Below, piece by piece: positions 1 through 64,000 of a DNA stretch of 64,000 nt. The DNA lies in assembly GCA_024743215.1 (NCBI GenBank), contig JANSWZ010000009.1, positions 124,001 to 188,000 of the forward strand, in the 5' to 3' direction. This DNA is from Alphaproteobacteria bacterium (GTDB lineage: Bacteria > Pseudomonadota > Alphaproteobacteria > Rhizobiales > GCA-2746425). Positions within the stretch are counted from its first letter, which is position 1. Every line of letters starts with the position of its first letter. Under the pieces are notes generated by a model that saw only the letters and a list, made by a program, of their open reading frames with translations, was not told the origin of the DNA and made no database searches. The position numbers and the translations under genes are program-made.

Positions 1-1050
1 TTGCCAGCCGGCCAAAGCATCGCCTGTTTCCGTGCCATCCTTCGCCCAGACGGTCAAGATATTGCCTGGGATCGACAACAGATAGTCCCAGATGCCCAGG
101 AAGAGTGTTTGCATTCCAAAGAAGGTGGAACCGAACAGCAGGAAGAAGGCCAATATGAAGAAGCTGAGGCCCATATTGATGTTGGAGAGCCATTTGATGC
201 CCTTGCCAACACCGGACATGGCCGACAAGGTTGAGGCACCCATAATGACGATCAACGCCACGATGATGCCAATGGTAGATGAGGACCTTGTCCCATCTGC
301 AGCTGTTGTATAAAGCCAGTCGCCTACGCCGATCCGGGACAATCCAGAGATGAATTGTTCAACACCAAAGCCCAGCGTCTGCGATACGCCCAACACAGTG
401 GCCACAACCGCAACCACATCAACCGTATGGCCGATCGGTCCTGACAGTTTTTTGCCAAAAATAGGCGTCAGGGCAGAGCGGATCGTCAATGGCAGGCCGC
501 GTCGGTAAGAGAAATAGCCAAGTGCAAGGCCTACGATGGCATAGGCCGCCCAAGCTGCAAGTCCCCAATGGGTGAAGGACCAGATATAGGCGTCCCGCAC
601 GTTTCCGGCGGTGCTGCCTTCCGTAAGTCCCATGATAGTCGAAGGGTTCTTGGCAAAGTGGTACATCGGCTCGGCGGTTGCAAACGTCAGCATACCGATG
701 CCAATCCCGGCACCGAACATCATCGAAAACCAGGAAAAATTGGAAAACTCGGGCCTGTCATCATCCAGCCCCAGCCGCAGCCTGCCTGCCGCTGGCCACA
801 GCGCCAACGCAAAACACAGCACGACAAAAAAGGCCATGGAATAAACATACCAGTAGTTGAATGTTGCCAGGAGAATGGTGTTTACCGAACCCAGAACAGC
901 AGCTGCCTGATCCGGGAAAGCAATCGCCCAAAGGATCAATGCACCTACCAGTATTTTGGCAGATATGGTCACATCTTTTGTGAATCCACGATAGAATCCA
1001 GAGTTCGAAACGCGAATTGGCAAACTTGTAATAGGTGGTTTTACAGGCAT
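1..1050 (-). CDS. BCCT family transporter, 3' part outside the window
   Basis: First 350 codons of a sodium- or proton-coupled betaine/carnitine/choline-type transporter of the inner membrane; the gene runs off the left edge. The reading frame has repeated hydrophobic segments and the BCCT glycine-rich helix (GAGIGIGM, about residues 113-120) followed by the AEP triplet (126-128), which in the family forms the sodium and substrate path. The start is the ATG at 1050, preceded by GGGAG at 1056-1060. Family members are about 500-650 residues, so a third or more is missing, including the tryptophan box that would hint at the substrate. It reads away from the DUF1330 gene. Family assignment is firm; the substrate cannot be told. 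Confidence 0.9.
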   Translation of the reverse strand, partial: MPVKPPITSLPIRVSNSGFYRGFTKDVTISAKILVGALILWAIAFPDQAAAVLGSVNTILLATFNYWYVYSMAFFVVLCFALALWPAAGRLRLGLDDDRPEFSNFSWFSMMFGAGIGIGMLTFATAEPMYHFAKNPSTIMGLTEGSTAGNVRDAYIWSFTHWGLAAWAAYAIVGLALGYFSYRRGLPLTIRSALTPIFGKKLSGPIGHTVDVVAVVATVLGVSQTLGFGVEQFISGLSRIGVGDWLYTTAADGTRSSSTIGIIVALIVIMGASTLSAMSGVGKGIKWLSNINMGLSFFILAFFLLFGSTFFGMQTLFLGIWDYLLSIPGNILTVWAKDGTETGDALAGWQ

Positions 1051-1425
1051 TATTTCTCCCTCGGTCGATATGTCGCCGATGTTCATGAATATGTCTTTGT
1101 GTGGCAGGTTTATTAACCGAAACGCCCCAGATAGCAACGCTTCGGGGGGCAAGCATTGCTTGAAGGTCCCCTTTTATCCAGTTTGCCGGGGCCTTGGTGA
1201 GCAGCAATGAATAGCTGTCTTAAGGATGAAAAAAACACCTGAATGGCAGCATATAGCCATTCCAGCGCGTTGAATTGGATGCAGTGGGTTGTGAGCTAGC
1301 GTGATATCTGGTTGTGCAAATGCATGGACTCTCCATGCTCAACTTTGCTGGTATTCAGAGTAATACTGGGTGGTGGCAGTGTTGTCTGGCAATCTGAGGT
1401 AGGTATTTTTAGGAGAATTGGCTTA
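1051..1425. other. Intergenic region between divergent BCCT and DUF1330 genes
   Basis: 375 bp with no convincing gene. It should hold both divergent promoters. The only structure I see is a 13-bp inverted repeat at 1150-1162 (CAAGC, three-base centre, GCTTG), which could be an operator. No terminator or RNA gene is apparent. Confidence 0.4.
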
Positions 1426-1746
1426 ATGTCTGGTTTCGTTATCCACCACTACAACATAATTGACCGCTCACGCGTGGATGAACTGGGCCCTTTAACCCTT
1501 CCAATCGCCGAGAAATATGGCGCTGAAATTATGATCGCAAGCCCCGTCAAGGCATTGGTAGGTCAAACCTACTCTCATATGGTTGTCTATCAGCTCAAAA
1601 GTTTTGAAGCTGCGCTCAGTTTCTTTCACTCGCCAGAGATGAGGGAACTTGAAGAGACGCGAAATCAGATCATTGAAGGCTTTGCGGCCGTAGTGCCAGG
1701 ACACACGGAAACCGCAGAAGTGGTGCAATCTGGATATTTCGATTGA
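1426..1746 (+). CDS. DUF1330 domain protein
   Basis: 106-residue soluble protein of the DUF1330 family, a dimeric alpha-beta barrel fold with no settled function. The pattern of a leading beta-strand (VIHHYNI), the conserved YGAE stretch near residue 29 and the late strand followed by SPEM fits the family. The start is the ATG at 1426 with AGGAG at 1411-1415; the frame is open further upstream (ATG at 1312) but without a ribosome site and with unlike composition. It stands alone between the BCCT gene (divergent) and the amidase (convergent). Confidence 0.8.
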   Translation: MSGFVIHHYNIIDRSRVDELGPLTLPIAEKYGAEIMIASPVKALVGQTYSHMVVYQLKSFEAALSFFHSPEMRELEETRNQIIEGFAAVVPGHTETAEVVQSGYFD

Positions 1747-1754
1747 TGTTTACG

Positions 1755-2990
1755 TCAGTCGGGTCTGCGCTCACTGTCATGGGCAAACAGGAGTTTAGCT
1801 GCATCCAGCAGGAACTCATCTTCATAATGTCTGGCAATCAGTGATACGCCGACGGGAAGCCCATCGACCGTTGCAGCAGGTATCGATATCTCAGGCAGTC
1901 GGCCTACACCGGCAAAGGATGTGAGGGCCATCGTCCTGTCATAGAAATTCTGGAACTGGGTGGCGCTGGTCATCGATGCTTTGAGGGGAGCTGGCAAAGG
2001 TGTTGTTGGCGTGCAGATCAGATCATTTGGACCCATGAAGTCCAGGATTCTGGAAAACAGATATTCGCATAGATCAAGCGCTTCATTCACGGCGGTGCGA
2101 TCCTGATGCTGTACGTTCTGATATGCCAATGCAAAGCCCGGACTTACTTCAGCCCCGACGGTGTCGATCCAGTTTCCAACGGAGCTTGCAAATTCCGCCG
2201 TTTGCAGAATTCTGAGCGCGCGTTCGTTCGCCGCACTCAGATCATAATCATTGCCAAATATATCGTTGGCCTTGATCCTCGATACCGTCACTTTGTGTGC
2301 GCGGGACAATTCGGAAATTCTGTGCGTCACCGCTGCTTGAACAGCATTGTCGGCAAGATCAAATGCATCTTCCAACAAAAAGATGTTTCTGATGCCGTCG
2401 AATGGTTTTGGGCGGCTTCGCAACAGAACGCGCATCACCTGTTCCAGCACATCAATTCTATTCGCAAACGCGCCCACGGTGCTGACGCTGGGCATGAAGG
2501 GAAGAACCCCAGCCTCGGAAATACGGTGCAGTGTCGGCCTCATGCCCCAAACGCCACAAAAGCTGGCCGGGACCCTGATTGATCCGGCTGAATCCGTTCC
2601 GATGGCAAAGTCGCAAATTTCGCAAGCTACAGCAGACGCGGACCCACTGGATGATCCTCCTGGTACCCGATCGGGCGCTCTGGGGTTCAATGGTGTTCCG
2701 AAAAACGGATTTTCGCCGGTCAGGCTGTAAGTGAATTCATCCGCTATTGTCTTGCCGACGCAGCTTGCTCCCGCCCCCAGCAATTGCTCAACGCAGAGCG
2801 CGTTATGAACCGCATCCGCGTGGGCGTCCTGCCAGGATTTGCTTCCATATGAAGTGCGTGTTCCGGCAAGGTCGATGTTATCCTTGACCGCGAAAGTCAT
2901 GCCGTCCAACGGCCCGCTCCCATAGGGAGTTCGTGTGAATGCTTCTACAAATGCGCGGCTGTCTTTGACGCTGTATGCTTTTGATTTCAT
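1755..2990 (-). CDS. Amidase signature family hydrolase
   Basis: 411-residue member of the amidase signature superfamily, cytoplasmic enzymes that hydrolyse amides with a Ser-cisSer-Lys triad. All three parts are visible: Lys about 36 in VKDNID, the cis-serine in the GGSSSGS segment (about 111-117), and the nucleophile serine about 137 in GTDSAGSIRVP. It is shorter than GatA (about 480-500), so it is not the tRNA amidotransferase subunit; an AtzF- or mandelamidase-like role is more likely. The start is the ATG at 2990, six bases after CAGGAG; an upstream TTG in frame overlaps that site and is rejected. The substrate is unknown, and the neighbours give no clear pathway. Confidence 0.88.
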   Translation of the reverse strand: MKSKAYSVKDSRAFVEAFTRTPYGSGPLDGMTFAVKDNIDLAGTRTSYGSKSWQDAHADAVHNALCVEQLLGAGASCVGKTIADEFTYSLTGENPFFGTPLNPRAPDRVPGGSSSGSASAVACEICDFAIGTDSAGSIRVPASFCGVWGMRPTLHRISEAGVLPFMPSVSTVGAFANRIDVLEQVMRVLLRSRPKPFDGIRNIFLLEDAFDLADNAVQAAVTHRISELSRAHKVTVSRIKANDIFGNDYDLSAANERALRILQTAEFASSVGNWIDTVGAEVSPGFALAYQNVQHQDRTAVNEALDLCEYLFSRILDFMGPNDLICTPTTPLPAPLKASMTSATQFQNFYDRTMALTSFAGVGRLPEISIPAATVDGLPVGVSLIARHYEDEFLLDAAKLLFAHDSERRPD

Positions 2991-3105
2991 CACAGGCTCC
3001 TGCAAATAGTCCTGAAGTTAAAACTGGCAGGGCAAAGCCCACCTCATCGGAGTGGTGGCCAAGGGTCAGACCACCAGGGGATAAGCGAGACAACGCCCGC
3101 TCATC

Positions 3106-3705
3106 CTAATTTTCTGCACGGTAGGGCTCCTCCTGCACGGCATGTCCGAGCACCATTTTGATATACAGACAGGGAATGAACCATTCCAGGCCCGCACCCA
3201 GTGGCAGAATCAACTGACTTCCAAGCAACGCCAATACCGTAATGGCCGTTGCTGCTGCGCGTCGCAGGTAGAGCGGCAGCGCCAATATCACAGCCACACT
3301 GATTTGAAGCAAGATGTACCATGCAAATGCATTCAGGACGCTACCTTGAAAGACGTACGCGGCGATGATTGGGTGAATGTGAATTGCGGTGAATACTGTC
3401 GGATTCTTGGCCAGGCGCGCGCCACGGCCTTCACCGGCTTGCAGAGTTCGATGATAGAAACGTTTGCAGGAATTCAGCATATTGGCGACCGCGCCGCCGA
3501 TAATGTCAAAGGCAAAAAAGGCCAGCAGCGCGATGCTCCACCCTTCGGCAATGGGGTCATCCCGATAAAAGTTCGCGACCAGCACAAGGCCCGTGAACAG
3601 CGTCGCCATACCATATGCAAGCAAACGTTCAGCCGGCGTCGCTCCTGTGCCGCACAGTGGGTCGGCACTGCCGGTGTAATTCCATTCAATGGGAACAATT
3701 TGCAT
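3106..3705 (-). CDS. Integral membrane protein of unknown function
   Basis: 199 residues with about five hydrophobic segments (around 30-45, 58-75, 110-130, 133-148, 155-180), so an inner-membrane protein. I recognise no named family. It starts at the ATG 3705 with AAGGAG about seven bases upstream. It is divergent from a TetR gene, and the intervening DNA carries three copies of a 16-bp palindrome, so it is very probably that regulator's target. Together this suggests a regulated efflux, detoxification or membrane-stress function, but nothing in the sequence shows a transport motif. Confidence 0.75.
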   Translation of the reverse strand: MQIVPIEWNYTGSADPLCGTGATPAERLLAYGMATLFTGLVLVANFYRDDPIAEGWSIALLAFFAFDIIGGAVANMLNSCKRFYHRTLQAGEGRGARLAKNPTVFTAIHIHPIIAAYVFQGSVLNAFAWYILLQISVAVILALPLYLRRAAATAITVLALLGSQLILPLGAGLEWFIPCLYIKMVLGHAVQEEPYRAEN

Positions 3706-3775
3706 GTCTCACTCCTTCTGTGTTCACGAACGGCCTGCTCATCGGGAAGTTCAGCTTACCCGGTGGGATGTTAAT

Positions 3776-3862
3776 ATGACCGATCGGTCATTAATCCATT
3801 CATACTTATTATGACCATATGGTCATTTAAAGGGGGGGTAATAAAAATGACCACTTGGTCAT
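3776..3862. promoter_or_regulatory. Three tandem TetR-type operator palindromes
   Basis: Three 16-bp sites with the same outer arms ATGACC...GGTCAT at 3776-3791, 3811-3826 and 3847-3862. The first two are perfect palindromes (centres GATC-like and ATAT); the third has an imperfect centre (ACTT). Spacing is 35 and 36 bp. They fill the gap between a TetR gene (start 3927) and the divergent membrane-protein gene (start 3705), the classic place for autoregulated TetR operators. Confidence 0.85.
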
Positions 3863-3926
3863 ATTAAAAAACACTGTTATGGCTGCGCATAGATCAGATC
3901 GGACCGCCAGAGCAAAGTAGGGACCA

Positions 3927-4535
3927 ATGCCAAAGATCGTAGACAAGGAGAAAATGCGGAATGACATTCTGGATGCCGCGATGCGTGTCTTCGTCGAAAA
4001 AGGTTATCACGCGACCACCGTCAGCAACGTGGCAGAGGCGGCCAGCCTGGCAAAAGGCACGCTCTACATCTACTTCAAAAGCAAGGACGCAATGACGACT
4101 GCCATTGTCGACCGTCACCTTGCAGGAATCACGGAACAAATTGCGGCCGAAACACTATGCCAAACGCTTGACGCATTTTTGGAAGACTTGCAGCAGACCA
4201 TGGATGTGCCGGCTGAGCAGGCAGCTTTCCACCGCGTGTTTTTTGAGGTTTTTGGGCCAAGCTTTGCATCGGATGAATTCACCGACCACGTGGCACAGTT
4301 TTTTGACAAACTCGGATCGTATTACGCAAAGCAGATCGCTCATCTTCAAAAAAAGGGGGAAATTGCTGAACACCACAATGCAGTGTCTCTTGGTCGCGTC
4401 TTGGCCAGCATGTTGGATGGCGTGGTTCTGCACAAGGGGCTGTTCGGCATTTCGGAGCGGCGACATCGCAGCATGATCAAAGATGCTGTCACAATGTTTG
4501 GCAAGGGGCTGCAGTCTCCAACATCATCTGAATGA
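3927..4535 (+). CDS. TetR/AcrR family transcriptional regulator
   Basis: 202-residue repressor. The N-terminal DNA-binding domain (about 8-55) is typical: ILDAAMRVFVEKGYHATTV leads into a helix-turn-helix ending AKGTLYIYFKSKDAM. The C-terminal ligand domain (about 70-195) is not informative about the inducer. It starts at the ATG 3927. Upstream lie three palindromes shared with the divergent membrane-protein gene, so it probably represses both that gene and itself and is released by a small molecule. The 128-residue membrane protein downstream (start 4640) follows on the same strand and may be co-transcribed. Confidence 0.92.
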   Translation: MPKIVDKEKMRNDILDAAMRVFVEKGYHATTVSNVAEAASLAKGTLYIYFKSKDAMTTAIVDRHLAGITEQIAAETLCQTLDAFLEDLQQTMDVPAEQAAFHRVFFEVFGPSFASDEFTDHVAQFFDKLGSYYAKQIAHLQKKGEIAEHHNAVSLGRVLASMLDGVVLHKGLFGISERRHRSMIKDAVTMFGKGLQSPTSSE

Positions 4536-4639
4536 AGGTCTGTCCATCTGATGGCCGATGGATCGAGACCATCGACCTGATGGATAGGTCAATCATTCGA
4601 TTTTGCGCATTTTCTGGCATCAGACGAGGAAAAGTCTCA

Positions 4640-5026
4640 ATGAATATCTGGGTATTAAGCGTTGCCTGCATCACTTTGATTGCATTCATCGCACATGTTT
4701 TTGTGGGCACAAAAGAAACGGCCACGATCGCACCCACGTCACAAGACAAAAATCTGACGGCGAATTGGGTCCAGGCGATGTGCGCATTTCAAATGCTGTC
4801 CGTTGATCTTCTGGCCGTGGCGGCAGCGCTGTTTGCCGTTGCCTTTTTTGATTTCGGGCCGGCCGAGCGTCCAATCGTGCTATTGCTTTGTCTGCTCTTT
4901 TTCCTTTGGGGACTGGTCTGGGTCATTCAACTGTTATGGATAAAAAGCCCCGCAGCCACCCTCTTGCGATTGCCACATTGGGTGATCTGGTTTTTCTGCT
5001 CCGGGCTTCTCTATTTGGGGAGTTGA
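4640..5026 (+). CDS. Small four-helix membrane protein, unknown
   Basis: 128 residues with four hydrophobic segments (about 3-20, 43-65, 72-92, 105-125) and no motif I recognise. The start is taken as the ATG 4640, preceded by GAGGAAAAG; the frame is open further upstream to 4532, but that part is unlike a membrane protein and lacks a ribosome site. It follows the TetR gene by about 100 bp on the same strand, so it could be part of the same regulated unit. Confidence 0.6.
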   Translation: MNIWVLSVACITLIAFIAHVFVGTKETATIAPTSQDKNLTANWVQAMCAFQMLSVDLLAVAAALFAVAFFDFGPAERPIVLLLCLLFFLWGLVWVIQLLWIKSPAATLLRLPHWVIWFFCSGLLYLGS

Positions 5027-5188
5027 GAAGACGAATCTGGTCGCTATGCCGATGTTGACCCTGTCCTGACTGCTCCACGGGTACAGGGTTGCCCTGCATC
5101 ATTCCATTTTGAACCGGAAACAGTCAGAAGATGACTTTGACTAATTTTCGGGAGAGGCGGTAAACACCGCCAAACCGAAAAGGAAAAA

Positions 5189-6001
5189 ATGATGGGCAAA
5201 TTTGTGTGTCTCGCGGGAGCTGTTTGGATGGCACTCTCGCTCCCCGCGACTGCGGAGCAGCGTGTGGTTTGCACCCTTGCAGTCGATGTCGGAACTGGTG
5301 AAACACTGATAGAAGACGGAAGCTGCAACGAACGTATTTCTTCTGCATCTACTTTCAAGATAGCGATCAGTCTCATGGCATTTGACAGCGGCATTTTCAC
5401 CGCATCAGATCAACCTGAATGGCCGTTTCGGGAAGGTTATGCCGACTGGAATCCAAAATGGCGCCAGTCCACCACACCTGAAACCTGGATGCGGGATTCA
5501 GTCGTTTGGTTCTCCCAGCGTGCTACCGAAAAAATGGGGCAGGATCAGTTTGCATCCTACGTTCAAGCCTTCGAATATGGAAATCAGGATATCTCTGGTG
5601 ACCCTGACAAGCAAAACGGATTGACCACTGCCTGGCTCAGTTCTTCCTTGCAGATTTCGCCTGCCGAGCAAGTTGCATTTCTAATACGAATGATCGAAGG
5701 GAAACTGCCGGTGAATGCAATGGCAGTTGAACAGACAAAGACATTGCTGGAGTTTGACGAGCATCCGAATGGGTGGCGCATCTACGGCAAAATGGGTGCC
5801 GGGCTGCCGTTTGGAGATGATGGCAAGCTGCTGAAGGGACAACCCTTTGGCTGGTACGTCGGCTGGGCTGAGAAAGAGAATCGCACAGTCGCATTTGCCC
5901 GGCTCATTCGCTTCAGCGAACGCCCCGACATGACCCCCGGCTTTCTGGCTCGAAAAGGGTTGGTCGATGCGCTCTTCAAATCCTCAGGAGGGCTTGACTG
6001 A
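5189..6001 (+). CDS. Class D (OXA-type) beta-lactamase with KMG in place of KTG
   Basis: 270-residue exported serine beta-lactamase-like protein. A signal peptide covers about residues 1-22 (cleavage near ATA-EQ). Class D motifs are in order and correctly spaced: STFK (54-57, nucleophile Ser54 and the lysine that is carbamylated in the family), SVV (104-106), YGN (130-132), then KMG (201-203) where the family normally has KTG or KSG, and FGWYVGW near 220. Length matches OXA enzymes. The Thr-to-Met change removes a hydroxyl that normally binds the substrate carboxylate, so activity or spectrum may be altered. An ampler family reading would be a penicillin-recognising sensor, but no regulator or membrane anchor is attached. 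Starts at 5189 or the next ATG at 5192. Confidence 0.88.
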   Translation: MMGKFVCLAGAVWMALSLPATAEQRVVCTLAVDVGTGETLIEDGSCNERISSASTFKIAISLMAFDSGIFTASDQPEWPFREGYADWNPKWRQSTTPETWMRDSVVWFSQRATEKMGQDQFASYVQAFEYGNQDISGDPDKQNGLTTAWLSSSLQISPAEQVAFLIRMIEGKLPVNAMAVEQTKTLLEFDEHPNGWRIYGKMGAGLPFGDDGKLLKGQPFGWYVGWAEKENRTVAFARLIRFSERPDMTPGFLARKGLVDALFKSSGGLD

Positions 6002-6082
6002 CATTGACTTGGTAATGGCATCTCGTAAAAGTGCCCTTCAATCGGGAACCTGAATCCTGAAACTGGTGACGGCAGCAAGCCC

Positions 6083-6958
6083 ATGAACATCGACCATCTG
6101 CGGGATTTTCTTTGCGTGGCGGAAACGCTCAACCTCACGCTGGCCGCAAACAGGCGGAATACGACACAGTCAAACTTCAGCAAACGCCTGCGCAAGCTGG
6201 AAGACTTCCTGGGTCGGGCGCTGATTGATCGCGGCAGTCGTCCTCTCTGCCTGACCGCAGCAGGGGAGGAGTTTGTGCCGAAGGCCCGGCAGATTCTGGC
6301 TGATATTGACAGTTTTCGAGGACAGACAGTGCCGTGGAGCCAGCGCGAGGGGGGCCTATCCATTGTCATGCCGCATAACGCGACTGTCGCCGTCTTCCCG
6401 CAATTCAAGGAATGGTTGTCGCATCGAATGGCGGATGTGCACTTTGCACCACTGATTGCCAATTACGATACGGCGGCCCGTTTGGTCGCGGGGTCTAAAG
6501 TCGATCTGGCGCTTGTCACGCGGCATCCGCGTGTTCCGCTCGACGAAAATCACTCGGTCTTTCGTTACGCTGATATCGGGCGGGACAGGCTTGTGGTGGT
6601 AGAAACGCCGGGCGCGTCCACACATGAGGAGTTGCCGCTGCATCTGTCGCATCCACTGACCTATATCGGCCAGATCTGGCAATCATGCCGCTGCGATCTG
6701 CCAGTGTCCAGGACGGTGCTTCATGGCATGGCGGCGGATGTAAGAGCACATTGTCTGGCAGGCAGAGGCAGGGGCGTATTGCCCGAAAGCCTTGTAGAGG
6801 CAGATAGCGCAGCTGGCAGGCTGGTTATTCGGGAAACCGGCGCAAAGCTCGACTACGCCATATCATTATATTGCGCACCACAAGCCTCGCGCCGGGCAAA
6901 GCAGGTGTGGACACTCGCCGCTGAATATCTTGCAAATGAAAGCCCCAAGGAACCTTGA
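6083..6958 (+). CDS. LysR family transcriptional regulator
   Basis: 291 residues. The N-terminal winged helix (1-60) has the LysR pattern LRDFLCVAETLNLTLAA, then a recognition helix with QSNFSKRLRKLEDFLG. The rest is a LysR effector-binding domain. It lies 81 bp after the class D beta-lactamase on the same strand and is convergent with the dienelactone hydrolase. Its target is not evident; LysR genes usually control a divergent neighbour, and none is present here. Start at the ATG 6083. Confidence 0.88.
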   Translation: MNIDHLRDFLCVAETLNLTLAANRRNTTQSNFSKRLRKLEDFLGRALIDRGSRPLCLTAAGEEFVPKARQILADIDSFRGQTVPWSQREGGLSIVMPHNATVAVFPQFKEWLSHRMADVHFAPLIANYDTAARLVAGSKVDLALVTRHPRVPLDENHSVFRYADIGRDRLVVVETPGASTHEELPLHLSHPLTYIGQIWQSCRCDLPVSRTVLHGMAADVRAHCLAGRGRGVLPESLVEADSAAGRLVIRETGAKLDYAISLYCAPQASRRAKQVWTLAAEYLANESPKEP

Positions 6959-6991
6959 GACCTGAATCCCGCACTCAGGGAGCAACGGAGC

Positions 6992-7735
6992 TTAGCCACC
7001 AAGAGAACTCTCCAGGTGGTGGCGCATAGCAGCCCATGATCGTTCATCGGCTTTGCGGTCGTAGAGGATACCGCGCTCTGGAAATTTCGCGTCTTCGAAA
7101 GTGAACGCGTGTTGCGCGTGGCCGTAAACATGAAGCTGCCAATCAGCCCCTGCGGCCGTGAGTTCGTTTGTGATGCCCAGAACGTCTTCGGGTGGCGCCA
7201 TTGGATCATCCCATCCATGCAGCAAAAGGATACTGGTCGAAATTGGACTGCCTTCCTCAATGCCTGATGATTTCAGACCGCCGTGGAAGCTGACCGCCGC
7301 CTTGAGGTGTGGCGGTTTTGCGCGTGCCAGATCAAGTGCGCAGGTTCCACCAAAGCAATACCCGACAACCGCCATACGTTCTGCGTCGACGCCGGAAAAT
7401 TGTTGCGCTGCCTCGTAGCCGGCAAGAAGTCTGCGCTGCAGAAGGGATCGATCCTCAATAAGTGGGTTCATCAGATGTGAATTGTCACCAACCGGATCAC
7501 CACGGACACCCTTGCCATAGACGTCAAGTGCAAAGCAGACATAGCCTAGAGCGGCGTACCGCGCTGCAAGGTCTTTGGTTGGGGCGGTCAAACCGCTCCA
7601 ATCATGTGTAAGCACCACGCAGGCCCGATTTGCAGCAGCTTTGTCCGGAACAACCACATAGCCTTCAAAGTTGGTCTCACCATCGGAGTATTCGATCTTT
7701 TGTCCCGGTTGCTCGTTCATATTTTCTTGTTCCAT
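6992..7735 (-). CDS. Dienelactone hydrolase family protein
   Basis: 247-residue alpha/beta hydrolase of the dienelactone hydrolase family. The nucleophile elbow GYCFGG carries Cys about 127, the usual nucleophile of this family; the acid is Asp about 176 in GWDDPMAP, and the base is His about 209 in the YGHAQHAF segment. These cytoplasmic enzymes open lactones such as dienelactone or hydrolyse esters. No ring-cleavage genes sit beside it, so a classical chlorocatechol role is not supported. An AraC-type gene lies immediately upstream on the same strand (84 bp gap). Start taken at the ATG 7735 with AGAAGAA upstream; ATG 7720 is possible. Confidence 0.87.
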   Translation of the reverse strand: MEQENMNEQPGQKIEYSDGETNFEGYVVVPDKAAANRACVVLTHDWSGLTAPTKDLAARYAALGYVCFALDVYGKGVRGDPVGDNSHLMNPLIEDRSLLQRRLLAGYEAAQQFSGVDAERMAVVGYCFGGTCALDLARAKPPHLKAAVSFHGGLKSSGIEEGSPISTSILLLHGWDDPMAPPEDVLGITNELTAAGADWQLHVYGHAQHAFTFEDAKFPERGILYDRKADERSWAAMRHHLESSLGG

Positions 7736-7818
7736 GAATGGGTTCTTCTGCTTGGTCTTGCCCGATCATGGCGTTCTGAAAGTGTTCGGTATTGAACAAA
7801 TGGGACACTTTTGATGTG

Positions 7819-8634
7819 TCAAAGATAGAAGGCTGGTTCAGCACGTGATGCGTCTGTCTTGAAATGGTCAGCAACCGAAGATGGTCCTGTTTTCTCGTAT
7901 CTGCCGGGTGTGGTTCCCAGTCTGCGTTGCCAGCTCCGAATCTTGTGCGCCTGATCGCTGAAACCAAGGTCGGCGTCACCTCGCTTCCTCTGACAGCTCC
8001 GTAAACTGTTTTGGAGACGTTCCAGATCAGCCAATTCTTTTGGGCCGATGCCTGTATGACGCACAAACCAACGATGAAGTTGACGCCGGTTGACGCTCGC
8101 CGCCTCGGCGGCATCAAAAACGGATCCATTGCCTCGCAGAACAGTGTGCGCGGCGCTGATGCGATGAAGCTCCAAGACTGCTTGGGAGGAGGCCAGTCTG
8201 GCGATCAGCCAGTGATCCAGCAGCTTTGCGATTTCCTTGGGTTCGAATGCCGCAGACACACTCCTTGATAGAGCGTCGGCCAATGCATCTCCAGCAATCG
8301 CGCCGAGATCTAAAATCCTGTCAGTTGAGTCCGGACCTGTATGCGGAAACAGGCGAACAAGGCCGGGAATGGTCAACATCACCATGACGAAATAGGTGTC
8401 CTGGCAAGATCTCCAGAACCGCGCACGTGATTGCAGTCCAAGCAGGGAGGCGCGCGGGAGGACAGACCCGTCTTCGCCGGTGTTTGGCCGACCGATGTTG
8501 ACCGACAGAACGGCCATGGGAATTGGACTTGTTTGGATAGTCTGTCCTGCAAACGCTCCTTCGATATCCTCGATGAACCAATATGCGGCGACCATCGGGG
8601 CGAGCTGCGGATCGGGGGGAAGCGTAACGAACAT
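7819..8634 (-). CDS. AraC family transcriptional regulator
   Basis: 271 residues. The N-terminal half resembles the sensory domain found in many AraC proteins (PPDPQLAPMVAAYWFIED start). The C-terminal third has the two helix-turn-helix region of AraC: AAEAASVNRRQLHRWFVRHT followed by the conserved GIGPKELADLERLQ, then a weaker second motif ending TTPGRYE. It is just upstream of and co-oriented with the dienelactone hydrolase and may activate it. No clear ribosome site precedes the ATG at 8634. Confidence 0.85.
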   Translation of the reverse strand: MFVTLPPDPQLAPMVAAYWFIEDIEGAFAGQTIQTSPIPMAVLSVNIGRPNTGEDGSVLPRASLLGLQSRARFWRSCQDTYFVMVMLTIPGLVRLFPHTGPDSTDRILDLGAIAGDALADALSRSVSAAFEPKEIAKLLDHWLIARLASSQAVLELHRISAAHTVLRGNGSVFDAAEAASVNRRQLHRWFVRHTGIGPKELADLERLQNSLRSCQRKRGDADLGFSDQAHKIRSWQRRLGTTPGRYEKTGPSSVADHFKTDASRAEPAFYL

Positions 8635-8792
8635 GGTTGAGAAGGGTATAGATCAAGCGATATTTTGCAAGATCAGCTTCGGTACGATCACGGCCAAACA
8701 GACGCGGCCAAGCAGATCAGGGTTGCCAGCAAGTACGGATGCTTGTGTGCAGGCAATAATGGTCAAGATAGGATTCTGACCAACATTTGCAT

Positions 8793-8827
8793 AAAAGGAG
8801 CCCCGACTGCGCGTGCAGCCGGGGCTC
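8793..8827 (-). terminator. Rho-independent terminator after the iron-binding protein gene
   Basis: An 8-bp GC-rich stem (GAGCCCCG at 8798-8805 with CGGGGCTC at 8820-8827) is followed, reading on the minus strand, by a TTTT run (8793-8796). It lies 26 bases past the stop codon of the gene at 8854-9894. Confidence 0.85.
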
Positions 8828-8853
8828 GGTGTTAAACCTCAGAACTGGCGGAA

Positions 8854-9894
8854 TTATTCCCAACCAACCGCATTGAAAATTTCTGTTGCTTTCGCGGCAT
8901 TCTTGGCAACCATTGACAGGTTGATTGCATCCTGACGGAACAGTCCCAGCTTTGCCACTGACGGGCTGAGTGCCACGCCCGAGACCGCCGGATATTCGTC
9001 ATTGCCAGCAGAGAAATATTGCTGGGCTGCATCGCTGGTCAGATATTCCAGGAATTTGACAGCGTTTTCACGATTGGGCGCGTTGGCAGCAACTGCACCT
9101 GCAGAGATATTCATGTGAGCGCCATTGCCGGACTGGTCGGGGAAAACCCAACCGATTTTATCGATTGAGTCCGACAGGCCGTTCACATCTGTGCGAATGG
9201 CACGGGCAAAGTAGTAGGTGTTGGAAATGGCAATTGCGCATTCGCCTGATGCGATACCACGCAACTGATCGGTGTCGCCACCTTGGGGCGCGCGTGCCAT
9301 GTTTTCGCGTACAGCTTTCGCCCAATTTGTTGCAGCTTCTTCGCCTTCATGGGCGATGATCGAAGACAGCAGCGATATCTGATAGGTGTTGGTGCTGGAG
9401 CGGGCGCAAATCATACCCTTATATTCCGGCTTGGCCAGATCGGCATAGGTTGCAGGCGGTGTTTCAACACGTTCCTTGTCATAGAAGAAAATGCGTGACC
9501 GCTGTGAAAAGCCGAACCATGTACCATCGGGATGGCGCAGATGTTCTGGTAAGCGCGCATCAAGAACCGCACTGTCCACATTGGACAGAAGGTCTTTTTC
9601 TTCTGCGCGGACGACACGGGAAATATCAACAGTCAGCAAGACGTCGGCTGGGCTGTTGGCCCCTTCAGCTTCCATGCGTGCAATCAACTCGTCAGCATTG
9701 CCTTCAATGCGGTTGATTGTGATGCCGGTCTGCTCTTCAAAATCGGAATAGAGCCGCTCATCTGTATCGTAGTGGCGGGAAGAATACAGGTTGACCTCAC
9801 CCTCTGCCAAAACAGCGCTGGTGCTGGCCATCAGGCTGAGTGTCAGAAGTGCTGCACCAAAAACTGCCTTGTGGCGACGTATATTGTGGCTCAT
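8854..9894 (-). CDS. Iron(III)-type ABC transporter substrate-binding protein
   Basis: About 346-residue periplasmic protein of the FbpA/FutA ferric-binding family. A signal peptide ends near AVLA-EG; the mature start EVNLYSSRHYDTDERL and the later YSSR/YY tyrosines fit the ferric-ligand pattern (SNTYYFARA near 235). No permease or ATPase follows, and a strong terminator closes the unit, so it must use components encoded elsewhere. Divergent from rirA, with an IRO-type box 33 bp before the start, so it is probably repressed by RirA when iron is plentiful. Start chosen at the ATG 9894 (AGGA about 11 bases upstream); ATG 9906 overlaps that site. Confidence 0.88.
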   Translation of the reverse strand: MSHNIRRHKAVFGAALLTLSLMASTSAVLAEGEVNLYSSRHYDTDERLYSDFEEQTGITINRIEGNADELIARMEAEGANSPADVLLTVDISRVVRAEEKDLLSNVDSAVLDARLPEHLRHPDGTWFGFSQRSRIFFYDKERVETPPATYADLAKPEYKGMICARSSTNTYQISLLSSIIAHEGEEAATNWAKAVRENMARAPQGGDTDQLRGIASGECAIAISNTYYFARAIRTDVNGLSDSIDKIGWVFPDQSGNGAHMNISAGAVAANAPNRENAVKFLEYLTSDAAQQYFSAGNDEYPAVSGVALSPSVAKLGLFRQDAINLSMVAKNAAKATEIFNAVGWE

Positions 9895-9927
9895 ATGAGT
9901 GTTCATCCTCGTGTTCAACTTTAAACT

Positions 9928-9942
9928 TGACTACATAGGTCA
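9928..9942. promoter_or_regulatory. IRO-type box (candidate RirA operator)
   Basis: TGA, nine bases, TCA (9928-9930 and 9940-9942), matching the iron-responsive operator pattern TGA-N9-TCA described for RirA in rhizobia. It lies 33 bp upstream of the iron-binding protein start, on the rirA side. Confidence 0.65.
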
Positions 9943-10010
9943 TGTTTATGGGAGGAATGCCTGATCGTCAACAACCTGAAACAAAAAACTTGAATTACTC
10001 ACTCATGTTT

Positions 10011-10027
10011 CTTAGAATAATTCTAGA
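10011..10027. promoter_or_regulatory. ICE-type palindrome (candidate Irr operator) before rirA
   Basis: TTAGAA-TAA-TTCTAG at 10012-10026, an almost perfect match to the iron control element TTTAGAA-N3-TTCTAAA bound by Irr in rhizobia. It is 57 bp before the rirA start, consistent with repression of rirA by Irr at low iron. Confidence 0.65.
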
Positions 10028-10082
10028 CTGGATACAACGCCCGTACCGATTCACCCCGGTACTGATTTAACGGAGCGACAAT

Positions 10083-10541
10083 ATGCGGCTGACACGCCAG
10101 ACGAATTATGCCATCCGCATGCTCATGTATTGCTCGGCAAATGATGGCCAACTCAGCCGTGTTGCGACCATTGCGACTGCTTATGGCGTTTCGGATCTGT
10201 TTCTCTTTAAAATTTTGCAGCCACTGGTCCAGGCGGGTTTCATGGAAACCGTCCGTGGGCGCAATGGTGGCATTCGTCTTGCGGTGCCAGCCAACACGAT
10301 TTCCCTGCTTGATATTGTGAAAACGACTGAAGACAATTTTGCCATGGCTGAATGCTTCGAAGATGAAGGCTCTGATTGTCCGCTGATCGGCAGCTGCGCA
10401 CTGAATGGTGCCCTTCGCGAAGCGCTCAACGCTTTTTTCGCGGTTCTTGGCGGCTACACGATTGCCGATCTGGTGGAGCCCAATCCCATGTTGGCTCCCT
10501 TGCTGGGGCTGGATTTGGCAGCCGTGCCTCCGGCTGCCTAA
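10083..10541 (+). CDS. rirA: Rrf2-family iron regulator RirA
   Basis: 152-residue Rrf2 protein, an iron-sulphur-cluster repressor that turns off iron uptake when iron is sufficient. The start MRLTRQTNYAIRMLMYC, the VRGRNGGIRL wing (57-66) and the three cluster cysteines at 91, 99 and 105, spaced as in rhizobial RirA, together distinguish it from IscR and NsrR. It is divergent from an iron-type binding protein, with an IRO-like box and an ICE-like palindrome in the shared region. Start at the ATG 10083. Confidence 0.93.
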   Translation: MRLTRQTNYAIRMLMYCSANDGQLSRVATIATAYGVSDLFLFKILQPLVQAGFMETVRGRNGGIRLAVPANTISLLDIVKTTEDNFAMAECFEDEGSDCPLIGSCALNGALREALNAFFAVLGGYTIADLVEPNPMLAPLLGLDLAAVPPAA

Positions 10542-10550
10542 ACAGGTTGC

Positions 10551-11726
10551 CTAAGCTTGAAAAGCAGTTTCCAACCGGCTGATAGCGTCTTCCAAAGTGG
10601 CCCGCGGGCAGGCAATGTTGAAGCGTAGCCAATGATCGCCACCAATGCCAAAGATCGGGCCTTTGTTGACGGCAATGCGCGCAACATCCTGTACCCGGTG
10701 AACGACTTCGTTTGCGGTGTAGCCCGTTTCGGAAAAATCGCACCAGGCCAGATAGGTCGCCTCCAGTTTCATCGGCCGCACACCCGGAATGATGCGGGAT
10801 ACAGCTTCATCAAACCGGTCACGATTGGCTTTCAGATATGGCAGCAGAGCTTCCAGCCAGGGCGCGCCATGTGTATAGGCCGCTGTCACCATTTCAATAC
10901 CAACCCGGTTTGGGCTGTATGATCCCGTTCCCTTTACTGTAGTCATGAAGGTCTCGCGCAAGTGCGCGTTGGAGATCATGACATTGCCTGTCATCGATGC
11001 GGCAAGATTGAAGGTTTTGCTGGCAGCTGTCAGCGTGATCAGCCGGTCCGCGATATCGGGATAGGCGTTGGCCGTAACACAATGGCGATGCCCCTCATAG
11101 ACGAGATCAAGGTGAATCTCATCGGAGATCAGCAGAAGATCATGGGCCTCACAGAACTTACACAGATCAATGAGTTCCGGCCGGGACCAGACACGACCGC
11201 CCGGATTGTGCGGTGAACATAGAATGACCAGTTTTGTCTTGGCATCAATCTGTGTGGCCAGGCCCTCCAGATCCATCTCGTAGCGGCCCTGAACAAGGCT
11301 TAGTGGACTTTCGATCACCTCCCGTCCCGCCGCGCGAATGGTGTTACCAAAGACATGATAAACCGGTGAGAAGATTACGACGCCATCACCAGGTTGGCTG
11401 AAGCTGTGCAGGGCGGTCCCGATGGCGGCCACAACCCCGTGGCTTGTCGTAATCCAGTCCGGGTCAACGTCAAACTGGTGTCGCGATGCCATCCAGTCGC
11501 AGACAGCCCGCTTGTAATCCCGGTCATCACCGAAATAACCAAAGACGCCCCTGTCAGCGATAAGGCGCAACATGTCTGCAACTTCTCGCGGCGCTGCAAA
11601 GTCCATGTCAGCAACCCACATCGGCAACATGTCCGGATGACTGAGCCCAAGCCGGCTGTCCATAGCATCCCATTTCAGCGAATGTGTATTGCGCTGGTTA
11701 ATGACTCGATCAAAATCAAATGACAT
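10551..11726 (-). CDS. MalY/PatB-type PLP-dependent C-S lyase or aminotransferase
   Basis: 391-residue fold-type I PLP enzyme. The PLP lysine is about 237 in AASKTFNLA; the phosphate and ring contacts (SPHNPGG about 171-177, SDEIHLDLVY about 201-210) match the MalY/PatB subgroup, which performs beta-elimination of cystathionine or cysteine conjugates, although annotated as aminotransferases. The N-terminal MLPMWVADMDF is also typical of this subgroup. Start taken at the ATG 11726; an open upstream extension has no ribosome site. It is convergent with rirA with only 9 bp between stops, and no sulphur-metabolism genes adjoin it. Confidence 0.87.
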   Translation of the reverse strand: MSFDFDRVINQRNTHSLKWDAMDSRLGLSHPDMLPMWVADMDFAAPREVADMLRLIADRGVFGYFGDDRDYKRAVCDWMASRHQFDVDPDWITTSHGVVAAIGTALHSFSQPGDGVVIFSPVYHVFGNTIRAAGREVIESPLSLVQGRYEMDLEGLATQIDAKTKLVILCSPHNPGGRVWSRPELIDLCKFCEAHDLLLISDEIHLDLVYEGHRHCVTANAYPDIADRLITLTAASKTFNLAASMTGNVMISNAHLRETFMTTVKGTGSYSPNRVGIEMVTAAYTHGAPWLEALLPYLKANRDRFDEAVSRIIPGVRPMKLEATYLAWCDFSETGYTANEVVHRVQDVARIAVNKGPIFGIGGDHWLRFNIACPRATLEDAISRLETAFQA

Positions 11727-11907
11727 GAAGTATTGGTTCCGCTTGCTCAGTGTTTGACGCTCTATGTCACACAATGTTGCGATCTGTCACTCACAGTTCA
11801 TTCACAAAATGACCTTTGGCTCGTCACTGAATCACAAAATTACGAACACAGCAGCCTGTCAGTCTCTGTCTTGTTCAATCAGAACATTCCAACAATGGAG
11901 ACTGACC

Positions 11908-12150
11908 ATGACAAATGCGATGAAACTCAAATCCACCCTGTTTGCAACTTTGTTTGCCGGTGCATCTACCGTGGCGATGGCCCAAGGGGTCGAATTTGCA
12001 ACGGTTGATACCGATGGTGATGGTATGCTGTCCATGGACGAAATCAAAACGCTTCTGCCGGATGTTCCCGATGATCAGCTGGTAGCTGCCGACGCAAATG
12101 GTGATGGCATGCTTGATGAATCTGAATATCAGGTCCTTACCGGCGGATAA
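11908..12150 (+). CDS. Secreted EF-hand calcium-binding protein
   Basis: 80-residue exported protein. A signal peptide runs to about residue 25 (cleavage after AMA). The mature part is little more than two canonical 12-residue EF-hand loops, residues 34-45 and 62-73, each with the D-x-D/N-G-D-G pattern and a glutamate at position 12. Such small periplasmic calcium-binding proteins are common in alphaproteobacteria; role unknown. Start at the ATG 11908 with GGAG at 11897-11900; the longer open frame upstream would destroy the signal peptide. Confidence 0.85.
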   Translation: MTNAMKLKSTLFATLFAGASTVAMAQGVEFATVDTDGDGMLSMDEIKTLLPDVPDDQLVAADANGDGMLDESEYQVLTGG

Positions 12151-12230
12151 CCGACCCGTCGAGCGAATGGAGCAGCGCCTTTCACAAGGGGCTGCTCCAC
12201 CGCGTTCGCATATTTGCTCTAAAACCTGTC

Positions 12231-13694
12231 TTATGCTGTCTCATCAACAAAGCCGAAGGGCGAGATGCCCCGGCGATGCTCATCCACATCCAGTGCTTTT
12301 GTCAAAGGCGGCGCAGCCCGCTGACGGCAATCCGGCCTTTCGCATAATTGGCAGTTTATGCCGATTGGTGTGGGGTTCGGCGTGTCAAGATTTTGCCCTT
12401 TCGCATAAACAAGTCTGTGCGCGTAACGCAATTCGCAGCCAAGGCCGATGGCCAATTGCGGCTCGGGTTCCGAAAACGGAGTGATTGCGCGCCGCACGGT
12501 GCGCGCCAGGCTGAAATATTGCACCCCATCCGGCATCTCCACAATCTGGGTCAGAATTTTTCCCGGCGCGCTGAAGGTGGAGTGGACATTCCAAAGCGGG
12601 CAGGTGCCGCCAAATTTGGAAAAATGAAATTTCCCTGACGAAAACCGTTTTGAAATGTTGCCTGCATTGTCGAGGCGTATGAAGAAGAATGGAATGCCCC
12701 GGGCCGTTTGCCGCTGCAGTGTGGTCAGACGATGCGCCACCTGTTCATAGCTTGCACCAAAACGCTGGCATAAAATGTCTATGTCATAGCCAAGTGTTTC
12801 AGCAGCATCCAGAAAACGCGCATAGGGCATCATCAAGGCACCGGCAAAGTAATTGCCAAAGGCGACGCGGGCCAGACGTTTGGTTACAGGGTCCTTCAAG
12901 GCCGCTCGATCCACCAGATCGTCAATGATTTTCCCAGCTTCCGTAAAAGCCAGATGATAGGCGACCTGAAAGGCGCGCCCGGCGGGCTCCATCAATTCCG
13001 ATAACATCAGACGTTTGCGATGGCGGTCAAAGCGCCGCAACTCACCGCGCATGACATCCTCCGGCATGACGCGCACATCGATGCTGCGTGCCTCCCGCAA
13101 ATGTCGGCGCATGGGCGCGTAGATTTCGTCATCCTCCTGACGAAACCGCGCATACAGATCTTCAGCCACCTGATCCAGTTCCGGATAGTAATTATTGGCA
13201 TCGCGGATCATATCGCGAATCTGATCCATAGGACTGTGTAAAGCGGACGCGCCTGCGTGTGCATGGCCATCAGTTCCTGCACCTACGGCGCCTGCCAATC
13301 GGTCACCGGACAATTTTGCGCCATTATAGGCCCGATAGAGTCGCAACACGGCATCCGCGACACTTGGGCTGTGTTCCGTCAGATCCCGCAATTCCTGTTG
13401 TGGCACCTGACCGCCACCGCCGGCAAAGACCGGGTCTGAAAAAATCTCGCGTAACTCACCAAGCGCCTGATGCTCGGTGTCCGAGGCAAGGGCGCGGATG
13501 TCCACATCATAAGTGCCAGCCAGCTTGATCAGAAACTGGGCGGTCGCCGGACGCTGCCCACGCTCGATCAGGTTGAGATAGCTGGGCGAGATATCCAGCT
13601 CTTCGGCCATGCGTGCCTGTGTCAGTCCGAAGTCACGGCGCAACCGCCGCAGGCGCGGTCCTATGAAAAGCTTTTTTTCAACTGTGTCGGCCAC
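12231..13694 (-). CDS. ScfR/RamB-type short-chain acyl-CoA regulator
   Basis: 487-residue regulator. An N-terminal XRE helix-turn-helix (about 10-66; LRRDFGLTQARMAEELDISPSYL in its core) is followed by an IrrE-like middle region and the cysteine-bearing C-terminal domain (INCQLCERPDC near 450) of the short-chain fatty acyl-CoA regulator family. Relatives such as RamB and ScfR control glyoxylate-shunt and propionate genes. Here it is divergent from isocitrate lyase, which supports that role. It begins with GTG at 13694, with AAAGGGA upstream. The 386-bp shared region contains tandem TTTACAAA repeats that may be its operator. Confidence 0.87.
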   Translation of the reverse strand: MADTVEKKLFIGPRLRRLRRDFGLTQARMAEELDISPSYLNLIERGQRPATAQFLIKLAGTYDVDIRALASDTEHQALGELREIFSDPVFAGGGGQVPQQELRDLTEHSPSVADAVLRLYRAYNGAKLSGDRLAGAVGAGTDGHAHAGASALHSPMDQIRDMIRDANNYYPELDQVAEDLYARFRQEDDEIYAPMRRHLREARSIDVRVMPEDVMRGELRRFDRHRKRLMLSELMEPAGRAFQVAYHLAFTEAGKIIDDLVDRAALKDPVTKRLARVAFGNYFAGALMMPYARFLDAAETLGYDIDILCQRFGASYEQVAHRLTTLQRQTARGIPFFFIRLDNAGNISKRFSSGKFHFSKFGGTCPLWNVHSTFSAPGKILTQIVEMPDGVQYFSLARTVRRAITPFSEPEPQLAIGLGCELRYAHRLVYAKGQNLDTPNPTPIGINCQLCERPDCRQRAAPPLTKALDVDEHRRGISPFGFVDETA

Positions 13695-14080
13695 GGGAAA
13701 TCCCTTTCAAATACATTGCCACCACTGAAAACTGTGCGGCGCAAAATGTCCAGAATAATTGATCAAAAATTTACAAAATTTACAAATTTACAAAACTTAC
13801 AAAGAAAAATTGACAGGCTGACATCATTCTGGTGCTCGAAATTCGAATAGTTATTGTAATTAAATTTCAGAAATGAAAGTTTATACGCAAGAAAACAAAA
13901 CATCGATCTTTCGGTGTCTGATTTGAAAATTTTTTGTAAATTTACGCAAGTTTCAAATATGACGCCTGATTGGACATGTTTTTCTTTCTGCCGTGTCGCA
14001 GGAGCTTCGTTTCTTTTGCGGCGCAATAGAAACCCCGAGACCGCCTCAAAGGCGGCATGTTGACTTAAGGAATGAGAACA
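13695..14080. promoter_or_regulatory. Divergent scfR-aceA control region with tandem TTTACAAA repeats
   Basis: 386 bp, conspicuously AT-rich, no gene. Four head-to-tail copies of (T/C)TTACAAA lie at 13769-13804 with an 8-9 bp period, close to the scfR start. An inverted pair of the same word (TTTGTAAATTTACGCAAG) lies at 13933-13950 on the aceA side. RamB/ScfR proteins bind short A/T-rich repeats, so these are candidate autoregulation and aceA control sites. Confidence 0.55.
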
Positions 14081-15367
14081 ATGTCACAGAACACATTCAG
14101 CACTTTGGTTCCGAACACAACTGAAGATCGGTTTCAGTATATCGAGCGTCCCTATAGCGCTGACGATGTGGCGCGGTTGCGCGGATCGGTGAAGATCGAG
14201 CACACTCTGGCCGACAAGGGTGCCCGTAAATTGTGGGACCTGCTGAAATCAGAAGATTATGTCAATGCGCTGGGTGCCATGTCCGGCAATCAGGCCATGC
14301 AGATGGCGCGTGCGGGCCTCAAAGCCATTTACCTGTCTGGCTGGCAGGTGGCGGCAGACGCGAATGTGGCTGGAGCCATGTATCCTGATCAAAGTCTCTA
14401 TCCTGCAAACTCCGGTCCCGAACTGGCACGCAAGATCAACCGCACTCTGCAACGTGCCGATCAGATCGAGCACAGTGAAGGCGGCGCGGATCGGGATTGG
14501 TTCGTGCCAATCGTCGCCGACGCGGAAGCCGGTTTCGGTGGCCCGTTGAACTGCTTTGAAATCATGAAAGCCTATATTGAAGCGGGCGCTGCTGGCGTTC
14601 ACTTTGAAGATCAACTGGCATCTGAAAAGAAATGCGGCCATCTGGGCGGCAAGGTTCTGATCCCGACGCAGGCGCACATCCGCAATCTGGATGCGGCCCG
14701 TCTGGCGGCAGATACTTGCGGAACACCAACGCTTGTGGTGGCGCGGACAGATGCGGAATCGGCGCGGTTGATCACATCGGATGTGGACGAGCGGGATCAT
14801 GAATTCCTGACTGGCGAGCGCACCCCGGAGGGCTTCTTCCGCCTCAAGGAAGGCACAGGTGTGGACCATTGCATCAAACGTGGACTGGCCTTTGCCCGTC
14901 ATGCTGATCTGATCTGGTGGGAGACATCCAAGCCAAATCTGGACGATGCCCGGCGCTTTGCAGAAGCCATCCAGAAAGAGTTCCCTGGCAAGATGATGGC
15001 CTATAATTGCTCGCCATCCTTCAACTGGGAAGCCAATCTGGATAAGGAAACCATCGCCATTTACCAGCGCGAGTTGGGGGCCATGGGCTACAAGTTCCAG
15101 TTTGTTACTCTGGCTGGCTTCCATCAATTGAACCACGGCATGTTCGAACTGGCCCGTGGCTACAAGGATCGCGGCATGGCAGCTTATTCGGAACTGCAGC
15201 AGGCCGAGTTTGCGTCCGAAGCAGATGGTTACACAGCCACCCGCCATCAGCGCGAAGTCGGTACCGGTTATTTCGACGCGGTCAGCGTTGCCATTGCCGG
15301 CGGCCAATCATCAACCACAGCCATGGGCGAATCCACAGAGACCGCCCAATTCACCAAAGCAGCTTGA
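14081..15367 (+). CDS. aceA: Isocitrate lyase
   Basis: 428-residue cytoplasmic enzyme splitting isocitrate into succinate and glyoxylate, first step of the glyoxylate shunt. The catalytic KKCGH motif is at about 183-187, preceded by the metal-binding [10 protein letters not shown] segment (148-157) and followed by the YNCSPSFNW loop near 311. Length is normal for the bacterial short form. Start is set at the ATG 14081, eight bases after AAGGA; the ATG at 14072 abuts that site. Divergent from a ScfR-type regulator and followed by a DUF4170 gene and a terminator, forming a tidy acetate-growth unit. No malate synthase is nearby. Confidence 0.96.
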
Positions 15368-15393
15368 AGCTGAACCCTGAAAGGATAGTACCC

Positions 15394-15594
15394 ATGCAAA
15401 ATTCACGTTTCTGGATTGTTGGAGGCGAATTCACCTCAACGGATTTCAGCCAGGTCGTTGAAGGAACCGAGCAGGTTGTCGGTCCGATGGAGTGCCGCAA
15501 GAAAGCTGAGCAATTGTGGCGCAACATGTCAGAGCAGGACCGCTCCCAGTGCAACATCCGCTACTCGATCGTAAGCGAACCAGCTTTCGCGTAA
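15394..15594 (+). CDS. DUF4170 domain protein
   Basis: 66-residue protein with the DUF4170 pattern (FWIVGGEFTSTDF start, then VVGPMECRKKAEQLWR). Function unknown; it is widespread in alphaproteobacteria. It starts 26 bp after aceA with AAAGGA upstream, and a strong terminator follows, so it is probably co-transcribed with aceA. Confidence 0.82.
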   Translation: MQNSRFWIVGGEFTSTDFSQVVEGTEQVVGPMECRKKAEQLWRNMSEQDRSQCNIRYSIVSEPAFA

Positions 15595-15620
15595 GCCCTT
15601 GATGTATCAAAATGACAGGA

Positions 15621-15649
15621 CCTCCCGGTGTTTGCACCGGGAGGTTTTT
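15621..15649 (+). terminator. Rho-independent terminator of the aceA unit
   Basis: CCTCCCGGTG (15621-15630) pairs with CACCGGGAGG (15635-15644) around a short loop, followed by TTTTT (15645-15649). Confidence 0.93.
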
Positions 15650-15655
15650 CTGTGA

Positions 15656-16738
15656 TTAAAGCTGATCTGCGCGCTGTGAACTCCGTCGGGCCATGCCCAG
15701 CATGATCGGCGCAAGAAATGTCAGGATGAAAAGCCGCATCACATGATGGGCCGCAACGAAGGCAGGGTCAGCATCCAGAGACACCGCCATAGCTGACATG
15801 GTTTCCACCCCGCCAGGTGCAAAGGCAATCAACAGATGGCTGAACGGAGCGTTGATGAACAAAGACACACACCAGGCAGCAAATGCCGAAATACTGAAGG
15901 CTGCCAAAGTCACCACAGCCCCGGCTGCAAATGCGCGCTTTAACTGAGCCAGTGTTACCCCGAAAAACCGGGTGCCGATCAAAGCACCCAGTGTAATGAA
16001 GGCGGGTATGGCGACATAGGGAGATACGGTCCCGTCAATGGCACCGGTAATGTGGCTTCCGGTTGACCAGATCAACCCACCCAGAAGATAGGCTGCCGGA
16101 AGGCGGAGCCGGTTGAAAACAAAGCCAATGGCAAAGGACATGGCAAGGCTCAGCCCAAACATGGTCAGTGGCATGATGGCTACCTGGGCCGCGACAGTCT
16201 CAGCTTCAAATCCGATCAGCACCACAGCAAACGGCACCAATATGGTCAGAGCCAGGAGGCGCAGACTTTGAATGACACTGATGGATGTCAGGTCGCCGCT
16301 GGTCTGAGCAGACAGGCCAAGAACGTAGCTTAAATGGCCCGGAACGACAGACAGCAGAGCCGTCATCGGGTCAAAATGCCAGATTTTTTGCAACAACCAG
16401 CGACATCCCACAATGATCGCAATCAGCGACAACCCCAGGATCAGAAAACTCAGCGGCCACTGCTTTGCCGTCTCAACCACATCCGGCGTCACACCGGCAC
16501 CCATGGTGAGGCCAATGATGACAAAGCACATGTCTCTTAGAACCAATGGTACACCAATGGTGAATCCGGCAAGACCCAGACACGTAACAGCCAAAGACGA
16601 TCCCACAAGAAATGGGGCAGGCACACCCAGTAGATGCGCGATGGTTGCACCAAGTGCCGCGATGGCCAGGGTTATTGCAGTTGGTCTGACAGTATCGAGC
16701 CAGGAGGGCTTGGATTTTGGAGAGGGGTCGGTTGTCAT
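15656..16738 (-). CDS. AbrB family membrane protein
   Basis: 360-residue polytopic inner-membrane protein with about ten hydrophobic segments in two repeated halves (glycine-rich GAGVTPDVV and PGHLSYVLG stretches). It matches the family often mislabelled as ammonia monooxygenase or AbrB regulator (membrane AbrB duplication), which are probable transporters of unknown substrate. It is convergent with the aceA-DUF4170 unit and divergent from a DeoR regulator 167 bp away, which may control it. Confidence 0.82.
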   Translation of the reverse strand: MTTDPSPKSKPSWLDTVRPTAITLAIAALGATIAHLLGVPAPFLVGSSLAVTCLGLAGFTIGVPLVLRDMCFVIIGLTMGAGVTPDVVETAKQWPLSFLILGLSLIAIIVGCRWLLQKIWHFDPMTALLSVVPGHLSYVLGLSAQTSGDLTSISVIQSLRLLALTILVPFAVVLIGFEAETVAAQVAIMPLTMFGLSLAMSFAIGFVFNRLRLPAAYLLGGLIWSTGSHITGAIDGTVSPYVAIPAFITLGALIGTRFFGVTLAQLKRAFAAGAVVTLAAFSISAFAAWCVSLFINAPFSHLLIAFAPGGVETMSAMAVSLDADPAFVAAHHVMRLFILTFLAPIMLGMARRSSQRADQL

Positions 16739-16905
16739 GAGCCGCTTTTCACATGCAGATCATAGGAAGGCAAGACAGCCTCGTGTGAAAAAAACATCGA
16801 CCCATTTGGCTTTCAAGATTGCGGGATCGCATTGAATGATCAAATGGTTCAATCTATAAAAATGTGCTTTAAGCGACGCCGGACAGCCTATCGCAAAGGA
16901 CATCA

Positions 16906-17700
16906 ATGTCGGTACTCCATCCCCGTCAGAGTGACATTATCGAGCGCGCGCGTCAGGAAGGGCGTGTCGAGGTGGATTCCTTGGCAAAATCCTTTGATGT
17001 CAGCCCACAAACCATTCGCAAGGATTTGAATGATTTGTGTGCCATGAGCCTGTTGCAGCGCATACATGGCGGCGCGATTTACCCCTCGACCGTCAGCAAT
17101 ATTGCCTATCTGTCCCGCCGCAGCATGGCGTCGGATGCCAAACAGGCGATTGCCAGAAAAGCGGCGTCCCTGATCAATGATGAGACCTCGATCATCCTGA
17201 ATATCGGCACGACCACCGAGCAGGTTGCGCAAGCGCTGAAGCGTCACAATGATCTGATGGTGATCACCAACAATCTGAATGTTGCCAATATTCTGGCAGA
17301 TGCGAGCGGCGTTAAACTGACCATTGCCGGTGGCACATTGCGCAAGTCAGATGGCGGCATTGTGGGCGCAACGGCCATGGATATGTTTCGTCAGTTCAAA
17401 GTCGATTTCGCAGTCATTGGCGTGTCCGCCATAGACGAAGATGGCGCCTTGCTGGATTTTGATCATCGGGAAGTGCAGGTGACGAAAACCATTCTGGCTC
17501 AGGCCCGTACCCGAATTCTGGTCGCTGATGCCATGAAGTTCAGCCGCCGGGCACCAGCATTGGTGGCCACCCTGGCAGACCTGGATATCTTCGTGACGGA
17601 TTTGATGCCACCCCAGAATATCGTCGATCTGTGTGGTGCAAATGACGTTGACCTGCATGTCACCTCTGACGGCTCCGCAGATTCTGTAAAACGCAGCTGA
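16906..17700 (+). CDS. DeoR/GlpR family transcriptional regulator
   Basis: 264 residues. The N-terminal DeoR helix-turn-helix (about 6-60; RQSDIIERARQEGRVEVDSL, then SPQTIRKDLNDL) is followed by a sugar-phosphate-isomerase-like sensor domain with the NIGTTTEQVA phosphate-binding loop (about 94-103) and the late DAMKFSRRAP. Such proteins usually repress catabolic genes in response to a phosphorylated metabolite. AAAGGA lies five bases before the ATG 16906. Divergent from the AbrB-type gene, its likeliest target. Confidence 0.9.
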   Translation: MSVLHPRQSDIIERARQEGRVEVDSLAKSFDVSPQTIRKDLNDLCAMSLLQRIHGGAIYPSTVSNIAYLSRRSMASDAKQAIARKAASLINDETSIILNIGTTTEQVAQALKRHNDLMVITNNLNVANILADASGVKLTIAGGTLRKSDGGIVGATAMDMFRQFKVDFAVIGVSAIDEDGALLDFDHREVQVTKTILAQARTRILVADAMKFSRRAPALVATLADLDIFVTDLMPPQNIVDLCGANDVDLHVTSDGSADSVKRS

Positions 17701-17718
17701 GATCCAGCCGATTGCTGT

Positions 17719-17752
17719 ATTCCGCCATGCGGAACCCGCTTACTTGTCGGCG
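17719..17752. promoter_or_regulatory. Copy 1 of a shared 34-bp operator/promoter element
   Basis: Contains the perfect palindrome TTCCGC-CAT-GCGGAA (17720-17734) followed by a conserved stretch ending CTTGTCGGCG. The same element recurs at 22940-22973 with 28 of 34 positions identical, and both copies begin 127-129 bp before a start codon. The 6-3-6 palindrome is of the kind reported for IclR-family repressors; an IclR gene lies at 18498. Confidence 0.7.
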
Positions 17753-17845
17753 ATCGGATGCCTCCACTATGTCTAATGCCAATGAAGGCATCACAATTGT
17801 GTTGTGACAGTTTTTGACCGGACTGCCCTTCCTGGAGGAAAATAG

Positions 17846-18352
17846 ATGGCTGTTTCAGATCAGACTGACGACGGAGTTGACGCACAGTTTCGGATGGCAA
17901 TGCGCAAATTTCCCGCCACTGTCACCGTTGTAACCGCAAATGACGGCATTCGTGATCACGGCATGACCGTGACGGCCGTCACATCCGTATCCATGTCTCC
18001 CCCATCCTTGATGGTCTGTCTCAACAACCGGACACTCCTGCACGAAATGCTGCTCAATCAGGCACGATTTTCAGTGAATGTGCTCAATCAGGAGCACACG
18101 GAAACCTCAGATGCCTTCAGTGGTGTTGTGCCAGCTGAAGAGCGCTTCAATACGGGGGATTGGGTGCGGGACCCGTCAGGCATGATGGTTCTGAAGTCTG
18201 CCTTGTCCAACATCATTTGTCGCCGCACAGTGGCTTTGCCTTATGGCACCCACACGATCTTTGTGGGGGAAGTCAGCCATGTGCGGGTTGATGAAATTAC
18301 CCACCCGCTGCTTTATGCTGAAGCCGCCTATTGCGTTTCACATCCGGCTTGA
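17846..18352 (+). CDS. Flavin reductase of a two-component monooxygenase
   Basis: 168-residue protein of the HpaC-like flavin reductase family, which uses NAD(P)H to reduce free FMN or FAD for a partner monooxygenase. Visible motifs are the FMN-binding GMTVTAVTSVSMSPPSLMVCLN stretch in parts (about 40-60), FSVNVLNQEH (about 72-81) and the closing HPLLYAEAAY. GGAGG precedes the ATG 17846. No monooxygenase is adjacent, but an LLM-type one lies at 23900 behind a matching upstream element, so that is the probable partner. IclR follows on the same strand. Confidence 0.9.
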   Translation: MAVSDQTDDGVDAQFRMAMRKFPATVTVVTANDGIRDHGMTVTAVTSVSMSPPSLMVCLNNRTLLHEMLLNQARFSVNVLNQEHTETSDAFSGVVPAEERFNTGDWVRDPSGMMVLKSALSNIICRRTVALPYGTHTIFVGEVSHVRVDEITHPLLYAEAAYCVSHPA

Positions 18353-18497
18353 ATGCCCGCCTGACGAATTGGCATGAGCAAACCGATTTGAAAAAGGGTT
18401 TGCGATGGCAGCGTGCGTGCTATGCTTGCAACATTGGCAAAGCTGCCCGAAATGCGCAGTCAAATTCCGGTGGTCTGGTAATGAGTCATAGCGTTCA

Positions 18498-19340
18498 ATG
18501 AGTCTTGGCCTTCATAGTGTCCGTAAGGCGGCGTTGGTCTTGCGCATTCTGGCGACATTCAGTCCCAGGGGCGCCTCGCTGGCAGAGGTTTGTGAAAGTT
18601 CTGACTTTCCCAAAGCAACAGCGCATCGGATATTGGCAGCCCTCGTGGCCGAACGTCTGGTAGAACGCCCGGAGGGCACCCGATTGTATCGGCTGGGTCC
18701 GGAACTGTTTGCCTTCGGGACAGGCATATCCATGATGTTCGACTTCCGTGATCTGGCTGCCTCATCGCTTCAGCGTATCTCGGCAGAAACCGGAGAACTC
18801 GCCTTGTTGGGCATCCGCAGCGGTTACGATGCCTTGTGTCTGGACCGACGTGAGGGCATCAATACGCCGCCAGATGTGCTGATCCAGCTAATGGATCGCT
18901 GGCCGCTGGGCGTTGGCGTGTTCAGTCTGGCATTGCTGGCCTTTCTGCCGGATGATGAAATCAGCGAAGTGCTTGCCTATAATGAAAGGCGCTTGCGCCC
19001 CAAGTCGCAATTCTCGGCAGATCAGATAGCGCAATCTTTGCGCAAGGTGCGCAAGGATGGCTATGCCTATCTGACTTTCCCTGCATTGCCTGGCTCTGAA
19101 CCGAAGGCGGGCGTAGCGCTGCCCATTTTTGACACCCGACATCGGCCCATTGCGTCCCTGTGTATCATTGTCCATGAACGCCGTATGCGCGGTGATGCAT
19201 TGCAGCGCAGTGTCGCGCTATTGAAGCGGGAGACAGAATTGATTGCCGATCAACACGCCACACGACAGCTGGACGGCAGCGAGGAAGAAAGCTGGCAGCG
19301 TGCCATCGACAATGCGAGTGGAAAACGGTTGCAGCACTAA
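18498..19340 (+). CDS. IclR family transcriptional regulator
   Basis: 280 residues. The N-terminal winged helix (about 5-65; VRKAALVLRILATFS, then FPKATAHRILAALVAERLVE) and the C-terminal GAF-like effector domain (about 80-255) are both typical. IclR proteins control catabolic operons. It sits 145 bp after the flavin reductase on the same strand. Palindromes of IclR type occur before the flavin reductase, the hydrolase-monooxygenase-BKACE operon and, in a variant form, the ABC operon, so it is the natural candidate to regulate all three. A half-site (ATTCCGG, 18464-18470) precedes its own start, which has no obvious ribosome site. Confidence 0.9.
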   Translation: MSLGLHSVRKAALVLRILATFSPRGASLAEVCESSDFPKATAHRILAALVAERLVERPEGTRLYRLGPELFAFGTGISMMFDFRDLAASSLQRISAETGELALLGIRSGYDALCLDRREGINTPPDVLIQLMDRWPLGVGVFSLALLAFLPDDEISEVLAYNERRLRPKSQFSADQIAQSLRKVRKDGYAYLTFPALPGSEPKAGVALPIFDTRHRPIASLCIIVHERRMRGDALQRSVALLKRETELIADQHATRQLDGSEEESWQRAIDNASGKRLQH

Positions 19341-19379
19341 GCCCTCTTGCTTCCGGTGCAGTGTTGACCATTCATCAGA

Positions 19380-20108
19380 TTACATGATGGGGCGTGTTTT
19401 GGGTGTCTCCAATGTCGTCAGTCCAATTTTGGCAAGGGCTTTCAGATCATGGATCTGAATGTTGTCATCACCCCACCCGACCAGTTGGCGCGACTTCAAT
19501 GTCCGAATTGTCTTGTTGGTGTGCACCAATGACAATCCCAGCGCGTCGGCAAGATCCTGCTGTCGGAACGGAAACCGCATCTTGCCATCGCTGGCGATGC
19601 CACTGGCGTGAGCGCGTAGATAAATGCGGACAAATGCCCAGGCAATGGACTGCAATGCGGTGCGCTGGCCAACCGTCGTCAGGGCTTCGCCCAAAAAGTG
19701 TTCTTCGACCGCTGCAAGCCACGCCAGTTCGAACCCGCGTTCCGGATCAGCCTTGATGAAGGCCCACAATTCGCTGCGGTCAAACACACAAAGGGTCAGT
19801 TTGGTGGTCGCTTCGACAGAGTGGCCCATCTCACCCATGACGCCAGCCTGAAGGCCAAGAAAGTCGCCTGGAAATACAAAATTCACGACCTGTCGCTGTC
19901 CTTCTGACAGCAGCCGAGAGCGCAATCCCATACCATGCAGCACCGTATAGAGTTGCGGGCTATTGGACCCCTCCAGCAGAATCGGCGTTCCGGGGTCTAC
20001 GACCAGTTCCCCAACCTTGAAACGCTGCATATTGCTCACATCTTCTTTTGACATCGGTGCGAAAAGCGATTTGCGGCGCAGCGGGCAGAATTCACATTTT
20101 GTGGCCAT
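19380..20108 (-). CDS. Crp/Fnr family transcriptional regulator
   Basis: 242 residues. A cyclic-nucleotide-binding-like domain (about 20-140) is followed by a Crp-type winged helix with FPFRQQDLADALGLSLVHTN as the recognition region (about 185-205). The N-terminus has a CEFC pair (residues 5 and 8), but I do not see the four-cysteine set of oxygen-sensing Fnr, so it is better placed with the FixK/other Crp-Fnr proteins common in rhizobia. Divergent from the PRC-barrel envelope gene cluster, with 336 bp between them. The signal sensed is unknown. Confidence 0.88.
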   Translation of the reverse strand: MATKCEFCPLRRKSLFAPMSKEDVSNMQRFKVGELVVDPGTPILLEGSNSPQLYTVLHGMGLRSRLLSEGQRQVVNFVFPGDFLGLQAGVMGEMGHSVEATTKLTLCVFDRSELWAFIKADPERGFELAWLAAVEEHFLGEALTTVGQRTALQSIAWAFVRIYLRAHASGIASDGKMRFPFRQQDLADALGLSLVHTNKTIRTLKSRQLVGWGDDNIQIHDLKALAKIGLTTLETPKTRPIM

Positions 20109-20444
20109 ATCAGTGCTCTTTCGATGAATGGGAAGTTCGCGAACATGTTGTCAGTTCAGTTCTGCCACCACTTTAGACCCGCCGGACACATATGCCCTAC
20201 CTGAATTGACTTATGGCAGCGCAGTCAGACGAATTGACCTTTGCTATGTCATAGAATGGTGCCGCCATTTTTGCCGTGCGTTAGAGGACGCTTGGCCCTG
20301 CAATTGAGCCAGTTCTTCTCTGGTCACTCGCTCATTTGCCACACCTCCCGGTCTCTCATGCAAAGGGACAAATCTCACAGGGCTCAACATTGAATGACAA
20401 GATGTGCGTCACGCGGTGACGTCACCCATCAAAAGGAATAAAAC
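20109..20444. promoter_or_regulatory. Divergent crp/fnr - PRC-barrel region with overlapping GTCAC palindromes
   Basis: 336 bp without a gene. Just before the PRC-barrel ribosome site lie two overlapping inverted repeats: GTCAC-GCG-GTGAC (20408-20420) and the perfect 12-bp palindrome GGTGACGTCACC (20415-20426). These could be an operator or fold in the leader RNA. I see no Fnr box (TTGAT-N4-ATCAA). Confidence 0.5.
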
Positions 20445-21242
20445 ATGAAGAATATCATGATGACAACGGCCCTCTGTCTTACAATGGCGACATCGGCATT
20501 TGCTGCGGGCCATTCGAGCAGTTTCCTGGATTACACTGTGTCCAGCAATGACCTGCTGGCATCAGAACTGCTGGGTATGCGGGTTTTCAGCGCAGAAGCC
20601 GATGTAGATGTTTCAGCAAATATGGTTGCTGCTGCGCAGGCAGAATGGGACGATATTGGCGAAATCAACGAACTCATCCTTTCCCGCGACGGCACAGTTG
20701 TTGCTGTGATCATTGGTGTCGGCGGTTTCCTTGGTATGGGTGAAAAAGACGTGGCCGTGGGGATGGATCAAATCAGCATCATGCGCGAAGCAGACGATGC
20801 AAATGACATCTTTCTGGTCGTCAAATCATCTTCCGATGCATTGGAAGCTGCACCAACATTTGAAGGCCGGATGGCTATGGACGCCAAAACTGACCTGGTC
20901 GGCTCTACCGAGCGTGATATGTTCACCGCGCCAAAAGTCGAGCGTGACGGCTATGCCATGATGGTCCGCACTGATCTTACAGCTGAAATGCTGACAGGCG
21001 CCCGTGTCTACAGCATAAATGATGAAGATATTGGCGAAATACATTCGCTGTTGGTGGATGATACTGGCACCATCGACCGCGCCATCATAGACGTTGGTGG
21101 TTTTCTTGGCATGGGTGAAAAGCAGGTTGCGGTCACATTCGATGAGTTGACCATCTTGCGCCAGGATGGTGGCGATGATGTTCAGGTTTACATCGACGCG
21201 ACCCAGGCCGCTCTGGAAGCACAGCCCACTTACGAAAAATAA
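20445..21242 (+). CDS. Exported protein with two PRC-barrel domains
   Basis: 265 residues with a signal peptide (about 1-21, AFA-AG). Two homologous PRC-barrel units (about 30-125 and 165-255) each contain IGEI, a strand pair and an almost identical VGGFLGMGEK turn, so the gene is an internal duplication. PRC-barrel proteins of this exported type are common in rhizobia, often linked to envelope or photosynthetic-type complexes, but their role is not defined. AAAAGGA precedes the ATG. First of a string of small envelope genes on this strand. Confidence 0.87.
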   Translation: MKNIMMTTALCLTMATSAFAAGHSSSFLDYTVSSNDLLASELLGMRVFSAEADVDVSANMVAAAQAEWDDIGEINELILSRDGTVVAVIIGVGGFLGMGEKDVAVGMDQISIMREADDANDIFLVVKSSSDALEAAPTFEGRMAMDAKTDLVGSTERDMFTAPKVERDGYAMMVRTDLTAEMLTGARVYSINDEDIGEIHSLLVDDTGTIDRAIIDVGGFLGMGEKQVAVTFDELTILRQDGGDDVQVYIDATQAALEAQPTYEK

Positions 21243-21390
21243 AACTCATGCGGGGGCGTTGACGCCCTCCGTAAACCGCATGTGAAGCCATGAGGGTCTG
21301 GGCACACCATTCTTGATGGGAATGTCCGATTCTCTCTGGCTTCAACTGTGATGATACCCGCATCTGAGCGGGACATGATGGAGCCATACA

Positions 21391-21639
21391 ATGACAGGAA
21401 TAGGTTGGATAGGTGCACTCATAATTGGTGCGCTGGCAGGCTTGATTGCTGAAATGATCATGAAAACACAGCAGGGCCTGTTGATGAATATTGTGTTCGG
21501 CATCTTAGGTGCCGTGGTGCTGAATGCGCTGCTGTTTGCGGTGTTTGGCACGACACTTGGTGGTTGGATAGGTCAGCTTATCGTCGCTGCAGCTGGCGCC
21601 TGTTTGCTGATAGCTGCAATACGTATGATCCGCCGCTAG
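21391..21639 (+). CDS. GlsB/YeaQ/YmgE family membrane protein
   Basis: 82-residue inner-membrane protein with three hydrophobic helices and glycine-rich turns (GWIGALIIGALAGLIAE start, GGWIG later), the transglycosylase-associated/GlsB family. Family members are induced by general stress; molecular function is not settled. Start ATG 21391 with TGGAG upstream. Lies between the PRC-barrel and CsbD genes, both also stress-associated families. Confidence 0.87.
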   Translation: MTGIGWIGALIIGALAGLIAEMIMKTQQGLLMNIVFGILGAVVLNALLFAVFGTTLGGWIGQLIVAAAGACLLIAAIRMIRR

Positions 21640-21790
21640 GCATACAGCCTGAAGTTCGCAGGCGCATTTGGTGCGCATGCATGAACTGAACGCTCAAAGC
21701 GTTGGGGACAACATAGTGGTGTTGGCAATCTGGCATTGAAATAAACCACAGGTAAGATCCAACCCCAAAAAACAATCACTAATTGACCAT

Positions 21791-21808
21791 GTCGGCAAAT
21801 TGTCCGAC
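21791..21808. promoter_or_regulatory. Inverted repeat upstream of the CsbD gene
   Basis: GTCGG-N8-CCGAC (arms 21791-21795 and 21804-21808), 27 bp before the CsbD start. It could be an operator or a leader hairpin. Only the symmetry supports it. Confidence 0.35.
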
Positions 21809-21834
21809 GATGTCTCAACCCAAAGGAAGACCAA

Positions 21835-22032
21835 ATGAACTGGGATCAAGTTGAAGGAAAATGGAAAGAACTGACTGGCAACGTCAAGGCCAAATGGGGC
21901 GAATTGACGGATGACGAGATTGCTGAGATCAATGGAAATCGTGAAGCGCTGGAAGGTAAGATTCAAGCCCGATACGGCAAAACCAAAGAGCAAGCCAGTC
22001 AGGAAGTCGACGACTTCCTGAACGATCACTGA
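21835..22032 (+). CDS. CsbD family stress protein
   Basis: 65-residue hydrophilic protein with the CsbD pattern: NWDQVEGKWKELTGNVKAKW at the start and a later GKIQARYGKTKEQA. CsbD-like proteins are small, charged and induced in the general stress response; their mechanism is unknown. AAGGAAGA precedes the ATG. A GC hairpin follows the stop. Confidence 0.92.
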   Translation: MNWDQVEGKWKELTGNVKAKWGELTDDEIAEINGNREALEGKIQARYGKTKEQASQEVDDFLNDH

Positions 22033-22040
22033 GTTGGTTT

Positions 22041-22064
22041 GGGGCCGCTTTTTGCGGCGGCCCC
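22041..22064 (+). terminator. GC-rich hairpin after csbD
   Basis: GGGGCCGC (22041-22048) pairs with GCGGCCCC (22057-22064). There is no following T-run, so it may stabilise the csbD message rather than terminate fully. Confidence 0.5.
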
Positions 22065-22136
22065 AATCTCTATGCTGGCATGCAAACCCTGGGGCCGCAT
22101 GCATTGGCACAAGCACAAAAATTGGAGAAAACTGTC

Positions 22137-22211
22137 ATGAACCGTATTATCTATATTATCGGCCTTATCGTCGTTGTTTTGGTTGTTCTGGGTGTTCTTG
22201 GTTTGCGATGA
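22137..22211 (+). CDS. 24-residue single-helix membrane peptide
   Basis: A very short frame: ATG 22137, stop TGA 22209-22211, TTGGAGAAA ribosome site about seven bases upstream. The product has a short basic start (MNR), one continuous hydrophobic helix rich in Val, Ile and Leu (about 4-22) and a final LGLR, so it looks like a small inner-membrane peptide. Its stop shares the ATGA with a start for the CreA frame, suggesting translational coupling. I believe similar peptides occur in other alphaproteobacteria, but I cannot verify this. Confidence 0.65.
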   Translation: MNRIIYIIGLIVVVLVVLGVLGLR

Positions 22212-22225
22212 AGAGGATCATCTGG

Positions 22226-22696
22226 ATGGACAGGATTAGGCGACTTTTCACTTTTCTTTTTTTGGCCACCGCGTTGCTGACTGTGTCATCGGTCCGTGCC
22301 GAGCAGGTTGGAAATGTCGATGTTGACTGGCTGGGAAATGACATAATCATCGAGGCATTTTCTGACCCAAAGATTGAAGGGATCACCTGTCACGTCGCCT
22401 ATTTTGAGCGCGGCCTCATAGACCGCCTGCAAAAGGGCAATTGGTTCGAAGACCCGTCAAATTCGTCAATTTCATGCCGACAGACCGGTGTGATAGAGAT
22501 TGGGGATATTGACCGTTCTGACGAGGGGGAAAGCGTCTTTTCAGAACGGCGTTCAATTATATGGAAATCACTGAATGTTAAACGCATTTTTGACAAACAG
22601 AACCAGACCCTGATCTACATTGCCCACGCACGGCAGGTACAGGATGGGTCAGCAAAGATGTCGATCTCGACCATACCCCTGTTTCAAAACGAATAG
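22226..22696 (+). CDS. creA: CreA family exported protein
   Basis: About 156 residues. A signal peptide (about 1-22, VRA-EQ) leads to the CreA pattern: QVGNVDVDWLGNDIIIEAF, EGITCHVAYFERG, and the two cysteines (TCHV and SSISCRQTG) that probably form a disulphide in the periplasm. CreA has no known biochemical function. The ATG 22226 has AAGAGGA eight bases upstream; the ATG 22208 overlaps the stop of the 24-residue peptide and would add six residues, also possible. Last of the envelope/stress gene set. Confidence 0.85.
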   Translation: MDRIRRLFTFLFLATALLTVSSVRAEQVGNVDVDWLGNDIIIEAFSDPKIEGITCHVAYFERGLIDRLQKGNWFEDPSNSSISCRQTGVIEIGDIDRSDEGESVFSERRSIIWKSLNVKRIFDKQNQTLIYIAHARQVQDGSAKMSISTIPLFQNE

Positions 22697-23068
22697 TACG
22701 CCGACCTCCGCGCGATGACCCCAACGCATTGAGCCTTGGGCTCTTACCCGAAGCCGTGTGCGGCTTTGGGCACACTCATCTGATCGACATCCTCACGCGC
22801 ATCCTACCACGAAGCCCAAGCCCTCACCATTGCCACTGTGGGCGGCGATGAATCCTCATGAAGATTTCAGGCAAGGGGCTGGCCAGAATTCGCTATGGCA
22901 TATCAGGGACTCCTGGAATTTAAGAGGATGAATGTCTGAATTCCGGCATGCGGAACGCGGCCACTTGTTGGCGCCTTGAACCCTCCTGTACTGAAAATCG
23001 AAGTGCTGCATCGGGCTGCTGATCTGACCGCCCGAAGGAAAGACAGACGTCGTGGGAGGATAGAAAAC
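22697..23068. other. Intergenic region between creA and the hydrolase operon
   Basis: 372 bp with no supported gene. A hairpin of ten base pairs at 22747-22770 (CCCGAAGCCG with CGGCTTTGGG, one G-T pair) may end the creA transcript, although no T-run follows. The second half holds the conserved 34-bp element at 22940-22973, listed separately. Confidence 0.5.
22940..22973. promoter_or_regulatory. Copy 2 of the shared 34-bp operator/promoter element
   Basis: Palindrome TTCCGGCATGCGGAA (22941-22955) and a conserved tail ending CTTGTTGGCG, matching 17719-17752 at 28 of 34 positions. It begins 129 bp before the alpha/beta hydrolase start, essentially the same distance as copy 1 from the flavin reductase. 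A CCTCC block follows the tail at equal spacing in both copies. Confidence 0.7.
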
Positions 23069-23854
23069 ATGTCGGTGACTGACAGTAACACTCTGATAAA
23101 GGACGGTTTTGTTGCTACCAAAACCGGCAGGATTCATTATCTGGAAGCTGGCGCGGGCGAACCGCTGCTTCTGTTGCACAGCAATGGTTGCTCAGCCCAT
23201 GAATATGAAGAAGTCATCGCCGGACTGGCAAAGAACCGGCGCGTGCTTGCATGGGATATGCCCGGCCATGGGGATTCCGATCCCACACCCCGACATCTGA
23301 GCATTGAGGAATACTCCGACGCTGTCATAGCATTTCTGGATGCGCTTGACATCAAGCGTGCAAGCGTTGCCGGTTCATCTGTCGGCGGCACAATCTGCGT
23401 TGATCTTGGTGTGCGTTACGCAGACCGCTTTGACTGGCTGTTCCTTGTCGAAACGCCCATCCGATCGCTGCAGGATTGGTTGGATGGTTGGGCAGGCATC
23501 GATATCAATTTCGGCATTCCAACCCAGAATTTTGAACTGATAGCCCCTCGTTTCCGCAAGTTGACACCGGCCAAGCTGACCCGCTGGAATTGCGACCGTA
23601 ACAAAGCCGGAGCCAAGACCATGGTGGGCGTTATGTGGGCGCTGCGGGACTACGATGTTCTGGAAAATCTCGGCAAGATCAAAGGCAATGCTGCGGTCAT
23701 TTATGGCGACGTTGGTCCGACCATTGCGGGGGCCAGCCATTTTGAAAAAATGTTGCCAGATGCGCCATCAATCACGCTGGATGACTGCGGTCATTTCCCG
23801 ATGAGTGACGATCCGGCTGCCTTTGTTGATGCTCTTGAAAGCATCCTGAAATAA
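23069..23854 (+). CDS. Alpha/beta hydrolase
   Basis: 261-residue serine hydrolase. The oxyanion strand LLLLHSNGCSAHEY, the WDMPGHGDS block (62-70), the nucleophile elbow GSSVGG with Ser104, and the late histidine in DDCGHFPMSDDP (about 245) are all in place. GGGAGGA precedes the ATG 23069. First gene of a run with a luciferase-like monooxygenase and a BKACE-family enzyme, suggesting that it opens an ester or lactone made by the monooxygenase. That order of reactions is inference; the substrate is unknown. Confidence 0.9.
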   Translation: MSVTDSNTLIKDGFVATKTGRIHYLEAGAGEPLLLLHSNGCSAHEYEEVIAGLAKNRRVLAWDMPGHGDSDPTPRHLSIEEYSDAVIAFLDALDIKRASVAGSSVGGTICVDLGVRYADRFDWLFLVETPIRSLQDWLDGWAGIDINFGIPTQNFELIAPRFRKLTPAKLTRWNCDRNKAGAKTMVGVMWALRDYDVLENLGKIKGNAAVIYGDVGPTIAGASHFEKMLPDAPSITLDDCGHFPMSDDPAAFVDALESILK

Positions 23855-23899
23855 GCGCGCAAGCGCGCCACTCTCCAATCACTTCACAGGTATCATACT

Positions 23900-25012
23900 A
23901 TGCGACTTGGATATTTTACGATGCCGATGCATCCAATGCATCGCAACTGGACTGAAACACTTCAGGAAGACCGCGAAGGTATTATCCTGGCCGATCAGTT
24001 TGGTTTTTATGATTGTTTCGTCGGCGAACATCTTGCCGACAAAGTGGAAACGATCACCAACAGCATGCTGTTTCTGTCGTCTCTGATTTCTGACACGAAA
24101 ACAATCAAGCTGGCCACCGGCACGTCCAATTTGTCGCAAAGCCACCCGGCGCTCATTGCATCCCACGCAGCCATGCTTGATCATCTTGCAAAAGGGCGTT
24201 TCATTTTCGGTATCAGCCCCGGCTCCCTCCCAACCGACGCTGAAATTCTTGGAACATTGGATCAGGACCGTCAGAAAATGTTTGTCGAGGCCATTGATGT
24301 CATTCTGGCCATCTGGCAGGGCGAGCCGCCCTACGATATAAATCTGCCGGACAATCGCTACAAGATTTCGACCATGCGGACCGGAGAATTGTCGCTGGGC
24401 CTTGGGTATCTGGCAAAGCCTTATCAGCAGCCGCTTCCCGAAATCGTCGGCACTGTCGTTGCACCATTTTCCAAGGGTGTGATTGAGATGGGTAAGAAGG
24501 ATTTCCATCCCATGTCCGCCAATTTTCTGCTGTCAAAATGGTTGAAAAGCCACTGGGACAATTACTGCGTGGGCAAAGAGGCCGTTGGCGCCAAAGCTGA
24601 TCGGTCCGACTGGCGGATCGCGCGCACAATTTTTGTCGCCGATGATGAGGCAACTGCAAAACGTTACGCAAGGGAAGACCCGAACGGTCCTTACCATTTT
24701 TACTACAATCAGATTCTGACCAAGTTCAAACGCGCCGGCATTCATGGTGGCTTCAAGGAGCACCGCGAACAGCCCGATGACGAGATTACCTTGGATTATG
24801 TCATGGACAATCTGGTGATGTACGGAACGGTCAATTCGGTTGTCGACCAGATTTTGGAGCTCAATGAAGAGGTCGGTGGCTGTGGCGAACTGGTCTATGC
24901 GGGCATGGATTGGGTGGACCCGGCGCTGGGCAAACGCTCCCTGGAATTGATGGGAACGGAAGTCATGCCGCGTGTGCGCAAGGCAACCGGCACGCCGGAT
25001 GGAATTTCCTGA
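23900..25012 (+). CDS. LLM class flavin-dependent monooxygenase
   Basis: 370-residue bacterial-luciferase-like (TIM-barrel) monooxygenase. The start RLGYFTMPMHPMHRNW, the EHLADKVE segment (about 43-50), the ATGTSNLSQSHP stretch (about 73-84) and RFIFGISPGS (about 98-107) fit the LLM group related to limonene and alkanal monooxygenases. These enzymes need reduced flavin from a separate reductase; the flavin reductase at 17846 is the likely source because both transcription units share an upstream element. It follows the hydrolase by 45 bp. Confidence 0.92.
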   Translation: MRLGYFTMPMHPMHRNWTETLQEDREGIILADQFGFYDCFVGEHLADKVETITNSMLFLSSLISDTKTIKLATGTSNLSQSHPALIASHAAMLDHLAKGRFIFGISPGSLPTDAEILGTLDQDRQKMFVEAIDVILAIWQGEPPYDINLPDNRYKISTMRTGELSLGLGYLAKPYQQPLPEIVGTVVAPFSKGVIEMGKKDFHPMSANFLLSKWLKSHWDNYCVGKEAVGAKADRSDWRIARTIFVADDEATAKRYAREDPNGPYHFYYNQILTKFKRAGIHGGFKEHREQPDDEITLDYVMDNLVMYGTVNSVVDQILELNEEVGGCGELVYAGMDWVDPALGKRSLELMGTEVMPRVRKATGTPDGIS

Positions 25013-25051
25013 GATAAAATTTCGCAAAACACAATCAGGGGAGGGATCAGA

Positions 25052-25936
25052 ATGTCGAGACCCGTCATTATAACATGCGCCGTGACAGGCGGTGATCACG
25101 GCATCGCCTTGCGCAATCCGAATGTGCCGGTGACACCGGAAGAAATCGCCAGTGAATGCATCGCTGCGGCAAAGGCGGGTGCAGCTGTGGCGCACATTCA
25201 TGTGCGTGATGTGGTGACCAAAGCCGCGTCGATGGATCTGGCGCAGTACCGTGAAGTGGTTGAACGCATACGCGCAAGCGACACAGATATTGTGATCAAT
25301 CTGACCACCGGTCCGGGCGCTTTTTTCACGCCCTCAGAGGACAATCCTCAAATCGCTGCAGAAGGCAGCGATCTGGCATCTCCTGAAGAGCGCGTGGCTC
25401 ATATCAGGGAATTGAAACCGGAAATCTGCAGCGTGGATGTGGTGACATTCAATCATGGCGGACGTGTTTTCATGAACACACCAGCCCATGTGGAAGCCAT
25501 GCTGGAAGTCATTAAATCCGTTGGTACAAAGCCGGAGCTTGAAGCCTTCGATGTTGGCAATGTTCTGCATGGCGCAGATCTGGTAAAACGAAATTTTGCC
25601 AAAGCGCCTGGCCTGTTTCAGTTCTGTCTTGGAATACCCTGGGGCGCGCCTGCGACTGTGGAAGCCATGACCTTCATGCGCTCGCACCTGCCACCCGATG
25701 CCGTTTGGGCCGGGTTTGGTGTTGCAAAAACCGAATTCCCGATGGCCGCCGCTGCCGTGTTGCTGGGTGGGCATGTCCGTGTCGGTCTGGAAGACAATAT
25801 CTTCATCGAGCGCGGTGTGCTGGCCGAAGGAAATACGCCGCTTGTGTCTCGTGCCGTGGACATCATCGAAAGCGTTGGTGAGAGACCGGCGACACCAGAT
25901 GAAGCACGCGAAATACTGGGTCTTGGATTGGGTTAG
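25052..25936 (+). CDS. BKACE family (DUF849) beta-keto acid cleavage enzyme
   Basis: 294-residue TIM-barrel enzyme of the beta-keto acid cleavage family, which converts a beta-keto acid plus acetyl-CoA into acetoacetate and a new acyl-CoA. The zinc-binding HIHVRD (48-53), the NLTTGPG segment (about 85-91) and the late VGLEDNIF (about 247-254) are characteristic. GGGGAGGGA precedes the ATG 25052. As the third gene after a hydrolase and a monooxygenase it would be well placed to finish a ring- or chain-cleavage pathway, but which beta-keto acid it takes cannot be read from sequence. Confidence 0.92.
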   Translation: MSRPVIITCAVTGGDHGIALRNPNVPVTPEEIASECIAAAKAGAAVAHIHVRDVVTKAASMDLAQYREVVERIRASDTDIVINLTTGPGAFFTPSEDNPQIAAEGSDLASPEERVAHIRELKPEICSVDVVTFNHGGRVFMNTPAHVEAMLEVIKSVGTKPELEAFDVGNVLHGADLVKRNFAKAPGLFQFCLGIPWGAPATVEAMTFMRSHLPPDAVWAGFGVAKTEFPMAAAAVLLGGHVRVGLEDNIFIERGVLAEGNTPLVSRAVDIIESVGERPATPDEAREILGLGLG

Positions 25937-26089
25937 GTTCGGCACCATTGATCCAGCCCGTTTCGCTCATGGCTACCTTGCTGAATTCCATACTGTTTTT
26001 GATATGGATCGCTTCCTCATTGTGTGAAAATCTGTCGGCACATGGAAGGGCCTGTTGCAAACGGGCCAGGACGCGCGCGGAGGCAGGAC

Positions 26090-27016
26090 ATGCTCAATCG
26101 ATTTGATCGGCTCAAATTCAAACAGCTCAGCCACTTTATAGCAGTGACCGAAGCGGGCAGTATCAGCGAGGCTGCGGACAATCTGTTCATGCCGCAACCA
26201 GCACTCAGCCGCAGCATCCGGGACCTGGAAGAAATTCTCGGTGGCGTGCGCCTGTTTGAGCGCGCCCGCAAGGGTGTGACGCTCACCAGCAATGGCAAAA
26301 AATTTCTCGCATATGCCACTCTTGTACAGTCAAATTTTGAAACGCTGAGCAGCGGGTTTGTGAGAGATGAAGGCCATACAGGTGGGCTGGTACGGATCGG
26401 CATGGGCGCCTATGAAGGCTACACTTTCCTGCCGGAAATCATTGGCCGTATCCTCAATCGCCGACCCAACGCCCAGTTCAATTTCATGAGCGGTCGCTTC
26501 AATGATCTGATCGGTCCCTTGTTGCACGGCAAGCTGGATATCATTTTTGGGCCGGTCAATTCCGGCGCGTTGCCCAAAGGCGTGCGTTCGCACATCGTTG
26601 CGCAGTCCAAGCCATCCATTCTGGTGCGATCGGAACATCCCCTGGCCCGTCAGAAAAAGGTCACGTTGAAGACGCTGGCCAGTCAGGAATGGCTGGTTCC
26701 AGTTGCCGATACCTTGCCGCGCAGAAAGTTTGATCAGGTTTTTCTGAAAGAGAAGCTGCAGCCACCCACCGGCCCGGTAGAAATTTCGCCGTCCGTCCTG
26801 ATGATTGCGATCCTGCGCCAGAGAAATCTCATTGGACTTGTTCATCCTCAATTATTGTCACTGGCGGCCGACTCTGGCGAATTGGCAGAGCTGAAGATGA
26901 CCACAAATCCGTTCAGTTGGCCGGTTCAGTTGACGACCGTTGACCGACGGCATCCTTCGCCGGCCGTAGACGAAACAATCAGTCTGATCAAAACCATGTT
27001 CAAAGACCAGCCATAG
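26090..27016 (+). CDS. LysR family transcriptional regulator
   Basis: 308 residues. The helix-turn-helix (about 8-65) reads LKFKQLSHFIAVTEAGSISE, AADNLFMPQPALSRSIRDLE, and a type 2 effector domain follows. The start is the ATG 26090 just after GGAGGCAGGAC; an open extension upstream is rejected. It is co-directional with the hydrolase-monooxygenase-BKACE genes (153 bp gap) and with the oxidoreductase after it, so it could regulate either side. Confidence 0.9.
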   Translation: MLNRFDRLKFKQLSHFIAVTEAGSISEAADNLFMPQPALSRSIRDLEEILGGVRLFERARKGVTLTSNGKKFLAYATLVQSNFETLSSGFVRDEGHTGGLVRIGMGAYEGYTFLPEIIGRILNRRPNAQFNFMSGRFNDLIGPLLHGKLDIIFGPVNSGALPKGVRSHIVAQSKPSILVRSEHPLARQKKVTLKTLASQEWLVPVADTLPRRKFDQVFLKEKLQPPTGPVEISPSVLMIAILRQRNLIGLVHPQLLSLAADSGELAELKMTTNPFSWPVQLTTVDRRHPSPAVDETISLIKTMFKDQP

Positions 27017-27191
27017 GGAGCCGAGGGATACTCGCAGACAAAAGTGCATGCCTGAGAATGCATGTATTTGCCCAGGAAATGGGTTGGGTCTTGGAGCAAG
27101 TTCCATGCAAGCCTTCATCAACACGGGCGGGAAACGGCGGAATTCCGCTTGCCCGCTTAACGCCAATGCAAACGTAAAATGGAATCAGCCA

Positions 27192-28226
27192 ATGCTAAAT
27201 CTCGCAGTCATAGGTCTTGGAAAATGGGGGCAGAGGCATGCCCAGTCTGCTTCTGCCAGCGGTCGTTTCAATGTGGTAAAGGGTGTGGACACGGCTGCTG
27301 TGCCGATGGACTTTCCAGTTGTACCATCCCTTGATGAGGTGCTGGAGGATCCGGACATTGACGCGGTTTCCATTGCAACACCCCACACGCTTCACGCAGA
27401 ACAGATCCGCCTTGCGGCAGAGGCCGGAAAACACATTTTGACGGAGAAACCATTTGCTCTGTCCTACGCAAATGCGCAGCAGAATGTGAAGGTAACAGGC
27501 GACCACAATGTTGTTCTGGCGCTTGGCCATGATCACCGTTTTTACCCATCAATTGCCGTGATGAAAAAGCTCATCGCGGACGAGGCTTTGGGCCAGATCA
27601 CAACCATCCAGTCTGTGTTGTCACATGATTTTACAAAGGCGGCGATTGAAAAGCTCAACAAGGCTGCGGCTGGTGATCGGGGATCCAGGGATGACGGCAC
27701 CTGGTGGCGTTTGAACCTGGCTGAAGCACCTGTGGGTCCGATGGTCCATTTGGGCATTCATCATCTTGATCTTTTCATCCATCTGTTTGGTGAAATTGAC
27801 TGGGTACTGGCCAGCAGTCCGGCGCGGACAATCGACACACCCTTTCCCGATACCATGCTGGTGACGCTTGGGTTTGTCAGCGGAAAAATCGGCACCATAA
27901 GCAGCTCACTCGCATCTCCCCTTAATTCAAGATTGCTCATATCGGGATCAGAAGGCTGGGCCGAAGCAATTGGCCCCGACGATATAGCATCCTACACACT
28001 CTCCAGTCTGAACAGCGTTAAAAGCCGGATTGGCAGCGCCCAGCCCGAACTGACGGAGTTCGCGCTCATTGATTCAGTGGCCGCAAATTTCGCAGCCTTT
28101 GCTGATGCGATTGAGGGCATTGCACCCTATCCGATTGCTGCCGCTGATATGCTGCACAATGCGGCCGCGCTTGAGGCGATTGTCAGGTCTTCGCACTCTT
28201 CAGGCATTGAAAAAGTGGTGCGTTAG
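27192..28226 (+). CDS. Gfo/Idh/MocA family oxidoreductase
   Basis: 344 residues. The N-terminal Rossmann fold opens with AVIGLGKWGQRH (about 5-16); the catalytic-region EKPF is at 85-88, and the conserved HLGIHHLDLF motif follows near 190. Family members are NAD(P)-dependent sugar, inositol or related dehydrogenases. Start at the ATG 27192 with a weak GGAA site. It stands between a LysR gene and a racemase-like gene in the catabolic block; the substrate is not evident. Confidence 0.9.
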   Translation: MLNLAVIGLGKWGQRHAQSASASGRFNVVKGVDTAAVPMDFPVVPSLDEVLEDPDIDAVSIATPHTLHAEQIRLAAEAGKHILTEKPFALSYANAQQNVKVTGDHNVVLALGHDHRFYPSIAVMKKLIADEALGQITTIQSVLSHDFTKAAIEKLNKAAAGDRGSRDDGTWWRLNLAEAPVGPMVHLGIHHLDLFIHLFGEIDWVLASSPARTIDTPFPDTMLVTLGFVSGKIGTISSSLASPLNSRLLISGSEGWAEAIGPDDIASYTLSSLNSVKSRIGSAQPELTEFALIDSVAANFAAFADAIEGIAPYPIAAADMLHNAAALEAIVRSSHSSGIEKVVR

Positions 28227-28408
28227 GAAGCGCTGACACGAAAAATCCGATACCACAAACCATACCAGAAATAGCATACTTAAACATGCCGGAACACATT
28301 GTTCAGGCGCTGGTCGGCTGGTAGCAATATCTCAGGGAGTAAACCCGCATCAGAGGCATTCTGAACGAAGGTTTACAGGGGAACTGAGATTGGTTTGGGA
28401 GATCGGCA

Positions 28409-29272
28409 ATGTCCGAAAGTAAGTACAAATTCCTGTTCATTTCTGCGTTTTGCCTGCCCGACGACAGCCCGTTTTCCGGGCCGAAACGTGGCGAAGGTAT
28501 TCCCAAGGAAGAGCGTCTTCAGAACTACCAGAATGTGAAACATCTTCTGGCAGATGTTGATTGGGATATGCATCCCGGTGCCATGACAACTTATGGCAAT
28601 TGGACGGTGGAAAACCGCCAGGAATTTCTCTACGCAGCGGCGGGCCGTATTCCGATTGTGCAGGAAGCCTGTGAAAGCGGAAAATACAATGCGATTATCC
28701 TGGAAGGTGGCGGGGAGCCCGGTTTCATGGAAGCGCGCGAGTTGACGCGGCGCTATGGGATTCCGGTCACGTCATGCGGGCATTCGCAAATGCATTTTGC
28801 CTCCATGCTCGGCAATAAATTTGCAATCATCGATTTCTCCGACGTGCATACCATGTTCTTCCATAATCTGGTTGTGCAGCACCGCATGACAGACCGCTGC
28901 GCTTCCATTCGCAATATTGGTTATTATCATTCCAAGCCGCATTACAAGGATGCTGAATCCTTCAGTGCCGAGCGTCGCAAGGCTATGGCGGGCGAGCCTT
29001 CAGAAGCTGTGGAGCGCGCCGTCAGCGAGGCGATCAATGCCATTGAAGAAGATGGTGCAGACGTCATCATGTTCGGTTGTTCAGGCTCTTTCTGGCTCAA
29101 GCCTTTTGTCGAAAAGCGATTGCATGATGAGGGCTGGGAAGTGCCTGTAATCGAAGGTTATGGCGCTGCTATTGAGTTGGCCAAGATTCAGGTCGATTAC
29201 GGCGTAACCGCAAGCGGGTTGGCGTTCCCAGGAGATCGTCCAAAGAAGCGACCACGGAAAATTGTATTTTAA
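28409..29272 (+). CDS. Aspartate/glutamate/hydantoin racemase-like protein
   Basis: 287 residues resembling the Asp/Glu/hydantoin racemase superfamily: ILEGGGEPG (about 96-104), VTSCGHSQM with a first cysteine (about 127), and VIMFGCSGS with a second (about 225), as needed for two-cysteine proton transfer. It is longer than typical hydantoin racemases (about 240), with an N-terminal extension. Members also include maleate isomerase and arylmalonate decarboxylase, so racemisation is not certain. A 182-bp gap separates it from the upstream dehydrogenase. Confidence 0.7.
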   Translation: MSESKYKFLFISAFCLPDDSPFSGPKRGEGIPKEERLQNYQNVKHLLADVDWDMHPGAMTTYGNWTVENRQEFLYAAAGRIPIVQEACESGKYNAIILEGGGEPGFMEARELTRRYGIPVTSCGHSQMHFASMLGNKFAIIDFSDVHTMFFHNLVVQHRMTDRCASIRNIGYYHSKPHYKDAESFSAERRKAMAGEPSEAVERAVSEAINAIEEDGADVIMFGCSGSFWLKPFVEKRLHDEGWEVPVIEGYGAAIELAKIQVDYGVTASGLAFPGDRPKKRPRKIVF

Positions 29273-29639
29273 ACAGTCGGTTACAGTAGATTTCAGGTTG
29301 TTTCTACCTGTGGTCGAATAGGATAAATTCCACGATGTGGAATGCTGTTGGTTGTCGGTGGTCGTTTTGGTCCGGTATTGGTTGAAGGATTGGTTTTTTT
29401 GCATTTTCATCTGCCGAGCCCCGCGCTGTGTTGCAGGAATGATGTGCCAAAAACGATGCTCGGAATGACGCTGGGCGCGATGTCTGGGAGACAGCAAAGT
29501 TAGTGCGGTGAAAGCACGTAGTCTTTTGGGGAAAATCCGCCGGAGAGCGGAGCTGAACGACTGATTGATCGACTGGTGCCCGGAGGCAGCAAATTGCTGC
29601 AGGCATCAGGTTGCTGTAGGCAGCAGGAGGAGATGGAAA
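29273..29639. promoter_or_regulatory. ABC operon upstream region with an IclR-like palindrome
   Basis: 367 bp without a gene. A perfect 17-bp palindrome ATTCCAC-GAT-GTGGAAT lies at 29327-29343; it has the same outer ATTCC...GGAA arms and three-base centre as the palindromes at 17720 and 22941. The rest includes a T-rich stretch (about 29386-29402) and the AGGAGGAG ribosome site of the permease gene. Confidence 0.5.
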
Positions 29640-31345
29640 GTGTCACGAGTGGCATCCGGGCAATCATTCTTGCCCCGCGACCCAATTTTGGCTGTGGTCA
29701 AAATCATCGTCCTTTTGGCGATGCTTATGCTCGCAGTTCCCATTCTGTCATTGGTCTATACCAGCCTGACTGGTGAAGACGGATTTACCCTGTCCAACTT
29801 TGCGCTGGTAACCGAGCACCCACAATTCTGGCCTGCGATGGGAAACACCGCCATTGTCGGGTTTGGCACGGTCATCGTGATGATTTTCTTCACTGTACCG
29901 CTTGCCTGGATTTATTCACGGACCGATCTCCCGGTCAAAAATCTGATGCTGGCGTTCATTACAATCAATGTGGCCATCCCCAGTTTTCTGGTGGCGATGG
30001 GTTACATCTTCATATTCAATCCCACCAATGGTGTCTTCAACGAGTTGTGGCGCCTGGTCGTTGGGGAGCGTCAGACCCCCTTCAATGTCTACAGCATTGG
30101 CTGGATCTTTTTTCTGCAGGGCGTTGCACTCAGTTCTCCCGCATTTTTCATGATGGTGCCAACATTCCAGGGCATCGACAGCTCTCTGGAAGAAGCTGCC
30201 GCCGCCAATGGCGTGAACCGTTGGAAAGCCGCGCTTTACATCGTGCTGCCATTGGCGTCTCCGGCCATTCTCGCAGTCGCTTGCTACTACTTCATCATCG
30301 CCATTGAGATATTTGACTATGCGGGCATGTTGGGCACGCCGGTACGCACCTATGTGGCAGCCACATTGCTCTATGCCTTTATTCATGATGGCAGCGGTTT
30401 GCCGCGTTACGCAGAAGGCGCGTCGCTGGGTCTGATGATGGCCGTGGCAGCCTTTCTGCTGGCGCTTGCCTATCTTTGGTCTGTCCGCAAAGCGGATCGT
30501 TTTGTGGTGCTGACCGGCAAGCGTAAGGAACAAACACCCATCAAGCTGACCAGATCAGGTCGTCGGCTGGCCTGGGGGTTTATCGGCACCTATTTTCTCA
30601 TCGGCACCGGCGTGCCGCTGCTCATGTTGATCTGGGCTTCCGGCCTTCCCTTTCTGCAGGTCCCATCATGGAGTGCATTGCAGAACTGGAATTTTCAAGC
30701 CTACATCAATGTGCTGCCTATGGTTCCCGAACTCCTCAAGAACAATTTCATCCTGATGTTGGTCGTTCCAACCATCGGCGTCACACTGGCCGCCTGCATG
30801 GCCTGGGTCGGCACGCGCTTTAAGACACGCCTGCGCAAAGGTATTGATATCACCGTCATGGTTGCTGTTGCTGTGCCCTCAATTGTGGGCGCGCTGGGCT
30901 TTCTGTTTTTCGGTCTCAGCGTAAACAGCCACGTCGCGATCTATGGCACCATCTGGTTGATCGCAATTGCCATGGCGGCACGCTATCTGACCTGGGCTAA
31001 CCGCACGGTGACAGGTGCGATGATGCAGCTTCATCCCGAAATTGAAGAAGCAGGCCTGGTGTCGGGTGTGCGCAAGGGCCGCTCATTTGTCTCCATTGTG
31101 CTGCCCAATGTGGCCCGCTCATTGTTGATTTCGTGGTTTTGGCTGGCGTTGCTATCCCTGCGTGAATTGACCATTCCAATCATGTTGTCACGCCGTGGCA
31201 CCGACGTTTTCGCCACCGCAATCTGGGGGTTGAATACATCAGGCATTACCGATGAAGCAGCTGCGCTGAGTGTCATCCTGGCGTGTCTGATCCTTCTGCT
31301 GGTCGTTGTCTTCCACTTAATTTCCACCAAATGGGTCGTGCAAAA

Positions 31346-31349
<4 letters not shown>
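29640..31349 (+). CDS. Fused double-permease of an ABC importer (iron(III)/thiamine-type)
   Basis: 569-residue inner-membrane protein with about twelve helices in two halves, each carrying an EAA-type loop for the ATPase (EEAAAANGVNRWKAA near 205, EEAGLVSGVRKG near 475). Single-chain permeases of this type occur in Fbp/Afu and ThiP systems. The start is GTG 29640, seven bases after AGGAGGAG; the paralogue at 54404-56137 also begins with GTG. Its stop overlaps the ATPase start (ATGA at 31346-31349). The context of catabolic enzymes argues for an organic solute rather than iron. Confidence 0.92.
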
Positions 31350-32446
<1,097 letters not shown>

Positions 32447-32482
32447 GGTCTGATTCGCAGAAAACTCAACAGGGGAATAGTG

Positions 32483-33517
32483 ATGCATATCTCAAGAAAG
32501 CTGATCTCATCTGTCACAGCAATGGCTGTAATGGTCGCACTGCCTGCAAACGCGCAGATGACGCTGGATGAACTGGTCAACAAGGCAGGGGAAGAAGGCA
32601 TCGTCGCGATGAACACATCGACGACGCGATACCCGAGCAGCGCAGCGCCGGGCCTGTCAAAAGCGATCTCTGAAAAATTCGGCATCGATCTTGAAGTTGA
32701 ATTCGTCAACAGCTCACCCGTACCCGTTATCACCGGGCAGGTGATCAAGGAAACACTTGCCGGTGTAAAGCCAAGTTTCGATGTGTTTCCGCTGCCACTG
32801 TTTCTGACGGTGCCTCTCAGCGAAGCGGGCGCAGTTGAGACAATCGATTGGGCCGGTATTGGTGTTGATCCGGACCTGATCGACCCCAATGGCAACGCGG
32901 TCTGGATTCACACCATACCGCGCGCGGTCACCTACAACACGGATCTTGTTGAAGCCGATGACATTCCAACCAGATTGGAAGACCTGCTTGATCCCAAGTG
33001 GAAAGGCAAGATTGCTGGCCCCGGATTTGGCGGTGCCTACGGTATGATCAGCGTTCCTGTTCTGGGTGAGGAAAAAGCCTCTGATTGGCTCAAAACGCTT
33101 TATGAAGATCAGGATTTGGCGGTCATCCGATCGATGACGGATGTTCCCACCCGCGTTGCAAATGGAGAGTTTTCCATTGGTATGGGTGTTCCGGCAAATT
33201 ACTCCGGCCTGGTCACAAAGGGTGCACCAATTGCAAACGCTCCGCTGGAGAAAGTGGGCAGCCAACCCTACTACATGTTTGTTCTCAAAAACGCCGAGAG
33301 CCCTCATGCAGGCGCGCTGCTGACCTACTTCTTCTGCTGCACGCCGGAAGGCAAAAAAGCGCAGCTTGAGCATATGAACACAGCCATGTTTGACACGCCC
33401 GGCTCGGAGCAGAACGAAGTTGGCGGTGATGGCCGCGGCGTTGCCCCGACGACTGAATGGCAGTTGACCCAGCAGAGGCGTGTCGCAGAGGCTTTGGACA
33501 AATTAATCGGACGCTAG
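32483..33517 (+). CDS. ABC importer substrate-binding protein, tandem copy A
   Basis: 344-residue exported protein with a signal peptide ending near ANA-QM. It belongs to the extracellular solute-binding superfamily that pairs with Fbp-type importers, with a hinge-region DPNGNAVWIHT and the DLLDPKWKGKIAGPGFG segment. It is closely similar along its whole length to the next gene and to the protein at 52222-53259. All three end with a YFFCCT pair of adjacent cysteines about 45 residues before the C-terminus and a final IGR. Start ATG 32483; the GTG just upstream is also in frame. Confidence 0.92.
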   Translation: MHISRKLISSVTAMAVMVALPANAQMTLDELVNKAGEEGIVAMNTSTTRYPSSAAPGLSKAISEKFGIDLEVEFVNSSPVPVITGQVIKETLAGVKPSFDVFPLPLFLTVPLSEAGAVETIDWAGIGVDPDLIDPNGNAVWIHTIPRAVTYNTDLVEADDIPTRLEDLLDPKWKGKIAGPGFGGAYGMISVPVLGEEKASDWLKTLYEDQDLAVIRSMTDVPTRVANGEFSIGMGVPANYSGLVTKGAPIANAPLEKVGSQPYYMFVLKNAESPHAGALLTYFFCCTPEGKKAQLEHMNTAMFDTPGSEQNEVGGDGRGVAPTTEWQLTQQRRVAEALDKLIGR

Positions 33518-33551
33518 AGGCAAGAATTCTAAAAACCAAAGGAGGACATAA

Positions 33552-34595
33552 ATGCATATTTCGGGAAAACTAATCACGTCAGTAGCGGCGATGGCTGCGG
33601 TGGTATTCGCTGCTGCGCTGCCTGCAAATGCACAAATGACGCTGGACGAATTGGTCAACAAGGCCGGTGAGGAAGGCAAGGTCGATATGAACACATCGAC
33701 GACACGCTATGCGGCAACAGCTGCCCCCGGTCTGTCCAAGGCCATTTCCGAAAAATTCGGCATCGATCTGGAAATCGAGTTCGTCAACAGCTCTCCCGTC
33801 CCCGTGATAGCCGGACAGGTCATTGAAGAGCACAAGGCGGGCATCAAGCCAAGCTTTGATGTGTTTCCGCTGCCATTGTCCTTCACCAAGCGCATTGGCG
33901 AAGCCGGTGCCATTCAGAAAGTTGACTGGACCGGCATTGGTGTTGCGCCTGATTTGATCGATCCAAATGGCAATGCCGTCTGGATTCACACCATTGCACG
34001 TGCGGTTGTTTACAATTCAAACATCGTGACCGGGGAAGACATCCCGACAAAGCTGGATGATCTGTTGGATCCCAAGTGGAAAGGCAAAATCGCCGGACCC
34101 GGATTTGGCGATGCCTATGGCATGATCAGTGTTCCGGTTCTTGGCGAGGAAAAGGGCAAGGAGTGGGTCAAGGCTCTGTATGAAGATCAGGACCTCGCCG
34201 TCATTCGCTCCATGACAGATGTGCCAAACCGGGTTGCCAATGGTGAATTTGCCATCGGTATGGGCGTTCCGGCCAATTACTCCGGACTGGTTACCAAAGG
34301 CGCTCCCATTGCGAATGCGCCTTTGGAGAAAGTGGGCGGACAGCCTTACTACATGTTCGTTCTTGAAAACGCGGCGCACCCCAATGCCGGTGCACTTCTG
34401 GCCTATTTCTTCTGCTGCACGGAAGAAGGACGGCAGGCTCAGCTAAAGCATATGGGCGCCGCCATGTTCGATGTGGAAGGCTCCGAGCATAACGCCGTTG
34501 GCGGAGGTGATCGTGGTCAGGTGCCAACGCCTGAATGGCAGCTCAACGATCAGGGTCGGGTAGCCAGGGAAATGGATGCGCTGATCGGTCGCTAA
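33552..34595 (+). CDS. ABC importer substrate-binding protein, tandem copy B
   Basis: 347-residue exported binding protein, paralogue of the preceding gene 34 bp away; the two are so alike that a recent tandem duplication is the simplest explanation. The signal peptide ends near ANA-QM. Differences cluster in segments likely to line the cleft (for example LSFTKRIGEAGAIQK here against LFLTVPLSEAGAVET in copy A), so the pair may bind different ligands for one permease. A hairpin terminator follows. Confidence 0.92.
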   Translation: MHISGKLITSVAAMAAVVFAAALPANAQMTLDELVNKAGEEGKVDMNTSTTRYAATAAPGLSKAISEKFGIDLEIEFVNSSPVPVIAGQVIEEHKAGIKPSFDVFPLPLSFTKRIGEAGAIQKVDWTGIGVAPDLIDPNGNAVWIHTIARAVVYNSNIVTGEDIPTKLDDLLDPKWKGKIAGPGFGDAYGMISVPVLGEEKGKEWVKALYEDQDLAVIRSMTDVPNRVANGEFAIGMGVPANYSGLVTKGAPIANAPLEKVGGQPYYMFVLENAAHPNAGALLAYFFCCTEEGRQAQLKHMGAAMFDVEGSEHNAVGGGDRGQVPTPEWQLNDQGRVAREMDALIGR

Positions 34596-34627
34596 ACGAC
34601 ACGCAATCAGACAATGACAGATGAAAA

Positions 34628-34661
34628 GGGCGGTTTCGCGCAAGCGTGAGCCGTCCTTTTT
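34628..34661. terminator. Hairpin terminator between convergent ABC and ROK genes
   Basis: GGGCGGTTTCGCG (34628-34640) pairs, with some G-T pairs, with CGTGAGCCGTCC (34645-34656), followed by TTTTT. An AAAA run precedes the stem, so it may also serve the ROK gene from the other side. Confidence 0.75.
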
Positions 34662-34672
34662 CTTATGGAATT

Positions 34673-35779
34673 CTAGCTTTCACTGTCTGCCATGAAGCGA
34701 TTGTGGAAGGAGAGGGACGCCGCGCCCTTTGCAAGAATCCACGGACCCAGAGTGCTGAAGAGCACATTTGCTGATGTATCCTTGCCATTGAACTGGTCCA
34801 GCTTGGATTGCAGCTTTGTCGCAATTTCCTGTGTGGTCCCAGCTGAACACAGCCCCGTGACGATCAGCGTATCGACCTCAACAAAACGCCTGACGGCCGC
34901 AAAACTCATCTGTAGCTCTTCTGTGCTCAGGTCGATCCAGTCGGCAAGGTCGCTTGGGCGTTTATCGTCTGGTCCGTCCCGCTGGTTCAGCAAGTCGTCA
35001 AGCAGATTGGTGGCATTTTTCGGCTGATCGTTCAGGGTTTCGCCGGAGTAAATTCGGTCATCCAGGATCAGCCGTGTCGTCAGCCTTGGACCAAGATGAC
35101 AGAAGAGGTAACTGTGCTGGTCACGCGCGACGCCAAACATGCTTTCCGCACTTGCAGCCGCAGTAATGTCGTTTTGAATAAAGACATTCACATTGAAGGC
35201 GTCCTGAAGCAGAGATTCAAAGTCAAAGCTGGAAATCTGATCCGCCGCATTTGCGGGCGCGAAATGATCAATATCGGCCGGCAGGGAAACACCAATCCCG
35301 GCAAGACGGTTTGATCGCTCCGGCGCAATTGCGGCAATTGCATCAGCCACGCCATCACGAATGTTTTCGGTAATGTCCTGAAGCTGAGGACTGTCATAGC
35401 GGCGCGAGGTTTTATGGAGAATGTCACCGACGAAATTGATCAGGACAATGTCCATATTGCGCGCACCAAGATTGACGCCAACAGAAAATGCGCCATCGGG
35501 ATTGAGCGAGACCGGAATGGTCGGCGGACCGATGCGCCCTTTCACCGCTTCTCCGCGCAAAACCAGCCCGTCACGCTCCAATGCGCGCACCAGAACCGAA
35601 ATGGTTTGTGCAGACAATCCGCTGCGCTGGCCCATCTGCATACGGGTCAGACCGTCATGCTGGAACAGCATCGACATGATCAATCGTTCATTGAGGCTGC
35701 GCGCAATCACCTGGTTCATACCTGCACTTCGATCTGCAACACGCAGGCTCGGCGGCGGAGCAAATCTCATGTCAGGCAT
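34673..35779 (-). CDS. ROK family transcriptional regulator
   Basis: 368 residues. An N-terminal winged helix (about 25-80; MLFQHDGLTRMQMGQRSGLS, then QTISVLVRALERDGLV) precedes a ROK sugar-kinase-like domain (about 90-340). I do not see the zinc-binding cysteine cluster of active ROK kinases, as expected of a regulator. It lies beside an SGNH hydrolase and a ribose/fructose-type ABC importer, the usual partner of such sugar-responsive repressors. Confidence 0.87.
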   Translation of the reverse strand: MPDMRFAPPPSLRVADRSAGMNQVIARSLNERLIMSMLFQHDGLTRMQMGQRSGLSAQTISVLVRALERDGLVLRGEAVKGRIGPPTIPVSLNPDGAFSVGVNLGARNMDIVLINFVGDILHKTSRRYDSPQLQDITENIRDGVADAIAAIAPERSNRLAGIGVSLPADIDHFAPANAADQISSFDFESLLQDAFNVNVFIQNDITAAASAESMFGVARDQHSYLFCHLGPRLTTRLILDDRIYSGETLNDQPKNATNLLDDLLNQRDGPDDKRPSDLADWIDLSTEELQMSFAAVRRFVEVDTLIVTGLCSAGTTQEIATKLQSKLDQFNGKDTSANVLFSTLGPWILAKGAASLSFHNRFMADSES

Positions 35780-35833
35780 TAAGCAATTCCCGTGATGCTG
35801 TATCGTTGTAGATCTGAACTGACGTCAGGTACC

Positions 35834-36487
35834 CTAAACAGGGTCCTCGCTCCAGCCAATGGACTGAATTTCTTCGACAATGGCCGTGCCAAGGGCCTGA
35901 TGGGCATCGATATCCAGATGAAATCCGTCGGCATCGCTGGATTGCACAACAAGGCCTGCGTCAAAAAAGTGCACCTCATGCGCTTCGGCAATGTTTTCCA
36001 GTTCCTGAGCAAGGCCACGGGATTTTTCCAAAGCCCCCTGGAAGACCCCGGCCCATTCGTTCAATTCTTCGGCAACAGGTGGTGGTGCGACGACGAGAAT
36101 TTCAGGCGTCCGTCCGTCAACACCTGCGGGCATGGATTTGATGTCAGAGACCAAAGCCCCGACTCCCATGGCAATTTCACCGGTGGTTTTGTTAAAGCGG
36201 ATTTTCAGATCATTTGTGCCCAGCATGATGATGACAAGGTCAAGTGGCTTGTGGCTCATAATGCAGGGACGCAGATAGGTTCGGCCGTTTTTTTCACTAC
36301 CCTCAATCGGATCATCGCTGACCGTAGTGCGCCCGCTAAGCCCTTCTTCAATCACCAGCCAACGGCCGGCAAGCGCAGAGCGAACAATCCCCGGCCATCT
36401 GATGTCATGAGGGTAGCGATCATCCGGACGATTGGCCGTGGTTTGCCCGTAAGTGTTTGAATCTCCGTAACATAATACAGATCTCAT
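35834..36487 (-). CDS. SGNH/GDSL family hydrolase
   Basis: 217-residue esterase/acylhydrolase. Block I is CYGDSNTYG with nucleophile Ser10; the GTND block V-type asparagine is at about 92; the catalytic Asp-His pair is in DGFHLD (about 187-192). Size fits the cytoplasmic arylesterase-like group with no signal peptide. Divergent from the sugar ABC importer and next to the ROK regulator, so it may remove acyl groups from the imported carbohydrate; this is inference from position only. Confidence 0.87.
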   Translation of the reverse strand: MRSVLCYGDSNTYGQTTANRPDDRYPHDIRWPGIVRSALAGRWLVIEEGLSGRTTVSDDPIEGSEKNGRTYLRPCIMSHKPLDLVIIMLGTNDLKIRFNKTTGEIAMGVGALVSDIKSMPAGVDGRTPEILVVAPPPVAEELNEWAGVFQGALEKSRGLAQELENIAEAHEVHFFDAGLVVQSSDADGFHLDIDAHQALGTAIVEEIQSIGWSEDPV

Positions 36488-36584
36488 TGTGACGCGATCT
36501 CCGCAGATAGTGGCAGTTGATACACGCTCAAAGGCGCGAAGTTTTTACAGACTTAGCGTCCAAAGCGGAGTGAGGTCAATAGTA

Positions 36585-36597
36585 ATTCAAAATGAAT
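36585..36597. promoter_or_regulatory. Inverted repeat before the sugar ABC operon
   Basis: ATTC-AAAAT-GAAT inside an AT-rich stretch, 98 bp before the binding-protein start and just upstream of a TTGACG that could be a -35 box (about 36603). ROK regulators bind short A/T-rich inverted repeats, so it is a candidate operator. Confidence 0.4.
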
Positions 36598-36694
36598 AAG
36601 TATTGACGGGCGCAAAATTGTGTGTTGGAAATAGCAACATCAGCGCACATAGCAGGGACGGATTGTGCGCTCAAAATCCCGGGAGGATCACAGG

Positions 36695-37720
36695 ATGAAA
36701 TCAAGTTTTTTCAAAAGTGCCACACGCGCCCTTTCCAGCAGGAAGGCCGCCACTGGCAAGCTGATTGCAGCTGCAGCAATTGCATGTAGCACAGTCGTAA
36801 CACCGCTGGCCGCGCAGGATGAAGGGCCCATTATTGTCGTCAGCGGCCCGCTGTCATGGCCGTTCTTCGCAGCCGTAAAACAAGGCTTTGATGATGCGGC
36901 AGAATTATATGGCGTCGATTACCAATACATCGCGGTCACTGACACAGCCAATATGACCAGCGACTATCCGCGTCTGCTGCAGCAGGCCATCAGCCGCAAT
37001 CCGCGCATGCTGCTTGTGGGTGAATTCTTCCCCGATGGCATGGACCCGTTGATCAAGGAAGCGACAGCGGCTGACATTCCGGTGCTCATTCACAATTCAG
37101 GTCAAACCCTGTGGGAACAGAACGGCTCCATCGGCTTCGTTGGTGAAGATCCGTATCAGATGGGCTACAAGGCCGGTGAAATTCAGGCCGATGCAGGTGT
37201 CAAAAAAGGTCTTTGCTTCAACCAGGTGCCGGGCAACCCAACTGTGGAAGAGCGCTGCAATGGTTATGTCGCGGCCATGAAAGAAGCGGGCGCTGAAACA
37301 ATCTATCAGACCATTGGCACAGGGGATGCAACCAACCCCCAGGCCATGACACAAGCCATCAAGGGCACGTTGCAGGTCAATGCAGATATTGATGGCATCT
37401 ATACGCTGAATGCGGTTCCAGCCATGAGCGCCCTGCGCGCCGTTGATGAGATCGGGCGCAAGGGCGAGGTGATGATCGGTACAGCGGATTTGTCCAATGA
37501 AGTGTTGCTGGCAATCAAATCCGGTGATCTGGCATTTGCCATGGATCAGCAACCCTATCTGCAGGGCTTCATGTCAATTCAGATTGCCTATCAGTATCTC
37601 AATTTCGGCCTCCACCCGATCGGCCATGTGAAAACCGGTCCGCTGGTCATTGACCAATCCAATGTCGACAAAACGCTGGAAGTGAACAAGGAACATGCCG
37701 GTGTGCGCGGCGCTTCCTGA
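36695..37720 (+). CDS. Sugar ABC transporter substrate-binding protein (type I periplasmic)
   Basis: 341-residue exported protein with a long signal region ending near LAAQ (about 40). The fold matches the ribose/fructose-binding group: IIVVSGPLSWPFFAAVKQGF start, VGEDPYQMGYKAGE, NPTVEERCNGYVAA, and TADLSNEVLLAIKSGDLAFA near the end. GGGAGGA lies before the ATG 36695. It heads an operon with one permease and one single-cassette ATPase, the arrangement of FrcBCA-type importers of rhizobia. The ligand is probably a monosaccharide, identity unknown. Confidence 0.92.
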   Translation: MKSSFFKSATRALSSRKAATGKLIAAAAIACSTVVTPLAAQDEGPIIVVSGPLSWPFFAAVKQGFDDAAELYGVDYQYIAVTDTANMTSDYPRLLQQAISRNPRMLLVGEFFPDGMDPLIKEATAADIPVLIHNSGQTLWEQNGSIGFVGEDPYQMGYKAGEIQADAGVKKGLCFNQVPGNPTVEERCNGYVAAMKEAGAETIYQTIGTGDATNPQAMTQAIKGTLQVNADIDGIYTLNAVPAMSALRAVDEIGRKGEVMIGTADLSNEVLLAIKSGDLAFAMDQQPYLQGFMSIQIAYQYLNFGLHPIGHVKTGPLVIDQSNVDKTLEVNKEHAGVRGAS

Positions 37721-37758
37721 ATCTCCCAATTGAACTGAAATCGTTTCGTCATCATCAT

Positions 37759-37781
37759 AGCCCTGCCTTCGTGGCAGGGCT
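37759..37781 (+). other. Stem-loop between binding-protein and permease genes
   Basis: AGCCCTGCC (37759-37767) pairs with GGCAGGGCT (37773-37781) around TTCGT, with only a short T-stretch after it. Such intercistronic hairpins commonly protect the abundant binding-protein message and reduce read-through into the permease gene. Confidence 0.75.
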
Positions 37782-37814
37782 ATTTGCCTCACTACAGCAT
37801 GGAGTACATCCCTC

Positions 37815-38783
37815 ATGAGGTCATTCCTACACAGACCCGAAACAGGCGCCGCTGCAGCGTTCCTTCTGACCTATCTGTTCTTTGCCATTTTTACGGCAGA
37901 TGCAGGCTTTGTGTCGGTGAACGGAACAGCGGGCTGGCTCAATCTGGCATCGGAGCTTGGCATCATCGCCATTCCGATCGGGCTGCTGATGATCTCCGGC
38001 GAGTTTGATCTTTCAATCGGGTCAACGGTGGGGGCCGCCTCCATGATTGTCGCCATAGGAACAAATCAATTCGGCATGCCGATCTGGCCCATGATTTTCA
38101 TAGCGCTCATCGCTGGCATGATCATTGGTCTGTGCAACGGGCTGGCCGTCGTCAAAACCAATCTGCCGTCGTTCATTGTCACGCTGGCAACAAACTTCAT
38201 CGTCATTGGCGCAACCATGGGCTTCTCGCGCCTCATTGCAAATGTCACCTCAGGTTCCATCATTGTGTCCGACAGTTCAAAATTCGTATTTGCAGCGCGC
38301 TGGGGGCAGGCAAACATTTCAATCGCCTGGTGGATTCTGGCCGCCCTGCTTGGCTTCTGGGTCCTGTCGCGCACGGTCTTTGGCAATTGGATTTATGCCA
38401 CAGGCGGTAATCTGCAGGCCGCGCGCGGAGCAGGCGTTCCGGTCGAACGGGTCAAGATTATCCTCTTCATTGCCACCGGTTTTGCCGCGGCCTTTGTCGG
38501 CGTTCTGCAAGGCATTCAATGGAATTCAGGCAATTCCACCTATGGCATGGGCTATGTATTTCAAGCCCCCATCGTGGTGGTGATTGGCGGAATTCTGTTG
38601 ACCGGAGGCTATGGCAGCGTGCTGGGGGTGGTCATCGGAACAGCCTTGTTCGGTGTCATTTCCACCGGAATTTTCTACACCGGCTGGAACACGGACTGGA
38701 TACAATTATTTCTGGGTGCCTTGCTGGGTGCAGCGGTTCTTGCCAACAATTATGTGCGCCGTCTTGCACTCACATCGCGATAG
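37815..38783 (+). CDS. Sugar ABC transporter permease (ribose type)
   Basis: 322-residue inner-membrane protein with eight to ten helices. The GEFDLSIGSTVG segment (about 62-73) and the YATGGNLQAARGAGVPVERVK loop (about 194-214, the EAA-like ATPase contact) are typical of RbsC/FrcC permeases. Second gene of the operon, 95 bp after the binding protein with a hairpin between. Confidence 0.93.
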   Translation: MRSFLHRPETGAAAAFLLTYLFFAIFTADAGFVSVNGTAGWLNLASELGIIAIPIGLLMISGEFDLSIGSTVGAASMIVAIGTNQFGMPIWPMIFIALIAGMIIGLCNGLAVVKTNLPSFIVTLATNFIVIGATMGFSRLIANVTSGSIIVSDSSKFVFAARWGQANISIAWWILAALLGFWVLSRTVFGNWIYATGGNLQAARGAGVPVERVKIILFIATGFAAAFVGVLQGIQWNSGNSTYGMGYVFQAPIVVVIGGILLTGGYGSVLGVVIGTALFGVISTGIFYTGWNTDWIQLFLGALLGAAVLANNYVRRLALTSR

Positions 38784-38794
38784 GAGGGAACATC

Positions 38795-39577
38795 ATGTCC
38801 AGCCCCCTTATGGAACTCATCAACGTCTCCAAATCCTTTGGCAGCACGCATGCCCTGAAAAACGTTTCCATGGCTGTTCAGCCGGGTAAAATCCTGTGTT
38901 TGCTGGGCGACAATGGGGCCGGTAAATCAACCCTTATCAAAATCCTGTCCGGCTATCACGGACCCACCAGTGGCACCTTGCGGTTTGAAGGGGCCGACAC
39001 AAGCTTCTCCGGCCCACGCGAAGCACGTCAGAAAGGTGTGGCCACCGTACACCAGGATGTAGGCTCCATCCCTTTGATGAGCGTCGGCAGAAACTTCTTT
39101 CTCGGCGCAGAGCCGACCACCGGCAACTGGCCCTTCAAGCGTATCGACACGTCAAAGGCCAACGAGATTGCCGTGGAGCAGATGGAACGTTTTGGCATCA
39201 CGCGCGTAAAGGACGGCAATCAGCTGGTCGGCACCATGTCCGGCGGCGAGCGACAGGTTCTGGCCATCGGCCGGGCCATGTATTTCGGCGCAAAAATGCT
39301 GATCCTCGATGAGCCCACATCAGCCCTTGGCGTCAAGGAAGCAGCCTTCGTTCTGAAGATGATGCGCATTGCCCGCGAGAATGGCGCGGGCATTGTCTTC
39401 ATCACCCATAATGCTCGCCACGCCATGGCCGTGGGCGACAGTTTCTGCGTGCTCATTCAAGGCGAAGTCGCGGCCCAGTTCGACCGCGGCGAAAAAACCC
39501 GCGAAGAGGTGCTGAACCTGATGGCTGGCGGCGAAGACATGGCAGCGTTGGAAGAGGATCTGGAGCAGGTGGATTGA
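38795..39577 (+). CDS. Sugar ABC transporter ATP-binding protein, single cassette
   Basis: 260 residues. Walker A GDNGAGKST (about 37-45), signature MSGGERQ (about 148-154), Walker B LILDEPTSALG (about 169-179), switch histidine in FITHN (about 202). Only one nucleotide-binding cassette is present, as in FrcA, where RbsA-type proteins have two. TAGGAGGGAA precedes the ATG 38795, 11 bp after the permease stop. Confidence 0.94.
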   Translation: MSSPLMELINVSKSFGSTHALKNVSMAVQPGKILCLLGDNGAGKSTLIKILSGYHGPTSGTLRFEGADTSFSGPREARQKGVATVHQDVGSIPLMSVGRNFFLGAEPTTGNWPFKRIDTSKANEIAVEQMERFGITRVKDGNQLVGTMSGGERQVLAIGRAMYFGAKMLILDEPTSALGVKEAAFVLKMMRIARENGAGIVFITHNARHAMAVGDSFCVLIQGEVAAQFDRGEKTREEVLNLMAGGEDMAALEEDLEQVD

Positions 39578-39655
39578 AGTTCAAAAAACCGGCACCACAC
39601 TGGCAGACCTGTTACTTTGAAAAGCGTATTTGTCATTCACGAGCAGGCTGGTGCC

Positions 39656-40324
39656 ATGAAAAGTCTCAAAAGCCTTGAAACGCTGGGACGTGTGCGTCTC
39701 TCAAAACACTTCTTCATGCGGGATTTCCTTTATTCGGAAATCGGCAATTTTCATGCAATTCCAAACATGCCTGATGATGTGGATTTGGCGGTGTCCGCAG
39801 GCGAGCGGCTTTGCCAGGAATTGCTCGACCCGCTGTTTGAAACTTTTGGCAATGTGATCATCCGGTCAGCCTTCCGGTCTTGCGCAGTGAACGGCTTTGG
39901 CAATGCCAACAATCTGAACTGTGCATCCAACGAAGCAAATTTTGCCGCTCATATCTGGGACAGGCGCGACACGGATGGCAATATGGGTGCCTCAACCAGC
40001 ATTGTCGTGCCCTGGTTTGCAGATCAGTTTGAACAGGGTCGCAACTGGCAGGACCTTGCCTGGTGGGTCCATGATCATCTGCCCTATTCCTATATGTGCT
40101 TCTTTCCTGTGCGTGCAGCGTTCAATCTGGGCTGGCGCGAAAACCCCAAACGGGAAATTTCATCCTATGCCAAGCCAAAGGGTAAATTACTGAAGGGTGG
40201 TCAAGAGCCGGAGGAATCACTGGAAGAACGGCAAGCGAGCTATCAGGATTTCCCGGCTTTCAGGGGAATTCATTATCCGCCAACACCCGCGCGCTGGGCG
40301 CAGAAAGACGAGACTTCAAGTTAA
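39656..40324 (+). CDS. Possible M15-like peptidase-fold protein
   Basis: About 222 residues, cytoplasmic by composition. It has SKHFFMRDFLYSEIG at the start, the IRSAFRSCAVN segment, NCASNEANFAAHIWDRRD with a histidine and aspartates, and a later WWVHDHLPYSYMCFFP. I recall similar proteins labelled peptidase M15-like; the H and D residues could form a metal site, but I cannot confirm the HxxxxxxD...H pattern of that family. It begins 78 bp after the sugar ATPase. Start taken at the ATG 39656; a TTG at 39617 lacks a ribosome site. Confidence 0.55.
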   Translation: MKSLKSLETLGRVRLSKHFFMRDFLYSEIGNFHAIPNMPDDVDLAVSAGERLCQELLDPLFETFGNVIIRSAFRSCAVNGFGNANNLNCASNEANFAAHIWDRRDTDGNMGASTSIVVPWFADQFEQGRNWQDLAWWVHDHLPYSYMCFFPVRAAFNLGWRENPKREISSYAKPKGKLLKGGQEPEESLEERQASYQDFPAFRGIHYPPTPARWAQKDETSS

Positions 40325-40368
40325 ATCATACGCCAAAGGCCTTTCCGGCCAACCGCTGCACTCAGTGC

Positions 40369-40827
40369 CTAAAGAAGCTTGCTCATCTCGGTTGTCGGCT
40401 GCCATCCTGCCTGCTCGTAAAGCGAGCGACCGGCAGATGTGGTGTGCAGGATCGCGTATTTTAGACCGCGTCTTTCAAACTCCTGGTCGGTCCGGTCCAG
40501 AAGCATTTGTGCAATGCCTTGCTTGCGATAGGGCGGCTCAACAAACATGTTCAGCACATAACCGCGACGACCATCATCCTGATGTGACGGGTGGGGAGGC
40601 CAGTCCAGTTCCATCAGGCCGATACCCGCAATCGCATTCGGGCGTTCTTCGACCATAAATCCGAAATAGCGCCCGTCCGCCAGACGTGGTTCCAGCCATA
40701 GCCGAAATGCTCTGTCCATTTCGGCCAGGTCAGAGGGCGCACGTCTGCCTCCATCAGTGAACATGGCAACCCGGTGGCGGCAAATCAGGTCAAGATCACT
40801 TGGCAAAAGGGTGCGGGTAGCCAGCAT
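40369..40827 (-). CDS. GNAT family N-acetyltransferase
   Basis: 152 residues. The acetyl-CoA binding motif A is visible as VLNMFVEPPYRKQGIAQMLLD (about 91-111), followed by motif B with LKYAILHTTSAGRSLYEQAGW (about 122-142). The acceptor is unknown. It is convergent with the gene at 39656 and downstream of the mutarotase on its own strand. Confidence 0.87.
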   Translation of the reverse strand: MLATRTLLPSDLDLICRHRVAMFTDGGRRAPSDLAEMDRAFRLWLEPRLADGRYFGFMVEERPNAIAGIGLMELDWPPHPSHQDDGRRGYVLNMFVEPPYRKQGIAQMLLDRTDQEFERRGLKYAILHTTSAGRSLYEQAGWQPTTEMSKLL

Positions 40828-40905
40828 CGTACTTATCCCGTTGTGGTGACTGTTCTACGGTGCCTTAACATATGTCGAGTGCGGTTTGGAGAGCCAGTCA
40901 GCCCT

Positions 40906-41343
40906 CTAAATGATGATACCCTTGCGGAGAACCAGATTGCCGTAAGGTCGTGTTTCGAGCGTATGGATGATGACAAATGACTTCTTGGTTATCTCATAAA
41001 AGGCATAGCGTTCAACAAGGCTGATTTTGCTGCCTTCGGCTTCAACCAGTGGAGCGCATTCCTGCATGCAAGGTGGCACTTCGTCCGGCGCACCAACGAC
41101 CTGCATGCCCTGAACCGGCGGAATCTCAGGATCAAAAGTGTCGATGGGAAAGACGGAAAGAATACTTGCAAGCGCAGTTGTCAGATCAACCGCCAGGGGC
41201 AGAGCTTCACCTGTAACCGTATCAGCAGCCACAGAAGTTGCCGGGAAATTTGAATCGCAGATGGTCACTGTATCGCCATGCCCCATCGAGGCCAGCGCAT
41301 AAAGGATATCTGGATTGAGCAGAGGATCGATATTTTTCAGCAT
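40906..41343 (-). CDS. RbsD/FucU family sugar mutarotase
   Basis: 145 residues, the length of FucU (L-fucose mutarotase). Typical features are LNPDILYALASMGHGDTV (about 9-26, with the catalytic-type histidine in GHGD), DSNFPA (about 30-35), and a closing ETRPYGNLVLRKG. It interconverts anomers of a sugar entering catabolism. Together with the adjacent SDR, which resembles L-fucose dehydrogenases, it points to L-fucose or a related sugar. Confidence 0.88.
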   Translation of the reverse strand: MLKNIDPLLNPDILYALASMGHGDTVTICDSNFPATSVAADTVTGEALPLAVDLTTALASILSVFPIDTFDPEIPPVQGMQVVGAPDEVPPCMQECAPLVEAEGSKISLVERYAFYEITKKSFVIIHTLETRPYGNLVLRKGIII

Positions 41344-41382
41344 GTGTGTATCCTTTAAAAATTGGCCGCAATGTGCAGATGG

Positions 41383-42214
<832 letters not shown>

Positions 42215-42245
42215 TAATATTTTAGGTCAACAGCCTTCCGGTTTT

Positions 42246-43544
42246 CTAACCAAGAGAAGGCAGATAGAGCGTAATGGCAGGCACAAAGATCAGAAGCGCC
42301 AGCCGCACTGTATCAGCAATGATAAAGGGGATAATCCCTCGCATGACAGTGGCCGAGGAGAGATCGCGGGAAACGCCCTGCATGACAAACAGATTCATGC
42401 CCACAGGCGGTGTAATCAGACCAAGCTCAGCAACGGTTACCACCAGAATGCCAAACCAGATCGGGTCAAACCCGAGCGCGGATATCAAAGGGAACACAAA
42501 GGGAATGGTCAGCATGATCATGGACATGGAATCCATGAAGCAGCCCAGCACCAGATAGAACAGAATGATCATCAGCAAAATGCCGAAGGCTGGCAGGCCA
42601 CTGGCTTCCACTGAGGCAATCAGATATTGCGGCAGTCCGGTTGTCTCGATGAAGAAATTGAACAGCGCCGCGCCGATAATGATGAAGAAGATCATGCCGG
42701 TCAGCTCAACAGTTTCCTGCATGGCGGAGGCAAGGGAGGAGCGGTTCAAAGACCGTCGCGCAACCGCCAGCAAAACAGCGCCTGCCGCACCCACAGCTGC
42801 CGCCTCTGTTGGCGAGAACACACCAGCCTGAATGCCGCCAATGACAACGGCAAACATGGCTGCAACCGGCCAGGCCTTGCGAACGGCTTTCCAGCGAGAC
42901 GTGGCAGTCGCTGGCGGCAGGGTGCCGATAAGACTGGGGTTGAGCTTGACTGATAGAATGACGCTGAGCGCATAAAGCGCTGTGGCCAGAAGACCGGGCA
43001 ATATGGCTGCTGAAAACAGCTTGCCGATCGACTGCTCCGTCAACAATCCATAAATGATCAAGAGAATGCTTGGCGGAATCATTACCCCAAGCGTTCCGCC
43101 GGCCGCAATGCTGGCAGAGGAAAGGCGGTCATCATAACCCGCCTTGCGCATTTCCGGCAGCGCCACCCGGCCAATGGTGGCAACGGTTGCCAGTGACGAG
43201 CCGCAAATAGCGCCGAATCCTGCACAGGCGCAAATGGTGGCAATGGCAAGTCCGCCGCGAAAACGGCCCACAAGAGCATTGGCTGCCTGAAACAGATCTG
43301 TCGACAGGCCACACCGTGACGAAAACACACCCATCATCAAAAACAGTGGAATGACGGACAGGGAATAGGGAAAAATCGCTTCAAACGGACCGGAGCCGAT
43401 AATGAACAACGCGCCATACAGCCCATTGGTAAAGGCATAACCGGCAATACCCACAAAACCCAGCGACAGGGCCACGGGCACTCCCAGTGCAATCAGAGCC
43501 AGCGAGAGAAGAAAGCCGAGAAGGCCAATGATTGGATCACTCAT
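42246..43544 (-). CDS. TRAP transporter large permease (DctM-like)
   Basis: 432-residue inner-membrane protein with about twelve helices. The DctM pattern is clear: GVPVALSLGFVGIAGY, IPLFLMMGVF, ATVATIGRVALPEM, GTLGVMIPPS (about 150-160) and the late ITPPVGMNLFV (about 375). It forms the sodium-driven channel of the tripartite importer. The start is the ATG 43544, which overlaps the end of the small permease gene. Confidence 0.95.
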   Translation of the reverse strand: MSDPIIGLLGFLLSLALIALGVPVALSLGFVGIAGYAFTNGLYGALFIIGSGPFEAIFPYSLSVIPLFLMMGVFSSRCGLSTDLFQAANALVGRFRGGLAIATICACAGFGAICGSSLATVATIGRVALPEMRKAGYDDRLSSASIAAGGTLGVMIPPSILLIIYGLLTEQSIGKLFSAAILPGLLATALYALSVILSVKLNPSLIGTLPPATATSRWKAVRKAWPVAAMFAVVIGGIQAGVFSPTEAAAVGAAGAVLLAVARRSLNRSSLASAMQETVELTGMIFFIIIGAALFNFFIETTGLPQYLIASVEASGLPAFGILLMIILFYLVLGCFMDSMSMIMLTIPFVFPLISALGFDPIWFGILVVTVAELGLITPPVGMNLFVMQGVSRDLSSATVMRGIIPFIIADTVRLALLIFVPAITLYLPSLG

Positions 43545-44106
43545 CACGGCGCACAATTTCTGTCGGGTGGTCTGGCCGAATAGCCTGAATCAGACCCAGA
43601 ACACAGGCCAGCAACGACACGGCAAAGCCAATGATAAGGGGAGCCCAATACCAGGTGTAGGGAATGCTTAGTGTTGCTGATGTGGTGGTGAAATCCAGTT
43701 GCCCTCGCATTTCACCCCAGGCAGTCCACAAGCACAGACCGCACACAGTGCCGCCAAGGAGGGCTGACAGCGCAGCAGACAAGCGACGCCCCTTGCGGGA
43801 CATCAGATTGAAAATCAGATCGATGCGGATATGGGCGTTCAGAAAGAAAGCGGCCGCAATGGCAAGCGGCACAGCGCTCATCATGGCAAGTTGAGTGAGG
43901 TCGACCAGACCAAACAGGCCCCATTTGGGGCGTTGGCCAGACAGCATTTCAGCAATCGAGGCGGCCAGACGCACGAGAATATCCCCCACTGTCATCACCA
44001 TGGAGATGGAGATGGCAGTGAAGGACAGAAAGATGATCAGCTTTGTGAACACGCGCCCGGCAGGATTTCCATCCAGCGCGCGCGTGTCAGCTATGGGTTC
44101 AAACAC
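43537..44106 (-). CDS. TRAP transporter small permease (DctQ-like)
   Basis: 189 residues with four hydrophobic helices (about 20-42, 70-90, 108-128, 148-170), the DctQ topology. It begins with GTG 44106, without a strong ribosome site, and overlaps the large permease by eight bases. It lies 23 bp after the binding-protein gene. Confidence 0.88.
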   Translation of the reverse strand: MFEPIADTRALDGNPAGRVFTKLIIFLSFTAISISMVMTVGDILVRLAASIAEMLSGQRPKWGLFGLVDLTQLAMMSAVPLAIAAAFFLNAHIRIDLIFNLMSRKGRRLSAALSALLGGTVCGLCLWTAWGEMRGQLDFTTTSATLSIPYTWYWAPLIIGFAVSLLACVLGLIQAIRPDHPTEIVRRDE

Positions 44107-44129
44107 AGATACTGAGGTCCGCTGTGTCT

Positions 44130-45164
44130 TTATTGCGCATCTGCAAAGGCTTTCAGCTTGTCATAGATCGCTTGCGCATCATCGATGCCCTTGCTTTCCA
44201 GATCAGCAATGAATGCGGTGACCATAGGCTCCAGAGTGGCAGCCCATTTGGCGCGTTCTTCATCAGATAAGACAGTGATATCATGGCCTTCAGCAACAAC
44301 GCGGTCATAACCTGCCTTGTCCCAGGCATTCCACCAGTCACCGAATTTGGCAATCAGCGCCTCACCGGATTGCCCATCAACACAGGCTTTGACCTTGTCT
44401 GACAGCCCGTCATAAGTGCGTTGGTTCATACCGAACCAAAATGTGGTGACATATGCCTTGGCATCCAGATGATACTTCATCACTTCAGCCAGATTGAATG
44501 AGGCCATTGTATCCCATGTGAAGACGGCACCATCGATCACACCTTTTTCGGCATTTTCATAAACCGCGCCAGGTGGCAGGCCAACCGGATTGCCGCCAAG
44601 AGCGGAAATCATGGCCGAGGCCGCCGCCGTTGGAAAGCGCAAGCGCAGTCCCTGCAGATCGTCGGTGGTTGTCACCTGCTTTTCTGTGGTGTGGACCTGG
44701 CCCGGATTATGGGCATGGATCGCCAGAATTTTGACATCTGGAAACTCCGTTTCCAGATGCTCTGGAAAGACCGACCAGATCGCTCGTGTTGCCTGGTCAG
44801 CATTGTCAAAAATAAACGGCAGTTCCGCAATTCGGGTACGTTCAAAACGCCCGCCTGGAATGCCGCTCAGGCCTTGAGCAATATCCACAGCGCCGGCACG
44901 CACGGCATCATAGATCTTGCCGGGGTTACCCAATTGCGTTCCGCCGGGGAAGATCGTGACTTTTACCTCGCCTTCGCTGCAGGATTCCAGATCCCGCGCC
45001 CATGGCTCCATGAAATCTGAATGCATGCCATTGGCCGTTGGCAGAAAATGCGCAAGCTTCAGTTCCACAGTTTGCGCTGTTGCCGGCCCGCTGAGGGCCA
45101 TCAAGGCGGCCAGCGCTCCAGTGAGCGCCGTTGGAACCGCATGTCTCAAGAGTGTTTTCTTCAT
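44130..45164 (-). CDS. TRAP transporter substrate-binding protein (DctP-like)
   Basis: 344 residues with a signal peptide (about 1-30, ATA-QT). The DctP family pattern is present: LKLAHFLPTANGMHSDFMEPW, GEVKVTIFPGGTQLG, and the conserved arginine in LRLRFPTAAAS (about 163) that binds the ligand carboxylate, followed by GGNPVGLPPGAVYENAEKG. It therefore probably takes a carboxylic acid. Its neighbours (cyclase-family hydrolases, SDR, 3-hydroxyacyl-CoA dehydrogenase) suggest a catabolic substrate. Confidence 0.94.
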   Translation of the reverse strand: MKKTLLRHAVPTALTGALAALMALSGPATAQTVELKLAHFLPTANGMHSDFMEPWARDLESCSEGEVKVTIFPGGTQLGNPGKIYDAVRAGAVDIAQGLSGIPGGRFERTRIAELPFIFDNADQATRAIWSVFPEHLETEFPDVKILAIHAHNPGQVHTTEKQVTTTDDLQGLRLRFPTAAASAMISALGGNPVGLPPGAVYENAEKGVIDGAVFTWDTMASFNLAEVMKYHLDAKAYVTTFWFGMNQRTYDGLSDKVKACVDGQSGEALIAKFGDWWNAWDKAGYDRVVAEGHDITVLSDEERAKWAATLEPMVTAFIADLESKGIDDAQAIYDKLKAFADAQ

Positions 45165-45256
45165 TTCAGTCTCCTCCGTTTGTAGTCTTCAATCTGTTCT
45201 CGGTTGATCCACGAAAACGGAATCACCACAGATTTTTCAGTCTCGGCCAATCTTGG

Positions 45257-45592
45257 TCAGTTTGGGGATATCACCAGCATCTGGACCACATGATTGGTCT
45301 TGTTCTCGATTGAGCGTTCCAGATTGGGCGGCAGGTAACAGGAATCATATTTTCCCAGCACCGTGTCACCCTCAGCCGTGGTCACCGTAATTTCCCCTTC
45401 CAAAACCACATAAACCTTGGCCGTAGGTGCAGATCCCTGTTCAGCACCGCCGCCTGGCAGAAAGGTTGAAAATCCGACCCAATAATTTTCCAGATCAGAA
45501 ACACCCTGTCCCTGCAGACGCATGGCCGACATGCCGAAATGCTTCTTGGCATCATAGGGTTTGGCCGTATCGAACCGTGTGACCTGCAACAT
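45257..45592 (-). CDS. Cupin domain protein
   Basis: 111-residue single-domain cupin. The beta-barrel pattern is seen in FSTFLPGGGAEQGSAPTAKV, YVVLEGEITVTT, and LPPNLERSIENKTNHVVQ, but the usual metal-binding histidine pair of motif 1 (HxH) is absent here, so metal binding is doubtful. It sits between the TRAP binding protein and a 3-hydroxyacyl-CoA dehydrogenase in the minus-strand cluster; role unknown. Confidence 0.85.
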   Translation of the reverse strand: MLQVTRFDTAKPYDAKKHFGMSAMRLQGQGVSDLENYWVGFSTFLPGGGAEQGSAPTAKVYVVLEGEITVTTAEGDTVLGKYDSCYLPPNLERSIENKTNHVVQMLVISPN

Positions 45593-45641
45593 GTTTTGTT
45601 CCTTGTTTTCTGAATGCGCGCCCGAAAAATCAGGTGATGCG

Positions 45642-46571
45642 TCAGTCCTCTTTTTTATGCGTCGCGTTTGTGTTGGCTTGTGCGACGAGAAAGTTGTTCA
45701 GCCGTTCACGCAAGCCATTGGCCTCGTCTTCTGTCCAGGTGCGAAAGCCTTCTCCGCTGGCCATGCCGATATGCCCGTCGGCAATCCGCTGCTCCAGATA
45801 GGGGTGCACAGTGTCGGTGCGGTCCAGATCGGGCATCAGCGTTTCATGGATGGCCTTTGTCAGCGGCAAGCCGACAAGATCAGATTGTTCCAGAGGCCCC
45901 AGCACGGCCAGCCTTTTTCCAAAACCGTGCTTCACCACATCATCAACCGTCTCCGCATCGCAAATGCCATTGGCCACAAGCGCAATGGCTTCGCGTTTAA
46001 GCGCATGCTGAAGACGATTGCCGATGAAACCGGGAATATCCTTGCGCACATGCACGGCGCGATGACCTGCACCGAATAAAAGCGCCAAAGTCCACTTGAT
46101 CGTTTTCAGACTGGTTTTCTCCGCCTGCACCACTTCCACAAGCTTGACCAGATGAGGCGGGTTCCAGAAATGGGTGCCGACAATGCGTTCAGGGTTGCTT
46201 GCCCTGGCTGCAATCTTGGTGATTGGCAGAGCTGATGTATTCGATGCAATAATGGAACTGGGCTCAACCACCGCTTCCAGTTCGGCAACAATGAACTGCT
46301 TGATTTCCAGATTTTCCGCAGCCGCTTCAATCACAAAATCCGCGCCTGTTGCCGCTTCTGCCAGATTGCCGTGCGCGGTAATGCGATCATTGATTGCGGG
46401 ATCCACGCGCAGCAGATCACACAATTTGGCAAGACGACCGGGAAGGCTCTCAAGCGCTTCCGCTGAGCGATCAAATACTTTGACCGGATGGCCAGCTGCC
46501 GCCAAGACATGGGCAATGCCATGGCCCATCAGCCCGGCACCGATAATGGTAATGTTGGAGGTCTTTGTCAT
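45642..46571 (-). CDS. 3-hydroxyacyl-CoA dehydrogenase family protein
   Basis: 309 residues. The N-terminal Rossmann motif GAGLMGHGIA (about 9-18) and the DFVIEAAAEN segment fit; the catalytic-type serine-histidine region is visible as ASNTSALPITKIA (about 118-130) and GTHFWNPPHL (about 141-150). The C-terminal domain follows, with GFIGNRLQHALKREA. Members oxidise 3-hydroxyacyl-CoAs or related hydroxy acids such as L-carnitine or L-gulonate. Start ATG 46571, four bases after the SDR stop. Confidence 0.9.
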   Translation of the reverse strand: MTKTSNITIIGAGLMGHGIAHVLAAAGHPVKVFDRSAEALESLPGRLAKLCDLLRVDPAINDRITAHGNLAEAATGADFVIEAAAENLEIKQFIVAELEAVVEPSSIIASNTSALPITKIAARASNPERIVGTHFWNPPHLVKLVEVVQAEKTSLKTIKWTLALLFGAGHRAVHVRKDIPGFIGNRLQHALKREAIALVANGICDAETVDDVVKHGFGKRLAVLGPLEQSDLVGLPLTKAIHETLMPDLDRTDTVHPYLEQRIADGHIGMASGEGFRTWTEDEANGLRERLNNFLVAQANTNATHKKED

Positions 46572-46575
46572 GGCT

Positions 46576-47385
46576 CTATCCCGCCGTGAAACCACCGTCC
46601 ACATACATGATCTGGCCGGTACAGAAATCGGAGGCAGGCGAGAGCAGATACAGCGCCATACCCATCAGATCTTCCGCTTCACCCAACCGGCCAAGTGGAA
46701 TACGGGCCAGTGAACGTTTGCGTGTTGCCTGTCCCACCGGGTCATCGCTCCACATCCACGCAGTCAGTTTGGAGCGGAAGACGGTTGGTGCAATGGAATT
46801 GACTGTGATTCCGTATTGGCCCCATTCAGTGGCCAGCACGCGGGTCAGCGCATCCGATCCACCCTTGGACGTGCAATAGGCGGTGTAACCGGAGACATTG
46901 CCATGGCGTCCGCGAACGGACGACATCATCAGCATCTTGCCTTTGATCTCGTTCTCAATCCAGTAACTGCCGACTGCCTTGGCCATAAACCAGGCGCCGC
47001 GCACATTGGCATCCATGACGGCCTGCCAGTCTTCATAATCCATATCCTGGATAAAACCGGCCTTGTTGTAGCCCGAGGCAATCACCAACTGGTCAATGCG
47101 GCCATAGGTTTCCAGAGCGAATTCACGAATGGCTTCAGCGTCTTCAAGTGAATTGGGACGACGTTTGATCGTGACGGCTTGGCCGCCAACATCTTTCACT
47201 TCAGCCAGCACGTCTGCCAGTTCAGCTTCAGAGCCGGACACCAGCACAAGCTTGGTGCCCAGTGAGCCAAGGGTGAGAGCACAGGCGCGGCCAAAGGCGC
47301 CGGATGCACCTGTGATGATCGCAACCTTGTCTTTCACTTCAAACATGGAAAGCGGGTCACGCAGTGTCGGGGTGATCTCGCTCAT
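46576..47385 (-). CDS. SDR family oxidoreductase
   Basis: 269 residues. Cofactor site TGASGAFGRA (about 25-34), the catalytic Ser in MMSSVRGRHGN (about 145) and YCTSKGG (about 160-166), and the end QIMYVDGGFTAG. The usual NNAG is replaced by IASGYN near 105. The start is ATG 47385 with AGGAG six bases upstream, lying over the last codons of the cyclase gene before it. Part of the minus-strand catabolic cluster. Confidence 0.9.
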   Translation of the reverse strand: MSEITPTLRDPLSMFEVKDKVAIITGASGAFGRACALTLGSLGTKLVLVSGSEAELADVLAEVKDVGGQAVTIKRRPNSLEDAEAIREFALETYGRIDQLVIASGYNKAGFIQDMDYEDWQAVMDANVRGAWFMAKAVGSYWIENEIKGKMLMMSSVRGRHGNVSGYTAYCTSKGGSDALTRVLATEWGQYGITVNSIAPTVFRSKLTAWMWSDDPVGQATRKRSLARIPLGRLGEAEDLMGMALYLLSPASDFCTGQIMYVDGGFTAG

Positions 47386-47386
47386 A

Positions 47387-48190
47387 TCAGGCTCCTGTTG
47401 GAATGCGGAAGGACTGGTCCGGATCAATCACGGCCATGACGCGCACGCCGCAGCCCTCACCTTCAGGCCAACGCCATGGGAACGACATGAAGGTGCAGCG
47501 TTTGCCGGTAACCATATCCAGCTCACCGCCCACATTCTCGATGCCGGGAATGCCACCCTTCACCATCAGAATTTTATGTGCAGCTTCCCAGTTCGGGAAA
47601 TCTTCCTTCACATCGCGGCCGGTATAGTCCTTGTATTCCTCAATCAGATGCGGATGTGTGGGGCCAAGGCCATGATCCACCAATTTGGTCGCCATCGGGT
47701 GATCATTGGCCTGCACATCAACGCCCACCATCTTGACGCCTTTTTCAACAAGCCATTCAGCCCCTTCGGCGTAAAGGCCGGGCGAGTAGGCATAATACTC
47801 ATCTGTGTCCGCCATTTTGTGATGCATGCCGGTGTTGATCATCACGATATCGCCCTTTTGAATTTTGGGCGTTGCGTTTTCCAGATCCTCGGCCGTGATC
47901 ACTTCCCATTTCCCTTTTGGAATGGAAACGGCAACGCCGGTTCCGAAGAACGTGCTGACCGGATAGCCCGTCAGCGTTGGCGTGTTCTCAGTGACGTGAA
48001 GCGGAGCGTCCACATGGGTGCCGCGATGCATGATGCCCTCAAATTCGGTGACATAGACACCGTCCTTGGCATGAAATTTCTTCACGCCCACATTGATGCC
48101 CGGGCTGGAAGGCCATTCCGGCATGCCATGCCCCCAACGATGCGAGAGGTTGTAGTAGCGTAGTCCGTTTTTTGTCTGTGTTTCAGCCAT
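47387..48190 (-). CDS. Cyclase-family metal-dependent hydrolase 1
   Basis: 267 residues of the cyclase/kynurenine-formamidase-like family, which hydrolyse cyclic or formyl amides and lactones using zinc or manganese. The motif HRGTHVDAPLH (about 55-65) has all canonical ligands (His, His, Asp, His). It is a paralogue of the next gene upstream, 15 bp away. Substrate unknown; the cluster suggests opening of a ring compound imported by the TRAP system. Confidence 0.9.
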   Translation of the reverse strand: MAETQTKNGLRYYNLSHRWGHGMPEWPSSPGINVGVKKFHAKDGVYVTEFEGIMHRGTHVDAPLHVTENTPTLTGYPVSTFFGTGVAVSIPKGKWEVITAEDLENATPKIQKGDIVMINTGMHHKMADTDEYYAYSPGLYAEGAEWLVEKGVKMVGVDVQANDHPMATKLVDHGLGPTHPHLIEEYKDYTGRDVKEDFPNWEAAHKILMVKGGIPGIENVGGELDMVTGKRCTFMSFPWRWPEGEGCGVRVMAVIDPDQSFRIPTGA

Positions 48191-48205
48191 GATATCCTCC
48201 CGACG

Positions 48206-49015
48206 CTATGCTGCAGCGCCCGCGTCAATGCGATAGTTTCCATTGGGGTCTGTGATTGCCACCAGACGAACAGGACAGGCATCGCCTTCTTTCCAGTTCC
48301 AGGGCAGGGCATGCATCAGGGCTGTTTTGCCCAGCATGTCATCCACATCACCGCCGACATTCTCGATGGTTGGAATGCCGGCACTCAGCAGAACCTTGTG
48401 CGCGCCGTTCCACACAGGATGCTCGACCTTGGGGTCTTTACCCGTGCCGTCCTGATATTTTGCAACCAGCCGGTTCATCAGCGGTCCGCCGCGATGTGCC
48501 CCAAGTGAGGTTGCCAGAGGGTGGTCCACCTGCGGCGTGTCTATCGCCACAAGGCCAATTTTCTTGGCCACAAGCCATTCAGCGGCCTCGATGGAGAGGC
48601 CCGGAGAGTCGCCAAAATACTCGAGACTGTCGGAATATTTGCGGTGCCAGCCGGTAACAATCACCACCAGATCGCCTTCGTTGACGCGATCTGAGACAGC
48701 TTCCAGATCTGCCGCTGTGACCAGCTCCCATTGCCCTTTGGGAATGTCCAGAATCACGCCATTGCCAAACAGACGCTCCATGGCAATGTCACCAACGCCA
48801 ATGCCCTGCTGGATCAAGTGAAGAGGGGAATTCAGATGCGTACCTGAATGCATGACCATGCGCATACGATGCGCCATGACACCATGCTGACCATGCTTCA
48901 CGCTGCGATACATCACCACGTCATCAAACCCGGGAAGTGATGGTGCGCCATGGCCCCATTCGTGGCTCAATTCATGAAAAACAAGACCGCTTGCGGCCTC
49001 TGTATAGCCGGACAT
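48206..49015 (-). CDS. Cyclase-family hydrolase 2, Asn in the metal motif
   Basis: 269 residues, clearly homologous along its length to the adjacent cyclase. The motif reads HSGTHLNSPLH (about 57-67), so the aspartate that normally ligates metal is asparagine. Other family members with Asn at this position may exist, so it could be functional with altered metal or substrate preference, or form a hetero-complex with its neighbour. Start ATG 49015 with GGGAG about nine bases upstream. First gene of the minus-strand cluster, divergent from a LysR gene. Confidence 0.88.
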   Translation of the reverse strand: MSGYTEAASGLVFHELSHEWGHGAPSLPGFDDVVMYRSVKHGQHGVMAHRMRMVMHSGTHLNSPLHLIQQGIGVGDIAMERLFGNGVILDIPKGQWELVTAADLEAVSDRVNEGDLVVIVTGWHRKYSDSLEYFGDSPGLSIEAAEWLVAKKIGLVAIDTPQVDHPLATSLGAHRGGPLMNRLVAKYQDGTGKDPKVEHPVWNGAHKVLLSAGIPTIENVGGDVDDMLGKTALMHALPWNWKEGDACPVRLVAITDPNGNYRIDAGAAA

Positions 49016-49095
49016 GGCTCTTCTCCCATATGTGTGTTTGCCGTTTGGCCTTTGTGGCAATGGTGCGTGACGGACCGGGGGGCGTCCAATACATT

Positions 49096-49114
49096 GTTAT
49101 GCTACGCCCATAAC
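49096..49114. promoter_or_regulatory. Inverted repeat between the cyclase cluster and LysR
   Basis: GTTATG-N7-CATAAC, perfect six-base arms, in the 276-bp gap between the divergent cyclase 2 and LysR genes. Position and size suit a LysR regulatory binding site. Confidence 0.55.
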
Positions 49115-49291
49115 GCTTGGTTATTTCCATCTGCTTCCCATATGTTTTTTGAGATGGTAAATCGCCTATAGTCGCTGGTAGTCATTGGCTCTGATTGGTA
49201 AATCAGGGCACAGCACAACACCGATGTTCATAACTGCCGGGAATTGCACATCCGGCAAAAGAACATTGAGAGACGCTTTGGAAAGGTCATC

Positions 49292-50203
49292 ATGCAGTCA
49301 CGGCTTCTACGCAGTTTTCTGGCCGTTGCAGAAAACAACAGCATCACAAAAGCTGCTGAAATCCTGCATATCAGTCAGCCAGCGCTGACAAAGAGCATGC
49401 AGAAGCTCGAAGAAGAATTTGACGTAAAATTGTTTGATCGCGTGTCTACTGGCGTGCGGCTGACCAATTTTGGTGAAATCCTGTTTCAGCATGCCAAGGT
49501 TATGGAGAATGAATACCGCCATGCGGTCTCGCGGATAGATCGGCTGCGCGGAGGCCAGTCCAGCGTGCTGCGCATTGGTGCCGGTCCGGTTTGGCTGGTC
49601 AGCATATTACCGCCCATTGTGGCGCGGTTTCAGGAACAGCAGCCCGGCGTCAACATTTCGCTGATCGGTGGTGTCATCGATACATTGGTGCCGGAGCTGA
49701 TCAATGGAGAACTTGATCTGATCTGTGTTTCACTGGATTTTCCCAACCGGTCTGAAGTCATCAAACAGAAACTGTTCGACATCCATCATGTGCTGATCGC
49801 CGATCCAAGTCATCCGCTGGCCAGAGAGAGCGAAGTCGACGCGCTGCTGATCCACAATTATCCGTGGATGGTTCTGAAAAGCGATTATGTGGGAACAGAG
49901 CGCATCTCCTCCTTCTTTGCCGCCAACAGGCTGGAACCGCCTCATATTGCATTTGAGACGACATCCATTCACAGCCTGTTACAGGGCCTGAAAAGTGGCC
50001 GTTACATTGCGCATATTCCAGCGCAGATGCTGCCGCTCGCCCATGCTATCGGCCTGCAGGAAATCAAACTGAAACAGCCCATCTGGGAAACCACGGCCGG
50101 TTACGCCTATCGGGCATCTGCAAAGGTGCCGGATCACATGAAAACCTTCATGCAGATGCTTCAGGACAGCGAGCATGCCAGACAGGCGGTCATCAACCAT
50201 TAG
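49292..50203 (+). CDS. LysR family transcriptional regulator
   Basis: 303 residues. The helix-turn-helix (about 4-62) reads LRSFLAVAENNSITKAAEIL, HISQPALTKSMQKLEEEF; an effector domain follows. Start ATG 49292 with GGAAAGG upstream. Divergent from the cyclase-SDR-TRAP cluster, with a perfect inverted repeat between, so it is very probably its regulator. Its stop is 6 bp from the stop of the dioxygenase gene (convergent). Confidence 0.92.
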   Translation: MQSRLLRSFLAVAENNSITKAAEILHISQPALTKSMQKLEEEFDVKLFDRVSTGVRLTNFGEILFQHAKVMENEYRHAVSRIDRLRGGQSSVLRIGAGPVWLVSILPPIVARFQEQQPGVNISLIGGVIDTLVPELINGELDLICVSLDFPNRSEVIKQKLFDIHHVLIADPSHPLARESEVDALLIHNYPWMVLKSDYVGTERISSFFAANRLEPPHIAFETTSIHSLLQGLKSGRYIAHIPAQMLPLAHAIGLQEIKLKQPIWETTAGYAYRASAKVPDHMKTFMQMLQDSEHARQAVINH

Positions 50204-50209
50204 AGCTGA

Positions 50210-51250
50210 TCAGTTCTTCCCGGATTTCTCCGCGATGTAGCTTTCCATGGTCGGAGCAAATCTGGGGTTGCGTGGCGGGTTCTGTTCCGTGTCTGTAAAC
50301 ACGGACCCTTCCTCAAACCAGCTTTCCAGCGTTGGCAGGCCCCAGGGCGGCGCGGCCACGTTGGGCGGATACTGCTTGGGTTCCAATTCGGTATCAATGG
50401 TCTGGTAATGGCCATCAAACAATTCCACCCGGTGCCCGTCTGGATCACGGAAATAGATGTAGTAAGCGCCATCCATGCCGTGACGGCCTGGCCCTTCTTC
50501 GGTCATCAGCGCTGAAAATCCAAGCTCACCAATCATGTCACAGGCACGCAGAATATCGTCCGGTTTACGCACGAGATAAGCGGTGTGATGCAAACGTGGT
50601 CCGGCCCCTTCCATCAAAACCAGATCGGACACACTGCCCTTGCGCCAGAAGAAACAGGCTTCCAGTTCACCGCCAATGACAATGGCATCGGAAATGCGAA
50701 AGCCCAGATCGACATAAAACGGCGTTGAACGATCAACATTGGGATCAAGAACCTGAAAATGGTCCAGCCGTTTGGCAAAGGCCAGGCTTACTTCCTTGTG
50801 TCCCATTTGCCGGTCAACCACAGGCATGTGGGCACAAAATTCAAGGGGCGTGCCAGCCGGGTCGATGAGGCGCAGGGTTCGGCTTTGGAAGGGGCGGTCA
50901 ACCCATTGCGCATGGATAGTGCGCTCGGTTGCCCATTCATAAGCCTTGTCGAGTTCGCCATCTGTCAGCACACGAAAGCCAATGGCATCGCATTGCGGCT
51001 CTTCCCCCGCAGCGCAGGTCCGCAGCACCAAAGAGTGGTGACAGGCTTCTTCGGCACCGCGCAGATACGCGGCGGCGTCGCTTTGCTCTGTGACCAGCAG
51101 TCCAATCACACCGGTGTAAAACCGCACACTTTCTTCCAGGTCCCGCACAGATAACAATGTGTGGCTTGCACGGGTAATGTTGAACGGCGGGTAGAAGACC
51201 GGATCCGGCAGTTGAGCTTTCTTAAAATCTGTTTGATGTTCCTGCGACAT
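50210..51250 (-). CDS. Extradiol dioxygenase of the VOC superfamily
   Basis: 346 residues with two VOC modules (about 28-140 and 162-285). The second carries the metal triad expected of type I extradiol dioxygenases: His in RLDHFQV (about 163), His in LHHTAYLV (about 222), Glu in HRVELFDG (about 275). The layout and C-terminal extension resemble homoprotocatechuate 2,3-dioxygenase. Such enzymes cleave a catechol ring next to the hydroxyls. Last gene of the seven-gene operon that starts with an FAH-family hydrolase, so ring cleavage followed by FAH-type hydrolysis is plausible. Confidence 0.9.
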   Translation of the reverse strand: MSQEHQTDFKKAQLPDPVFYPPFNITRASHTLLSVRDLEESVRFYTGVIGLLVTEQSDAAAYLRGAEEACHHSLVLRTCAAGEEPQCDAIGFRVLTDGELDKAYEWATERTIHAQWVDRPFQSRTLRLIDPAGTPLEFCAHMPVVDRQMGHKEVSLAFAKRLDHFQVLDPNVDRSTPFYVDLGFRISDAIVIGGELEACFFWRKGSVSDLVLMEGAGPRLHHTAYLVRKPDDILRACDMIGELGFSALMTEEGPGRHGMDGAYYIYFRDPDGHRVELFDGHYQTIDTELEPKQYPPNVAAPPWGLPTLESWFEEGSVFTDTEQNPPRNPRFAPTMESYIAEKSGKN

Positions 51251-51276
51251 CTCAAATATCCCTGTTGGTCTGATGT

Positions 51277-52131
51277 TTATCCGGTGGCTTCTGCGCCATG
51301 CGCATACCAGCGTTTGGCAATCTCATCCCGTGTCGTCAGCCAGACAGCATCATGGCTTTTTGCCAGTTCCAGCGCTGCGTAGAATTGAACTGCAGCCGTG
51401 GGCCGTCCCAGAACATGCGAATGGGCACTGATATCCAGCACGTAATGCGGCGCGCCGATGGAATCCCATCCATCCAGGACCACTTTCAGGCTGTCCAGGA
51501 AGGTGTTGGGCGGGTTGCCATGGCGGACATAGATCGGCAGATCATTGACCGCCATATTATAGGGGATGTTGACAATAGGCCCGGCTGGCGTTTCCACATC
51601 GTACGGCACATCTGCATCCAGGAAATCCTGCATCCAGGTAAAGCCATTGCGTTTCAGCAATTCAGCGGTGATCGGGCTGAGGGCACCACGCGGGCAACCA
51701 TAGCCGAAGGGCCGCTCGCCCGCAGCGCTCTGGAAGGCGTCAATGCAGCGCTTGATCTCTGCATCTTCTTCCTCAGGGCTTAAATAGACATGATAGCGGT
51801 CCTGGCTCCAGCTATGGGCCAGAAATGAATGGCGACCGAGCGCGGCACGTTCAAACAGTTCCGGATTGCGTGCAGCCAGTATACTGCTCAGCGCAACTGT
51901 CGCCGTTACATCCAGCTTTTCGCAAATGTCCAACAGGCGGAACAGGCCGGTGGTTTTGGCATATTCGGCCCAGGATTTGCTGGCAAGATCCTCATAGCCG
52001 GGCTTTATGGGATTGGCGAAGGGGCCAGCACCGGGGGCCGCATCATCACCCCATTGTTCGCAAATCACATTGACGCAAACAGCAAGTGTTTTTCCTTCTG
52101 GCCAACCTTTGGGATCGGGATATTTCATCAT
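51277..52131 (-). CDS. Polysaccharide-deacetylase-fold hydrolase (PuuE allantoinase-like)
   Basis: 284 residues of the NodB-homology fold in its variant subfamily that includes PuuE-type allantoinases: LAVCVNVICEQW in place of the metal-binding TFDDG, SFLAHSWSQDRYHVYLSPEEE, GYGCPRGALSPITAELL, and DISAHSHVLGRP. It has no signal peptide, so it is a cytoplasmic enzyme acting on a small molecule rather than on cell-wall polymer. Start ATG 52131 with AAGGA. It lies between the ABC binding protein and the dioxygenase in one operon. Confidence 0.82.
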   Translation of the reverse strand: MMKYPDPKGWPEGKTLAVCVNVICEQWGDDAAPGAGPFANPIKPGYEDLASKSWAEYAKTTGLFRLLDICEKLDVTATVALSSILAARNPELFERAALGRHSFLAHSWSQDRYHVYLSPEEEDAEIKRCIDAFQSAAGERPFGYGCPRGALSPITAELLKRNGFTWMQDFLDADVPYDVETPAGPIVNIPYNMAVNDLPIYVRHGNPPNTFLDSLKVVLDGWDSIGAPHYVLDISAHSHVLGRPTAAVQFYAALELAKSHDAVWLTTRDEIAKRWYAHGAEATG

Positions 52132-52221
52132 ATTTTTCCTTGAAAGAGAGTCACACATCGTAGGAAAGGGCAGTCTGCAAACCGCCCCTCCCCAAAGTTT
52201 TACGGTGTCGTCAAGGCTGGT

Positions 52222-53259
52222 CTAGCGGCCGATCAGCTTGTCAAAGGATTTTGCAACACGCGCCTGTTCGTTCAACTGCCATTCAGCGGTTGGAACCTGG
52301 CCACGGCCTTCACCGCCAATGGCGTTTTGCTCGGAACCGGGATAGTCGAATTTCGCCCAACCCATATTCTCAAACAGAGCGTCCTTGCCTTCCTGCGTGC
52401 AGCAGAAGAAGTAGGTCAGAAGGGCTGCAGCATTTGGGTTTGGCGCATCTTTCATGACGAACATGTAGTAAGGCTGTCCGCCAACCTTCTCCAGCGGCGC
52501 ATTGGCGATAGGCGCGCCTTTGGTCACCAGACCCGTGCGATTGGCTGGCACACCCATGCCGATGGAAAACTCACCATTGGCCACGCGGTTTGGTACTTCA
52601 CTCATGGAACGAATGACGGTCAGCCCCTGATCGTCATAGATCGCTTTCAGCCATTCAGCGGCTTTTTCCTCACCCAGAACAGGCGCGCTGACCATGCCAT
52701 AAGCATCACCGAAGCCTGGTCCGGCAATCTTGCCCTTCCATTTCGGATCCAGCAGATCTTCCAGCTTTGTCGGAATGTCATCACCCGTGACCAGATCAGT
52801 GTTGTAAAACACGGCGCGTGGAACTGTATCGATCCAGACCGCATTGCCATTGGGGTCAATGAAGTCCGCATCAACGCCAATGCCGGCCCAGTCGATCTTT
52901 TCAATGGCACCACCTTCACCAATGGCTTTGGTGAAAGACAGTGGCAGCGGGAACAGATCAAAGCTTGGCGTGATGCCTGCTTTGGTTTCTTCAATCACCT
53001 GGCCTGCCATAACGGGCACTGGGGAATTGTTGATCAATTCAACATCAATCTCGACGCCAAATTTCTCGGACAGGGCTTTCCCGATGCCGGGGCCTGCGGT
53101 TGCCGGAAACCGGGTCGTGCTGACATTGATGGCAACAGTGCCTTCTTCGCCGGCTTTTTTGATAACCTCATCCAGTGTGCTTTGGGCCGTTGCGGGCAAT
53201 GTCATGCTCATCGCGGCTGCTGCTGCCAGAGGCAGCAATGTCTTCAAAGTCAGTCTCAT
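52222..53259 (-). CDS. ABC importer substrate-binding protein, second system
   Basis: 345-residue exported binding protein (signal peptide ends near ATA-QS), closely related to the tandem pair at 32483 and 33552; it shares the DPNGNAVWI hinge, DLLDPKWKGKIAGPGFGD and the adjacent-cysteine YFFCCT segment. It follows the matching ATPase by 32 bp. The ligand is unknown; the neighbouring extradiol dioxygenase and FAH hydrolase suggest an aromatic or ring-derived acid. Confidence 0.93.
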   Translation of the reverse strand: MRLTLKTLLPLAAAAAMSMTLPATAQSTLDEVIKKAGEEGTVAINVSTTRFPATAGPGIGKALSEKFGVEIDVELINNSPVPVMAGQVIEETKAGITPSFDLFPLPLSFTKAIGEGGAIEKIDWAGIGVDADFIDPNGNAVWIDTVPRAVFYNTDLVTGDDIPTKLEDLLDPKWKGKIAGPGFGDAYGMVSAPVLGEEKAAEWLKAIYDDQGLTVIRSMSEVPNRVANGEFSIGMGVPANRTGLVTKGAPIANAPLEKVGGQPYYMFVMKDAPNPNAAALLTYFFCCTQEGKDALFENMGWAKFDYPGSEQNAIGGEGRGQVPTAEWQLNEQARVAKSFDKLIGR

Positions 53260-53291
53260 GGTCTTTCCTCCGTTGGTAGTCTGATATGCGG

Positions 53292-54407
53292 TCAGGTTTC
53301 AGAATTGGGGAACACGTTGAAGTCCGAATGCTTCAGACTCACCTCCGTTTCGTCCCCTTCCTTGAAATGGAATGTGTTGGGCAGCCGTGCGGTAAATCCA
53401 TGATCTCCAACCATCATGTCGCACAGCAATGCATCACCAATGTAGTAGCTCTGCGTCACCCTGGTTTTGAACGACACGCCATCAGGCCGCGCGCCCACCT
53501 GCACGTCTTCCGGCCTGAATCCCAGTTTGATTGTCTTGCCGAGGCCGGCTGCATCAGCCGCGTCGATCGGAATTGTTCCAAACGGCGTCTGAGCAGATAG
53601 TGTGTCGCCAGAATTCACTTGTTCCCCGGAGGCCATCTGTTGCAGAGAGCCGGGAATGAAATTCATTTCCCCCAGAAACCTTCCAACGAATTCACTGGAG
53701 GGCCTTTTATAAAGCTGCTCCGGCGTGCCTTCTTCGACTATCTGACCGCCATCCATCACGGCAATCCGGTCACCCATCACCATGGCTTCGACCTGATCAT
53801 GGGTCACATAGAGCGTGGTGATACCAAGCGTCCGGGTGATTTTCTTGATTTCAATTCGCAACTGGATGCGCAACTTTGCATCGAGGTTGGAGAGCGGCTC
53901 ATCCATCAGCAGAACGGCAGGCTCAAGCGCCAGCGCCCGTGCCAGCGCCACACGCTGCTGCTGGCCGCCGGATAATTGCGAAATGGGGCGGCGCAGATAG
54001 GGCTCCAGTTGCAGCGTCTCGGTAATGGCCTTCACACGCCGTTCAATCTCCGGCGCGGCAACCCGGCGCACGCCTTTGCGCAGCGGAAATACGATGTTGT
54101 TGTAGACATCCATATGCGGCCACAGCGCATAGGACTGAAACATCATCGCAACCGGGCGTTCTTCTGGCGGAATGTTCAGCCCGGCGGATGAAGAAAACAC
54201 GGTTTGGGCGTCAATCTGGATCTCGCCGGAATCAACGGTTTCAATACCGGCCACGCTGCGCAGGGTTGTGGTTTTGCCGGACCCGGACGGCCCCAGCAGC
54301 ACATAGAACTCGCCTGATGCGACCGTGAAGGACACATTGTTGAGCGCGTCCACAACCTGTCCCTTGTCGGTGATGAAGCGTTTTTTCAAGGACGTGCCGG
54401 TAATCAT
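53292..54407 (-). CDS. ABC importer ATP-binding protein, second system
   Basis: 371 residues, paralogue of the ATPase at 31346. Walker A GPSGSGKT (39-46), signature LSGGQQQR, Walker B LLMDEP, YVTHD switch, and a C-terminal regulatory domain that differs more between the two than the cassette does. Start ATG 54407 overlaps the permease stop (ATGA), exactly as in the first system. Confidence 0.95.
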   Translation of the reverse strand: MITGTSLKKRFITDKGQVVDALNNVSFTVASGEFYVLLGPSGSGKTTTLRSVAGIETVDSGEIQIDAQTVFSSSAGLNIPPEERPVAMMFQSYALWPHMDVYNNIVFPLRKGVRRVAAPEIERRVKAITETLQLEPYLRRPISQLSGGQQQRVALARALALEPAVLLMDEPLSNLDAKLRIQLRIEIKKITRTLGITTLYVTHDQVEAMVMGDRIAVMDGGQIVEEGTPEQLYKRPSSEFVGRFLGEMNFIPGSLQQMASGEQVNSGDTLSAQTPFGTIPIDAADAAGLGKTIKLGFRPEDVQVGARPDGVSFKTRVTQSYYIGDALLCDMMVGDHGFTARLPNTFHFKEGDETEVSLKHSDFNVFPNSET

Positions 54408-56137
54408 GTGCGGACAATCCATTTGGTCGTGGTGAAGTGAAACAGGGTAACGAGCACCAGAATAATGCACGCCAGAATGACGCTGAGAGCAGCCGCCTCA
54501 TCAGTTATGCCCGATGAATTCAGGCCCCAGATTGCGGTTGAAAACACATCCGTTCCCCGGCGCGACAGCATGATTGGAATGGTCAGTTCACGCATGGACA
54601 GAAGCGCAAGCCAGAACCAGGAGATGAACAGCGAGCGCGCCACATTGGGCAGAACCACCGATACAAAGCTGCGCCCGCGCCGCACGCCGGAGACCTGGCA
54701 GGCCTCTTCAATTTCCGGATGAAGCTGCATCATGGCACCGGAGACCGTGCGGTTGGCCCATGTCAGGTAGCGGGCTGCCATGGCAATCGCGATGAGCCAG
54801 ATGGTTCCATAAATCGCGACGTAGCTGTTAATGCTCAAGCCGAAGAACAGGAAACCAAGCGCACCGACAATGGATGGAACGGCCACCGCCACCATCACTG
54901 CGATGTCGATGCCTTTGCGCATACGGTTCTTGAAGCGCGTGCCAACCCAGGCCATGCACGCTGCCAGAGTGACACCAATGGTTGGCACCGTAATCATCAG
55001 CAACAGATTGTTTTTCAACAGGCCCGGCAGCATCGGCATGACATTGGCATAGGCTTGCAAGTTCCAGTTTTGCAAAGCGGCCCAGGATGGCACGCGCAGA
55101 AACGGCATGCCGGACGCCCAAAGCAGCATCAGCAGCGGTATACCGGTGCCCAGGAAAAAATAGGTGGCGACGAAACCCCAGCCCCAGCGCCGGCCTCTCC
55201 GGCCCAGCTTCAGCGAAGCCTGGGCTTTCCGCTTGCCGGTCAGCACCACATAGCGGTCGGCATGGCGCACGGACCAAAGATAGGCAATGGCCAGGATCAT
55301 CGCGGCTGCGGCCATGATAAGCCCCAAGGACGCGCCTTCGGCATAGCGCGGAAGACCGCTGCCATCATGAATGAATGCATAGAGCAGTGTGGCCGCTACA
55401 TAGGTGCGTGCCGGGGTTGCCAGCATTCCGGCATAGTCGAATATCTCCACCGCAATGATGAAGTAATATGCAGCAACTGCCAGGATCGCAGGTGAGGCCA
55501 GAGGCAGCACGATGTAGAGCGCTGCTGTCCAGCGTTTGACACCATTGGCAGAGGCCGCTTCTTCCAGCGATGTATCGATGCCCTGGAAGGTTGGCACCAT
55601 CATGAAAAAGGCCGGTGCACTGAGTGCCACACCTTGTAGAAATATGACCCAGCCAAGGCTGTACACATTGAACGGGGTCTGGCGCGCGCCCACGATGACG
55701 CGCCAGATTTCATTCACCAGTCCATTGCTCGGATTGAAGATGAAGATATAACCCATCGCGACCAGAAAGCTGGGGATCGCAACATTGATGGTGATGAGCG
55801 CGAGCATCACATTTTTGCGCGGCAGATCAGTACGTGTGTAAATCCAGGCCAGCGGCACCGTGAAGAAAATCATCACAACAACGGTGCCGACACCAACATA
55901 TAATGTGTTGAGCATTGCCGGCCAGAATTGAGGATGCTCGGCCACCAGGGCAAAATTTGAAAGTGTGACACCGTCTTCGCCAACGAGGCTTGTATAGACC
56001 AGTGAGCAGATTGGAATCGCAAGCAGCAGCATTGCCACGATGACAATGATCTTCACCGTAGACAAAAGCGGATCGCGCGGCAGGAAGCTGCCCTTGGGGC
56101 CAGCTTCATTGATCACGCCGGTATTTGCCTGCGACAC
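54404..56137 (-). CDS. Fused double-permease of the second ABC importer
   Basis: 577-residue inner-membrane protein, highly similar throughout to the permease at 29640-31349, with two EAA-type loops (EEAASANGVKRWTAA and EEACQVSGVRRG). It starts at GTG 56137, seven bases after GGGAG. Gene order permease-ATPase-binding protein and the four-base overlap are conserved with the first system, so the two cassettes are an ancient or recent whole-operon duplication lying in opposite orientation. Confidence 0.94.
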   Translation of the reverse strand: MSQANTGVINEAGPKGSFLPRDPLLSTVKIIVIVAMLLLAIPICSLVYTSLVGEDGVTLSNFALVAEHPQFWPAMLNTLYVGVGTVVVMIFFTVPLAWIYTRTDLPRKNVMLALITINVAIPSFLVAMGYIFIFNPSNGLVNEIWRVIVGARQTPFNVYSLGWVIFLQGVALSAPAFFMMVPTFQGIDTSLEEAASANGVKRWTAALYIVLPLASPAILAVAAYYFIIAVEIFDYAGMLATPARTYVAATLLYAFIHDGSGLPRYAEGASLGLIMAAAAMILAIAYLWSVRHADRYVVLTGKRKAQASLKLGRRGRRWGWGFVATYFFLGTGIPLLMLLWASGMPFLRVPSWAALQNWNLQAYANVMPMLPGLLKNNLLLMITVPTIGVTLAACMAWVGTRFKNRMRKGIDIAVMVAVAVPSIVGALGFLFFGLSINSYVAIYGTIWLIAIAMAARYLTWANRTVSGAMMQLHPEIEEACQVSGVRRGRSFVSVVLPNVARSLFISWFWLALLSMRELTIPIMLSRRGTDVFSTAIWGLNSSGITDEAAALSVILACIILVLVTLFHFTTTKWIVRT

Positions 56138-56154
56138 CTCAGCTCTCCCTTCAA

Positions 56155-56556
56155 TCAGTCGACACAGCGTGTCATCTGGAAGGAACAGAACTGCCAGACG
56201 CCATCTTCACGCACGGCGACCTGAGTGGCAAAGGCCTGAACATCTTCTTTGACAGGAACCCGCTTGCCGATGGCATCACTGGGTTTGGCGTTCTCAGCCG
56301 GGCGGATTCGGTTGATCATCTTGCCGGTCAGAACGGCTGTATCGCCATAAATGCGTACCTTCAGGTCCTGACGGATCGGCAGGCGGGGAACTTCGGAAAT
56401 ATGCTCGATCCAGTCTTCCTTGCCGCTGGACAGGCCGCCGCCATAAACATGGATGTAATCGTCACGCAGCATTTTTGACAATGTTGCAACATCACCCGCG
56501 GAAATGGCTGCACATCGGGCCGCTTCAAGTTCCAGGAGATCGCTTTCATCGCTCAT
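56155..56556 (-). CDS. NTF2-like / SnoaL-type small protein
   Basis: 133 residues with the NTF2-like cone fold pattern: an initial helix (LLELEAARCAAISAGDVATL), MLRDDYIHVYGGG, DLKVRIYGDTAVLTGKM, and a final WQFCSFQMTR. Members are enzymes or binding proteins for small cyclic molecules. It lies 23 bp after the FAH gene and 17 bp before the permease in the same operon. Confidence 0.83.
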   Translation of the reverse strand: MSDESDLLELEAARCAAISAGDVATLSKMLRDDYIHVYGGGLSSGKEDWIEHISEVPRLPIRQDLKVRIYGDTAVLTGKMINRIRPAENAKPSDAIGKRVPVKEDVQAFATQVAVREDGVWQFCSFQMTRCVD

Positions 56557-56579
56557 GTATCAGTCCTTTTTCAGTGTGT

Positions 56580-57494
56580 TCAGGCGCCTTGAAGGCGCGA
56601 TTCGGCATGTACCGGATTCGACAGTGATCCGATGCCCGATATTTCTACCGTGATCGTTTCGCCATCGGTCATAAAACGTTGCGGTTTTCTGGCTGCACCC
56701 ACGCCGCTTGGCGTTCCGGTGCAGATGATATCACCCGGCTGCAGGGTTGTTGCGGATGAGAGATACGCAATCACATCCTCAATCCTGTGTAGCATGGTGC
56801 TGATTTGTGCCGATTGAACGGTCTCCTCGTCCAGCAGCGTCTTGATATGATGGGTGTATGGATCACCAAATTCATCTGCCGTTACAATACAGGGGCCGAA
56901 AGCACCCGTACCTTCAAAATTTTTGCCAAGACCAAATTGCGAAGAATGGTGCTGATATTCACGCACTGATGCTTCATTGTAGATGGAGTAGCCAAAAATA
57001 TGCTCGAACGCATTTTCAGGCGCAATATGTCGGCCCGGCTTGCCGATGATGGCAGCCAATTCGCCTTCCCAATCCAGCGTCGGGCTGCAATCGGGCGCGA
57101 CCATGGCTTGCCCATGCGCGATCTGGTTACGGGCCAGTCTCAGGAAGATGGTCGGGTAGTCAGTCCCTGCGACCGGCGCTTCCCGCTCATGTTCTGCATA
57201 ATTGAGGCCGACACAAAAAATGCCCTTTGGATCCGTCAGTGGTGGCAGCAGGTTGATGGCATCCAGTGCGACGGATTGAAACTGATCCGCTGCGGATGCG
57301 ATTTTTTGCACTGCTGTGTCACCACCGGCAATCACCTCCATCATGGATGCAGGCATACCAGCCAGATCGGGGTTAACAATCAGGACAGTGGTCTGATCCT
57401 CCTGAACCCATCCAAGGTGTTCGGGAGCGGAACCAGAGGTTGGCGCAACGCCATTGCCCGTGCGATCAAGTTGTGAAAACGAAACCAGCTTCAT
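56580..57494 (-). CDS. Fumarylacetoacetate hydrolase family protein
   Basis: 304 residues with the FAH C-terminal catalytic domain: CVGLNYAEHEREA (about 91-103), PTLDWEGELAAIIG (about 138-151, metal-binding glutamates), FGYSIYNEASVREYQ and the closing GTPSGVGAARKP (about 262-273). Members hydrolyse fumarylpyruvate or acylpyruvates or isomerise ring-cleavage products. First gene of the operon ending with an extradiol dioxygenase. Start taken at ATG 57494; a GTG at 57539 after GGAGGAG is also possible. Confidence 0.9.
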   Translation of the reverse strand: MKLVSFSQLDRTGNGVAPTSGSAPEHLGWVQEDQTTVLIVNPDLAGMPASMMEVIAGGDTAVQKIASAADQFQSVALDAINLLPPLTDPKGIFCVGLNYAEHEREAPVAGTDYPTIFLRLARNQIAHGQAMVAPDCSPTLDWEGELAAIIGKPGRHIAPENAFEHIFGYSIYNEASVREYQHHSSQFGLGKNFEGTGAFGPCIVTADEFGDPYTHHIKTLLDEETVQSAQISTMLHRIEDVIAYLSSATTLQPGDIICTGTPSGVGAARKPQRFMTDGETITVEISGIGSLSNPVHAESRLQGA

Positions 57495-57607
57495 TGAATA
57501 ATTCTGCACGAAGCAGACGCCATTACAGGCGTCGCACACATGCAATGTCTCCTCCCTGACTGCACTGTCTAAAACCATATGATCGGTAAATAATGCTGTC
57601 AAGCAGA

Positions 57608-57621
57608 TTTTATCGATAAAA
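57608..57621. promoter_or_regulatory. Perfect 14-bp palindrome between the FAH operon and GntR
   Basis: TTTTATCGATAAAA, perfectly symmetric, in the 288-bp gap between the divergent FAH-led operon and the GntR gene. A weaker relative (TGATCGGTAAAT) lies at about 57580-57591. Both are candidate GntR operators. Confidence 0.6.
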
Positions 57622-57782
57622 AATCTTGCCATTTTTGTGCGAGCCAATAAAGTGGTTCTGACAGGTAGAGCAGGGGCAGAACAGGGAATCGACGCTCATC
57701 CCGCGCCAATATGGCGTAGTCTGCGACACGTCTGTGTGATAAAACGCAGGTGAAGAGCTGAATTGAAAAAGGTTGGTCGAAC

Positions 57783-58454
57783 TTGAAGAACGAGCGGACT
57801 CATACTTCAAACGTGTATGAACAGATCAGAGCCGATATTATGAATGGCATGCTTCCGGCAGAGTCAAAGCTCAAGACCAGAAATCTGGCTGAGCGCTTTG
57901 ATGTTGGCCTCAGCCCCATTCGCGAGGCGCTTAGTCGGTTGTCGTCTGAAGGCTGGGTTGTGCAAAGTGACCGCCGAGGCTTTTCCGTTGTATCCGCCAG
58001 CGTTGAAGAATTGTGGGATTTGCACCGCGCACGCTGCATGTTGAATGAAGCAGGCCTGCGTGAATCCATCGAATATGGCGATGCGGAATGGGAGGAAAAT
58101 GTCCTTCTCAGCTGCATTCGCATCTCAAGGCTGCAACGCCCGGCAGATCTGCAAATCACTGCCGAAGCTGAGCATTGGAACAAATTGCATCGCGCTTTTC
58201 ACAGCAGCCTGGTCAGTGCCTGCCGATCAAAGCGCCTTGTCGAATATTGCGAAAAACTGTTCGACGAAATCGAGCGCTACCGGCGTATCGGCCTGACGCT
58301 GGGCAAGGCTCGCAGCAATGTGGCCGATGAACACCGCGCCATAGCAGATGCAGCCGTGGCCCGTGATCCGGAATTGGCTATCAGCCTGTTGAACAAACAC
58401 TTTACAACGACGGTTGAGCAGGTGGATCAGGCAATCCAAAAGTCTGACATATGA
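57783..58454 (+). CDS. GntR family transcriptional regulator (FCD type)
   Basis: 223 residues. The winged helix (about 8-70) has VYEQIRADIMNGMLPAESKL and TRNLAERFDVGLSPIREALSRL; the C-terminal FCD effector domain (about 80-215) holds the histidines usual for a metal-bound ligand site (for example LHRAFHSSL near 140). Only a TTG at 57783 fits as a start, with AAAAGG ten bases upstream. Divergent from the FAH-ABC-dioxygenase operon, which it most likely controls, and overlapping the GlcG-like gene by four bases. Confidence 0.88.
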   Translation: MKNERTHTSNVYEQIRADIMNGMLPAESKLKTRNLAERFDVGLSPIREALSRLSSEGWVVQSDRRGFSVVSASVEELWDLHRARCMLNEAGLRESIEYGDAEWEENVLLSCIRISRLQRPADLQITAEAEHWNKLHRAFHSSLVSACRSKRLVEYCEKLFDEIERYRRIGLTLGKARSNVADEHRAIADAAVARDPELAISLLNKHFTTTVEQVDQAIQKSDI

Positions 58455-58912
58455 AAGTGAAACGCAGCCTTTCTCTTGCTGCTGCCAGCGCCATTGTTGA
58501 TGGTGCTTTGGCTATTGCCCGGCAACAGGGTTTTGATCCCCTGACCGTTGTCGTGCTGGATAGCGGCGGCATTCCGATTGCCTTTAAAAGTGAAGATGGT
58601 TGCGGCATTCTGCGCTACAATGTGGCGCTCGGCAAAGCCTATGGTCCCCTGGGCATGGGAACTTCCAGTCGCGACCTTGGCGACCGTATGGCCGCCCGAC
58701 CCAATTTCTCAAATGCCTTGAGCGCCGCATCTGATGGCCGCTTTATCCCGGTTCCCGGTGGCGTGCTGATTGTAGATGAAGATGGTGCTGCCGTGGGGTC
58801 TGTGGGCATCAGCGGAGATATCTCCGCAAAGGATGAGTTTTGCGCAATTCATGCCATCCGTGACGCCGGTTTTACCCCCGAACCTGCCAAGGTTGATGAA
58901 AGCCTGGCCTGA
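58451..58912 (+). CDS. GlcG/HbpS family protein
   Basis: 153 residues of the GlcG/HbpS (DUF336) family: SLAAASAIVDGALAIARQQG start, VVVLDSGGIPIAF (about 33-45), and IPVPGGVLIVDEDGAAVGSVGISG (about 98-121). Some relatives bind haem or sense degradation products, others accompany glycolate or aromatic catabolism. Its ATG overlaps the GntR stop (ATGA), so the two are translationally coupled, suggesting a role linked to the catabolic operon across the divergent promoter. Confidence 0.9.
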   Translation: MKVKRSLSLAAASAIVDGALAIARQQGFDPLTVVVLDSGGIPIAFKSEDGCGILRYNVALGKAYGPLGMGTSSRDLGDRMAARPNFSNALSAASDGRFIPVPGGVLIVDEDGAAVGSVGISGDISAKDEFCAIHAIRDAGFTPEPAKVDESLA

Positions 58913-58985
58913 CAGGGCATCCCTCTGACAATTCTGGTCAAGCGGCCACTATGCCTCTATCCTGTTGGATATGGGAGACAGTTAC

Positions 58986-59666
58986 ATGAATACAGTCATA
59001 ATCACCGGCGCCAATCGCGGCCTTGGCCTTGAATTCGCGCGGCAATATTCAAAAGACGATTGGAACGTGATCGCGACCTGCCGTGATTTGAGTAAAGCGG
59101 GCGATCTGCGTGCGCTCGACGTCAAAATCATGCAGCTTGATGTCGCGGATCCCGCTTCCTGCAAGGCCTTCGCCAGCCAGCTGGACGATCAAAAAGTTGA
59201 CCTTCTGATCAACAATGCAGGCATCATGGGCGACAATACGAAAACTGCCCTTGATGCTGACCGGTCGGAATGGACTGATGCCTTCAACATCAATGTTCTT
59301 GCCCCTGCTCTGCTGACAAATTTGCTGGTGCCGAACCTGAAACTGTCTGACAACCCTGTCGGGGCCACGTTGGGCAGTCAGGCTGGCACGTTCAGCAACA
59401 TGACTGCTGCCCGCAACTGTGTTTACGCCTCGACCAAAGCGGCGGCGCATGCTGTCACAATCTCGCTTGGACTTGCGCTGAAGGAAGAGGGTATCACTTA
59501 CGTATCCCTGAGGCCTGGCCCGACTAAGACAGATATGCTGCCTGTCGGAGCCATGTATGAGGCAGACGATTCCGTGCGCAAGATGCGCAAAGTGCTCGCA
59601 GCCGTAACTCCCGAAAACGCGGGAAAGTTCATGGACAGAACCGGCGAAGAGTTTCCATTATCTTAG
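58986..59666 (+). CDS. SDR family oxidoreductase
   Basis: 226-residue short-chain dehydrogenase. Cofactor motif TGANRGLGLEFAR (about 7-19), NNAGIMG (about 78-84) and YASTKAA (about 148-154) are clear. It is of the short type resembling C-factor-like SDRs. GGGAG precedes the ATG 58986. It is monocistronic in appearance and convergent with an unrecognised gene. Confidence 0.9.
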   Translation: MNTVIITGANRGLGLEFARQYSKDDWNVIATCRDLSKAGDLRALDVKIMQLDVADPASCKAFASQLDDQKVDLLINNAGIMGDNTKTALDADRSEWTDAFNINVLAPALLTNLLVPNLKLSDNPVGATLGSQAGTFSNMTAARNCVYASTKAAAHAVTISLGLALKEEGITYVSLRPGPTKTDMLPVGAMYEADDSVRKMRKVLAAVTPENAGKFMDRTGEEFPLS

Positions 59667-59681
59667 GGCAACAATAGCGGT

Positions 59682-59975
59682 CTATTTACTGCCTGACATA
59701 CATCTTTGAATCTGCTGTTGGACGTCTGTAAACGACATGGCCGGAGCCAGTTGATCTTCCGCAAATTGATTCCCAGGTGCCTCTTTGAACGGCCCATGAC
59801 CATTGCCATGGAAGGGGTGCTTGTCTCCCTTCGGATCAATAACCATGTAATTCGGAGCAACGCCGCCACCGGTAAGCCCGAAGCGGATCGAAGCTAATTT
59901 TCCTCCATGGTTCACCATATTGCCTAGAGCTTGCCTGAAATATTCAGATTTTTTTACTTCTTCGTGAGGATACAT
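59682..59975 (-). CDS. Unrecognised small protein
   Basis: 97 residues, soluble, with no motif I recognise. It starts with MYPHEEVKKSEYFRQALG and has a glycine- and histidine-rich middle (FHGNGHGPFKEAPGNQ). Start ATG 59975 has GGAG six bases upstream; the next in-frame ATG upstream would overlap that site. It follows another unrecognised gene on the same strand by 71 bp, in DNA visibly more AT-rich than its surroundings. Confidence 0.55.
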   Translation of the reverse strand: MYPHEEVKKSEYFRQALGNMVNHGGKLASIRFGLTGGGVAPNYMVIDPKGDKHPFHGNGHGPFKEAPGNQFAEDQLAPAMSFTDVQQQIQRCMSGSK

Positions 59976-60046
59976 TGCGAACTCCATATGATTTTTTGAA
60001 TAAACTTCAGGCAGTATAGTTTTCGGGAGCTGATCTTAGAAAAAGC

Positions 60047-60544
60047 TCAAAGCTTGATAGCGATTTCAATCTGCCGGACTGGCACTTGATACAATTCGGC
60101 TATTCTCTCGCGAAATTTGCCAACGATAGCCGCTTTATCGATTGCTTTGGTTGCAGATAATTGCCTTGGAGGGACAGATCGGAACTTCAATTTGGACACG
60201 TCCACACCTAGCGTCTCAAAATCTGTGAACCAAACCGGATTTTGTGACTTACCCCATGCATCAGCGATATTGACCTCAGCATACTCGGAAACGTCAATCT
60301 GAATTCTGGGTCTTCCATTGGCAGCTGTTTCATCGACTTCTCTTACACCAGAGATTCGTCCGATCAGGAATGCCGCACCATGTTCAACATCATGTGGCGC
60401 AGACGGGTGCTTGGAATTTCGTACCAGCACCACATACGAGTATTCTTGCACGCGCTCAGCTTTTGCAACCCAGCTGCGCGATCCGCCCTGCTCCAGTATT
60501 AATTCGCATGACTCGAATGTGAGTAGTGCAATCGCTTGTGTCAT
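60047..60544 (-). CDS. Unrecognised protein behind a strong promoter
   Basis: 165 residues, no signal peptide or membrane segment, no family recognised. It is rich in beta-prone stretches (EYSYVVLVRNSK, GAAFLIGRISGV, PRIQIDVSEYAEVNI) and ends in a basic helix. AAGGA lies eight bases before the ATG 60544, and a textbook promoter lies at 60575-60603. The leading part that tolerates a named ligand or DNA is not evident. Possibly acquired DNA together with the gene after it. Confidence 0.6.
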   Translation of the reverse strand: MTQAIALLTFESCELILEQGGSRSWVAKAERVQEYSYVVLVRNSKHPSAPHDVEHGAAFLIGRISGVREVDETAANGRPRIQIDVSEYAEVNIADAWGKSQNPVWFTDFETLGVDVSKLKFRSVPPRQLSATKAIDKAAIVGKFRERIAELYQVPVRQIEIAIKL

Positions 60545-60574
60545 ATCATGTTCCTTTTTGGTTTCGGAACATGT

Positions 60575-60603
60575 CTAATACTAGTGTGATGACATTGTGT
60601 CAA
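60575..60603 (-). promoter_or_regulatory. Housekeeping-sigma promoter for the gene at 60047-60544
   Basis: On the minus strand TTGACA (60603-60598), a 17-base spacer, then TATTAG (60580-60575), about 31 bp before the start codon. Direct repeats (ACTAGTGT and ACAAGTGT) around it could bind a regulator. Confidence 0.75.
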
Positions 60604-60763
60604 CATGTATTATACAAGTGTAAAAAAGTATATTGTTTTTAAATTTTGCCGTTGAGGCCTTCGCCGCTGAGATCTTCTCTGTTTTTGGTGTCCACCAGAG
60701 TGCTGTCCCGACCACCAGATCAATTTGATGGCCTCGCAATGTCCAATGACAATCACTGAGGTC

Positions 60764-61489
60764 TCACGCCGTTTCACCGCTTACCCGTTTCGGCAATTGC
60801 TGCAGATAATCCGCCACGTCATTCACCGGAATGACATCGGCGTATTTGCAATTGAGATCGAACAGATTCATGGCGTGGCTGGCTTCAAACCGGTCAAAGG
60901 CGGTTTCCTCCGGAATCACCACTTTGAAATTGAACGAATAGGCATCGACACTTGTCGCCCGCAAACAGCCAGAAGTGGTGCAGCCGGTCATGATCAGCGT
61001 GTCCACATCCAGAAAATTCAGATGGCTCATGAAGAGCGTCCCGAAAAAGGCCGAGGGTTTGCGTTTGCCGATCAGAATGTCCTGCGGCTCCGGCTTCAAA
61101 GGTGCAACTGTCTGGGTGGCGTGGGTGCCCTCCTGACTGGTTTTTTCACTGCCCCGATGGTTTTTGCCAATTTGCACACCACTGTCGATCATGTCCGGGC
61201 GGCGCTCTGACTGGGTGTAGAAAACCGGCAGGTTTTTCGCGCGCGCAAGCTTCAACAGCCGTTCAATATGCGGCACAGCTTTCCAGCCGACCTCACCGCA
61301 ATGGGTGCGGTATTGTTTGAGGCCATCTTCATGCGCCTCGCCGGGTTCATCGCCGCAAAAATTATACTGCACATCAATAATGAACAATGCTGGCCGTGTG
61401 CCAAAGCCACCGCGTTTGCCATAGCCCGCAAGCTGATAAATCCGCTTGTCTTTCTCGGTCAGAAATTTGTCCCAAACTCGTCCTGTCAT
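60764..61489 (-). CDS. Isochorismatase-like amidohydrolase
   Basis: 241 residues of the cysteine hydrolase family that includes N-carbamoylsarcosine and maleamate amidases. The triad is visible: Asp in LFIIDVQ (about 34), Lys in IGKRKPSAFFGT (about 142), Cys in MTGCTTSGC (about 170-178). AAAGGA precedes the ATG 61489, 11 bp after the amidohydrolase stop. Following a dihydropyrimidinase-like enzyme, it would remove the amide or carbamoyl group left after ring opening. Confidence 0.9.
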   Translation of the reverse strand: MTGRVWDKFLTEKDKRIYQLAGYGKRGGFGTRPALFIIDVQYNFCGDEPGEAHEDGLKQYRTHCGEVGWKAVPHIERLLKLARAKNLPVFYTQSERRPDMIDSGVQIGKNHRGSEKTSQEGTHATQTVAPLKPEPQDILIGKRKPSAFFGTLFMSHLNFLDVDTLIMTGCTTSGCLRATSVDAYSFNFKVVIPEETAFDRFEASHAMNLFDLNCKYADVIPVNDVADYLQQLPKRVSGETA

Positions 61490-61500
61490 GTCTTGTCCTT

Positions 61501-62859
61501 TCAGCACGCGCGGTGCAGATAGTGTCCATGGGGTGATGAGGCAGTGACCAGATCGCCGTTCTCGGCAATAATCTGTCCCCGCAATATGGTATGCGTCACC
61601 GCACCCCGGCACCGTTTGCCTTCATAGGCCGAATAGTCAGAAAAGGAAGGTGATTGCGCAACCTCAATCAGCATTTCCTTAGCCGGGTCAATAATGGCGA
61701 AATCGGCATCGTAGCCTGGCGAAACCGAACCCTTGTTTGGCAGGCTGTAGAGCGCCGCCACATTGCGGCTGGTCACCTCCGCCAGCCGTTCCAATGGAAT
61801 ATCCCGCTTGTGAAAACCTTCTTCCAGCAGCACCGGAAGGATTTGGCCAACGCCGGGGAAACCGGCACTGGCCTGCCAGATATCCGGCCCTTTGGTGGAT
61901 CGTTTGCGCGGCACATGATCAGAACCAATTGTGGAGATATCGCCAGCTGCGACACCGTCCCACAAGCCGTCAATATCAGCCTGCGACCGCAGCGGTGGAT
62001 TGACCTTGCCGATGGCTCCCAGATCAGAGTCATGGGGCAGGGTCAGGTAGTGAATGCAGGTTTCCACATGAATGGGCGGTCGGTTGCGGTGACGCATGCG
62101 GCGCACCAGATCAAGGCTCTCGACCGCCGACATGTGAACAATATTCACCGGGCAATTGGCTTTCTCGCCAAAGAACGCAACGCGGAACACATTTTCGGTT
62201 TCCAGAAACCCCGGAGACTGCTCGTCCCATACTTTCAGATCATCACGCCTGGACGCTTGGAGCGGGGCGCGGAAAAACGGAATGACCTCGGTGTTTTCAC
62301 AATGCACACCCACCACACCGCCCTTGACCTTTGAGCCAGTATCGAGCGCTGCAAACAGCAGATGATCATCCACTTCTGTAAAGCCCTTGGCCGCGCCGGT
62401 CGCGCCCTTGTACATGAGATAGACCTTGATGGAGGTGACACCGTGGGTTTTGGTGGCGGCAGCCAATTCCGCAACATGGGCCTGCGATGTGATGCCAAAA
62501 TGGAACCCGAAATCAATGACACTTCGCTTCAGGGCCTCGTCGCGCCAATCCACCGTTGATTGCATCAATTCCTGGCTGCGCCAGAAACTCATCAGGCCGG
62601 TAACACCGCCCAAAGCGGCAGCCTGTGTTTCACTCGCCCAGTCATTCTCCTGATCGCCAAAGCCAATATGGGTATGCGGGTCGATCAGGCCGGGAAATAT
62701 CCATTTGTCCCGGCAGTCGATCACCCGGAGCGAATCCGGACGTTGATCTGCAGCCAGTATGGCCGCGATCTTTCCGTCCTTGATGCCAATCGTGCCGGAC
62801 CGGACCCCTTGCCCGGAGAAGATGATATTTCCGTTCAAAAGACACAGATCAAAGCTCAT
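61501..62859 (-). CDS. Dihydropyrimidinase/hydantoinase-like amidohydrolase
   Basis: 452-residue TIM-barrel metallohydrolase of the dihydroorotase/hydantoinase group. Metal ligands: HTH in LIDPHTHIG (about 62-64), the lysine of the SIKVYLMYK segment (about 145, carbamylated in the family), His in NIVHMSA (about 245), and Asp in GSDHVP (about 318). It opens cyclic amides or ureides. It overlaps the aconitase-family gene by four bases (ATGA), and an isochorismatase-like amidase follows. Confidence 0.92.
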   Translation of the reverse strand: MSFDLCLLNGNIIFSGQGVRSGTIGIKDGKIAAILAADQRPDSLRVIDCRDKWIFPGLIDPHTHIGFGDQENDWASETQAAALGGVTGLMSFWRSQELMQSTVDWRDEALKRSVIDFGFHFGITSQAHVAELAAATKTHGVTSIKVYLMYKGATGAAKGFTEVDDHLLFAALDTGSKVKGGVVGVHCENTEVIPFFRAPLQASRRDDLKVWDEQSPGFLETENVFRVAFFGEKANCPVNIVHMSAVESLDLVRRMRHRNRPPIHVETCIHYLTLPHDSDLGAIGKVNPPLRSQADIDGLWDGVAAGDISTIGSDHVPRKRSTKGPDIWQASAGFPGVGQILPVLLEEGFHKRDIPLERLAEVTSRNVAALYSLPNKGSVSPGYDADFAIIDPAKEMLIEVAQSPSFSDYSAYEGKRCRGAVTHTILRGQIIAENGDLVTASSPHGHYLHRAC

Positions 62860-64000
62860 TCAGTTATCTCCTTGATGCGGTTCTTACTCTTGGCATTCTC
62901 GATAAGGGATTGAAAAATTCCGCCCTGCCGCAGCAGTTCCGTTTCCTGCGCGCCGCTGACATCCAGTTGTGCGTCAAAGACAATGCTGTTGTCTGATGCA
63001 TCCCGCGCCGTGACGCTGACAGGCTGGCCGCTTTCCAACGCATGTTTCAAGCCGGTAAAACTGAATGTTTCAAACCCGGTGAGGCCAAGACTGGCTATGG
63101 ATTGACCGTCTGCAAACACCAGCGGAATGATGCCTATCCCGATCAGATTGGCCCTGTGAATGCGTTCAAAGGATTGCGCCAGCACAAGCCGAACGCCCAG
63201 AAGTTTTGGTCCCTTCGCTGCCCAGTCCCGGCTTGATCCCATGCCGTAATCACGCCCGGCCAGCACAATGGGTATTTTGTCATTGTCCGTCAGCGATTGG
63301 GCCGCTTCGAAGATCGGCAGGACATCACCGTCTGCCGCCAGCCGGGTAAACCCGCCTTCAACGCCCGGCACAAGCCGGTTTTTCATCCGCTGATTGCCAA
63401 AGGTAATGCGGGTCATGAAGTCATGATTGCCACGCCGTTGCGTGACGGCGTTAAAGTCGGATGGCGCAACGCCGCTGTCCATCAGGTAGCGCCCGGCCAG
63501 ACTGTCGCTGAGGATTTCACCGCTGGGGGTCACATGATCTGTGGTGAGAGAATTCCCCGCCATGACCAGCACGCGAGCGCCCGATAATTCATCCGGCAGA
63601 TCTGTGGCTGGCAGGTCGAAGAACGGTGGCCGCTTGATATAGCTGGAGTGTGCATGCCAGGAAAATTGCTGGCCCGATGGGCTATCCAGATCGCGCCACA
63701 GCTTTGATCCCTGATAAAGGCTGGCATAGCTGGCATTGAAGCGTGCGGGCGTTTGGCTGGTGCCGACCAGGGACAAAATCTCTTCCCGGTCCGGCCAGAT
63801 ATCTTTCAAAAAGACCGGGCCGTTGTCTGTGTCCAACCCAAGTGGTTCGGTGTCAAAGTCAATGTCCACCCTGCCGGCCAGAGCGAAGGCAACGATGAGG
63901 ACGGGGGAGGCAAGGTAGCTTGCCCGGCAGCTTTTATGTATGCGCCCTTCAAAATTGCGGTTCCCGGACAATACGGCCGCCGCAACCAAATCCTGATCAG
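62856..64000 (-). CDS. Aconitase family hydratase, N-terminal part outside the window
   Basis: C-terminal 381 or so residues of a single-chain AcnA-type hydratase; the gene continues past the right edge. Recognisable are LSGNRNFEGRI, NYLASP-like SYLASP, VFLKDIWP, then the swivelling domain with GNSLTTDHVTPSG, GRDYGMGSSRDWAAKGP (near 240-256 of the visible part) and SFERIHRANLIGIGIIPL. The iron-sulphur cysteines lie in the missing part. The GRIHKSC segment where housekeeping aconitase has an Asn-Pro stretch, and the operon with two amide hydrolases, suggest a specialised paralogue rather than the citric-acid-cycle enzyme. Confidence 0.9.
   Translation of the reverse strand, partial: DQDLVAAAVLSGNRNFEGRIHKSCRASYLASPVLIVAFALAGRVDIDFDTEPLGLDTDNGPVFLKDIWPDREEILSLVGTSQTPARFNASYASLYQGSKLWRDLDSPSGQQFSWHAHSSYIKRPPFFDLPATDLPDELSGARVLVMAGNSLTTDHVTPSGEILSDSLAGRYLMDSGVAPSDFNAVTQRRGNHDFMTRITFGNQRMKNRLVPGVEGGFTRLAADGDVLPIFEAAQSLTDNDKIPIVLAGRDYGMGSSRDWAAKGPKLLGVRLVLAQSFERIHRANLIGIGIIPLVFADGQSIASLGLTGFETFSFTGLKHALESGQPVSVTARDASDNSIVFDAQLDVSGAQETELLRQGGIFQSLIENAKSKNRIKEITE

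Follow-up and report, generated by a model that had tools for sequence, protein, structure and literature searches.

Background

To our knowledge, few pathways that employ a BKACE-family (DUF849) enzyme have known inputs. Carnitine degradation combines a BKACE with L-carnitine dehydrogenase and a thioesterase, and an annotated operon carrying these three genes provides a precedent for the partnership of BKACE and thioesterase. In Arctic SAR11, the available part of one report describes a carnitine-type region with a BKACE and an acyl-CoA thioesterase (PMC12421898). The deoxyribonate pathway comprises a lactonase, an SDR and a BKACE, whose role is supported by mutant data in the accessible text (PMC6365646). 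It places a lactone hydrolase and a BKACE in one catabolic operon, much as a hydrolase and a BKACE stand together in the window (the whole 64,000-nucleotide stretch of alphaproteobacterial DNA analysed here), but differs in its sugar-acid substrate and in that no monooxygenase is mentioned in that part of the paper (PMC6365646). BsfD of flavophos biosynthesis (PDB 9zsc) is a close sequence relative of the window BKACE and has in common with it the zinc ligands, Phe166 and an aligned loop after strand 3; however, BsfD is described, in the portion of the preprint available, as catalysing a biosynthetic condensation (PMC12871164), and it carries Arg91 where the window protein has Phe91.

With respect to oxygenation, the nearest known systems are the diketocamphane monooxygenases of camphor degradation. 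The 3,6-diketocamphane enzyme (3,6-DKCMO, PDB 4uwm) of Pseudomonas putida is an FMN-dependent two-component Baeyer-Villiger enzyme that shares the LLM fold with the window monooxygenase, and its reaction is followed by lactone opening, which resembles the scheme considered below. We know of no BKACE in the camphor route. Type II Baeyer-Villiger enzymes have also been proposed to act on cyclic compounds in SAR202 genomes, according to the accessible text of that study (PMC5395668).

Organisation of the locus

The three genes that the earlier note had described as adjacent, encoding an alpha/beta hydrolase, an LLM-family monooxygenase and a BKACE-family enzyme, lie where it had placed them on the forward strand (Table 1), separated by 45 bp between hydrolase and LLM and by 39 bp between LLM and BKACE. 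Their Pfam matches all exceed the respective cut-offs (Abhydrolase_6, 63 bits; Bac_luciferase, 105 bits; BKACE, 313.7 bits). The open reading frame of the hydrolase begins with a TTG at 22976, but the ATG at 23069 is preferred as the start because a ribosome-binding-like GGGAGG precedes it. Promoter- and terminator-like sites at the locus were no more frequent than in shuffled sequence, and we therefore infer co-transcription of the three genes from their spacing only. Neither a flavin reductase gene nor a thioesterase gene was found beside the trio in the window.

Table 1. Positions of the trio and of neighbouring genes in the window
Feature	Position	Strand	Remarks
Flavin reductase	17846..18352	+	Pfam Flavin_Reduct, 130.5 bits; separate unit, possible source of reduced flavin
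IclR gene	18498..19340		separate unit
Alpha/beta hydrolase	23069..23854	+	261 aa; Ser104 in GSSVG, His242 in CGHFP; Pfam Abhydrolase_6/1
LLM-family monooxygenase, type II Baeyer-Villiger-like	23900..25012	+	370 aa; Pfam Bac_luciferase
BKACE-family (DUF849) enzyme	25052..25936	+	Pfam BKACE; Phe166 subfamily, residue 91 = Phe
LysR-type regulator	26024..27016	+	Pfam HTH_1, LysR_substrate; 87 bp past BKACE; candidate regulator
Gfo/Idh/MocA oxidoreductase	27048..28226	+	Pfam; 31 bp past LysR gene; possible downstream member
Asp/Glu-racemase-family protein	28409..29272	+	Pfam Asp_Glu_race; single conserved Cys; possible pathway member
Fe3+-type ABC transporter	29565..34595	+	Pfam; fused permease, ATPase, two binding proteins; possible importer

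The LLM-family monooxygenase

Among solved structures, the closest to the LLM by sequence is 4uwm, the 3,6-diketocamphane 1,6-monooxygenase, aligned over residues 14-359 with an E-value of 3.5e-28. When an AlphaFold2 model of the protein (mean pLDDT 91.2) was compared with the PDB by Foldseek, 4uwm again ranked first (TM 0.85, 26 % identity), whereas luciferases gave TM values of about 0.72-0.78 and alkanesulfonate monooxygenase 0.65. The nearest relative by both sequence and fold is thus a type II Baeyer-Villiger enzyme, at only 26 % identity, and this suggests that the LLM carries out Baeyer-Villiger chemistry, in agreement with the earlier proposal that it oxygenates next to a carbonyl. The low identity to 4uwm and the many reactions catalysed by the LLM family as a whole weigh against this reading.

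Co-occurrence of the genes across genomes

Querying named genomes with the LLM yielded 133 relatives; 80 loci, whose flanks reach up to 10 kb, were kept. Fourteen of these 80 loci have a BKACE relative no more than 1.5 kb from the LLM, and one more (L021) has it farther off; among the 14, a LysR gene intervenes in L032 and the BKACE gene is divergent in L076-L079. The top five LLM relatives of the 80 kept (L005-L009) show 69-74 % identity, and four of them (L005, L006, L007 and L009) contain hydrolase, LLM, BKACE and thioesterase genes, with a 4-bp overlap between the BKACE stop and the thioesterase start in every case. Pfam matches confirmed the thioesterases (4HBT) and the reductases of L006 and L009. 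In L006, L007 and L009 the hydrolase gene follows one for a flavin reductase; the L005 locus is cut at the hydrolase. In L006, flavin reductase, hydrolase, LLM, BKACE and thioesterase are five adjoining genes; in the other three loci, the hydrolase lies more than 5 kb from the LLM, on the far side of a LysR gene and an ABC transporter. The fifth relative, L008, and a plasmid of Paracoccus methylovorus (L088) share another arrangement, namely hydrolase, LLM, ThDP enzyme, flavin reductase, SDR and racemase-family gene, in which the ThDP enzyme gene follows the LLM instead of a BKACE gene, which both loci lack. No BKACE was present in three lower-ranked loci with 70 % LLM identity (L010, L014 and L016).

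An order-level search of 397 genomes found 38 carriers of the LLM, and loci were obtained for 30 of 39 matches. Besides the window, the 80 loci together with L086, L087, L088 and 29 order-level loci make up a set of 112, which was reduced to 107 on removal of identical LLMs. With a close BKACE defined as one scoring >150 bits and lying within 1.5 kb of the LLM, 23 of the 107 non-redundant loci have such a neighbour and 84, among which many loci are short, do not; on the LLM tree, with the window included, this adjacency changed at least five times. L119 was excluded as a BKACE-linked locus owing to its weak match (27 %, 64.7 bits). A class-level LLM search (E 1e-130) added two genomes, whose loci (L181 and L182) have no BKACE in their 4 kb. 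In a family with reduced genomes of 0.9-1.6 Mb, the BKACE gene adjoins that of the LLM in 13 of 13 carriers, and the neighbours in loci L076-L079 and L125-L128 include genes for a TauD-family dioxygenase, a 2-hydroxyacid dehydrogenase, a GMC oxidoreductase and an amidohydrolase (Pfam-checked in L078, named by similarity in the others).

A single clade of LLM-linked BKACEs (24 rows against 15 unlinked) was rejected with an AU p of 0.0002, on a quick tree with several long branches and just 15 hand-gathered unlinked BKACEs. The pairing would therefore have arisen, or been kept, in several BKACE lineages. Within the genus of the window genome (five genomes), the LLM occurs in three, two of them congeners with 46-48 % identity, and BKACE relatives occur in all five (35-48 % in the four congeners), yet the two genes stand together in none of the four congeners, so that the window genome is alone in its genus. 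The LLM-BKACE pairing is thus repeated but far from universal. The earlier note had set co-conservation of the neighbouring genes as a check: it is borne out in part, by four of the five top LLM relatives, but not by the 84 loci with no close BKACE, many of them short, nor by the congeners.

The hydrolase and other neighbouring genes

Close relatives of the window hydrolase (47-52 % identity; 49 % for that of L009), with the Ser and His conserved, are found in L005, L006, L007, L008, L009, L018, L033, L034 and L088. Asp214 was rejected as the acid of the catalytic triad since it is not conserved. We discarded a count of 15 of 112 loci for hydrolase adjacency because it mixes two hydrolase groups, just nine rows being close relatives; the ten remaining hydrolase rows near LLMs (L086 and L132 being one gene) share 22-25 % identity and represent other hydrolases. 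Although the PcaD enol-lactonase model TIGR02427 is among the best NCBIfam models for the protein, the score of 100.9 bits does not reach the cut-off of 255.85, and an identity as PcaD 3-oxoadipate enol-lactonase was consequently rejected. The product of PcaD is a β-keto acid, so a subsequent BKACE step would fit an enzyme of that kind.

A flavin reductase and an IclR gene, which the earlier note had named alongside the trio, are both present but belong to a separate unit: they end 4.7 kb and 3.7 kb, respectively, before the hydrolase gene, with a Crp-family gene on the opposite strand, a PRC-barrel gene and creA in between, and the reductase shares only 31 % identity with that of L009. Their position and this weak similarity make them unlikely operon members. 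In 14 of the 112 loci, a reductase relative is encoded no more than 1.5 kb from the LLM.

Downstream of the trio, the LysR gene is a candidate regulator; several LLM relatives have a LysR gene of a different cluster, divergent from the LLM. Only 3 of the 112 loci have a relative of the Gfo/Idh/MocA oxidoreductase at most 1.5 kb from the LLM. Copies of the Asp/Glu-racemase-family protein with 53-61 % identity are seen in LLM loci L008 and L070, and a further copy was aligned in L088. In all five rows of this family, Gly replaces the first Cys of the racemase (hydantoin racemase) and the second Cys is kept. Arylmalonate decarboxylase has the same pattern, and the protein may accordingly be a decarboxylase instead of a racemase. 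An ABC cluster with a fused permease is also found near the LLM in L005, L007, L009 and L010, but the window transporter and its L009 counterpart share only 25 % identity.

Catalytic residues and predicted substrate specificity of the BKACE-family enzyme

On alignment with BsfD, whose numbering is used here, the window protein retains the zinc ligands His48, His50 and Glu247, as well as Asp248, and has Phe at position 166. All four NCBIfam BKACE models that matched gave scores short of their cut-offs, 248.3 bits in one case. In the available portion of a 2026 preprint, Tyr at position 166 is stated for all BKACE sequences and called catalytic, and Phe166 in BsfD is linked to a different, condensing reaction (PMC12871164). 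The window protein lacks this Tyr, which does not exclude the cleavage that the earlier note had assigned to it.

The statement on Tyr was tested against carnitine loci. The BKACE of the annotated carnitine operon itself has Phe166. A search with the L-carnitine dehydrogenase of that operon covered 297 genomes from the order and matched 73 of them; loci were collected for the best 30. A BKACE is present in 24 of the 30, always with Phe166 (24 of 24) and with Asp91 in all 23 rows that cover the residue; in the other six, which include the five best dehydrogenase matches, there is none within the flanks. These carnitine-linked BKACEs, which we take to be cleavage enzymes, are 42-49 % identical to the window protein in 23 rows and 39 % in one partial row, and a plasmid copy of the carnitine system (L150) reaches 51 %. 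Phe166 in all 24 of them makes Tyr166 doubtful as a criterion, so that Phe alone cannot predict non-cleaving chemistry, and its use as proof of a BsfD-like reaction was dropped.

Arg91 of BsfD is placed near the substrate phosphonate in the accessible text of the preprint (PMC12871164). Considered together with the Asp beside carnitine genes, residue 91 seems to track the charge of the substrate. From Phe91, the substrate of the window BKACE is predicted to be a β-keto acid that is neutral at the end touching this residue, which argues against the cationic compounds 3-keto-5-aminohexanoate, cited in the earlier note as the kind of unrelated substrate that would count against its proposal, and dehydrocarnitine. 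A role as 3-dehydrocarnitine cleavage enzyme was rejected, as the protein has Phe91 and not Asp91 (a criterion proposed here) and carnitine dehydrogenase is unmatched in the window genome at E 1e-70. The window cluster also differs from the carnitine system by the added monooxygenase, while a thioesterase partner is found alike in the carnitine operon and in four relatives of the cluster. The genome has four BKACE-family genes by Pfam family search, and the paralogs in L121, L122 and L123 were rejected as carnitine enzymes because a context of that kind was not recognised there, with Pfam run on some of the genes. Amongst the 24 LLM-linked rows, window included, residue 91 is Arg in 21, Ala in one, Met in one and Phe in the window, which sets the window protein apart from most of its LLM-linked relatives. 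Arg91 also occurs in BKACEs with no link to an LLM and thus carries little information on a common LLM substrate.

A possible pathway and its alternatives

Judged by sequence, the trio is a real and recurrent combination of known enzyme families. No paper combining BKACE/DUF849 with an LLM monooxygenase was found in the literature searched, most subscription journals being outside its scope, and the combination is undescribed there, as the earlier note had supposed of a pathway with exactly this trio. We tentatively regard it, at a little under even confidence, as a catabolic module that would degrade a small, ketone-like substrate by LLM oxygenation, hydrolytic opening and BKACE cleavage of a β-keto acid. 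The separate flavin reductase would supply reduced FMN to the LLM, which would insert one oxygen beside a carbonyl in Baeyer-Villiger fashion to give an ester or lactone for the hydrolase to open. The resulting β-keto acid, directly or after more oxidation, would react with acetyl-CoA on the zinc-dependent BKACE-family enzyme to yield acetoacetate and an acyl-CoA, from which a thioesterase would free the acyl group in relatives. The thioesterase gene overlapping the BKACE stop there is what an acyl-CoA product, as proposed earlier, would suggest. We infer every reaction of this scheme, as well as the order of the reactions. With a simple ketone as substrate, the Gfo/Idh protein or another dehydrogenase could provide the extra oxidation. 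The earlier note had this oxidation before BKACE as a fixed step, but a 1,3-dicarbonyl substrate would make it superfluous: R-CO-CH2-CO-R' would be converted to a β-keto ester, then to a β-keto acid and R'OH, then to R-CO-CoA and acetoacetate, and finally to the acid, with LLM, hydrolase, BKACE and thioesterase acting in that order, so that the five adjoining genes of L006 would suffice. This specific version, an aerobic pathway dedicated to β-diketones, is decidedly unlikely. A search of the β-diketone literature returned nothing relevant by title and abstract start.

An alternative that is unlikely but has an appreciable chance is that an N-heterocycle or a C-heteroatom bond, not a ketone, is the target of the LLM, after which the hydrolase would cleave the product at an amide, formyl or enol-lactone bond and BKACE would act later. 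LLM proteins with such chemistry are known (RutA, SsuD and trigonelline TgnAB), and the neighbourhood differs by lineage, with amidohydrolases and the TauD-family dioxygenase in the marine relatives. The best match of the LLM in sequence and fold, however, is a Baeyer-Villiger enzyme, and SfnG and alkanesulfonate monooxygenase come far down the Foldseek ranking (ranks 41 and 46).

Two further readings, each very unlikely in our assessment, concern the BKACE step and the link between the genes. The BKACE-family protein might, like BsfD, transfer the acetyl of acetyl-CoA onto a β-keto acid with loss of CO2 and no cleavage, given that BsfD is its second-best solved relative and that Phe166 and the aligned loop are shared, as far as the available preprint text describes them (PMC12871164). 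Yet the best solved relative, 3c6c, is labelled a cleavage enzyme and also aligns Phe at 166, the Arg91 of BsfD corresponds to Phe in the window, and the gene overlap with a thioesterase in four relatives likewise speaks for an acyl-CoA product. The same Phe in the 24 carnitine-locus BKACEs, presumably cleaving, weighs on that side too. As for the link, the genes might be merely neighbours in an accessory catabolic region that serve separate pathways. The congeners, which all hold BKACE relatives and in two of four cases an LLM but never both together, fit such a view, as do the different nearest relatives of the window LLM and the window BKACE, while the recurrence of the adjacency in distant lineages argues against it.

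Implications

That this BKACE subfamily is repeatedly linked to a single oxygenase of the type II Baeyer-Villiger-like kind points to a so far unexplained route of catabolism in Proteobacteria, among them a streamlined family whose genomes measure 0.9-1.6 Mb. Carnitine-linked BKACEs as a rule have Phe where a catalytic Tyr had been supposed, and residue 91 offers a testable specificity position for the BKACE family.

BKACE residues at carnitine-dehydrogenase loci

A 2026 preprint (PMC12871164) describes Tyr at residue 166 (BsfD numbering) in all BKACEs. At the carnitine-dehydrogenase loci, every BKACE from L150 and from 24 of the 30 loci L151-L180 carries Phe at this position, with Asp at position 91 wherever that residue is covered. 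A carnitine-like (Asp91) BKACE was also observed on an Aminobacter plasmid (locus L149). There, 3 kb separate it from a distantly related LLM gene, whose product shares 24% identity with the LLM of the window, and the plasmid also has genes for enoyl-CoA hydratase and acyl-CoA dehydrogenase.

Coordinates of the additional features
Feature	Position	Strand	Basis
Fourth BKACE-family match in the window genome	L004 and L123 6122-7000, contig C4		Pfam BKACE
Second fused-permease ABC transporter and its ATPase	window 54404-56137 and 53292-54470	-	cluster membership
Asp/Glu-racemase-family protein	window 28409-29272		alignment
Aminobacter plasmid locus with a carnitine-like BKACE and a distant LLM gene	L149 1910-2944 and 6001-6897		

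Additional family members in the window genome

The fourth BKACE-family match was reported by the search (L004) with one internal TGA, which is probably that gene's own stop, since an open 292-residue ORF with a Pfam BKACE match is present there at L123, adjoined by a TctA gene. The fused permease of the second window transporter belongs to the same cluster as that downstream of the trio (29565-31349).

In the alignment, the Asp/Glu-racemase-family protein has Gly in place of the first catalytic Cys (GGGEPG) and retains the second, a pattern shared by four other aligned sequences at LLM loci, one at L008, two at L070 and one at L088. Its catalytic-residue arrangement looks like that of arylmalonate decarboxylase.

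Partners of LLM genes in other genomes

In streamlined marine relatives (L076-L079, L125-L128), the LLM and BKACE genes are divergent and are accompanied, in similar order, by TauD-family, 2-hydroxyacid dehydrogenase, GMC oxidoreductase and amidohydrolase genes. At L008, L088, L012 and L015, a ThDP-enzyme gene lies within 1.5 kb of the LLM gene without a BKACE, and this enzyme is possibly an alternative C-C-cleaving partner.
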